This document shows, piece after piece, positions 1 to 32,490 of a DNA stretch of 32,490 nucleotides; positions within the stretch are counted from its first letter, which is position 1, and each line of letters begins with the position of its first letter. Where the stretch lies: positions 1 through 32,490 of the IMG/VR virus record IMGVR_UViG_3300038825_001207. The stretch is one strand, 5' to 3'. Origin of the DNA: a virus. The translations under genes were made by a program, and so were the position numbers. Under the pieces are notes generated by a model, which made no database searches, was not told the origin of the DNA, and worked only from the letters and a program-made list of their open reading frames with translations.

Positions 1-99
1 AGCGTAAAAAAGGCTTTTTCATCGTATGGTATTAACGAACAAGATTGGGATGTATTCAGAGCGCAAAAGCCACTGAATCACAAAGGCGCAAAATTTGCC
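1..99. repeat. Direct repeat of window ends, left copy
   Basis: These bases are identical to the last 99 bases of the window. The reading frame of the gene cut at the right end continues through the repeat into the gene at the left end without a break. This is what an assembler produces from a circular or circularly permuted molecule, with an overlap about the size of a k-mer. A genuine short terminal repeat lying inside a coding gene would be unusual, so I treat it as an assembly overlap. Confidence 0.95.
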
Positions 100-834
100 G
101 ATATGACACAAGACGCTGGTAAAAAATTTCATCAGATGGTTTTATCTGAAACTGATTTTGCAGTACCAACACCAGACTCAAGAGTTAGAGCTATTACAAC
201 TGGTGGCTTAGGTCGCGCTTCAATTTCCGGTCAAGCTTGGCGAAGTGCTATGATGTTAAAATCATTCCCTATAACCATGATGACAACTCATTTTTATAGA
301 GCGGCAATGCAAGCAACCATAGGGCAAAAGCTTGCTTATGTTGGCTTGTTAGGTGCCAGTACTTCAATACTTGGTGGTGTTGCGCTGCAAATGAAAGATA
401 TTGCTGCAGGTCGTGAGCCTAGGCCAGTTGATGAAAAGTTTGTTGGTGCTGCTTTCATGCAAGGTGGTGGACTTGGTATCCTGGGCGATTTTGTTTTCAG
501 TGATAAAAATAGATTCGGCGGCGGCATCGAGCAAACTTTAGCAGGTCCAACGGGGGAGCTATTCAATAAGACAACAAGCTTAACTCTTGGTAATATTCAA
601 CAAGCGTTTAAAGGTGAAGAAACCAATGTTTTAAGTGAAAGTGTTCAGTTTATTGATAGATATACGCCTGATATCTGGCAAACACATTTATTTAAAAATG
701 CTATCTTTGATCAAATGGAATTAATGGCAGACCCTAAAGCACAGAAAAAATTTAACCGCATAATGAAAAAGCGTAAAAAAGAATTTAATCAAGATTACTG
801 GTGGAAGAAAGGCCAGCTATTACCGGAGCAATAA
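1..834 (+). CDS. Large virion ejection (internal virion) protein, C-terminal part
   Basis: The frame is open from the first base and has no start inside the window. It is the C-terminal 277 residues of the protein that begins with GTG at 30910, and joining across the 99-bp end repeat gives one protein of 771 residues. The part seen here has an amphipathic region (KSFPITMMTTHFYRAAM), a hydrophobic Gly/Ala-rich stretch (YVGLLGASTSILGGVAL) and a lysine-rich C-terminus (KKRKKEF). Hydrophobic and basic segments are usual in proteins ejected from podovirus heads to carry DNA through the envelope. The tail spike gene follows after three bases. No lysozyme or transglycosylase motif was seen. Function rests on gene order and composition rather than a diagnostic motif. 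Confidence 0.75.
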   Translation, partial: SVKKAFSSYGINEQDWDVFRAQKPLNHKGAKFADMTQDAGKKFHQMVLSETDFAVPTPDSRVRAITTGGLGRASISGQAWRSAMMLKSFPITMMTTHFYRAAMQATIGQKLAYVGLLGASTSILGGVALQMKDIAAGREPRPVDEKFVGAAFMQGGGLGILGDFVFSDKNRFGGGIEQTLAGPTGELFNKTTSLTLGNIQQAFKGEETNVLSESVQFIDRYTPDIWQTHLFKNAIFDQMELMADPKAQKKFNRIMKKRKKEFNQDYWWKKGQLLPEQ

Positions 835-837
835 ACA

Positions 838-2979
838 ATGACTATAACAGTAGCACCAGCAAGAAACGAGTATACCGCTAATGCAGGGCAAACGATCTTC
901 AACTATACCTTTAAGATATTTGCAGATACAGACTTAAATGTCTATATAACACCAGCAGGTCAAGACGCTAACGACTCAACCGACTTAACAACAGCTTACA
1001 CTGTAACGGGGTTAGGTGATGAAGATGGCGGCACAATAATCTTATCAGTTGGCACTAACGCCAATGATTTAGTAACAATCGTTTCAAACGTACCTTCAAG
1101 CCGTACAACTGATTATCAAAACAACGGCGACTTTAGGCCGCCTGTCGTAAATGCTGATTTTGATCGCGTGGTGTCAATTGCTAAAAAGGTTGAAGATGTA
1201 ACAAACAGGACATTGGTATTACCTCAGGCACAACAAGGATCTAAACCTTTGACGTTACCACCTCCTGAAGCTAGCAAAATTTTAGTATGGAACGGAAATG
1301 AGGATGGAGTAGAGAATAAATCATTAGAGGAATTAGATTCAACACTAATACCCTCAGGTCAGGTATCAAGGACGTTTTCTTTTGTTAATGAGATGGTAAA
1401 CGACCCTGACATTAAGGTTGGTGATAAGGTTGTGTGGCAGGGTTATTATGCCGAATCAGACGGCGGCTCTAATTGGGGGGTGGTTAAGTCAGGGGTGCAT
1501 ACTGAAGATGGTGGATCGGTATTTAGTATTGACGCCAACACCTATGTACAAGCAAACCTAAAAGGCCCTAAAGTTTCAGTATTAAAGTTCGGTGCCAAAG
1601 GCAATGACCCCGCATTCGATGACGCCCCTTTCATCAATGCGCTTGATGCTTATATACAGTCTACGGGGTGGACTTATACAGGCGCAGCGCTAGGAGGTAG
1701 CCACAACACTGGTGCTCGTCAAGAGATGGGTTTTGCTACAAGAACCTTTTATCTTGGCTCGACTGTAAACATGACATCTTATGATAATACTGATTTTGAG
1801 AACGCGCTTTTCAGACCTCACGCAAACTTTGATATGAATGATTATGCTTTCAATATAGTCCCTTATAACTGCCGACTTAGAAGGATGCGAATAGCTGAAT
1901 TCGACAAAGGGATAAAGCTATTTAATGCTAACTTGGATGGTACAGTTGTAAGAATTAAAGATATTCAAGCTACTGGAATGTCAGAGTTATTCAATGTCAC
2001 ATTGCGTTCAGCCCTTGTTGTTGTAAATGAATTCAAGTTCGACTTGGTAAGTCATATAGCTAACATAGTTGATTGTGACAAAATCCATTTCAAAGAAGGT
2101 TGGGTCAATGCTGGTCAATTTACGTCTGATTATGATGCACACTTTATAATGGATTCATCGTTTTCGCCATCATTACACTTAGACGATGTTTTTTATGTAC
2201 CAAGAACACAAACATTTAATAATTGCGCGATTGTTAATATGGGTACATCGGTTAATGACTCACCTTGTCGAACTTACATTAACGGTCTTCTAGCTGGTGC
2301 AGAAGATGGCAGAGTAGCTTTAGTCAATAACTTCGCTAAAGGTAATGTTGGTCGCGGAACATATATCAACATAGGTAACGGCAGTGCATTTACTGCCGGT
2401 GCTCCAGTAGTCAGGCTAATGCAATTACCCAATACTGTATCATTCACAAATCAAAGCGGTGGAATAGATGAAACTCATGTAGAAAGTATGGTTGAATTTG
2501 ATACTTCTGTTAGAAGTTTCGCAACTGCTGAAGGTCAAATATTGGCAGGTGTAAACCCTGAAATATGGTTTAACGGTTATACGCCTAGGAATTTTGAGAA
2601 CTTACCAAGGGCAAACCTATCGACTTTAAATAAATACATAAGAAGCAAGAACAAGACTTTTAGAAATTATATGCAAGGTGTTACAACAGCGCCTACACCT
2701 GTAGTATTCCCCGCCCCTGTAAGGTTTAGCAAAGGAAAGGTCTGGAAGATAAAAGCAACTAACTTCGGAAACCCTGGTGCTGATCGATACACTGAAATTA
2801 TTATCGCTGGAGACACGGCAGGAACAACGCTTAGTATAGTTGTTATAGTGCAAGGCACAACCGTAGCGCCTTTATTCTCTGTCCCTGGTGGCGTCTTGAA
2901 TATACAAGGCACAGCAGGAACTAATGATTTTGGCATTGAGATAGAGCAACTGGTTGATGCTACAGAGAGCTTTTTATAA
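838..2979 (+). CDS. Tail spike with T7-like head-binding domain and beta-helix
   Basis: This 713-residue protein most likely forms the trimeric tail spike that recognises, and perhaps cleaves, a host surface glycan. Residues 1 to about 145 resemble the virion-binding domain of T7 tail fibres (early motif ARNEYTANAGQTIFNYTF, later RTTDYQNNGDFRPPVVNADFDR). A linker around 175-215 (VGDKVVWQGYY) leads to a segment starting near residue 247 (VSVLKFGAKGNDPAFDDAPF), which is the typical opening of pectate-lyase-type right-handed beta-helices in phage spikes. The C-terminal 80 residues are beta-rich and may trimerise. The start is supported by GGAG upstream of the ATG. No catalytic residues could be assigned, and the receptor is unknown. 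It is the last plus-strand gene before convergent minus-strand genes. Confidence 0.85.
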   Translation: MTITVAPARNEYTANAGQTIFNYTFKIFADTDLNVYITPAGQDANDSTDLTTAYTVTGLGDEDGGTIILSVGTNANDLVTIVSNVPSSRTTDYQNNGDFRPPVVNADFDRVVSIAKKVEDVTNRTLVLPQAQQGSKPLTLPPPEASKILVWNGNEDGVENKSLEELDSTLIPSGQVSRTFSFVNEMVNDPDIKVGDKVVWQGYYAESDGGSNWGVVKSGVHTEDGGSVFSIDANTYVQANLKGPKVSVLKFGAKGNDPAFDDAPFINALDAYIQSTGWTYTGAALGGSHNTGARQEMGFATRTFYLGSTVNMTSYDNTDFENALFRPHANFDMNDYAFNIVPYNCRLRRMRIAEFDKGIKLFNANLDGTVVRIKDIQATGMSELFNVTLRSALVVVNEFKFDLVSHIANIVDCDKIHFKEGWVNAGQFTSDYDAHFIMDSSFSPSLHLDDVFYVPRTQTFNNCAIVNMGTSVNDSPCRTYINGLLAGAEDGRVALVNNFAKGNVGRGTYINIGNGSAFTAGAPVVRLMQLPNTVSFTNQSGGIDETHVESMVEFDTSVRSFATAEGQILAGVNPEIWFNGYTPRNFENLPRANLSTLNKYIRSKNKTFRNYMQGVTTAPTPVVFPAPVRFSKGKVWKIKATNFGNPGADRYTEIIIAGDTAGTTLSIVVIVQGTTVAPLFSVPGGVLNIQGTAGTNDFGIEIEQLVDATESFL

Positions 2980-3001
2980 CTAACTCACGCTAGCAACAAG
3001 C

Positions 3002-3030
3002 ACCGCCTTTTTTATTTATCATTAGGCGGT
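3002..3030. other. Inverted repeat between convergent operons
   Basis: ACCGCCT and AGGCGGT form a perfect 7-bp stem around a 15-base T-rich loop, in the gap between the tail spike and the end of the minus operon. Neither side has a clean run of U after the stem, so it is not a textbook intrinsic terminator. Its place between converging transcripts still makes a role in ending transcription or protecting 3' ends likely. Confidence 0.4.
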
Positions 3031-3120
3031 TAACTCGCTTAACTTCTGTTTATATTCTTCCTCAATAGCGCGGTAATCGTCAGAAGTAAGCTTTGTCTTA
3101 TTGCTGCGGTTATCGCGCCT
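3022..3120 (-). pseudogene. Short coding-like frame after rusA without a start codon
   Basis: One minus-strand frame overlapping the end of rusA stays open for 32 codons and looks protein-like (TKLTSDDYRAIEEEYKQ). It is bounded upstream by a stop and has no ATG, GTG or TTG. It could be the tail of a gene cut by a deletion, the product of a +1 frameshift off the end of RusA near its GCG-CGA-TAA, or chance. I cannot decide between these, and it is offered only as a possible remnant. Confidence 0.25.
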
Positions 3121-3430
3121 TTATCTCAAACTCTATAAACTCCTTACCTTTCTCAACTTTCACCTTTTCAACAACCGCTTTAAATACCCGATTGTCATTA
3201 AAGTTAAATTTCTTTTGTAAGCAATCCTGAAAAGGCTTTATAGGATTATCCCAATCACTACCAGAAGAGCTAAAGCCCCACCTCAGATGAAGCTCAAGTT
3301 GACCAGTAGGCACATTAACAGGCCTTAACATTAGCAATATAGCCTTTTCAAAATCTCTATATTTTTTTGTTTTTACCCTTCTACCCTGCCATGCCTCATT
3401 TACTGATAATGGCTTAATATCTAACCTCAT
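3110..3430 (-). CDS. rusA: RusA-like Holliday junction resolvase
   Basis: The 106-residue product matches the RusA family of dimeric, metal-dependent endonucleases that cut four-way junctions. The N-terminus has the typical IKPLSVNEAWQGRR, and the acidic core is SDWDNPIKPFQDCLQKK followed by NFNDNRV, corresponding to the conserved Asp-x-Asp-Asn region and the later Asp. The ATG chosen overlaps the TGA of the preceding Ref-like gene in an ATGA arrangement. A GTG twelve bases further upstream is possible but fits the family less well. As the last gene of the minus early operon it probably resolves recombination intermediates or branched concatemers made with ERF/SSB or NinB. Confidence 0.9.
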   Translation of the reverse strand: MRLDIKPLSVNEAWQGRRVKTKKYRDFEKAILLMLRPVNVPTGQLELHLRWGFSSSGSDWDNPIKPFQDCLQKKFNFNDNRVFKAVVEKVKVEKGKEFIEFEIKAR

Positions 3431-3720
3431 AAGTTCAACCACTCCAAAGTCTGCCTTAATAACTCTTTCTCTGTGCCAAAGTTAGCTTCAAATGATTTTC
3501 TTCCAGAATGCACAGCTTCCCCACAATTACCACCTTGATGGTGAAAGTGACACAATGGTATAACTTCGTAATTACTCGCGCGTTTAGCCATTGTTCCGTT
3601 GCCTATATGGTGGATTGTTGCTGGTGTCTCCCCATGGCCTAAGTTGACGCACACTATACACCCCATGTCTGCAACTTTGCTCATGTGCTCTTTTTCTTTT
3701 GCTGTCGCTGTCTTTGCCAT
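3427..3720 (-). CDS. Ref-like recombination enhancement nuclease (HNH type)
   Basis: This 97-residue protein resembles the C-terminal nuclease domain of phage P1 Ref, a RecA-dependent HNH endonuclease. Visible features are a Cys pair (MGCIVC), the motif ATIHHIGNG, PLCHFHHQGG and a terminal HSGRKSFEANFGTE block, giving the Cys and His pattern expected for metal binding and catalysis. It sits between the C5 methyltransferase and RusA, with an ATGA overlap to RusA. Its leader is almost identical to that of the methyltransferase gene. In the family the enzyme cuts at RecA-made displacement loops. RecA dependence here is inferred from family membership. Confidence 0.8.
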   Translation of the reverse strand: MAKTATAKEKEHMSKVADMGCIVCVNLGHGETPATIHHIGNGTMAKRASNYEVIPLCHFHHQGGNCGEAVHSGRKSFEANFGTEKELLRQTLEWLNL

Positions 3721-3746
3721 TACTGTTCCTGTTTATCTAATAATTG
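3717..3746 (-). repeat. Repeated gene-boundary sequence, family C, copy 1
   Basis: This 30-base segment matches the one at 4746-4775 at 29 of 30 positions. On the minus strand it holds the AACAGGA ribosome-binding region and ends in the ATG of the Ref-like gene. Its upstream half encodes the last codons and stop of the C5 methyltransferase (Ile-Ile-Arg-stop), a different reading from the other copy. Confidence 0.85.
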
Positions 3747-4749
3747 ATTTAAAAATATGTTTGATAACTTCCATCGTAAAACCATTACCTGCCATCTTGT
3801 ATAATTGCGTGTTACTAATACCAGCGCTTAATAGTGTATCGATATGATGCTCTGGTACCGTTTGAAGCCTGAAACATTCTCGCGGTGTTAGTTTTCTATA
3901 GCTTTCCTTTCGCACTATTAAATTGTCTTTTTGTACTGTTGTAAGTGCCCCTGTCTTTTCATCGCCTCTAATCTCGATACGCTGCTGTGCTTTTAAGTCT
4001 GGGTTGTAGTCGTCACGCTTACCAGTTTCAGGGTTTATTTTACGACCTATCATTGAGCCGCACCTTATATAATCGCCCTGCCTGCCATTCTTTACGTACT
4101 CCATTGCTGAAAGATTAACGGCTTTGCCATTTAAATCGTCACGCGAACATTTCCTGCCTTTCTGGCGGTTAACAAACTTATCACTCATTAACGTATACTC
4201 TCCATTTTGCTCAATAATATCTTTTAATAGAATGCCTTTATCTTCTGGTTGCTCAACTGGAAAACTAGTCCAGTAATATCTATTTCGATTCTGAGCCGAT
4301 ACCAAAGCACTATTAATCAAAACCTTGTGTACATGTCCTAAAGCGTTTTCGGTGTGAGTTGTAATATATTCCTCAAACTCTTTCTTCATCTTCACATTTT
4401 CAATTAAGAAATTAGCTTTAGGGTTGTGGTATTTAACGTGCTTCATAATATCTAGCATCGTCCAGAATAGCATTCCTCGCTCGTCTTTATCGCCTAATTG
4501 CTTGCCAGCCATTGACCATGCTTGACAAGGGAAGCCGCCAGTAACTAAATCAATGCTTGCCCAATCAATATCCCATTCTCGCCAGTTAGTAACATCGCCT
4601 AACTGAATTGTATCAGGGAATAAAGCTTGCGTTGCCTGGTTAGCGTATTTATCAATTTCACTTGAGTAATACTTATTAACTTCAATGTCTAGCGCTTCTA
4701 ACGCCATTTTTCCAAAACTCATCCCGTTGAATAAACTTAATACGTCCAT
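3733..4749 (-). CDS. dcm: C5-cytosine DNA methyltransferase, Dnmt3-like phage type
   Basis: This 338-residue enzyme transfers a methyl group from S-adenosylmethionine to cytosine C5. Motif I is LSLFNGMSFGKMAL (residues 4-17), motif IV is GGFPCQAWS with catalytic Cys75, motif VI is the ENV at 117-119, motif VIII is QNRNRYYW from residue 153, and motifs IX-X are RKLTPRECFRLQ and KMAGNGFTMEV near the C-terminus. The acidic SAM-binding segment YYSSEIDKYA and the compact size recall Dnmt3-like phage methylases. The region at about 170-280 should recognise the target, which cannot be predicted. No partner restriction enzyme is adjacent, so protection of phage DNA is the likely role. It starts in a TAATG overlap with ninB. 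Confidence 0.93.
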   Translation of the reverse strand: MDVLSLFNGMSFGKMALEALDIEVNKYYSSEIDKYANQATQALFPDTIQLGDVTNWREWDIDWASIDLVTGGFPCQAWSMAGKQLGDKDERGMLFWTMLDIMKHVKYHNPKANFLIENVKMKKEFEEYITTHTENALGHVHKVLINSALVSAQNRNRYYWTSFPVEQPEDKGILLKDIIEQNGEYTLMSDKFVNRQKGRKCSRDDLNGKAVNLSAMEYVKNGRQGDYIRCGSMIGRKINPETGKRDDYNPDLKAQQRIEIRGDEKTGALTTVQKDNLIVRKESYRKLTPRECFRLQTVPEHHIDTLLSAGISNTQLYKMAGNGFTMEVIKHIFKSIIR

Positions 4750-4775
4750 TACTGCTCCTGTTTATCTAATAATTG
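4746..4775 (-). repeat. Repeated gene-boundary sequence, family C, copy 2
   Basis: Partner of the segment at 3717-3746, with one mismatch. Here the upstream half is translated in another frame as the last residues of NinB (LLDKQEQ, then stop), and the downstream end is the ATG of the C5 methyltransferase. The bases match while the encoded residues differ, so the similarity is at DNA or RNA level. Confidence 0.85.
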
Positions 4776-5177
4776 TTGGTATTCACTATCGCTAGGTATT
4801 GTCAGAGAATAACCTTCCCTCATGCACCACGCTTGAATGTTATTTAAGTAGTGATGCATTTCCCCAGTATCTAGGTTAGTTGTTGTTTTTGTTGTGCTGC
4901 TTTCGCCTAATGGCATTTCTACGGACTTGCTAGGACAGTAATATTTTTTGAAAAACTCTGCCCATATTTCACCGCTAAACTTCTTGCCGTTAACCTTTGC
5001 TTGACTTGATAGCTCAGCCATCCATTTCCAATAAAGAGAATTCTGACTAAGCGAGCGCTTTTCACGCCATCCAACAACATTCACTCTATAAGCTTTGTTT
5101 GGTGCTGATGTAATCATTTTGGTTAGCTCAGCAACTAAGAAGCCTAGTGAGTTAAAATTCAGCTTAAAATCCTTCAT
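4749..5177 (-). CDS. ninB: NinB/Orf-family recombination mediator
   Basis: The 142-residue product resembles lambda Orf (NinB), a dimeric protein that binds single-stranded DNA and SSB and replaces RecFOR functions in phage recombination. The diagnostic block is REKRSLSQNSLYWKWMAELS (residues 38-57), followed by SGEIWAEFFKKYYCP, which aligns with the conserved pattern of charged Arg-Ser-Leu-x-Gln-Asn and Trp residues in the family. A GESSTTKTTT stretch and a final helix with the LLDKQEQ terminus follow. It is coupled by TAATG to both neighbours. In the lambda nin region it also lies close to recombination nucleases, which supports the assignment. Confidence 0.85.
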   Translation of the reverse strand: MKDFKLNFNSLGFLVAELTKMITSAPNKAYRVNVVGWREKRSLSQNSLYWKWMAELSSQAKVNGKKFSGEIWAEFFKKYYCPSKSVEMPLGESSTTKTTTNLDTGEMHHYLNNIQAWCMREGYSLTIPSDSEYQQLLDKQEQ

Positions 5178-5476
5178 TACACAGCCATGTAACTATGTAT
5201 TTCATGAGGTCCTGACATGCCAATTCTTTCTCGGCTTACCTTGTTTCTAGCAACAAGAGTATTAAGGCATTTTCTAGCTGTTAACTCACCCATCTCTGTC
5301 TTTTTCATGATAGCCTTTTTGGTAATCGAGCTGTGAGATTTAACACACTGGTATATTTTTTCGATGCTTGATTCTTTTGGTGGTGCGGTTCTTTTGTTCC
5401 TGGGCGGTTTACTTAAAAGCCTGTGTTTGAATCCGCAGCCTTGAAAAATTTGTCTCACTTGTGTTTCGTTAATCAT
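5177..5476 (-). CDS. Small winged-helix-like protein, unknown function
   Basis: This 99-residue protein is not recognised at family level. A basic N-terminal segment (KPPRNKRTAPPKES) precedes a region with the rhythm of a winged helix (IEKIYQCVKSHSSITKKAIM, then ELTARKCLNTLVARNKVSRE), in which the middle part would be the recognition helix. It may bind DNA. Its start codon follows a leader sharing the AGCAATAAGGA core with two other genes of the operon, and its stop overlaps the ninB start as TAATG. A regulator or a replication accessory protein are both possible. Confidence 0.6.
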   Translation of the reverse strand: MINETQVRQIFQGCGFKHRLLSKPPRNKRTAPPKESSIEKIYQCVKSHSSITKKAIMKKTEMGELTARKCLNTLVARNKVSRERIGMSGPHEIHSYMAV

Positions 5477-5478
5477 TG

Positions 5479-5673
5479 TTATTCCTTATTGCTAGTTATT
5501 AGTTGGTCAATTTTAAATACAGAACCATCTATTTTGCTGATTTGCTTTATATCCATACCGATACCTTCAAAATACTCATTGCAGCAACCGCAACTTGAGC
5601 CTGTATCCTTGTATGATCCGCTGTAAGTTCTAAAAACCCCAGTAACAACGTAATTACCATCTGTTATAGCCAT
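5479..5673 (-). CDS. Small cysteine-containing protein, unknown function
   Basis: The 64-residue product has a compact cysteine cluster (GSSCGCCNEYF) in the middle and beta-like hydrophobic alternation on both sides (NYVVTGVFRTYSGSY, IDGSVFKIDQLI). The cysteines could bind metal or form disulfides, but only three are present and no second pair is seen. The leader matches that of the adenine methyltransferase gene for 22 bases, so initiation signals are convincing. It lies two bases upstream of the next start. No function is proposed. Confidence 0.6.
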   Translation of the reverse strand: MAITDGNYVVTGVFRTYSGSYKDTGSSCGCCNEYFEGIGMDIKQISKIDGSVFKIDQLITSNKE

Positions 5674-5691
5674 TCTCTTATCCTTATTGCT
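5670..5691 (-). repeat. Repeated gene-boundary sequence, family B, copy 2
   Basis: These 22 bases are identical to 6220-6241. On the minus strand they hold AGCAATAAGGATAAGAG followed by an ATG. Here they overlap the 3' end of the adenine methyltransferase gene, whose last codons and TAA (Glu-Gln-stop) lie in the repeat. A diverged third copy lies before the gene starting at 5476. Confidence 0.85.
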
Positions 5692-6223
5692 CTAATGTTT
5701 TGCGGTCAACCATAGTTATTTGGCAAGGTGTTTCACAGTTTCCGCGCCATATAATCAAGCATTGACCTTTAGGGTTTCCGCTTGCTTTATTACCATTTGG
5801 TTTTACAAAGCTAACACGTCCAGTTAATAGCCTAATTTCATTCGCTGACTTAGCTGCATCTGCAAACCATTTAGTGTCAGTATTTGCATTAACAAGCGCT
5901 ACAATAGTTAAGTTATGTTTCTTTGCTTGTTCTGCTGATCTCTGCATGAATAATTCAGTTTGTGAGTAAGGCGGATTTATAAAAGCAGCTTCAAAGCAAT
6001 TAAGCTCAACATTTAAAGCTGAGTGATCTTCTGTATACCAGTTTTCACACAAAGTGTTTTCGTCACTGGCGCAAACATCTAAATCAAAATCAAATTCCTG
6101 ATCAAGCGCATCAAACAAAGCTTTTGGCGTTTGCCACAAGTCTTTTTCGCTTGTTGGTGTATTAGTTTTATTTACAAAGTGATCTTGCTTCAATTCAACT
6201 TCTATCTCTGATAATTCACCCAT
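5684..6223 (-). CDS. dam: Phage N6-adenine DNA methyltransferase (Dam type)
   Basis: This 179-residue protein belongs to the short phage Dam family that methylates adenine N6. Markers are EKDLWQTPKALFDALDQEF (residues 26-44), the acidic block FDLDVCASDENTLC, and the catalytic AAFINPPYSQTELF with NPPY at 83-86. A strand VSFVKPNGNKASGNPKGQ follows and is typical of these enzymes. The N-terminal 20 residues are extra and probably disordered. Like the C5 methylase in the same operon it has no restriction partner, so a role against host restriction or in marking phage DNA is most likely. The recognition site cannot be read from the sequence. Confidence 0.92.
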   Translation of the reverse strand: MGELSEIEVELKQDHFVNKTNTPTSEKDLWQTPKALFDALDQEFDFDLDVCASDENTLCENWYTEDHSALNVELNCFEAAFINPPYSQTELFMQRSAEQAKKHNLTIVALVNANTDTKWFADAAKSANEIRLLTGRVSFVKPNGNKASGNPKGQCLIIWRGNCETPCQITMVDRKTLEQ

Positions 6224-6241
6224 TCTCTTATCCTTATTGCT
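6220..6241 (-). repeat. Repeated gene-boundary sequence, family B, copy 1
   Basis: Partner of 5670-5691, identical over 22 bases and ending in the ATG of the adenine methyltransferase gene. Unlike the other copy, nothing upstream is translated here, because the preceding 50-aa gene ends about 55 bases earlier. The shared bases are therefore not explained by shared protein sequence. Confidence 0.85.
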
Positions 6242-6255
6242 TAAAAGTTATTTGG

Positions 6256-6280
6256 CAGGGTAATAATAATTACTACCCTG
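6256..6280. other. Inverted repeat between the first two genes of the minus operon
   Basis: CAGGGTA and TACCCTG form a 7-bp stem with an 11-base A+T loop in the leader of the adenine methyltransferase gene. No U-run follows in either direction. It could slow transcription, set mRNA stability or bind a regulator. Confidence 0.4.
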
Positions 6281-6294
6281 TAAGATTTATTACG

Positions 6295-6447
6295 TTATAT
6301 AAATACATCTTTGATATAAAGATCTTGCCCTTCACCATACAGGCACTTATTTGCGACTATAAAGTCATAGGCTGCACGTCTAGAAGTAAAATCATCAAGG
6401 ATATATTCGCCATCTTCAGCGGTTAACACTACCTGGTAAGTCATCAT
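6295..6447 (-). CDS. 50-aa protein, first gene of the minus early operon
   Basis: A short frame starts at ATG with AGAGAGAAT just upstream and encodes 50 residues (MMTYQVVLTAEDGEYILDDF at the start, ending DLYIKDVFI). The composition is balanced and acidic, with an alpha/beta pattern and an aromatic core, as in real small phage early proteins. It is the first gene after the strong leftward promoter, with a leader of about 30 bases. Phage first-transcribed small proteins often act against host functions, but nothing in this sequence shows a target. A second ATG directly follows the first, so either could start it. Confidence 0.6.
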   Translation of the reverse strand: MMTYQVVLTAEDGEYILDDFTSRRAAYDFIVANKCLYGEGQDLYIKDVFI

Positions 6448-6483
6448 AATTATTCTCTCTGTTGTTTGCGTTTTGATGTAGCA

Positions 6484-6511
6484 ACTTTAGCACAATGGTT
6501 TAATGTGTCAA
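6484..6511 (-). promoter_or_regulatory. Leftward sigma-70-type promoter
   Basis: Reading the minus strand there is a perfect TTGACA, a 16-base spacer, and TGC-TAAAGT, that is an extended -10. Transcription would begin near 6477 and run into the methylation and recombination operon. The site lies within 20 bases of an imperfect palindrome that could hold a repressor. Confidence 0.7.
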
Positions 6512-6525
6512 CTACATTTGTGAAT

Positions 6526-6547
6526 ATATTTGTGCGTACATAAATAT
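6526..6547. promoter_or_regulatory. Operator-like imperfect palindrome
   Basis: A 22-base element is symmetric at 16 of 22 positions, with ATATTT and AAATAT arms and a TG/CA inner pair. It lies between the leftward promoter and the putative rightward promoter. It is well placed for a small dimeric regulator, and the ribbon-helix-helix-like protein encoded next to it is the obvious candidate. Confidence 0.45.
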
Positions 6548-6558
6548 ACATTAAAGTG

Positions 6559-6586
6559 TTTACATGCAATTGTAGGTATGTAATAC
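6559..6586 (+). promoter_or_regulatory. Possible rightward early promoter
   Basis: TTTACA is followed after 16 bases by TAATAC, upstream of the small regulator gene. Each hexamer differs from consensus, so the promoter is weaker on paper than its leftward partner. It would serve the replication module. Its position opposite the strong leftward promoter around one palindrome suggests shared control. Confidence 0.4.
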
Positions 6587-6619
6587 TTCGGTTGTCTTTT
6601 ACAAATGGAGAATAAATAT

Positions 6620-6817
6620 ATGAAGGTTTTACCAGTTAAGTTTAGTGATACGCAGACATTGAAGATTAAAGATGTGGTTGAAGTTGTTGGCACTGATGCA
6701 AGCAAGGTAGCTAGAGCAGCTATGCGATTAGGTTTGAATCAAATACAAGCTATGGCATCAAGAGACTTAGATAAAGCTAAAGACTTGGTTCTTATTAATG
6801 ATGCTAGATCTAAATAA
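6620..6817 (+). CDS. Small ribbon-helix-helix-like regulator
   Basis: The 65-residue product starts MKVLPVKFSD, a beta-strand opening usual for ribbon-helix-helix proteins, and continues with two helices (KIKDVVEVV, and SKVARAAMRLGLNQIQAM). Proteins of this form bind operators as dimers with the strand in the major groove. An ATG fifteen bases upstream is in frame, but its GGAG is better used as the ribosome-binding site for the start chosen here. As the first rightward gene beside an imperfect palindrome, it may repress one or both divergent promoters. The fold is inferred from pattern only. Confidence 0.65.
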   Translation: MKVLPVKFSDTQTLKIKDVVEVVGTDASKVARAAMRLGLNQIQAMASRDLDKAKDLVLINDARSK

Positions 6818-6822
6818 CAAGC

Positions 6823-6850
6823 AAAAAAAATGCGCCCGTCCAAAAGCGCA
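6823..6850 (-). terminator. Leftward intrinsic terminator
   Basis: On the minus strand TGCGC and GCGCA form a stem around a ten-base loop, directly followed by eight U residues. In the plus direction no U-run follows, so it ends only leftward transcripts. No annotated minus-strand gene lies to its right, which points to a short antisense transcript. Confidence 0.6.
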
Positions 6851-6865
6851 AATTCATCAAGCAAC
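6823..6865 (-). ncRNA. Predicted oop-like antisense RNA of about 43 nt
   Basis: An extended -10 promoter on the minus strand is followed after about 40 bases by an intrinsic terminator, with no room for a protein gene. The predicted transcript is antisense to the leader between the regulator gene and the replication initiator gene. Lambda has a similar arrangement, where the short oop RNA is made leftward just upstream of gene O. The RNA itself is an inference from promoter plus terminator, and its small size makes it tentative. Confidence 0.4.
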
Positions 6866-6871
6866 AAGGTA

Positions 6872-6880
6872 ATTATAGCA
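6872..6880 (-). promoter_or_regulatory. Leftward extended -10 promoter
   Basis: The minus strand reads TGC-TATAAT, a perfect extended -10 hexamer. The -35 region is weak (TTTTAT at 17 bases), which extended -10 promoters tolerate. It overlaps the start codon region of the replication initiator gene. The same bases form the spacer between that gene's ribosome-binding site and ATG, so chance is possible. Confidence 0.45.
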
Positions 6881-7581
6881 TGAGTTCAGGTTGGATAAAA
6901 CTTCACCGACAACTCCTTGAATGGGAGTGGTACAACGACATTAACGCCACTAGGTTATTTTTACACCTGATGTTAAAAGCTAACCACAAAGATAAAAAGT
7001 ATCGTGGGACAGTGATTAAAAGAGGGCAATTATTAACAGGTAGAGAGCTACTTTCTGCTGAAACTGGCTTGTCACAACAACAAATTAGAACGTGTTTGAA
7101 TAAGCTAAAATCAACCAGCGACATAACCATCAAATCAACCAACAAAGGAACGCTGTTAACGGTTGAAAACTATGGAGTTTATCAAGATGCTGAAAGCGAG
7201 TTAACCAGCAAATCAACCAGCGAGTTAACCAGTAAGCAACCAATGAATAACCAGCAAGCAACCACTAACAAGAATGTAAGAACTAAAGAATGTAAGAATA
7301 AAGATATATGTCAGCAGGTAGCTGACGCATGGAATAACTCTTTTTCTGATTTGCCAAATGTATTAAAAGTTAGTGACAAAAGAAAGGCTCACATAAAAGC
7401 AGCTATAAAGTTTTTCAGTGGTAAACATGACTTGAACGATCCTGAACAATGGTCGTCTATATTTGAATACGCTAGCAATAGTGATTTTTTAATGGGTAGG
7501 GCTAGCGATTGGTCAATGGATTTTGATTTTATTATAAACAAAAATAACTTATTGAAAGTTTTAGAGGGTAAGTATGAATAA
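6880..7581 (+). CDS. Replication initiator, lambda-O/DnaD-like
   Basis: This 233-residue protein probably binds the phage origin and loads the helicase encoded next. The N-terminal region (GWIKLHRQLLEWEWYNDINA, then IKRGQLLTGRELLSAETGLS) is the winged-helix module common to phage initiators, with a recognition helix near residues 65-80. A Ser/Thr/Asn/Gln-rich linker spans about 105-135. The C-terminal part (VADAWNNSFSDLPNV, FLMGRASDWSMDFDFII) resembles DnaD or helicase-loader domains, in which the Trp and the GR-x-SDW motif are typical. The gene overlaps dnaB by eight bases. The linker-coding DNA carries an iteron-like repeat array, as in lambda O. Confidence 0.8.
   Translation: MSSGWIKLHRQLLEWEWYNDINATRLFLHLMLKANHKDKKYRGTVIKRGQLLTGRELLSAETGLSQQQIRTCLNKLKSTSDITIKSTNKGTLLTVENYGVYQDAESELTSKSTSELTSKQPMNNQQATTNKNVRTKECKNKDICQQVADAWNNSFSDLPNVLKVSDKRKAHIKAAIKFFSGKHDLNDPEQWSSIFEYASNSDFLMGRASDWSMDFDFIINKNNLLKVLEGKYE
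7111..7298 (+). repeat. Iteron-like repeats, candidate origin of replication
   Basis: The core AACC, usually in TCAACCAGC or TTAACCAGC, occurs at 7113, 7125 and 7137 (12-base steps), and again at 7203, 7215, 7227, 7238, 7249 and 7260 (steps of 12, 12, 11, 11, 11). The 11-base steps move the core through all three codon positions of the initiator gene, so protein repetition alone does not explain it. Right after it lies an A+T-rich stretch with a perfect 12-base repeat (AGAATGTAAGAA at 7271 and 7287), which could be the unwinding element. The layout matches the lambda-type origin inside gene O. Confidence 0.55.
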
Positions 7582-8968
7582 CATTCCTAATTCACCAGAA
7601 GCCGAACAAGATGTAATTGGTGCGTTACTTAAAGATTCACAAAAGCAAGAATGCAGAGAGCTACTTGATAACTTGTCAGGTACAGACTTTTATAGCTCAT
7701 CACATGGATATATTTTTGACTGTATTAAAAACATGGTTGAAGAGAAAAAAGCGGTTAGTTTGATCACTGTTAGTGAGCAACTAGAAAAGCGTGATCAGCT
7801 TGAATATTGTGGCGGCTTTATCTACTTGGCTGAAATGCAGAAAAATTTTATTTCATTTACTGCTTTACCTGGTAGCGTTCGAATAATTCAAGAGCTTAAA
7901 GAGTCGCGTGATTTATTACTTCTTGGCGAAAACATCAAAGAAGCTGTTGAAAGCAAAATGTGCAACAGTGAAATACTCTCTAATGTTGGTGACAGCTTAA
8001 AAAACATTAGCACCAATTTAAGCGGAAGAGAGCTTGAACACATAAAGGAATCAACTGACGGTTGGTTTGATTTGCTGGAAAGGCGTGAACAAGCTGGCGG
8101 TGGTATAGTTGGAGTATCAACAGGCTTCGAGCAATTAGATCAAGCTTTAGGTGGTTTTGATGAAGAATCCTTAATTGTTGTTGGTGGCGCTCCGTCTATG
8201 GGTAAAACGTTATTTACTCAAGCGCTATCTATAAACGTTGGTGTTGATCAAAAGCAAAATACAATGTTTTTTAGTATGGAAATGTCAGAGCGCCAATTAT
8301 ACGAGCGTTTTATTTCTGGCTTGTCTAATGTCGCCCCTAGCGTTTTAAGGTTAGCTAGATTTACAAAAGAGCAGTTAGGCAGGATTGAATCAGCAGTGAC
8401 CACACTAGATAGAAGTAAAATATATCAAACTGACGAGCAAGGACTTTCAATATCGCAAATTAGGTCAAAGGTTAGGCGACATAAAGAAAAGTATGGCGAT
8501 CTAAAAATGATTGTTATTGATTACCTTGGACTAATGAAGCTAGACAAAGCTGACAGGCATGACATTGCAGTTGGTAACGCAACAAGAGGGCTAAAAGAGC
8601 TAGCAAAAGAAGTTAAAACGCCAATTGTTTTAATTGCTCAAGCCAACAGAACAACATCAAGACCAAATATGCGAAGCTTAAAAGATTCTAGCTGTATTGA
8701 AGCTGATGCTGATGTGGTTATGTTTGTTCATAGACACGAGATACTAGAGCCAGAAACTGAATTAAAGGGCGTGACTGAGCTTATAATTGCAAAAGACAGA
8801 CACAATGATGGTAACGGTACTATTTACATGGAAAAGGTAAATGGCGGCTTTAAAGAGCTTTCTGTTGAACAAGCGGCAATGATGGTTCAGCGAGAAGAAA
8901 ACAGGCTAAACCCACCAAAAGTAAAAGAAGAAAAAGCGAAAGGTTATAAAAGAATAACCAATAAATAA
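7574..8968 (+). CDS. dnaB: Replicative DNA helicase, DnaB type
   Basis: The 464-residue protein is a hexameric 5'-3' replicative helicase. The N-terminal domain begins with the family signature SPEAEQDVIGALL (residues 7-19). The RecA-like domain has Walker A GGAPSMGKT (204-212), the helicase motif FFSMEMSERQL (232-242), Walker B MIVIDYLGLM (312-321), and the later IVLIAQANRTTSRPNM and DADVVMFVHR blocks. Length agrees with the family. It is translated from an ATG inside the end of the initiator gene and so is probably coupled to it. It would recruit host primase and polymerase III, as no phage polymerase is encoded. Confidence 0.96.
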   Translation: MNNIPNSPEAEQDVIGALLKDSQKQECRELLDNLSGTDFYSSSHGYIFDCIKNMVEEKKAVSLITVSEQLEKRDQLEYCGGFIYLAEMQKNFISFTALPGSVRIIQELKESRDLLLLGENIKEAVESKMCNSEILSNVGDSLKNISTNLSGRELEHIKESTDGWFDLLERREQAGGGIVGVSTGFEQLDQALGGFDEESLIVVGGAPSMGKTLFTQALSINVGVDQKQNTMFFSMEMSERQLYERFISGLSNVAPSVLRLARFTKEQLGRIESAVTTLDRSKIYQTDEQGLSISQIRSKVRRHKEKYGDLKMIVIDYLGLMKLDKADRHDIAVGNATRGLKELAKEVKTPIVLIAQANRTTSRPNMRSLKDSSCIEADADVVMFVHRHEILEPETELKGVTELIIAKDRHNDGNGTIYMEKVNGGFKELSVEQAAMMVQREENRLNPPKVKEEKAKGYKRITNK

Positions 8969-8969
8969 C

Positions 8970-8986
8970 ACTAAAGGAGAGAGTAA
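8970..8986 (+). repeat. Repeated gene-boundary sequence, family A, copy 1
   Basis: ACTAAAGGAGAGAGTAA precedes the ATG of the first zinc-ribbon gene after dnaB, with the last A being the first base of the ATG. It shares 17 bases with the two longer copies before the next two genes and contains a strong AAGGAG ribosome-binding site. Confidence 0.85.
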
Positions 8987-9165
8987 TGGCTAAACACATT
9001 AACATGAAAGTAAAGTGCTTTGGGTGCAATAAAGATTTTATGACAGCCAAGTTAAAACACGAAGGTGAAGCTTATAATTGCCCTCATTGTAATCATGAAC
9101 ACATGGCAGACTTAAACGAAGTTGATGATTGTTGGCTTCATACTGACGCATACGATTTAAACTAA
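8986..9165 (+). CDS. 59-aa zinc-ribbon protein
   Basis: A short gene just after dnaB encodes two well-separated cysteine pairs, CFGC (residues 11-14) and CPHC (32-35), the pattern of a single zinc ribbon. The segment between them is short and lysine-rich, followed by an acidic C-terminus (DLNEVDDCWLHTDAYDLN). The start has an excellent AAGGAGAGAG site. Small phage zinc ribbons may bind nucleic acid or host transcription proteins. Nothing identifies which applies here. Confidence 0.7.
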   Translation: MAKHINMKVKCFGCNKDFMTAKLKHEGEAYNCPHCNHEHMADLNEVDDCWLHTDAYDLN

Positions 9166-9181
9166 AGGAGAGAGTAAATGA
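9155..9181 (+). repeat. Repeated gene-boundary sequence, family A, copy 2
   Basis: Identical over 27 bases to 9342-9368, including ribosome-binding site and ATG. In this copy the upstream bases encode the last residues and stop of the preceding zinc-ribbon gene (Leu-Asn-stop), while in the other copy they are untranslated. Confidence 0.9.
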
Positions 9182-9342
9182 GGAAGCTAAAAACTAAATG
9201 CGATCATTGTGATAAACCTTTAACTCCCGATAAATGGGAGCAAGTAGATTGGCCTGTTTATTGTGCACAGGAGTGCGAACAAGAGGCTGATAAAGAAATG
9301 CACGAATACTTTGAAAGTAAATCTAAGCACTTTCAGCCATAA
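9178..9342 (+). CDS. 54-aa small zinc-finger-like protein
   Basis: The product has a CDHC pair at residues 8-11 and a C-x3-C (CAQEC) at 29-33, spaced as in treble-clef or zinc-ribbon proteins that trim to one zinc. Between them lie KPLTPDKWEQVDWPVY, and the C-terminus is helical and charged. Small proteins with this look (CDHC, about twenty residues, YCAQEC) recur in phage early regions. The start is set by the family A leader. It is one of three tiny genes in a row after the helicase, and its function is unknown. Confidence 0.7.
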   Translation: MRKLKTKCDHCDKPLTPDKWEQVDWPVYCAQECEQEADKEMHEYFESKSKHFQP

Positions 9343-9368
9343 TTTAAACTAAAGGAGAGAGTAAATGA
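9342..9368 (+). repeat. Repeated gene-boundary sequence, family A, copy 3
   Basis: Partner of 9155-9181 with all 27 bases the same. The first base is the last base of the preceding stop codon and the end covers the next ATG. Confidence 0.9.
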
Positions 9369-9517
9369 ATAAAGAGCAAGAGATTATAACTAATGCTGTC
9401 AATGCAGCGCTTAAGAACTTTGTAGTACCAACAGTTGGCGTTCAAAAGCAAGAGTATTACAAGGCAGGTGCCAGAGATTTAGTTAAATTGATTCAGGCCG
9501 AAATAGATAAACTTTAA
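9365..9517 (+). CDS. 50-aa protein, unknown function
   Basis: The third short gene carrying the family A leader encodes 50 residues of mostly helical character (MNKEQEIITNAVNAALKNFV, then AGARDLVKLIQAEIDKL). No cysteine or membrane segment is present. The strong start signal and clean spacing make it a real gene. It may form a helical hairpin. No family is recognised. Confidence 0.6.
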   Translation: MNKEQEIITNAVNAALKNFVVPTVGVQKQEYYKAGARDLVKLIQAEIDKL

Positions 9518-9534
9518 TAACAGAGGTAAGTAAC

Positions 9535-9765
9535 ATGAGACAGCCAGACGATCATAGTTGGGAAGAAGAACATATTTTTCACCTAAACCAAGAAATTGAA
9601 ACTTTGAAGCAATCTAAATCATTTTTTGCTGTAACTTACATGGGCAACATTCAAGAGGTGTTTTTGTGTAAAAAAGATGCTGATGAATATTCAGATAAGT
9701 TTGGCGGTGTTTATGATGTTGAGCAGTTAAGCATGATTAATGCTGCAAATATTTTATTAAAGTAA
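9535..9765 (+). CDS. 76-aa acidic protein, unknown function
   Basis: This gene begins behind AGAGGTAAGTAAC and encodes an acidic N-terminal helix (MRQPDDHSWEEEHIFHLNQE) followed by a short beta-containing unit (FFAVTYMGNIQEVFLCKKDA). The second half looks like small phage proteins with one beta-hairpin against helices. It is the last gene before a strong terminator and thus closes the replication operon. Not recognised. Confidence 0.6.
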   Translation: MRQPDDHSWEEEHIFHLNQEIETLKQSKSFFAVTYMGNIQEVFLCKKDADEYSDKFGGVYDVEQLSMINAANILLK

Positions 9766-9800
9766 CAAAACAATAGAGAGGTAACATAAATAACAGTTAT

Positions 9801-9832
9801 AAAAAAGGCCACGTTAACGAGTGGCTTTTTTT
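9801..9832. terminator. Intrinsic terminator, probably bidirectional
   Basis: GGCCAC and GTGGCT pair (one G-U) across an eight-base loop. Six A precede the stem and seven T follow it, so it can work in both directions. It separates the replication operon from the next promoter. Confidence 0.85.
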
Positions 9833-9862
9833 GTGGCTGAAATAAAATAATTAAATAAAACC

Positions 9863-9890
9863 TTGCGTTCCTTCGCAAAAGCGCTATTAT
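9863..9890 (+). promoter_or_regulatory. Rightward promoter of the second early operon
   Basis: TTGCGT, a 16-base spacer and TATTAT form a sigma-70-like promoter starting near 9897, a short distance before the HTH gene. About 20 bases of pure A/T just upstream of the -35 could be an UP element. TTGCG and CGCAA around the -35 make a small palindrome that a repressor could use. Confidence 0.6.
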
Positions 9891-9920
9891 GTAGTTACAC
9901 AAACAAGCAACGAGGTTTTT

Positions 9921-10127
9921 ATGCAAGTAGATTTAAAAGAGTTAATCAGTGAAGCGGTAGAGGCAAAAGGAATTAGCGGCATTATGGAGTTAACTGAGTT
10001 ATGCCAAATAGACTATAGGAAGGTGAAACCTGTATGGGATGGAAGCAAGCAATCAAAGTTTTTTATTGTCGAAGAAATTCTTAACAGCTTAGGCTACAAA
10101 CTAAAGGCGGTTCCACAAAATGATTGA
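9921..10127 (+). CDS. Small HTH protein, Cro/XRE-like
   Basis: The 68-residue product has the rhythm of a small helix-turn-helix protein: GISGIMELTELCQIDYRKVK, with the turn near residues 28-33 and VWDGSKQSKF after the recognition helix, ending FFIVEEILNSLGYKLKAV, the closing helix usual in XRE proteins and HigA-type antitoxins. As the first gene after a new promoter it may autoregulate that promoter or act like Cro. No toxin-like neighbour is evident. The gene overlaps the next start. Confidence 0.6.
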   Translation: MQVDLKELISEAVEAKGISGIMELTELCQIDYRKVKPVWDGSKQSKFFIVEEILNSLGYKLKAVPQND

Positions 10128-10299
10128 TCCAAACATGCCAAGCGACATGAGAGGCGCAGAGCTTTATCACACGTCTAAAAAAGCACAGTTGATAGAGTTA
10201 GCTGAAAAGATATCTAACGGTGAAATTGAGACATTCTCACAAGTTAACGGGTATATCTGGTCAGAGATTGAAAGACTTGATGAAATATTAGAGGGTTAA
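10120..10299 (+). CDS. 59-aa protein, unknown function
   Basis: The ATG overlaps the end of the HTH gene by eight bases, suggesting coupled translation. The 59 residues start MIDPNMPSDMRGAELYHTSK and are otherwise helical and charged (QLIELAEKIS, WSEIERLDEILEG). Nothing diagnostic is present. It continues in a tight series of small early genes. Confidence 0.6.
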   Translation: MIDPNMPSDMRGAELYHTSKKAQLIELAEKISNGEIETFSQVNGYIWSEIERLDEILEG

Positions 10300-10301
10300 T
10301 T

Positions 10302-10652
10302 ATGGATACTAACGAAAGTAAAAAAATAAAATACAAGTTTGTAGAGCATAGGTATAACTATGAGCTTCCTTTACTTGGTGTTGATTTAGATTTTTTAGCT
10401 GAAAGAAAGATTGAAATAAAGCAGTGCCTTGAACAGCTAGCTATAAAGATTGGTCAGCTTAATATAGCCAGCGCTAAAGGTGTTAGTGAACTTAATTTAG
10501 CTAACAAGCTTGTTAAGTATTACTGGTACGCAATGTGTACAGTAAAAAAAAGAGAAGCTTTACTGGTTAATGGTGATATGGAAATGTCAGCGGAAGAGAT
10601 AGAGCGTCAAGCTGTTTACATGCACAAAGCAACAAGAGAGAGAACAAAATGA
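10302..10652 (+). CDS. 116-aa helical protein, unknown function
   Basis: Begins two bases after the preceding stop, with GAGGG as ribosome-binding site inside the end of that gene. The product is basic and largely helical (LAERKIEIKQCLEQLAIKIG, then LNLANKLVKYYWYAMCTVKK) and could be coiled-coil. It lies just upstream of the annealing protein gene, so a recombination or DNA-binding role is conceivable, but there is no motif to support it. Confidence 0.65.
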   Translation: MDTNESKKIKYKFVEHRYNYELPLLGVDLDFLAERKIEIKQCLEQLAIKIGQLNIASAKGVSELNLANKLVKYYWYAMCTVKKREALLVNGDMEMSAEEIERQAVYMHKATRERTK

Positions 10653-10768
10653 TTAAATTAATTATTGAAGGTGAAGAGTATGTTTTTAAAGGTGACGAGT
10701 TAACTTCACCAATTAGCGAAGCGTTATTATTTTTAAAAGATAAGCAAGAAAGGGAAATGGTGGTTTAG
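10649..10768 (+). CDS. 39-aa protein, unknown function
   Basis: A very short gene sits between two real genes with an ATGA overlap upstream and its TAG directly abutting the ERF start. The protein (MIKLIIEGEEYVFKGDELTS, ending KDKQEREMVV) reads as a beta-hairpin plus helix. The exact tiling between neighbours is the main evidence that it is translated. Confidence 0.55.
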   Translation: MIKLIIEGEEYVFKGDELTSPISEALLFLKDKQEREMVV

Positions 10769-11317
10769 ATGGAAAAGTCAGAATCAATTAAAAGCCTAGC
10801 TATTGCGATGTGTAAAGCCCAGAGTGAAATGGGTGGAGCACACAAGGGCGCTAACAATCCTTTTTTTAAGAGTAAGTACGCAGACCTGAAGGAGGTTGTT
10901 AAGGCTGTTAAAGAACCTTTTGCTAAAAATGGCCTTAGCTATGTTCAGTTCCCTATAAATGACGGTGAAAAGATAGGTGTTGAGACCATATTGATGCATG
11001 AGTCTGGCGAATGGCTTTTGCAAAGGTTTACTGTCAAGGCTAGCAAGCAAGATGCTCAAGGTGCTGGGTCTGTTATAACTTATTGCAGACGTTACGGGTT
11101 ACAGGCTATTGCTGGTATACCAAGCGAAGATGATGATGGTAATGCCGCTTCAAATAAAAAACCGAAAGAATACACTGCCAACCAGTTTAGCACCGAAAAA
11201 GAATCTATAACAACAGCGATACGTGGTGGCATGCCCGCCAACGGTGTAATAAAAACATTAGAAGATCAAGGTTTCACTATAAGCGAAGCCATACGTCTAG
11301 AGATAGAATCAATTTAA
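10769..11317 (+). CDS. erf: ERF-family single-strand annealing recombinase
   Basis: The 182-residue product belongs to the ERF family (P22 Erf), which forms rings on single-stranded DNA and anneals complementary strands. The family core is visible: KGANNPFFKSKYADLKEVV (residues 26-44), VETILMHESGEWL, and the hallmark GSVITYCRRYGLQAIAGI (about 99-116), then acidic SEDDDGNAA. The C-terminal 60 residues (NQFSTEKESITTAIRGGM) form a separate small domain. An SSB gene follows directly, the usual pairing. The phage lacks a recognisable exonuclease beside it, so annealing may use host-resected or replication-fork single strands. Confidence 0.92.
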   Translation: MEKSESIKSLAIAMCKAQSEMGGAHKGANNPFFKSKYADLKEVVKAVKEPFAKNGLSYVQFPINDGEKIGVETILMHESGEWLLQRFTVKASKQDAQGAGSVITYCRRYGLQAIAGIPSEDDDGNAASNKKPKEYTANQFSTEKESITTAIRGGMPANGVIKTLEDQGFTISEAIRLEIESI

Positions 11318-11342
11318 TTAACTACTAAAGTAAGGAAAGAAA

Positions 11343-11810
11343 ATGCATATAGTACATGGCGAACTAAGAAAAGCACCATACATTAAAGCAGGGTGTGGCC
11401 AAGACGGTCAATCAACAATGTTTATCATTGAATTATCAGAAATGATAAAAGACCGCCAAACAGGTGAGAAGTTATACACTAATTACAGCGCGGCAATTTT
11501 TGCCAAGTCACCAGCTCAAATTGATTACTACAACACATCATTAGTTGAGGGTAATTTTGTTGTTGTTAACTGTGAAAAGCTAAAGGTAGATGTTAGCGAA
11601 AGCAACGGTAAGCAATATATTAAGTTGCAAATGGAAAACGCAAGGTTAGAGGGTGCTAAGTACATTGAAAGTAATCAAGGGCAGCAGCAAGGATTTCAGC
11701 AGCAAGCACCACAGCAAAACCAAGGCGGCTTTGTTAATCAAGGTCAGCAGCAAAATCAAGGTGGATTCCAGCAAGCACCAGCGCAAGGTGGATGGCCTCA
11801 CGGTCAATAA
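11343..11810 (+). CDS. ssb: Single-stranded DNA-binding protein
   Basis: The 155-residue product has a predicted OB-fold of about 105 residues (HIVHGELRKAPYIKAGCG, SAAIFAKSPAQIDYYN, FVVVNCEKLKVDVSESNG), then a Gln/Gly-rich tail (QGQQQGFQQQAPQQNQGG). It starts right behind AAGGAAAGAA, downstream of erf. It should coat single-stranded DNA in replication and annealing. Unlike bacterial SSB the C-terminus ends WPHGQ, with no acidic DDDIPF-like tip for binding partners. The tail-coding DNA is itself repetitive (CAGCAGCAAGCACCA-like units). Confidence 0.85.
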   Translation: MHIVHGELRKAPYIKAGCGQDGQSTMFIIELSEMIKDRQTGEKLYTNYSAAIFAKSPAQIDYYNTSLVEGNFVVVNCEKLKVDVSESNGKQYIKLQMENARLEGAKYIESNQGQQQGFQQQAPQQNQGGFVNQGQQQNQGGFQQAPAQGGWPHGQ

Positions 11811-11824
11811 CCCATAGCTAATGT

Positions 11825-11866
11825 GCTGCCACGTTTTGTGAGCAGCGCGAACTGTGGCAGTCACAG
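11825..11866 (+). other. Overlapping alternative hairpins after ssb
   Basis: Three stems share the same bases: GCTGC with GCAGC (11825/11842), CTGCCAC with GTGGCAG (11826/11854), and CTGTG with CACAG (11852/11862). They cannot all form together. No U-run follows. The segment is in the 119-base gap between ssb and the next gene and may act as an RNA switch, processing site or protein-binding site. Confidence 0.35.
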
Positions 11867-11929
11867 CGAAGAATGAGCGCATTAAGCGTGTTGTTATGTG
11901 ACGCAAGATTGATAAATAGGAGATTAACA

Positions 11930-12118
11930 ATGAAAGAATTAGAAGCAGAATTAGAGGCTTTAGCTGACATAAAGAGGTGTGAAGTTGTTGAGTTGCAAAC
12001 TAGTATTTACATAAACCTACTTAAAAACGCAAGAAAGTTGGCGCTACTAGAGGTTTCTTGTTGTGATTGTATGGGTGAAGTAAGTAAAGTATTAAGGCAG
12101 TACGGCATAGACACATAA
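11930..12118 (+). CDS. 62-aa helical protein with a Cys cluster
   Basis: The start chosen has AGGAG seven bases upstream. An earlier in-frame ATG would add 19 residues but has no such site. The 62 residues are helical (MKELEAELEALADIKRCEVV), with a CCDC in the sequence LLEVSCCDCMGEVSKVL. The cysteines could bind metal together with Cys17. No family is recognised. Confidence 0.6.
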   Translation: MKELEAELEALADIKRCEVVELQTSIYINLLKNARKLALLEVSCCDCMGEVSKVLRQYGIDT

Positions 12119-12163
12119 CATGGAGTTCATGGGCGCTCTGCGCCCCATGTAACGAGGTGTTAT
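12115..12163. repeat. GC-rich hairpin with nested outer inverted repeat
   Basis: CATGGGCGC and GCGCCCCATG pair around a three-base loop (one bulged C), and outer arms ATAACA and TGTTAT are also inverted. The GC-rich stem stands out in A+T-rich surroundings. No U-run follows, so it is not a standard terminator. It could be an RNA-stabilising or processing structure, a protein-binding site, or a small inserted element. Confidence 0.45.
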
Positions 12164-12178
12164 AAGCAAGGGGAAGCA

Positions 12179-12358
12179 ATGCGAACACAAAACACATCAA
12201 AGCATCCTGAAACATGCGTACACTGTAACGGTGTTATACCAACAACAGAAAGACGCAAAGTTGATGGAAGAATGCATAGGCATTTAATTTGCCCACGTAT
12301 CAAGCAAGATGATAACAAGGCATTAACAAAAGCAATTAATGAATGGATTAAATCATGA
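12179..12358 (+). CDS. 59-aa basic Cys/His protein
   Basis: GGGGAAG lies eight bases before the ATG. The product holds CVHC (residues 13-16) and later HRHLICP, a Cys2 plus His/Cys set that could coordinate zinc, within a basic sequence (PTTERRKVDGRMHRHLICPR). Nucleic-acid binding is a reasonable guess. The stop overlaps the next start as ATGA. No family assigned. Confidence 0.6.
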   Translation: MRTQNTSKHPETCVHCNGVIPTTERRKVDGRMHRHLICPRIKQDDNKALTKAINEWIKS

Positions 12359-12543
12359 ATATAACAAAAGTTGTTTTTACACCTAAAAGAAAAGCACCAT
12401 TGAATTGTCAAAAGGCTGAATACTTTGTTAGCTCTATCAATTGGGATGAAGCAATTAAAAAGGCCAGCGAACAACTCAAGAAAGATAATAAGCTCTGGTA
12501 TTACTACAGAGATGCGATAGCGACAACGATTAAGGTTTTGTGA
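12355..12543 (+). CDS. 62-aa basic protein, unknown function
   Basis: This gene overlaps its upstream neighbour by ATGA, and the next gene starts inside its TGATG. The sequence (NITKVVFTPKRKAPLNCQKA, then KLWYYYRDAIATTIKVL) is basic, with one probable amphipathic helix. No motif is recognised. The overlap on both sides supports translation as part of one message. Confidence 0.55.
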   Translation: MNITKVVFTPKRKAPLNCQKAEYFVSSINWDEAIKKASEQLKKDNKLWYYYRDAIATTIKVL

Positions 12544-12749
12544 TGCAAAGAAATTTAAAGTGGCAGAAAGGTATTGATTTAACTTTTCTTGGTATAGAAG
12601 ATAAGACATCAGAGGAAAGGGCTATAACTCTTTGCCCTTATTCTTCATTAGTAATTAAAGAGGCTTTATCTCACGCCAGCATAAAAAAGCGCGTAAAATT
12701 AGTTGACAGTGCAATATTAAAATGTATGAAAGTTAATAAAAGTGTATAA
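12543..12749 (+). CDS. 68-aa basic protein, unknown function
   Basis: The ATG overlaps the previous TGA. A GTG three bases earlier is in frame, but the ATG is preferred. The product (MQRNLKWQKGIDLTFLGIED, then KEALSHASIKKRVKLVDSAI) is mainly helical and basic. Its 3' part contains a promoter-like sequence for the next operon. Unrecognised. Confidence 0.55.
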   Translation: MQRNLKWQKGIDLTFLGIEDKTSEERAITLCPYSSLVIKEALSHASIKKRVKLVDSAILKCMKVNKSV

Positions 12750-12750
12750 T
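12703..12750 (+). promoter_or_regulatory. Rightward promoter, middle or late operon
   Basis: A perfect TTGACA (12703) is followed after 16 bases by TATGAA (12725). A perfect TATAAT lies at 12745 but has no good -35 at the right distance. One or both may start transcription ahead of the gene at 12779 and the lysis and structural genes. Confidence 0.45.
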
Positions 12751-12778
12751 ACTTAAAACACACCTACACTAAAAACGA

Positions 12779-13054
12779 ATGAGTGATAAAGAAGTAAAGC
12801 TTCGCTTGCTTGGAAAACAAGTTTGGTGCGTTGATTGCTGTATAAAAAGACCGCCGATAATTAGAAAGGCAGATTTTTTAATTCCAGTAAGAAAAAAGCA
12901 CTATGATTTATTGCCGGATAAGTCCGGTATTGATCGGCGTGTTGTTGGTATTTGTGAAGAATGCCTAAAGGATAGAAGCAAGTTCCAAAGGGATAATACA
13001 GAACCCGTTGATGTAAACCATAATAACTTGGTTTACAGCAGTATTTTTACTTAA
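12779..13054 (+). CDS. 91-aa Cys-rich, probably zinc-binding protein
   Basis: CVDCC near residue 17 and CEEC near residue 60 supply two cysteine pairs about 40 residues apart, consistent with one zinc site. The middle is basic (RPPIIRKADFLIPVRKKHYD) and the tail is polar. Upstream spacing shows no strong ribosome-binding site, and a promoter-like region lies just before. It may be a small DNA- or RNA-binding regulator, perhaps at the switch to later genes, but this is only inference from position. Confidence 0.6.
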   Translation: MSDKEVKLRLLGKQVWCVDCCIKRPPIIRKADFLIPVRKKHYDLLPDKSGIDRRVVGICEECLKDRSKFQRDNTEPVDVNHNNLVYSSIFT

Positions 13055-13071
13055 CTAGAAAGGCGTATCAA

Positions 13072-13548
13072 ATGGAAAAATTTATAGTAAGCGAGTGGTT
13101 TGCAAATCGTGCAAAACTAAACATCCAAACTTATGAAGTTGAGGGTATTGAATTTGAAATAATGGCTTTAAACTCAAGTATAATTGATGATGTTAAATCA
13201 TGCGTATCATATGAAGAGATGGTTAGCCTGGCAGCTGACGAAGGTATTTCATACAATCGTAAACGTGTTGCTGATGATGAAGAGTTATCAAAAGACATTG
13301 ATTTGCTTTGGGGCTTAGATAGCATGGATGTCGATTCAGATCCTTGTATTAAATATCGTTTAGGTGAAAAGGTTTGTGAAATTAGCGGCCTTGAATCGAC
13401 CCTTCAGGATATGCTTGAATCTGAAGAAAAGAAGCGCGTTGAAGAACTAAAAGAGCAAGGCCATATTGATGGTGATGGTGAAACCCCAAACGTTACACTT
13501 GATCAATTAAATGATGATGCAAACGTTGCAAGCCATGTAGCTGCTTAA
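13072..13548 (+). CDS. 158-aa acidic protein, unknown function
   Basis: AGAAAGG precedes the ATG. The protein has an N-terminal ordered part (MEKFIVSEWFANRAKLN, VEGIEFEIMALNSSIIDDV) and a very acidic C-terminal 60 residues (LESEEKKRVEELKEQG, then NDDANVASHVAA) likely to be a helix plus disordered tail. The pairing with the next gene resembles small two-gene units placed before lysis genes in other phages. It does not match any family I recognise. Confidence 0.65.
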   Translation: MEKFIVSEWFANRAKLNIQTYEVEGIEFEIMALNSSIIDDVKSCVSYEEMVSLAADEGISYNRKRVADDEELSKDIDLLWGLDSMDVDSDPCIKYRLGEKVCEISGLESTLQDMLESEEKKRVEELKEQGHIDGDGETPNVTLDQLNDDANVASHVAA

Positions 13549-13574
13549 TCAAATAACAATAAGAGTAAATAAAA

Positions 13575-13955
13575 ATGACTACACCAGTTAAAACTTTTTT
13601 TGCAAAAGTAACCGATGAATACGGCGGCGAATACCCACAAGCATTCGTTGCCGTTCGTGCATTCTCTGAAACCTCACAAAATACAGGCCGTTCAGAGAAT
13701 TGTGAAGCTAACTATGTTATTGAAACCGAGCTTGAAGCCATCACCTACAAAGTTAATTATTGGTACACAGAGCAAACCAAAGCAAACGGTAAACGCTCTA
13801 GACCTTTAATTAATGATGATAACGGCGTATTTTCAGATGTGTTCACGGTTAACTTGGAAGATCCTGAAGTTATTCAGATTCTAGATAGTGCCATGGAGCA
13901 TAACGACAAAATACTTCATGCCATTAAGTCTGATGTTATGCGAAAGTTTAGCTAA
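13575..13955 (+). CDS. 126-aa protein, unknown function
   Basis: A clear gene with AAGAG upstream and a TAATG overlap to the M15 peptidase gene. Predicted beta-rich (KTFFAKVTDEYGGEYPQAFV, AITYKVNYWYTEQTKANGK), with a helical end (LDSAMEHNDKILHAI). Codon use is in line with its neighbours. The overlap with the endolysin suggests co-translation, though a lysis role is not implied by its sequence. Confidence 0.65.
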   Translation: MTTPVKTFFAKVTDEYGGEYPQAFVAVRAFSETSQNTGRSENCEANYVIETELEAITYKVNYWYTEQTKANGKRSRPLINDDNGVFSDVFTVNLEDPEVIQILDSAMEHNDKILHAIKSDVMRKFS

Positions 13956-14311
13956 TGAAACTCTCTAAAAACTTTTCAAGGGCTGAGTTTAAATGTCATT
14001 GTGGCAAGTGTGATTACGACACTGTTGACGCTGAACTAATTAGCGTGCTGCAATCATTAAGAGAGCATTTCAAAAGCCCGATTAAAGTAACTTCCGGCAA
14101 TAGATGCCCTGAACACAATGCGAGTATCGGAGGCTCAAAAAACTCTTATCATATTAGGGGTAGGGCTGCCGATATTCGTATTGATGGTGTAGAGCCTGTC
14201 ATTGTTCAGGATTATTTAAAGGCTGTTTATTCGGGTAAATACGGCATAGGTAGTTACGCCATATTTACCCACATAGACACCAGGACAAAAAAAGGTCGTT
14301 GGGATGGATGA
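13955..14311 (+). CDS. Endolysin, M15-type zinc peptidase
   Basis: The 118-residue product belongs to the M15 (Peptidase_M15_3) family, which cleaves peptide cross-links in peptidoglycan. The N-terminus FSRAEFKCHCGKCDYDTVDA is typical, followed by PIKVTSGNRCPEHNASIGGS and the metal motif SYHIRGRAADIRI (His and Asp ligands), with FTHIDTR giving the final His near the C-terminus. There is no signal peptide, so it needs the holin encoded downstream to reach the wall. It is a single-domain enzyme of normal length, and its gene starts the lysis cassette. Confidence 0.93.
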   Translation: MKLSKNFSRAEFKCHCGKCDYDTVDAELISVLQSLREHFKSPIKVTSGNRCPEHNASIGGSKNSYHIRGRAADIRIDGVEPVIVQDYLKAVYSGKYGIGSYAIFTHIDTRTKKGRWDG

Positions 14312-14618
14312 ATTAAAAGAAAAAGCTGCGCCCAAGTTCGCGGAGCTTGCAAAGCAAATTGAAGAACAAACAAAAGAGCAAGTGATAACTAATAACTTAT
14401 TGTGCCGACTTTGTGATTCGAACGAATCGATTGTTGCATGCAAATTGTCACAACAAGAAAGTGATGATACAAAACATGAAGCATGGAAGCACGCAAAGAT
14501 TAATGATACCCGCATTTCATTAGTTCTTTTGGTGTTGGCAAACATAGCGCTTTACCTTGATGTTATTAGAATCGATGGAAGTGCATTATTTGCCGGATTA
14601 ATGAGTTTATTTAATTAG
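14304..14618 (+). CDS. Lysis-cassette membrane protein (holin or spanin candidate)
   Basis: Starts inside the end of the endolysin gene. Residues 1-65 are charged and helical (MDELKEKAAPKFAELAKQIE) with several Cys. A hydrophobic segment near 71-88 (ISLVLLVLANIALYLDVI) and a weaker one at the end (ALFAGLMSLFN) would span the membrane. The arrangement, with a long soluble N-terminus and C-terminal membrane part, suits a lysis regulator or an antiholin, but a spanin is not excluded. No lipobox is seen. Confidence 0.65.
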   Translation: MDELKEKAAPKFAELAKQIEEQTKEQVITNNLLCRLCDSNESIVACKLSQQESDDTKHEAWKHAKINDTRISLVLLVLANIALYLDVIRIDGSALFAGLMSLFN

Positions 14619-14627
14619 GGGTTTGTT

Positions 14628-15113
14628 ATGGACTGGTCTGAATTAGGTGAAGCAATTGCAGGTTATGCGCCTTTATTGGGTGGTGTTATTGGTGGGCCTG
14701 CCGGTGGCGCTATTGGCTCAATTGTCGCTTCAGTGTTTGGCGTTCAAAATAAACCCGAAGCAATACTTGAAGCGGTTAAAGCCGATCCCGAAGCAGCAGT
14801 TAAGTTACGGATGATTGAACTTGACAACAAAGCCGAGCTTCAAAAAATAGCTGTTGAATTAGCGAAAGCTGAAATAATTGATAAACAAAACGCCAGAAAA
14901 GAAAATAAACATTCAGCAGTGCCAGCATTGTTAAGCGCTGTGCTTTCTATGGTAATTGTTGTTATTATTTATTTGTTATTCTATACGCCAGTACCAGAAG
15001 GAAGCAAAGACGTTTTATTTATGCTTCTGGGTGTTGTTGTCAAAGAATGGGGTAATGCTATGCAATACTGGTTTGGCACAACTCGAAGCAGTGAAAACAA
15101 GGACCTAAAATGA
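14628..15113 (+). CDS. Holin, 3TM gene-transfer-agent type
   Basis: This 161-residue protein resembles the 3TM holin family. The first hydrophobic, Gly-rich segment (IAGYAPLLGGVIGGPAGGAI) is followed by DPEAAVKLRMIELDNKAEL, a charged helix, and then two close membrane segments (ALLSAVLSMVIVVIIYLLFY and VLFMLLGVVVKEWGNAM). The end QYWFGTTRSSENKD matches the family's common C-terminal aromatic and FG-x-x-x-S signature. It would open the inner membrane for the M15 endolysin. The next gene overlaps by ATGA. Confidence 0.8.
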   Translation: MDWSELGEAIAGYAPLLGGVIGGPAGGAIGSIVASVFGVQNKPEAILEAVKADPEAAVKLRMIELDNKAELQKIAVELAKAEIIDKQNARKENKHSAVPALLSAVLSMVIVVIIYLLFYTPVPEGSKDVLFMLLGVVVKEWGNAMQYWFGTTRSSENKDLK

Positions 15114-15385
15114 CACTAATGAATAAAGCTGACGCAATGATTGAGGATTGTATCAACGCTCTTTGTGATGATGATATTAATAAGGGCGCTGAAGCATTAA
15201 CTGAGCTAGCTAAATACTGGAATAAAGCTGGCTTAACTATGCAATCATTCTTAGATATGAGAATATACATTATAAATATGGCTAAAGAAAAAACCGATGC
15301 TATATTTATCGATGAAAAATTAAAGCTATCAGAAAAGGCTTTAAGGGAAAAAAGAACAGGCACACCAATTATTATTAACCATTAA
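15110..15385 (+). CDS. 91-aa helical protein, unknown function
   Basis: Overlaps the holin gene with ATGA, and a second ATG nine bases on is also possible. The product is acidic and helical (DCINALCDDDINKGAEALTE, then SFLDMRIYIINMAKEKTDA). No membrane segment is clear. Position just after the holin hints at a lysis or packaging accessory but is not evidence of either. Confidence 0.6.
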   Translation: MTLMNKADAMIEDCINALCDDDINKGAEALTELAKYWNKAGLTMQSFLDMRIYIINMAKEKTDAIFIDEKLKLSEKALREKRTGTPIIINH

Positions 15386-15395
15386 GGGGCTAACT

Positions 15396-15752
15396 ATGCC
15401 AGCAATAAGCAATCTAGAGAAAGCACGTAAAAAAATCAATGAAGAAGCAAGTAAAATCAAAGAAGGCGGTTATACTGCAGAAGTTGCAAAGTCTTTATTT
15501 GATTCAGTAGTTAAAGAGTTTAATCTTGTTGAAGATAAAGTTGCCGAGTTAAAAGCATTTTCTTTCGAACGCAAGCTTGACCAGGGTGGCGAAGAACAGC
15601 CAAAACCTAAAACCTTAGAAGAGCAGGTTGAAAACCTAACAGCGGCTCTCGCCAAAATAGCCACATTAACCGGTTACGGTAATCACTTAAAAGAATTTCA
15701 AATTGATAAGTGGGAACCAACCAAAAAAGATATTAATAAAAAATACGGCTAA
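15396..15752 (+). CDS. 118-aa coiled-coil-like protein, unknown function
   Basis: GGGGC lies before the ATG. The sequence has charged helices (NLEKARKKINEEASKIKEG, then VEDKVAELKAF) and a central proline-rich stretch (EEQPKPKTLEEQVENLTAAL). Coiled coils are likely. The 3' end abuts the following start. No function could be assigned. Confidence 0.6.
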   Translation: MPAISNLEKARKKINEEASKIKEGGYTAEVAKSLFDSVVKEFNLVEDKVAELKAFSFERKLDQGGEEQPKPKTLEEQVENLTAALAKIATLTGYGNHLKEFQIDKWEPTKKDINKKYG

Positions 15753-15950
15753 ATGACAACTGAAAAAGTTTGTCACAAAAAGAAACGATACCCCAGCAAA
15801 AAGGAGGCAAATAAAATAGCTAGGAGGCTTTTACGGAAAGGTAGAAGACTAGGCTGTTACCGTTGCGATTTATGCGAGGGGTATCATCTAACACATAAAA
15901 AGAAAATGGCTTATACCATTAAAGCCAGAGAAAGCAATCACCCTGATTAA
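15753..15950 (+). CDS. 65-aa basic zinc-finger-like protein
   Basis: This very basic protein has KKRYPSKKEANKIARRLLRK and then CYRCDLCEGYHLTHKKK. The C-x2-C-x2-C plus His pattern looks like a small zinc knuckle, and the phrase cysteine pair, Gly-Tyr-His-Leu-Thr is common in phage and bacterial short proteins of unknown use. It is likely nucleic-acid binding. Its ATG follows the previous TAA directly. Confidence 0.7.
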   Translation: MTTEKVCHKKKRYPSKKEANKIARRLLRKGRRLGCYRCDLCEGYHLTHKKKMAYTIKARESNHPD

Positions 15951-15963
15951 AGGATACTGATTC

Positions 15964-16146
15964 ATGCCCAAATCTAAAATCGAAAAGCTAGAAACTCAAG
16001 TAAAAGAGCTTCAAGCCAAAAACAAATTCCTATCCTCTAAACTAATAGAAAAGCAAGAAGACACTCAAGGCGCTTTACAGTTCCTTGATGCACTTGAAAA
16101 CCTACTTCTTGACCACGGCTTTAAGGTGGTATCAATCAATGAATAA
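15964..16146 (+). CDS. 60-aa coiled-coil protein
   Basis: A heptad pattern runs through residues 4-32 (KIEKLETQVKELQAKNKFLS), after which a second helix (LQFLDALENLLLDHGFKVV) follows. AAGGAT sits twelve bases upstream of the ATG. The last codons overlap the next tiny gene. It could dimerise. The function is unknown. Confidence 0.6.
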   Translation: MPKSKIEKLETQVKELQAKNKFLSSKLIEKQEDTQGALQFLDALENLLLDHGFKVVSINE

Positions 16147-16252
16147 ACTACAAAGACAAATAGGCATAACAGCAATAAGAATATCATGCGTTGTTATCAT
16201 ACTGTTTTATGCTTCTATTATTTATGCTTACTTCGAGGTGTTTGGCTTATGA
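16139..16252 (+). CDS. 37-aa single-pass membrane peptide
   Basis: The ATG lies inside the end of the previous gene. The 37 residues hold a basic start (MNKLQRQIGITAIR) and one hydrophobic segment (CVVIILFYASIIYAYF). A second, similar peptide follows with an ATGA overlap. Such pairs of short membrane peptides are not tied to a known function here. A small accessory lysis or membrane-modifying role is possible. Confidence 0.55.
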   Translation: MNKLQRQIGITAIRISCVVIILFYASIIYAYFEVFGL

Positions 16253-16356
16253 ACAAAATAGAGAAATACATTGTAGCAACTTTTATCTATATCGGATTTA
16301 TTGTGGTTATATTCGCTTTTGCTATCGTTGTACTGGGGGTTGTATGGCTAAACTAA
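16249..16356 (+). CDS. 35-aa single-pass membrane peptide
   Basis: Starts in ATGA overlap with the preceding peptide gene and ends inside terS, overlapping it by 13 bases. The residues MNKIEKYIVATFIYIGFIVV and the following FAFAIVVLGVVW form one long membrane helix, after a short charged N-terminus. Translation may be coupled to terS. The two peptides start alike (MNK) and may be diverged duplicates. Confidence 0.55.
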   Translation: MNKIEKYIVATFIYIGFIVVIFAFAIVVLGVVWLN

Positions 16357-16781
16357 CCGCTAAACAAGAAATGTTCTGTAAAGAGTACCTTATTGATTTA
16401 AACGCTACTCAGGCAGCCATTAGGGCAGGGTATAGCGAAAAGACTGCTGCAGTGACAGGATGCGAAAACCTAATAAAACCTAATATAGCCGAACATATCC
16501 AAACATTATTCGATACACGCGCCGAGAAGGTCGAATTAAATTCGGAATGGGTGCTAAGAAACCTAGAAAAAGTCGCTAATCGATGTATGCAAGCTGAGCC
16601 TGTAATGGTAAGAGGTGAAAATGGCATGGAAGAAAGCGGTGAATTTAAGTTTGATTCATCCGGCGCTAACAAGTCATTAGAACTGATTGGTAAACACCTT
16701 AAGTTATTCACTGATAAAGTCGAGCAAGACACCACTTTCACCGTAATTAGAAAAAGGTATGGTGAGAAGAATGGAAATTGA
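16344..16781 (+). CDS. terS: Terminase small subunit
   Basis: This 145-residue protein recognises phage DNA for packaging. MAKLTAKQEMFCKEYLIDLN and ATQAAIRAGYSEKTAAVTGC form the helix-turn-helix opening of the Terminase_2 family, in which the second helix binds DNA. Later, EWVLRNLEKVANRCMQ is typical of the oligomerisation part. GGGGGT before the ATG sets the start, and a much longer upstream extension of the frame is not needed. The 3' end overlaps terL. The packaging site is not identifiable. Confidence 0.88.
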   Translation: MAKLTAKQEMFCKEYLIDLNATQAAIRAGYSEKTAAVTGCENLIKPNIAEHIQTLFDTRAEKVELNSEWVLRNLEKVANRCMQAEPVMVRGENGMEESGEFKFDSSGANKSLELIGKHLKLFTDKVEQDTTFTVIRKRYGEKNGN

Positions 16782-18108
16782 AATGCCAAATGAATGGGAT
16801 TGCATGGAGCATCAGGTGGGCTTGTGGAACTTCTTAGAGGAAGGCGGCAAACGTGCTGTTGCTGTTTGGCATCGTAGAGCAGGCAAAGATTCTACTTCAA
16901 TGAATTACACCATAACTGAAGCACTAGAAAACCCTGGTGTTTATTGGCATATGCTACCAACTCAAAAGCAAGCTAGAAAGGTTGTATGGGATGGTATCGA
17001 TCGCGCTGGTCGCAGAATGATTGATCAGTGTTGCCCAAAAGAGTTAAGAAACGCTACTCGTTCACAGGAAATGCAGATTGAACTTAAAAGTGGTTCGATT
17101 TGGCAGTTATGCGGAAGTGACAACTTTGATGCTTTGGTTGGTGCTAACCCAAAAGGCGTTGTATTTTCAGAGTGGTCCCTATGCAATCCAAGAGCATGGG
17201 ATTATATAAGACCAATACTTGCTGAAAACGGTGGTTGGGCAATATTCATTTATACTGCTCGCGGTAAAAATCACGGTTATACCATGGCAGAAATGGCGAA
17301 GAAAAACCCTAGTTGGCATTATTCAAGACTAACCGTTGATGATACTAGACGACCTGATGGTTCTCCGATAATAACCCAAGAAGCAATACAGGAAGATCGA
17401 GACTCTGGAATGTCAGAGGATATGATTCAGCAAGAATATTACTGTTCATTTGATGCGGCCATTGTTGGGGCTTACTACGCTAAAGAGATTGCAGCAGCCC
17501 ATAAAGATAAGCGTATTGGCTTTGTTCCTATTGAACCATCATTGCAAGTACATACCTTTTGGGATCTTGGTGTCGGTGATGAAATGACAATCTGGTTTGT
17601 TCAGGCAGTAGGCAAAGAGATTCGCTGTATTAACTACTATGAAAATAGCGGCGAAGGTATGGCTCATTACATTTCTTACATTAAAAAGTTTGGCCGTGAA
17701 CATAATGTATCTTTTGGTGATCATTACGCACCACATGACATTGAAGCCCGTGAATTAATGAGTGGCAAAAGCAGAAAAGATACTGCGCTTGATATGGGTA
17801 TTGTTTTTATCACGGTGCCAAGAGTTACAAATATTGCTGACGGTATAGAGGCAACCCGTAAAATATTCCCTCGCGTATGGTTTGATGAAACTAGATGTGA
17901 GCTAGGTATTAATGCGCTTGCTAGTTATCGCCGTGAATACAATGAAAAGCTAGATGTTTACAGTGATAGACCTGTACATGATTGGGCTTCAAACGGTGCT
18001 GATGCCTTTAGACAGATGGCGCAGGCATGGCAAGACAGACTATCACAACCTGATAGAGCTACTTTATCAACACCAGTTCAAGCAGGGGGTTTTAATGTAT
18101 TTGGATAA
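16759..18108 (+). CDS. terL: Terminase large subunit
   Basis: The 449-residue packaging motor joins an ATPase and a nuclease. The Walker A-like segment is WHRRAGKDSTS (residues 37-47), Walker B is VVFSEW (134-139), and a coupling motif follows in FIYTARGKNHG. The RNase-H-like nuclease has acidic residues in TFWDLGVGDEMT (Asp269, Asp274), APHDIEAREL (Asp327) and a final VHDWASNGADAFR. All motifs are intact, so it should be active. Starts at 16759, 16771 or 16783 are in frame. The end overlaps the next gene by 14 bases. Headful, cos or repeat-type packaging cannot be decided here. Confidence 0.93.
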   Translation: MVRRMEIEMPNEWDCMEHQVGLWNFLEEGGKRAVAVWHRRAGKDSTSMNYTITEALENPGVYWHMLPTQKQARKVVWDGIDRAGRRMIDQCCPKELRNATRSQEMQIELKSGSIWQLCGSDNFDALVGANPKGVVFSEWSLCNPRAWDYIRPILAENGGWAIFIYTARGKNHGYTMAEMAKKNPSWHYSRLTVDDTRRPDGSPIITQEAIQEDRDSGMSEDMIQQEYYCSFDAAIVGAYYAKEIAAAHKDKRIGFVPIEPSLQVHTFWDLGVGDEMTIWFVQAVGKEIRCINYYENSGEGMAHYISYIKKFGREHNVSFGDHYAPHDIEARELMSGKSRKDTALDMGIVFITVPRVTNIADGIEATRKIFPRVWFDETRCELGINALASYRREYNEKLDVYSDRPVHDWASNGADAFRQMAQAWQDRLSQPDRATLSTPVQAGGFNVFG

Positions 18109-18505
18109 CCATCAAGGCTGGTATGCTGTATTTTGTAAATCAACCAGTGACAATCCTATAGTGAAAAGGCTGAAAGGTTGGCAACACTGCTTTTGTATGG
18201 CTAAATCACCAGGCGGTAGTTATTGGATAATCATTAACCCAGCTTGGCAAAATATTACCATAACAATGGTATTTAGTGATGAATACCCTACACCGGAAAG
18301 CTACTGTTTAGAGCATTTTGGTGACGACATTGAAGTTATCCCCTATAATGCTAAAATAGAAAACAATAAAAGTAGATTAGGTTGGCTTTCTGGTTACTTC
18401 GGCTTTCTTAATTGTGTTTCTGTAACTAGGCGAGTGCTAGGAATAGATAAATTTTTCTTTACACCTGACCAATTATGTAGGTATTTAAAAAATGAGCTTC
18501 GATAA
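18095..18505 (+). CDS. Putative permuted NlpC/P60 (LRAT-like) thiol protease-like protein
   Basis: GGGGGT precedes the ATG, inside the end of terL. The 136-residue product places a His early (KGWQHCFCM, near residue 29) and a Cys late in FLNCVSVTRRVLGIDKF, followed by FTPDQLCRYL. A His-before-Cys order with an Asn-Cys pair at a helix start is the pattern of circularly permuted NlpC/P60 proteins, and related small proteins occur beside terminase in other podoviruses. Catalysis is not shown, and the assignment rests on motif order. It could be a virion-maturation or wall-acting factor. Confidence 0.55.
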   Translation: MYLDNHQGWYAVFCKSTSDNPIVKRLKGWQHCFCMAKSPGGSYWIIINPAWQNITITMVFSDEYPTPESYCLEHFGDDIEVIPYNAKIENNKSRLGWLSGYFGFLNCVSVTRRVLGIDKFFFTPDQLCRYLKNELR

Positions 18506-18812
18506 AGACGCTATAAAGCAAAACCTAAAAGACCAGTTAAGCGGTCATCCTGTTAAAGCATTGAAAGCGGCACATGATGTTGACCCAGGTAAAGCTTTAA
18601 GAACTGGCAGAACTGCAGCAAGAAAAGCACAAGAACGCCAAAGCTTACTGATTGAAAGGCAACGACAGCGTGAAGAAATAAAACTGGCTGAATCTGAAGA
18701 TGAAATTGCTAGACGCAAAACTTTAGCTAAAAGCGGTAGAGGTGGCAGGCGTTCATTAATCCAAACTAGTGAAGCTGGTGTTGGTGCAACTAACTTAGGT
18801 GGAACAACTTAA
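18492..18812 (+). CDS. Small structural accessory protein before portal
   Basis: This 106-residue protein is rich in Arg, Lys and Glu in a long helix (RTAARKAQERQSLLIERQRQ) and ends with a flexible Gly/Ser-rich tail (GRGGRRSLIQTSEAGVGATN). Proteins of this form, in the same place between terminase and portal, recur in podoviruses and are sometimes found in virions. The start overlaps the previous gene and the stop overlaps the portal ATG (TAATG). Its precise role is unknown. Confidence 0.65.
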   Translation: MSFDKDAIKQNLKDQLSGHPVKALKAAHDVDPGKALRTGRTAARKAQERQSLLIERQRQREEIKLAESEDEIARRKTLAKSGRGGRRSLIQTSEAGVGATNLGGTT

Positions 18813-20368
18813 TGGCTATGTCAATACCTGAAGGTTTGGGAACAGTACCTAAACTATTAAAACGCTTTGGTGTTGCGGAAACTCGCTATAATTTATGGCG
18901 TTCGCTTCATCAAGAGGCAATGGATTACTCAATGCCACAGCGAGAAACCTTTACTATTCACAGCGAAGGGCAGCGTAAAAATGTAATTCTATTTGACTCA
19001 ACCGCTGAAGAAGGTGCAAAGCAATTCGCCTCGAGAATTCAAGGCTCATTACTTCCTAGTTGGCAACAATGGATGAACTTAACCGCCGGTGGTGATGTTC
19101 CTGAAGACGAGCAAGAAAACGTCAACAAGGCATTAAAAGATTCAACCGATACTTTCTTTAATCACCTTAATCATTCTAATTTCGACACTGAAATAACGCC
19201 ATCATTGCTTGATTTGGCTATTGGCACTGGTGCTATTTTAACTGAAGAAAATGATTTTGATGAAAACAGCGCATTAAAGTTCACCAATATGCCATTGGCT
19301 GAAATCTCTATTGAGAAACCAGCTAGAGGTGGGATTAAAAACGTATGGCGCAAGCAAAAGGTTGAAGCAGGTAACATTAAAATAACTTGGCCTAACGCTG
19401 AATTGCCTAGTGAACTAGAAAAGCTTACCAAAGACAAGCCAGAAACTGAGGTTGAAATCATCAACGGCTTCTTGTTTAACAACAAAACAAAGCTATATGA
19501 TCAAGTTGTTATCTGGAAAAAGTCTTTAATCTTCACTCAGTCATTCAATAAAAAACGCTTGATTGTTTTCCGTTGGAGTTTAACCCCTGGTGAAGCTTAT
19601 GGTCGTGGCCCTGCAATTGAAAAGTTACCAGATATTAAAACAGCAAATAAAATTGTTGAATTACGTTTAGGTAATGGCGCTTTGCAAATGTCAGGTGTTT
19701 ATACTGGTCGAAGTGATGGCATGTTCAATCCTCATACGGCTAGAATTGCCCCTGGTGCAATCATCCCTGTAATGAGTAACGACAATGCAAACCCTACAGT
19801 TAGACCGTTAACCCCTTCTGGTAACATAAACATCACCCGTGAAGATTTAGAAGATGCCCGTAATAGCATTAGAAAGGCTTTCTTCAGTCAACCTTTAGGT
19901 GATATTTCTGATCCTGTTCGCTCTGCTACTGAAAACGTATTGCGTAATCAAGAGTTCTTAAAGCAATCTGGCGCTCAAATAGGTCGATTAAAATCAGAAT
20001 TAATTGAACCGCTTGTTGATGCTTGTATTGATATACTTCAAGAGCGTGGCAAAATTGCACAATTAAGAGTTGACGGTAAAGACGTTACAATGAAACAAAC
20101 GTCACCATTAGCACAAGCTGAAGATTTGGAAAACTTCCAGAATACTCAGCTATGGTTAAGTACCATGGCGCAATTTGTACCGCAAGAAGTATTAGCATTA
20201 AAAGTTAAGGTTGAAGACTTGCCAGAAGAATTCCAAAAGCAATTAGGTGTTAACCCTAAGTTAATTCGAAGCGAAGCAGAAAGCGAAGGCGTTGCAAATC
20301 AAGTAACAGAGGCGGCTTCAGCGCAATTATCACAAGTACAAGGAGCGCCAAGTGAGCCAACAGTTTAA
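18812..20368 (+). CDS. Portal (head-tail connector) protein, T7-like
   Basis: The 518-residue protein matches the T7-type head-tail connector family that forms the twelve-subunit ring at the packaging vertex. The N-terminus holds ETRYNLWRSLHQEAMDYSMP and FDSTAEEGAKQFASRIQGSL. Later come FRWSLTPGEAYGRGPAIEKL and the conserved RKAFFSQPLGDISDPVRSAT, typical for the family. Length is normal. The Gln/Ser-rich C-terminus could reach the tail. TerL docks on this ring and the tail proteins attach below it. Confidence 0.93.
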   Translation: MAMSIPEGLGTVPKLLKRFGVAETRYNLWRSLHQEAMDYSMPQRETFTIHSEGQRKNVILFDSTAEEGAKQFASRIQGSLLPSWQQWMNLTAGGDVPEDEQENVNKALKDSTDTFFNHLNHSNFDTEITPSLLDLAIGTGAILTEENDFDENSALKFTNMPLAEISIEKPARGGIKNVWRKQKVEAGNIKITWPNAELPSELEKLTKDKPETEVEIINGFLFNNKTKLYDQVVIWKKSLIFTQSFNKKRLIVFRWSLTPGEAYGRGPAIEKLPDIKTANKIVELRLGNGALQMSGVYTGRSDGMFNPHTARIAPGAIIPVMSNDNANPTVRPLTPSGNINITREDLEDARNSIRKAFFSQPLGDISDPVRSATENVLRNQEFLKQSGAQIGRLKSELIEPLVDACIDILQERGKIAQLRVDGKDVTMKQTSPLAQAEDLENFQNTQLWLSTMAQFVPQEVLALKVKVEDLPEEFQKQLGVNPKLIRSEAESEGVANQVTEAASAQLSQVQGAPSEPTV

Positions 20369-20624
20369 CCCGTTAGACACTCAAGCGCTTGGTGAGGTCG
20401 ATAAAGACCAACAAGCGTTATGGGATAAAAGCAACGAGCTTATTCATCAAGTGTTTAAGCAAAACCCGAAAGGTAAAAAGCTTTTGAAGTTATGGGAGCA
20501 ATCCTTGATACTAGTACCAACAGTGACACCTAACTCAACACAGTTTGAAGCAGGTATTGCTGAAGGTAAAAAAGCAGTGGTAAGAGAAATTTTATTAGCA
20601 ATCAACTCAGTAGAAGGTAAGTAA
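20352..20624 (+). CDS. Bbp19-family small phage protein
   Basis: A GTG start with AGGAG six bases upstream sits inside the end of the portal gene. The 90-residue product resembles the Bbp19 family found between portal and scaffold genes: the block KGKKLLKLWEQSLILVPTV, then NSTQFEAGIAEGKKAVVREI with the Phe-x-x-Gly-x-x-x-Gly pattern. Some relatives are virion proteins, but their role is unclear. The order portal, Bbp19-like, scaffold, capsid is as expected. Confidence 0.75.
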   Translation: MSQQFNPLDTQALGEVDKDQQALWDKSNELIHQVFKQNPKGKKLLKLWEQSLILVPTVTPNSTQFEAGIAEGKKAVVREILLAINSVEGK

Positions 20625-20625
20625 T

Positions 20626-21456
20626 ATGATTATTAACAAGCAATGGACACGTATTTTTAAAGAAGAAGCCGGTAATGATGGCGAAGCTGGTGGTGGCGAA
20701 CAGCCAGCAGAGCAAGTTAGCGATCAACCAAATGAACAGGTTAATGACTCGCCTAGTGCGGCAGTTGAACAGCCTGAATGGCTTCAAAGCAAATATATAA
20801 CCGATGGCAAAAGCCAAGAAGAATCAATTGCAGAGCAAGCAAAAGCTTATAATGAATTATCTGGCAAGTTTGGCTCATTTACCGGCGCGCCTGAAAGTTA
20901 TGATTTAGCATTCAGTGATGAATTAAAGGAAGCTGGTCTTGAGTTAAATGCTGACGATCCAATGATTGAAGCTGCAACAGAATTTGCTAAGTCTGCCGGA
21001 ATGAATCAAGAAGGCTTTGATCAAATGCTAAACCTTTATGGTATGCAAAAGCTTGCTGATTCCAAAGCACAACAAGAAGATAATGATGCTTTCGCTGCTG
21101 ACCAAATGAAAATACTTGGTGCCAATGCTGAATCTCGTATTCAAAACATTAACGAATGGGCCAACAAGCATTTAGATGCTGAAGACATTCAAGGCATTCA
21201 AGCAATGACAACAACCGCCGAATCAGTTAAAGCTGTTGAGCGTATCATTGCTATGACTCGCGGCGCATCAGTTGACGTTGATAACTCACAAAGCAATTCA
21301 GGCGCAAGCGCTGAAGACGTAAGCAAAATGCAGTTTGAAAAAGATGGCCATGGTAATCGTAGAATTAATACTGACCCTGAGTTTAGAGCACGTTATCAAA
21401 AATTAAGAAATGAAGTCTACGGCACTGAAGACCATAAGCAAGTAGTAGGCGGTTAA
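20626..21456 (+). CDS. Capsid assembly scaffold protein
   Basis: The acidic 276-residue product lies between portal and capsid genes and has the features of a scaffold: disordered Glu/Gln/Pro-rich N-terminus (EQPAEQVSDQPNEQVNDSPS), a recognised EWLQSKYITDGKSQEESI segment, helical middle (ADDPMIEAATEFAKSAG, QEGFDQMLNLYG) and a charged C-terminus (DPEFRARYQKLRNEVYG) that usually contacts the shell. It would guide procapsid assembly and then leave. No protease is encoded nearby. Confidence 0.85.
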   Translation: MIINKQWTRIFKEEAGNDGEAGGGEQPAEQVSDQPNEQVNDSPSAAVEQPEWLQSKYITDGKSQEESIAEQAKAYNELSGKFGSFTGAPESYDLAFSDELKEAGLELNADDPMIEAATEFAKSAGMNQEGFDQMLNLYGMQKLADSKAQQEDNDAFAADQMKILGANAESRIQNINEWANKHLDAEDIQGIQAMTTTAESVKAVERIIAMTRGASVDVDNSQSNSGASAEDVSKMQFEKDGHGNRRINTDPEFRARYQKLRNEVYGTEDHKQVVGG

Positions 21457-21460
21457 AGTC

Positions 21461-21500
21461 AAGGGCGGCTAGAGCCTCTACCTTCTAGCCGTTACCCCTT
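21461..21500 (+). other. Long hairpin after the scaffold gene
   Basis: CGGCTAG pairs with CTAGCCG, and AAGGG with a CCCTT-like run further out, giving a two-part stem around a 12-base loop. No U-tract follows. It probably marks an mRNA boundary or slows degradation rather than ending transcription. A TATATA-rich stretch after it might be a weak promoter. Confidence 0.5.
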
Positions 21501-21533
21501 AACAAATACATTATATATCAAAAAGGTAGAATT

Positions 21534-22985
21534 ATGTCATTTACTCAAAGCTCATTTGGGCCAATTTCCTCACATGGTAATAGCGATATGCCCAACATAT
21601 GGACGTATCGCACCGACGATCAATCAGCTGATGTATTACTTGCTAGCTATTTTGATGTCAAAGCGCCTTTAATTAATTCAGGTGATTTTATTCAGGTTGC
21701 CGCTGCTGACACAGAATTTACGGGCGCATTCACTAAAGCAGGAAGTGTATTGACTGTTGATGTGATTAGCGGCGTTACTCCATCTTTAAATAGCAGGGTA
21801 ATAGTCACACAGGCTTCAGACTTGGCAGGCGTGTTAGATAGCACCAAAGAATATTTTATTGACGGTGTGATTGATATGGGGTCACAAACAATAGAAGTTC
21901 CTGCTGGTGGCCTTAGTTTATCTGGATACGATTTCAATACATCCAAATTAATATCATCATCCGCAGCTTACACAATGTTTACTTCTCCAGTTGGTGGGTC
22001 TGGTGATTTACTTGGTAAAGATTACGCTATTGAAGTTACAGGTGCAGGATCTAGCGTCTACAACCTAACAAGCAATACAGGGTTTGACGCATTTGAGTTT
22101 GCCAGAATTAATTACAACAATTGTTCTTCGCTTGGAATTATTACGAACTATAGGCAGGGTTTAGAGGTTGGTACGGGCCGCTTTGGTGGTAAGCCTGAAT
22201 TAACTCTCGATGGCCCGTGGGTTGGTGGTTATTTTATTGATACTTCAATAATCAGAGGTATGGTTGATGGTGCTTACTCTTTATTTAAAGCAGGCGCGAC
22301 ATTTACAATGACCTCTAGATTCAGAACAAATATGAATCTTGATTTACCTGCTAGCGCTTCGTTTTTTGATTTCTCTGCAGCTAATTTTATTAATCCGTCA
22401 ACATTAATTGTCGAAGGTGCAATAGTAACCCGTAACGGGGTATTTAATGCTACTGATTCAAACATAACGCCTAATATAGCAGGTTCTGATTTAGTTTCTG
22501 ATTGGAGGGATAACAACGGAATGCCCAATACTTTTGAGGGTGGCTCTATTGGTGTAACTACAGAATTAGCAACGGCTAACTCTGGTGTTGCTATTGGTGT
22601 ATTTCTCGATGTTGCTGCTACCTTATGGACCACATCAGATTTACAGCACTTCGATAACCCTGCTGCCGGACAATTAAGGCATTTAGGTAATACGCCTAGA
22701 GAGTTTAAAGTTGTTGCAGATTTTGTTTTAGATTCTGGATCTAATGACGTATTAACGCTAAGGGTGCTTAAGTGGGATAACTCAGCTTCAACGTTTGATG
22801 TTGTGCTAGATCAGACAAGACAGGTTAATGCGCTTGTTGGTGGTCGTGATGTTGCATTTTTTGCTGTAAACATAAACACAACACTAGACCAAAATGACTA
22901 CATAAAATTACAAGTAGCTAACCAATCAGCAGCGGTTGACATAACCGCCGAAGCTGACAGCTACTTCGTTGTGGAACAGAGATAA
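21534..22985 (+). CDS. Capsid decoration or head-fibre protein with extra beta domain
   Basis: The 483-residue product begins with a region of about 85 residues related to the short decoration protein on the other side of the capsid gene (both have F-x-P-x-SS, NS-x-x-P, and YF before GD). Then comes a long beta-rich part (STKEYFIDGVIDMGSQTIEV, LSLSGYDFNTSKL, GDLLGKDYAIEVTG), probably a beta-helix, and a jelly-roll-like end (FKVVADFVLDSGSNDVLTLR, DYIKLQVANQSAAVDITAEA). I read it as a head-anchored fibre or decoration that may bind cells or particles. The position before the major capsid gene supports a head protein. No enzyme motif is visible. Confidence 0.7.
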   Translation: MSFTQSSFGPISSHGNSDMPNIWTYRTDDQSADVLLASYFDVKAPLINSGDFIQVAAADTEFTGAFTKAGSVLTVDVISGVTPSLNSRVIVTQASDLAGVLDSTKEYFIDGVIDMGSQTIEVPAGGLSLSGYDFNTSKLISSSAAYTMFTSPVGGSGDLLGKDYAIEVTGAGSSVYNLTSNTGFDAFEFARINYNNCSSLGIITNYRQGLEVGTGRFGGKPELTLDGPWVGGYFIDTSIIRGMVDGAYSLFKAGATFTMTSRFRTNMNLDLPASASFFDFSAANFINPSTLIVEGAIVTRNGVFNATDSNITPNIAGSDLVSDWRDNNGMPNTFEGGSIGVTTELATANSGVAIGVFLDVAATLWTTSDLQHFDNPAAGQLRHLGNTPREFKVVADFVLDSGSNDVLTLRVLKWDNSASTFDVVLDQTRQVNALVGGRDVAFFAVNINTTLDQNDYIKLQVANQSAAVDITAEADSYFVVEQR

Positions 22986-23161
22986 TTTTACTTTATCTGA
23001 AAACAGGTATATCATTGTAATTAAGTCTATCAGACACCTCATTTATGAGCCTGAACAATGACTAATTAAACTGAATCGAAAGATTAATTTTAGTTAGGCG
23101 GCCCCGTTCAGGACACACCCCTCACTAAACAAACTAAATTTTATTTAATAAGGGGCATATA
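22986..23161 (+). other. Structured leader upstream of the capsid gene
   Basis: This gap has no plausible gene. CCTGAAC (23050-23056) and GTTCAGG (23106-23112) form a perfect outer stem, and CTAATTAA with TTAATTTTAG can pair inside it. The remaining bases are A/T-rich, ending with AAGGGG before the capsid ATG. The structure may protect the abundant capsid mRNA, regulate translation or bind a protein. No good promoter was seen. Confidence 0.45.
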
Positions 23162-24025
23162 ATGTCTAAATTTCTATCTAATGCTGCAGTACAGGAGTTT
23201 GACTCAGAAGTTAAACATGAGTACCAAGGCACAAAAACACTACGTGAATGCGTAACCGTTCGAACTGGCGTTGTTGGTGATGCTTATAAATTTACTCGCA
23301 TGGGTAAAGGCTTAGCTAACCAGAAAGCAACTCAAGCCGATGTAACTCCGATGGATATCACTCACGGTCGCCAATCAGCTGACCTTGAAAACTGGAACGC
23401 ACCGGAATACACAGATATCTTTGACCAATCAGAAGTTAACTTTGATGAAAAATCAGAGTTAGCAATGACGATTGCAAAAGCTATCGGTCGCCGTGAAGAT
23501 CAACTTATTATTGATGCAATGGCTGCAGTGTCGTTTGTTTCAACTAATGATGGTGATCCTGATACTGGTCGCGTGTTTGACATTTCTGCAACGCGTAACT
23601 TTGATTTGGATTCTATCCGTAGCGCTAAAGGTCATTTAGATGATATCGAAGCTGACTCTGACAACCGCTTTATTGTTGTTCGTGCTCAAGCATTGCAAAC
23701 ATTACTTGAAGATAACACTGTTACAAGCTCAGACTTCAACACAGTTAAAGCTTTAGTTAATGGTGAGCTAGATACCTTCCTAGGCTTTAAGTTCAAAGTT
23801 ATCGGTACACGCTCTGAAGGTGGCTTACCTGGTGTGGCTGCTGATCGCGTTGCATTTGCTTGGCATAAGTCAGCGATTGGTTTGGCTATCGGAATCGATA
23901 TGAAAACCACTATTGATTGGGTAGCACAAAAAACTTCATGGTTAGCTAACGGCATGTTCAAAGCCGGTGCTGTTGCTCGTGAAGCTCAAGGTGTTATTAA
24001 AATCCAATATGACGAAACTATTTAA
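23162..24025 (+). CDS. Major capsid protein
   Basis: The 287-residue product should be the HK97-fold shell subunit. The segment AAVQEFDSEVKHEYQGTKTL and the later DLENWNAPEYTDIFDQSEVN are typical of the small podovirus capsid family. Next are AIGRREDQLIIDAMAA on the spine helix and the C-terminal TTIDWVAQKTSWLANGMFKA and GAVAREAQGVIKIQ. The length is short but normal for this family. AAGGGG before the ATG suggests high expression. A strong terminator follows directly. No delta domain or protease site is evident. Confidence 0.9.
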   Translation: MSKFLSNAAVQEFDSEVKHEYQGTKTLRECVTVRTGVVGDAYKFTRMGKGLANQKATQADVTPMDITHGRQSADLENWNAPEYTDIFDQSEVNFDEKSELAMTIAKAIGRREDQLIIDAMAAVSFVSTNDGDPDTGRVFDISATRNFDLDSIRSAKGHLDDIEADSDNRFIVVRAQALQTLLEDNTVTSSDFNTVKALVNGELDTFLGFKFKVIGTRSEGGLPGVAADRVAFAWHKSAIGLAIGIDMKTTIDWVAQKTSWLANGMFKAGAVAREAQGVIKIQYDETI

Positions 24026-24039
24026 TAGTTAGTTAATAT

Positions 24040-24062
24040 AAGGCTGTTAACTCAGCCTTTTT
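24040..24062 (+). terminator. Intrinsic terminator after the capsid gene
   Basis: AGGCTG and CAGCCT form a perfect stem with a six-base loop followed by T residues (CAGCCTTTTT). Tail genes lie downstream on the same strand, so it probably acts partially and sets a high capsid-to-tail ratio. Confidence 0.85.
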
Positions 24063-24089
24063 ACTTAAAATTAATTTGGAGGTCATATC

Positions 24090-24365
24090 ATGGCTTTTTC
24101 TAAAACTGAGTTCTTGCCGTTGTCAAGCATGGCTAATAGTAACGCACCGCGCCACTTTAGCTATACAACACCTGACACAAAAGCAACCGTTGTTGCTTCT
24201 GGTTACTTTAACGATGCCGCTTTAACGTTAGGCTTAAAGAAAGGTGATGTTATTTGGTCGGTTGATTCTAACGGTGGTACTGAAACGTTTACAATGATTT
24301 TTGTTGATGCTGTTTCTGCTGCTGGTGTTGTTACCGTATTAAGCTCAACGCTTACATTAGCGTAA
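24090..24365 (+). CDS. Small capsid decoration protein
   Basis: This 91-residue protein starts behind a GGAGGT site. FLPLSSMANSNAPRHFSY, VVASGYFNDAALTLG and GDVIWSVDS are a pattern found in small podovirus virion proteins, and the N-terminus is shared with the 483-residue protein before the capsid gene. It is probably an abundant head decoration. The strong site and the position after the capsid terminator imply separate tuning of expression. Confidence 0.7.
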   Translation: MAFSKTEFLPLSSMANSNAPRHFSYTTPDTKATVVASGYFNDAALTLGLKKGDVIWSVDSNGGTETFTMIFVDAVSAAGVVTVLSSTLTLA

Positions 24366-24376
24366 TAATAATAAAT

Positions 24377-24400
24377 AGCCCTTAACATGGAGTGAGGGCT
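24377..24400 (+). other. Hairpin after the decoration gene
   Basis: AGCCCT pairs with AGGGCT across a 12-base loop. No T-run follows, so it is a processing or stability structure rather than a terminator. Confidence 0.45.
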
Positions 24401-24417
24401 TAACATAGGGGTTAGCT

Positions 24418-25005
24418 ATGCCTAGTTCAATTGATATAGCGTCAAACGCTCTATTATTAATCGGTGATAATCCGATATCCTCTTTTGAAGATGCTGGTGC
24501 CGGTGCTCAAGTTGCCGCTAACCTTTATTCTGAAACAAAAAAAAGATTACTCAGTGAACATCCTTGGTCATTTGCATTAAAGCAACAACGACTTAATAAG
24601 CTTTCACAAAAGCCTGACGTGTTAACTAACTTTCAAAACGCTTTTCAATTACCTACTGATTTAATTAGAATCTGGAATATACAAAGTCATAGCGACTATA
24701 TTTTGATTGGCAATCTTCTTTACTCTGATGAAAACGAAATACTAGCAACTTACATCTATGATGTAGATGAGGTTAACTTACCACCTCATTTTACTAAATC
24801 ACTTGAATACACATTAGCTTCAGACTTTGCAATTTCTGTTACTGAAGATAATTCGATGTCTCAAATGATGAGTCAGAAGGCCGATATGTTTACATCAAAA
24901 GCAATGGCGATAGATAGCCAAGGCAGACCACAAAGCGCAATCATTGACTCACCTTTAATTGATGCTAGGTTTGGCGGTTACAATACTTTTAATAGGTTTA
25001 GATAA
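24418..25005 (+). CDS. Tail tubular protein A-like (adaptor)
   Basis: The 195-residue protein resembles T7 gp11-type adaptors that sit under the portal. The start SIDIASNALLLIGDNPISSF and EHPWSFALKQQRLNKL (Trp after the Pro) are characteristic, as is the later YDVDEVNLPPHFTKSLEYTL. It forms the dodecameric ring between portal and nozzle. The gene ends in a TAATG overlap with the next tail gene. GGGGTTAGCT precedes its ATG. Confidence 0.88.
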   Translation: MPSSIDIASNALLLIGDNPISSFEDAGAGAQVAANLYSETKKRLLSEHPWSFALKQQRLNKLSQKPDVLTNFQNAFQLPTDLIRIWNIQSHSDYILIGNLLYSDENEILATYIYDVDEVNLPPHFTKSLEYTLASDFAISVTEDNSMSQMMSQKADMFTSKAMAIDSQGRPQSAIIDSPLIDARFGGYNTFNRFR

Positions 25006-27032
25006 TGGCTTTCTGGCAATTTCAATCAAACATGAACCGTGGTGAACTTGATCCAACTTTAGTGGGCCGCATTGATATTCAGGCGTACTACAATGGATTA
25101 AGAACCGCTTCAAACGTTTTGACGGCTCCGCAAGGTGGCGCTAAAAGAAGACCTGGCCAAGAGTTTCTTGGCGCTTCTTTAGGTGAAGGCAGGTTAGAGA
25201 ATTTTTCTTTTAATGTTGAGCAATCATACTTACTTGTGTTTACTGATTTAAAGATGCAAATATACAAAGATAGTGTATTGCAGACTAATATTAATGGCTC
25301 AGGTGATGATTTTCTTGTTATACCGTGGACACTCGCACAAATAAAAGAGTTTGATTTTATTCAATCCGCTGACACTGCGATTATCACTCATGAAGATGTA
25401 ACCCCACAATCAATAACAAGAACGTCAGATACCGATTGGGCTGTTAATGTTATCGACTTGGTTAACCTTCCGCAGTTTAATTTTAATGATGCCTCTAGCC
25501 CGACACCAGTTCAAGAGGTTCAAACAATAACTTTCACTGATGCAAATGAAGGTGATCGCTATAAATTAGCCCTAGACGGAATTCTAACCGAAGAAATTGT
25601 ATTTGGTGGTGATGATTCAACAAATATAGAAGCAATACGTGACGCGCTTCAGAACTTACCCAACACCGCTAACACTGGGATAGCTGTTAGCGGTACATCT
25701 CCGACATACATAATCGGTCTTGATGGTGATTCTGCTGGCTCTTATCAATTGATAACGGGTACTGGTATTTTTACCAAGGTTGCGACATTTGCCATAGCAA
25801 CAGCGAGATCACAAGCTGGTGTTTCAAAGTCCGAAGATGTTTGGAGTGTTACTCGCGGCTACCCTAGAACCTGTACTTTTCATGAAGGACGTTTATTTTT
25901 TGGTGGCTCAAAATCAAGACCGGCTACAATTTGGGGTTCAAATGTAAATGACTTTTTTAATTTTGATGAAGGTCGCGGTCGTGATGATGAATTAATTGAT
26001 GCAACACTTGATACTGATCAAGTTAATGCTATTCAATCTATATTTTCTAACCGTTCGTTGCAAATATTCACAAGCGGGGCGGAGTTTTACGTTAAAGAAT
26101 CACCAATAACCCCTTCAAACGTTTCTGTATCACCTCAAACTAATCTAGGTTCAAGGCGTTTAAGACCTGTTAGTATTGATGGTGTAACTTTATTTGCCCA
26201 AAGAACCGGCAAAGTAATAAATCAATTTGTATTTATTAATGAGTTTCAATCAAACCAAACAAGTTCTGTTTCATCACTTGCACCTCACTTGATTAAAAAC
26301 CCTGTTGAGATGGTGGCTAGTCGTGGCACTGAAAGCAGTGATGCAAACTATGTTTACATTCTTAATGGTGATGGCTCATTAACAGTGTTTAACACATTAT
26401 CAGCTGAAGATGTTCAAGCCTTTACAACATGGTCAAGCGGTAACATAAAATCAGTTTCAGTTGTTTCAGATAGGCTTTATTTATTGGTTGAGCGTGTGGT
26501 TAATGGTTCAACGGTTTATTATGTTGAGATTGAATCAGAAACGGCGCTAACTGACTCTGCTGTTGTTTCTAATGTTGGTGGCTCTGATACGTTGACAGGA
26601 CTTAGTCATTTAGAAGGCGAAACCGTTGACGTTAAAGCTGATGGAGCTTATCAAGGTGAGTTTGTTGTTGCTGGTGGCCAAGTTGTTATAACTCGCGTTG
26701 TAGATGATAATTGGGAGGTAGGCTTACAATACATGCCAACAATAAAAACAATGCCATTGAATACCGGTTTACAGAATGGCCCTAATGCAGCAAGTAAAAA
26801 GAAAATACTACGCGCTGCTTTAAGGTTGTTTGAATCAAATGGTGTTATTGTTAATGGGCAAAGGTTAGCGGATAAAACAATAGGCTTAAATCAGTTCGAT
26901 GCACCTACACCGCAAACCGGATTGAAAAGAATAACGTTACTTGGTTGGAGTTTAGAGGCTGACATTACTATCACCCAAAACACACCTATGCCAATGAACA
27001 TATTAAATATAGGTATGGAGGTTAAAGACTGA
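25005..27032 (+). CDS. Tail tubular protein B-like (nozzle)
   Basis: At 675 residues it resembles the T7 gp12-like tail nozzle. FNRGE-type opening MNRGELDPTLVGRIDIQAYY, then APQGGAKRRPGQEFLG, are the typical N-terminus of the family. Later blocks FHEGRLFFGGSKSRPATIWG and FTSGAEFYVKESPITPSNVS match the beta-propeller portion. TAATG overlaps at both ends imply co-translation with the adaptor and internal proteins. Confidence 0.9.
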   Translation: MAFWQFQSNMNRGELDPTLVGRIDIQAYYNGLRTASNVLTAPQGGAKRRPGQEFLGASLGEGRLENFSFNVEQSYLLVFTDLKMQIYKDSVLQTNINGSGDDFLVIPWTLAQIKEFDFIQSADTAIITHEDVTPQSITRTSDTDWAVNVIDLVNLPQFNFNDASSPTPVQEVQTITFTDANEGDRYKLALDGILTEEIVFGGDDSTNIEAIRDALQNLPNTANTGIAVSGTSPTYIIGLDGDSAGSYQLITGTGIFTKVATFAIATARSQAGVSKSEDVWSVTRGYPRTCTFHEGRLFFGGSKSRPATIWGSNVNDFFNFDEGRGRDDELIDATLDTDQVNAIQSIFSNRSLQIFTSGAEFYVKESPITPSNVSVSPQTNLGSRRLRPVSIDGVTLFAQRTGKVINQFVFINEFQSNQTSSVSSLAPHLIKNPVEMVASRGTESSDANYVYILNGDGSLTVFNTLSAEDVQAFTTWSSGNIKSVSVVSDRLYLLVERVVNGSTVYYVEIESETALTDSAVVSNVGGSDTLTGLSHLEGETVDVKADGAYQGEFVVAGGQVVITRVVDDNWEVGLQYMPTIKTMPLNTGLQNGPNAASKKKILRAALRLFESNGVIVNGQRLADKTIGLNQFDAPTPQTGLKRITLLGWSLEADITITQNTPMPMNILNIGMEVKD

Positions 27033-27430
27033 TGGCGGTAGCAATCCCTTTAGCAACAGCAGCAATACAAATTAGCCAGCAAAAAGCTCAGGCTGACATA
27101 GCGCTAGGCGAATCAAAAGTTGCAGCAGAGCAAGAAGACTTAGGCGCAAAACAACGAGAGGCCGACAGAAAAGAAAGGCTTTCAATTGCTTTAGCTTCAC
27201 AAAATGCCGCGGCAGGGGCGAAAGGCGTTGCGGCTTTTGAAGGTTCACCGCTGACTATAATGAAAGAAGATATTGCGCGAGAAAAAACGGCAACCGAAAG
27301 GGATATATTTAGCTCTCAATTAGCATCATTAACAGCTAAGTCAAGAGGTCAAGTGCAAGCTAAATCATTGCGTGGTCAGTCCTTACTAACCGCAGGAACC
27401 GCAGCAACTCAGGTTATGGGTGATACATAA
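27032..27430 (+). CDS. Small internal virion protein
   Basis: A 132-residue helical protein with an Ala/Gln-rich opening (MAVAIPLATAAIQISQQKAQ) and the phrase SQNAAAGAKGVAAFEGSPLT, similar in place and type to T7 gp14-like ejection proteins. These leave the head before DNA and insert in the outer membrane. It overlaps both neighbours by TAATG. No diagnostic residue was seen beyond the pattern. Confidence 0.7.
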   Translation: MAVAIPLATAAIQISQQKAQADIALGESKVAAEQEDLGAKQREADRKERLSIALASQNAAAGAKGVAAFEGSPLTIMKEDIAREKTATERDIFSSQLASLTAKSRGQVQAKSLRGQSLLTAGTAATQVMGDT

Positions 27431-29496
27431 TGGCAAGATTTGAAGAAACCGTAAATATTCGACCTGTTGACACATCAACGGGTTTTTCTGCTGCAAACAA
27501 TTCCCTATTAAATCGATTAAATCAATTTAGCCAACAAGCTTCTGGTGTTGCTAGAAAAAAGGCGGTTGAAAAAGGTATTGAAGAAGCAAGACAAGTTGAA
27601 TTAAGAAAGAAAGACGGATTGACACAAGCACCTGAAGAGCGTGAAGTATCATTTGGTGAACGAATTCTTTCCGGTAACATAACCCAGGACGCCTACAAAA
27701 AGACATTAAGCACAGCCTACCTTGCCTCGGTTGGCAATGATGTTCGTGAAAAGGTTCGTGGTATTGAATCACAAAACCCTGATAACATTGTCGCATTCAA
27801 TGAGCAGGTTTCAGGTTATGCCAACGGCGTTTTAAATGGTATTGACCAATCAGCAAGACCAGAAGTTCAATCATTCCTTGATAGTCAAATTTCTAACGCT
27901 CGCGCTCGTGTTCATGATAAAACGATTAGACGAAATAAGGCAGAAGCCGCAGCTGAAACATCATCAGCAATACAGTCTTTTGCCAATGAATCCGCTTCAT
28001 TATCGCGTGAAGGCAATCAATTAGGTGCTGCTGAATCAATAGCGCAAGCATTTACTTTGATTGATGGCATGGTTGATTCTGGTGACATGGCAGCTGATAA
28101 AGCTTCGGTATTTAAAAGGGAAATCGAACGTGAATCATCAGAGCAAGTAAGCCGTAAAAAGTTTGATGATATTATTTTAAAAGATGGCCCTAATGAAGCA
28201 CAGGTTGAGCTTGATAAAATCAGAGGTAAAGCTCCAAGAGGGTGGACACCTGACGAATGGAAAACCTACACTAATTCACAACAAGCCGACATAAACCGAC
28301 AATTATCTAAGCAAAGCGCAGCTAGGCAAGAGGTTAACAAAGAGGCTCAAATTGCATTAAAGCAATATGAATCCGCTGTTAGTCTTGGCTTTGAAGTTTC
28401 CAATGAAGAAAAGCTTAGAGTTAAAGGTTTAGTTTCCGGTAGACCAGAACAAGAAAAGTTTGATCGCATAAACAAAACCGCAGCTTTTTCTGTTTTACCT
28501 ATTGATGCACGTGAGCAACAACTAAATCAAACGGAAACAGGCCAGCTTGAAGATGTTGCTGATTTTGCTTCAATGCTCCAAGCTAATAATGAAATAAATA
28601 AAATGGCATCAAAGGATGGTTATTCATTAGGTGTTAAGCAAGGCTTGATCAATGAGGTGGCTTTTGACCCCTCAAACCCATCAACGCTTAGTTTGAAAGC
28701 CGAACAAGCTGAAACATTAAGCGGTCATTATGGCGTTCCTGTTTCACCGTTAACCGATGGTGAAGCGAATGCTTTATCAATTAGTATTAATGAAATGACT
28801 TCTTTAGAAAAAGTACAGCTAGCCAACACATTAAACCAAGCACCTGCAGTATGGGGGCAAATATCACCAAAGAATCAGCAAGCTTTCTCAATGGCTGGTG
28901 CAACTGGTGATGATGTATTGATGGCAACTGTATTTAATGGCCAAGATTTATTAAAAGAAAAATTAGTGACTGCCGCAAAGCCTAGCGAATACCTTTCTAT
29001 ATCTGATGATTTCCTTGGTGATGTTTATGGCGCACAAGATAAGGCGGCAATATTAGAAGCAGCAAAAGCGCATTATGCTTCGACTGTTGGTAATGCTGAC
29101 GTATTTGACACTGACGGTTGGGATGAGTCGCTTGCCGCTGTTACTGGTGGCATAGGAAAAGTGAACGGTAATAAACTCGAATTACCTCGTGGCGTTGATG
29201 AAGATACCTTTGAAGATTTTATTGATGAATTCTCAGGTTTACAAGTTGAAGCGCTCGGTGGTGTTTTAGGATTTGATAACAATCAAGCAGCAAACGCAAT
29301 TCAAAACGGCAAGATTAAAAGCGTAGGCGCTAACAAATACATTATTATGACTAATGAGTCTCAAGCATTGTTTAAAGCTGATGGTACACCGCTGATTATT
29401 GAATACACCACAGAAGCGCAAGCACAGCAAGAAGCTAAAAAATTCATAAAAGCTAAAACAATTGAATCATCAATTGGTAAGTTAAGGGGTTTCTAA
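27430..29496 (+). CDS. Internal virion (ejection) protein, 688 aa
   Basis: This long helical protein lies where T7 gp15-like ejection proteins are encoded. It opens with FEETVNIRPVDTSTGFS and LNRLNQFSQQASGVARKKAV, has long charged helices, and contains a DEWKTYTNSQQADINRQLSK segment. The C-terminal part is beta-containing (KIKSVGANKYIIMTNESQAL). It is soluble with no clear membrane segment. It probably forms part of the DNA-ejection channel. No peptidase motif was seen. Confidence 0.72.
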   Translation: MARFEETVNIRPVDTSTGFSAANNSLLNRLNQFSQQASGVARKKAVEKGIEEARQVELRKKDGLTQAPEEREVSFGERILSGNITQDAYKKTLSTAYLASVGNDVREKVRGIESQNPDNIVAFNEQVSGYANGVLNGIDQSARPEVQSFLDSQISNARARVHDKTIRRNKAEAAAETSSAIQSFANESASLSREGNQLGAAESIAQAFTLIDGMVDSGDMAADKASVFKREIERESSEQVSRKKFDDIILKDGPNEAQVELDKIRGKAPRGWTPDEWKTYTNSQQADINRQLSKQSAARQEVNKEAQIALKQYESAVSLGFEVSNEEKLRVKGLVSGRPEQEKFDRINKTAAFSVLPIDAREQQLNQTETGQLEDVADFASMLQANNEINKMASKDGYSLGVKQGLINEVAFDPSNPSTLSLKAEQAETLSGHYGVPVSPLTDGEANALSISINEMTSLEKVQLANTLNQAPAVWGQISPKNQQAFSMAGATGDDVLMATVFNGQDLLKEKLVTAAKPSEYLSISDDFLGDVYGAQDKAAILEAAKAHYASTVGNADVFDTDGWDESLAAVTGGIGKVNGNKLELPRGVDEDTFEDFIDEFSGLQVEALGGVLGFDNNQAANAIQNGKIKSVGANKYIIMTNESQALFKADGTPLIIEYTTEAQAQQEAKKFIKAKTIESSIGKLRGF

Positions 29497-30920
29497 TGCC
29501 TTTTTTATCGGTTCGTGATGACAGAGAAGTATCACAAAACTTAACTCAAGCTAGTTTTGTTGAAGAGACTAGCTTTGGTGAAACCTTTGCCGCTGGTGTT
29601 GGTCAAGTGTTTGATGAGGAATTATCAATTTCTTCAATGCTAAACATGCAAGGATTTAATCAGCGCAAAGAGCAAGTAAAAGAGCTTGGCAATTCAGGCG
29701 CATTTAATATTAATGAATATACTAGCGCTGTTGGTGATGTTGACTATGAAAGAATATCTTCAGACTTCCCTGACTTTAAAATAAAGAATGATAAAACTTT
29801 ATTTGATGAACGGGCAGAGTTATTAAAAGGCCGCAGAGAATACGCGCAAGATGTATTTGATCGCGGCAATGGCATGGCTCAGTTTTTAGGTATGGCAACC
29901 GCTTATATGCTTGACCCTATCAACATTGCAACAATGCCAATTGCAACCGCTGGAACTGCAACAAAAGGGCTAAGCGCTATAGGTCGAGCTATTCAAGTTG
30001 GAAGGAATGAAGCTGGCCTTGCTGTTGCTGCGGAGCTAATGATTCAGCCTTTGGTTTATCAACATAAGCATGATATTAATTCACCGTTTGAATTCAAAGA
30101 TGCTTTGTTGAATATCGTTACTGCTGCAACTGGTGCCGCTGCTATCGGTGGTTTAACTGGTGGAATATCTGGATATTTGAAAAACGTTAGAGAAAAAACA
30201 GCAGGTTTACCGCTTGATGATGATGCTGTTATGGCGCTAAATTCCTTGGCACGTGTTGAAGATGATTTAAAATTAAACCCTGAAAAGATGAATCTTGATC
30301 TAGGTCAAATAGAAAAGGAATTTATTCAGGAAATTAGAGAGGAATTAACCGCTAATGCTGCCACAAAAATAAGTAAGGGCGAAAGAACCGCTTTAAGCAA
30401 GCAACTATCAGAGCTTGAAATCAATGCTAAAAAACTTGATGGTGAAGACTTGGTAACAGCAAGAGCTAACATTGATGAAATAAAAGCAAAACTAGATAAC
30501 GATGATTTATCAGCAAAAGCTAAATCTGAATTATCGCAATTAGAAAAAGGCAAGCTTTCTGAAGTCAACCAAAAACGATTAAGTGAAATCAAAACTGAAG
30601 CTGAAGTTGAAGTTGACTCAAGGTTTTTAACTGAAACAAATAACAAGATGGAAGCCGTTAACCAGCCATCTAAAGTTAAAGAGGATTATGCACAACCAGA
30701 AAAGAAAGCAGCAACAACGGGTTCAGTTTCTCAGCGTGAACGAGCAGTTGTTGAGCGTAATGGTTTAACAAAAGATTATGATGCTGATATTGAGGCGTTT
30801 AAAGCTTTAGATAATCCGCGTATAGTACAAGATGATGTTGTTGTTGATGCTGGTGATTTTATGAAAAGCATTGATGATGAAATAAAAGGTATTGAAGAGG
30901 TTCTTACTTGTGCCATCTAA
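29496..30920 (+). CDS. Internal virion (ejection) protein with membrane segments, 474 aa
   Basis: Overlaps the previous gene by TAATG. Hydrophobic stretches lie at about residues 127-165 (MAQFLGMATAYMLDPINIAT) and 205-228 (LNIVTAATGAAAIGGLTGGI), and a coiled-coil-like charged region is at about 285-375 (LSELEINAKKLDGEDLV). It ends DEIKGIEEVLTCAI, a tail that resembles a known junction in podovirus ejection proteins. The next protein starts 11 bases inside its end. A membrane-inserting DNA-transfer role is likely. Confidence 0.72.
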   Translation: MPFLSVRDDREVSQNLTQASFVEETSFGETFAAGVGQVFDEELSISSMLNMQGFNQRKEQVKELGNSGAFNINEYTSAVGDVDYERISSDFPDFKIKNDKTLFDERAELLKGRREYAQDVFDRGNGMAQFLGMATAYMLDPINIATMPIATAGTATKGLSAIGRAIQVGRNEAGLAVAAELMIQPLVYQHKHDINSPFEFKDALLNIVTAATGAAAIGGLTGGISGYLKNVREKTAGLPLDDDAVMALNSLARVEDDLKLNPEKMNLDLGQIEKEFIQEIREELTANAATKISKGERTALSKQLSELEINAKKLDGEDLVTARANIDEIKAKLDNDDLSAKAKSELSQLEKGKLSEVNQKRLSEIKTEAEVEVDSRFLTETNNKMEAVNQPSKVKEDYAQPEKKAATTGSVSQRERAVVERNGLTKDYDADIEAFKALDNPRIVQDDVVVDAGDFMKSIDDEIKGIEEVLTCAI

Positions 30921-32490
30921 ATTTAATAAGTGTGTAGACATAGCTTTTAAAAACGGCAAAATCACAAAAGATATTGCTGAAAGAATAAAGGCGGCTGACG
31001 ATCCTGAATTGGCGATTGATTCAGTGCTAACTGATTTGTCACGCCAAAAGCGAGAGGCGGCAATTCAAGCGGTCAGATTGTCTCAAGCATGGGATAATAT
31101 CAATACTCACCCTGATGGTAATTATGCTGGCTTAGTGGGGCTATTAACTAAAGACCCTAAAGGCAAAGCAGGTTATTTTAATGTCGAATACCTTGGTAAG
31201 TTCTATGAAGGAAAATATGATTCAATGCTTGCTGAAGCTTTATCAGTTTTCAGAACTAGAAACGTAGGCTTTAGCCAAGATGAAGCAGGGTTGAGAAATC
31301 TTGTTCGCGCAATTTATGGTGAAGCGGTTGACGACCCACAAATAAAAAAGTTTGCTGATGATTGGGCAAGTCTAACCGAAACTATTCGAACTGATTTTAA
31401 TGCTAAAGGTGGTTCAATATCTAAAAACGAACGCTGGTTGATGCCGCAAAACCATGATGCGCGTGAAATTTTAGCAAAAGGTAAAACTGAAGCGGAATCA
31501 AAGCAGCTTTGGAAGGCAAAGATAACGCCGATGCTCGATAGAAATAACATGCTTGATGATGTTGGTAACCCGTTAACTGATGAAGCATTTGATGAAGCAC
31601 TTGATTTCACCTTTGAAACTATCGTTAGCGGTGGATTAAATAAAACTAAAGATTTTACCGTACCTAGAATGGGCGCAAAGTTATCGCGCAAAGGCAGTGA
31701 AAAGCGCTTTCTATTCTTTAAAGATGCTGACTCATGGCTTGAGTATCAAAAGGTTTACGGAAAAGGCGATATTTTCACAACATTAACTGACCATGTAAGC
31801 AGCAAAGCAAATGACATTGCCACCATGGAAATTTTTGGCACAAGCCCACAGTCAACCTTTGATGCTTTATTAAATCAAATCAAAAAAGAAGGTAGTATTA
31901 AGCCTGGCCAAAGTCGATTTGCAACAATGGTTTTTGATGTTGCTACGGGTAAAATTAATCAAGGCGAGTTAACAGGTCTTGCTGATTTTATGGGATCTGT
32001 TAGAAATGTCTTGGTTGCCTCAACATTAGGTAAGGCTTTTTTATCAGCATTTAGTGATTTAGGTTTTCAGGCTATCACTTCGCTTTATAATAACTTGCCA
32101 GCGCTAAAGGTGATCAGCAAGCAAATGTCTTTAATGAATCCAGCTAATGAAGCAGATAGAATTGCTGCCGTTAAAATGGGCTTGATTGCTGAAGCTTGGA
32201 AAGGTCGCGCTACTGGTGCAAACCGTTACGCTGATGTTTATGGCACTGATGCAACACAAAAAATGGCTGAAGGTGTAATGAGGGCTTCATTGCTTGCCCC
32301 TTGGACTGATGCAGGTCGAAAAGCTTTTGGCATGGAGTATTCATCAATGCTTGCTGACAACTTCAGCAAAACATTAAATGAATTAGACCCAAGCGTAAAA
32401 AAGGCTTTTTCATCGTATGGTATTAACGAACAAGATTGGGATGTATTCAGAGCGCAAAAGCCACTGAATCACAAAGGCGCAAAATTTGCC
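30910..32490 (+). CDS. Large virion ejection (internal virion) protein, N-terminal part
   Basis: The GTG start has GAAGAGG nine bases upstream. In the same frame the next stop upstream is 25 bases before the GTG. The protein starts PSKFNKCVDIAFKNGKITKD, a pattern that opens many podovirus ejection proteins, and stays open to the window end, where it continues at base 1 through the 99-bp repeat to finish at 834. The full product is 771 residues. The segment seen here is helical, with LMPQNHDAREILAKG and a later hydrophobic region (VLVASTLGKAFLSAFSDLGF). No enzyme motif is found. The ATG-lacking start explains why simple searches may miss it. Confidence 0.8.
   Translation, partial: MPSKFNKCVDIAFKNGKITKDIAERIKAADDPELAIDSVLTDLSRQKREAAIQAVRLSQAWDNINTHPDGNYAGLVGLLTKDPKGKAGYFNVEYLGKFYEGKYDSMLAEALSVFRTRNVGFSQDEAGLRNLVRAIYGEAVDDPQIKKFADDWASLTETIRTDFNAKGGSISKNERWLMPQNHDAREILAKGKTEAESKQLWKAKITPMLDRNNMLDDVGNPLTDEAFDEALDFTFETIVSGGLNKTKDFTVPRMGAKLSRKGSEKRFLFFKDADSWLEYQKVYGKGDIFTTLTDHVSSKANDIATMEIFGTSPQSTFDALLNQIKKEGSIKPGQSRFATMVFDVATGKINQGELTGLADFMGSVRNVLVASTLGKAFLSAFSDLGFQAITSLYNNLPALKVISKQMSLMNPANEADRIAAVKMGLIAEAWKGRATGANRYADVYGTDATQKMAEGVMRASLLAPWTDAGRKAFGMEYSSMLADNFSKTLNELDPSVKKAFSSYGINEQDWDVFRAQKPLNHKGAKFA
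32392..32490. repeat. Direct repeat of window ends, right copy
   Basis: Exact copy of bases 1-99, lying within the ejection-protein gene. It shows that the sequence closes on itself, with a unit length of 32,391 bp. Confidence 0.95.

Follow-up and report, generated by a model that had tools for sequence, protein, structure and literature searches.

Origins of replication located inside a gene are already known in lambda and the Stx phages (PMC7466680), in the plasmid pSK41 (PMC5703833) and in P1 (PMC9948254). In lambda gene O and the Stx origins, iterons lying in the middle of the gene are recognized by the encoded protein and an A+T-rich region is found alongside (PMC7466680). In the RepA_N origin of pSK41, the Rep boxes are central in rep, the N-terminal domain that binds them is a winged helix, and the linker encoded by the origin is dispensable (PMC5703833). 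P1 oriL lies within repL and, according to the abstract of that study, replication is impaired when its A+T-rich region is changed synonymously (PMC9948254). In addition, six imprecise 11-bp repeats of phage L have been named as its likely origin (PMC8022706).

We analysed a window (the whole stretch of DNA under study, a virus record of 32,490 bases and possibly a fragment) in which an initiator gene carries iterons with an AACC core. These iterons are nearer to the arrangements of phage L, HK620, Sf6 and pSK41 than to that of lambda. As in Salmonella phage L gene 18 and the O-type genes of HK620 and Sf6 (PMC8022706; AF335538; NC_005344), an O-like initiator gene is followed by a gene for a DnaB-type helicase and short iterons lie in the middle of the initiator gene; the arrays of these phages were recovered in the present analysis. 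Unlike in the window, their cores are TGTCCAACGGA and TTACCAGCAA, the array is split by a spacer, and the ACTAACAAGAATG block was not seen in them, a different A+T-rich stretch following the array. HK620, Sf6 and L carry a rep_origin annotation at the corresponding place in the gene, these annotations being predictions.

The preliminary description had called the region a lambda-type intragenic origin. An intragenic origin is still the best reading, at the level of prediction, but the comparison with lambda does not extend to the iterons: those of lambda are longer and palindromic, whereas those of the window are 11-bp, non-palindromic and spaced at about one per helical turn. Four palindromic iterons of roughly 20 bp, as in lambda and the Stx phages (PMC7466680), were not found in the window. 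Moreover, the partner gene encodes a DnaB helicase, whereas lambda P is a loader. The N-terminal domain scores Z 9.4-9.6 against 4pt7 and 4pql, which have a similar fold, and CAP-type winged helices score the same. The replicon of pSK41 is that of a plasmid and not a phage, and the initiator of the window has no Pfam RepA_N match, its sole Pfam match being to DUF4423 (E 0.06, below the cut-off). P1 has a different initiator, and the abstract describing its oriL mentions no comparable iteron ladder (PMC9948254).

The initiator gene and its array

The features discussed below are as follows.

6880-7581, + strand: O-like/DnaD-like replication initiator gene, 233 aa (PHROG 2514, PHROG 345)
6880-7188, + strand: N-terminal winged-helix DNA-binding domain, residues 1-103 (AlphaFold2 model, fold matches)
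7042-7044, + strand: Arg55 codon; the residue would specify C at the fourth core base (residue-core correlation)
7078-7080, + strand: Gln67 codon; the residue lies in the recognition helix and would specify AA at core bases 1-2 (residue-core correlation, held-out test)
7113-7140, + strand: three upstream AACC iteron cores (7113, 7125, 7137) within wing-coding DNA (class switching in relatives)
7189-7299, + strand: disordered linker, residues 104-140, coinciding with the array and the block (AlphaFold2 pLDDT < 50)
7201-7263, + strand: main iteron array of six AACC cores (7203, 7215, 7227, 7238, 7249, 7260; steps 12, 12, 11, 11, 11)
7264-7301, + strand: conserved A+T-rich block ACTAACAAGAATGTAAGAACTAAAGAATGTAAGAA..., proposed DNA-unwinding element (identity, codon choice, instability)
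7306-7578, + strand: C-terminal domain, residues 143-233, apparently exchanged independently of the N-terminal domain (match ranges of relatives)
7574-8968, + strand: adjacent DnaB-type replicative helicase gene (Pfam DnaB_C E 2.5e-63; DnaB N-terminal domain E 6.6e-22; PHROG 19)

The initiator matches PHROG 345 (replication initiation O-like; E 1.6e-31, residues 4-232) and PHROG 2514 (DnaD-like; E 1.2e-31, residues 2-180). Its N-terminal domain is modelled by AlphaFold2 with a pLDDT of about 90 over most of its length, and resembles, among many winged helices, the CAP DNA-binding domain and CAP-DNA complexes as well as the initiators 4pt7, 4pql and 5kbj (Z 8.4-9.9). Relatives in sequence that have a solved structure are limited to weak winged-helix matches, namely the FadR-family 8pqm (E 0.027) and CodY. 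The linker is of low complexity and rich in Thr, Asn and Gln. The C-terminal domain is 57% identical to that of the relative L009, whose N-terminal half is unrelated; two other relatives, L004 and L005, have the N-terminal half in common and different C-terminal halves. Elsewhere in the window, two genes on the - strand, opposite to the replication genes, match DNA methyltransferases (3733-4749 and 5684-6223; PHROGs 116 and 111), 10769-11317 encodes an ERF-type single-strand annealing protein (Pfam ERF E 3.7e-27), and the gene after it, at 11343-11810, has a PHROG match to single-strand DNA-binding proteins.

All nine AACC cores of the preliminary description, with the six-core chain from 7203 to 7260, were found where it had placed them, and there is an isolated tenth copy in the gene at 6982. 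Read from the sequence, the iteron units are 11-12 bp long and non-palindromic. The use of all three reading frames, which had been claimed for the repeats as a whole, holds for the six-core array, whereas the upstream trio has 12-base steps and keeps to a single frame. Likewise, the gap between the cores at 7137 and 7203 is indeed 66 bases here, but a spacing of six helical turns was rejected as a general rule, because other distances are seen in relatives (mostly 123, 135, 147 or 156 between the wing site and the last core, which is not a constant multiple of 11).

Apart from the six-core array, the 32-kb window contains no AACC chain of at least three copies on either strand, and no 4-mer or 5-mer forms an equally long chain with 11/12 steps elsewhere in it. 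A chain of six AACC arose in 2 of 20,000 synonymous-codon shuffles of the gene (P = 1e-4) and in none of 20,000 codon-order shuffles of the linker; no 4-mer at all reached a chain of six in 1,500 synonymous shuffles. The array of the window is weaker than that of many relatives: its lag-11 signal taken alone gives P 0.11 against synonymous shuffles, and its best four-copy array was equalled or beaten by 2 of 40 such shuffles.

The A+T-rich block and the predicted origin

A near-invariant block, ACTAACAAGAATGnnAAGAATG, adjoins the array, and its codon choice is fixed. The perfect 12-base repeat reported here previously is in fact a perfect 13-mer, AAGAATGTAAGAA, at 7270-7282 and 7286-7298. By blastn, positions 7260-7301 are identical at 41 of 42 bases to initiator genes of Listeria phages whose proteins are only about 36-40% identical to the initiator, in its N-terminal part. 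A strict 29-base pattern of the block fell in the linker of a homologous initiator in all of 24 IMG/VR contigs and, in those with upstream sequence, was preceded by repeats whose core differed between groups. With a looser pattern, at least 120 viral matches were obtained. Among the matches listed, 118 were in the same frame, an in-frame initiator signature lay upstream in 103 of the 112 that were testable, and an 11-bp array was present by a simple criterion in 88 of 116, against none at control offsets. As this set was found through the block, it tests the link between block and array and not the frequency of the block.

The codon choice was followed in 66 relatives picked by a protein motif that includes Asn and Lys, so that the residues, but not their codons, are partly selected. 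The block Asn is AAC in 64/64 and the later Asn AAT in 60/60, while the two codons are about evenly used elsewhere in the same genes; the Lys is AAG in 64/64, against about 30% AAG elsewhere. The block is less stable than 98.6% of the 45-bp windows in the 32-kb window, although other stretches of the initiator gene are less stable still (94th percentile within the gene).

The conservation of the block could also come from exchange and not from melting, if the block were a recombination junction between N-terminal and C-terminal modules. Homology does stop at the block: in L004-L008 the match is confined to residues 1-130 and in L009 to residues 141-233, and to judge from these ranges the halves of the initiator are exchanged as modules at this place. 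However, exchange alone does not readily keep both the sequence and the codon choice across phyla, nor a fixed distance from the block to the last iteron, and we consider it improbable as the whole explanation; the block may serve as junction and melting site together. Its presence across phyla needs explaining in any case, either as an intrinsic melting signal or as a single-strand site for the helicase or for the C-terminal domain of the initiator.

Direct repeats in the middle of an initiator gene and an adjoining A+T-rich region (7264-7301) are both present, and we consider it very probable, from the sequence evidence, that the region is a replication origin of the phage inside its own initiator gene, bound by the winged helix of the encoded protein. 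Each 11-12-bp iteron would be bound by an N-terminal winged helix, with about one site in every helical turn, and over 7201-7263 the initiators would line up in a row on the same face of the DNA, the cores at 7113-7137 being auxiliary sites. The A+T-rich block abutting this row would then melt, and the C-terminal domain would recruit the phage DnaB helicase encoded by the neighbouring gene onto the opened strand, where replication would start. The protein would pay little price for carrying the array, because the DNA of the array encodes a disordered linker. The cumulative GC skew has its minimum at 6459, about 0.75 kb away, a position confounded by the change in gene orientation that shortly precedes the initiator gene. 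With the consensus used, neither DnaA boxes nor an IHF site were found near the array (6400-8200). Plasmid records carrying the initiator module were also found; they were rejected as proof of autonomous replication, their gene content looking like that of prophages or phage-plasmids.

Arrays of initiator-binding sites often regulate as well as initiate. The sites could thus serve autoregulation or copy control, through a roadblock or handcuffing, with the origin elsewhere, and binding sites by themselves could have such another role. This is nevertheless quite unlikely: the array is fixed to a conserved A+T-rich block, the helicase gene is adjacent, and the mid-gene arrays of lambda and pSK41 are origins (PMC7466680, PMC5703833).

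Core sequence and initiator residues in relatives

Relatives of the initiator were gathered mainly by protein, most of them by the N-terminal domain alone and hence independently of the linker. Loci with the strict block pattern and four phage records were also taken in, and the set was reduced to 119 nonredundant genes. The relatives range over Bacteroidota, Gammaproteobacteria, Bacilli, Clostridia, Campylobacterales, Planctomycetes and others, and in many phyla they carry arrays of 11-bp iterons in the same disordered linker, with 12-bp steps at the upstream end. The core varies among phages (AACC, AACA, GACC, GACA, GGCA and others), and within one gene it is the same in the three frames.

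Mutual information picked residue 67 for position 1 of the core and residue 55 for position 4. In the AlphaFold2 model, residue 55 is at the start of a helix and residue 67 is near the start of the recognition helix (66-78); residues 66 and 67 would correspond to the base-reading positions 180 and 181 of CAP. A rule was fixed beforehand, in which Gln, Arg or Lys at residue 67 gives AAC, GAC or GGC, and Arg at residue 55 gives C, any other residue A. This rule was right for 60 of the 68 genes of the training set and exactly right for 16 of 18 fresh nonredundant held-out genes (shuffled mean 6.4, maximum 13). The searches for held-out genes were seeded with Arg and Lys members, which affects the genes sampled but not the scoring. 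Both held-out misses, as well as the three training genes with AACC but no Arg55, have Arg66. With Arg66 added post hoc, all 40 genes that have Arg at 55 or 66 show C as the fourth core base, and none of the 50 other genes does. Residue 67 agrees with core bases 1-2 in 81 of 83 genes (Gln with AA in 58/58, Arg with GA in 17/17, Lys with GG in 6/8). The rule also fits the cultured phages Cellulophaga phi18:3 and Vibrio 1.135, which lie outside the set and combine Lys67 with GGCA arrays. In two near-identical pairs (L202/L360, 91/97; L258/L286, 90/97), Arg or Gln at 67 or its counterpart goes with G or A in the iterons. The core thus appears to follow the DNA-binding residues of the initiator and, in relatives, is predictable from three amino acids. 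The code was examined in genes with the standard block (80 of the 119 and 19 held-out genes); Ser, Thr, Met and His at residue 67 lie outside it. Among initiators with Ser67, L404 and L002 (Vibrio phages 1.157 and 1.116), L114 and L240 have arrays that mix GACA-type with CGCA/AGCA-type cores. The pair L221/L222 has ATTCC-type iterons, with a core unlike the rest (TCCG vs TCCC).

Many of these genes are related, and the correlation could reflect phylogenetic hitch-hiking and not recognition. On a tree built without the columns of the recognition residues, independent pairs were counted on supported branches; only 9 and 6 were strictly independent and well supported. At position 1, about 9/9 pairs went as predicted (or eight with one neutral; 8.7 on average, the rest being neutral; p 0.004), and at position 4, 6/6 did (p 0.03). 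Moreover, Gln, Arg and Lys at residue 67 are present in two divergent sublineages, all five genes with C at position 4 but no Arg55 have Arg66, and the rule holds in held-out genes. We therefore regard hitch-hiking as very unlikely.

Maintenance of the repeats at the DNA level

Over the 119 relatives, the linker DNA shows an autocorrelation peak at lag 11, where its value is 0.681 and that of synonymous shuffles 0.520, and a second peak above the shuffles at lag 22. In 88 of the 119 genes, none of 40 synonymous shuffles comes up to the best four-copy array, and 82 of these 88 use all three frames; the steps within the best four-copy arrays are 226 of 11 and 38 of 12. An exact copy of the four bases preceding the block occurs at -11, -22 and -33 in 67, 68 and 60 of 80 genes. 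Compared with cores permuted between genes, their concerted change gives z 14-15 at these three offsets, the only other notable positive offsets being -44/-45, i.e. the next copy (z 7.4/6.9). As -11, -22 and -33 lie in three frames, the amino acids changed differ between copies; in one example, the linker peptide goes from EQPTSNQQVTT to ERPTNDQQTTT as the core changes.

At the first two wing-coding cores, the sequence (AACC/AACC, AACA/AACA or GACC/GACC) goes with the class of the array in that gene, with a full match at both sites in 27 of 34 genes, and it switches with the class at synonymous sites. The upstream cores therefore belong to the same system, as first supposed, although the third site (7137) was found only in some relatives. 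The proposal that the repeats are held at the DNA level thus passed on the autocorrelation, the concerted change in three frames and the synonymous sites alike, and the opposite case, in which relatives would keep the linker and lose the cores, came out reversed: they keep the spacing and change the peptide. Repeats held at the protein level are ruled out by the 11-bp period, the synonymous shuffles and the three-frame change of the core. That the repeats are a mere by-product of a low-complexity Thr/Asn/Gln-rich linker, with no role in the DNA, has a negligible probability: the linker is disordered and compositionally biased, but the 11-bp signal is no multiple of 3 and is abolished by synonymous shuffles, the core changes together in all three frames, and the synonymous sites of the wing-coding cores switch with the class.

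Intragenic origins were already known and 11-bp iterons had been proposed for phage L, whereas the family-wide code and the conserved block appear to be new: no account of either was found in the literature searched, most subscription journals being outside it, so that an earlier description is possible. One stretch of DNA here meets two codes, the sites stepping through three frames while the disordered linker absorbs the changes in the protein. We think it likely that a very widespread class of phage initiators carries self-encoded origins, in which the iteron sequence, read through a simple three-residue code, changes together with the DNA-binding domain, while phages of different phyla retain ACTAACAAGAATGnnAAGAATG as a shared melting block. 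This gives phage initiators a recognition code that can be put to the test and marks where origins probably lie in many uncultured phages. If it is true, sequence alone would be enough to find origins and to predict origin-incompatibility groups.
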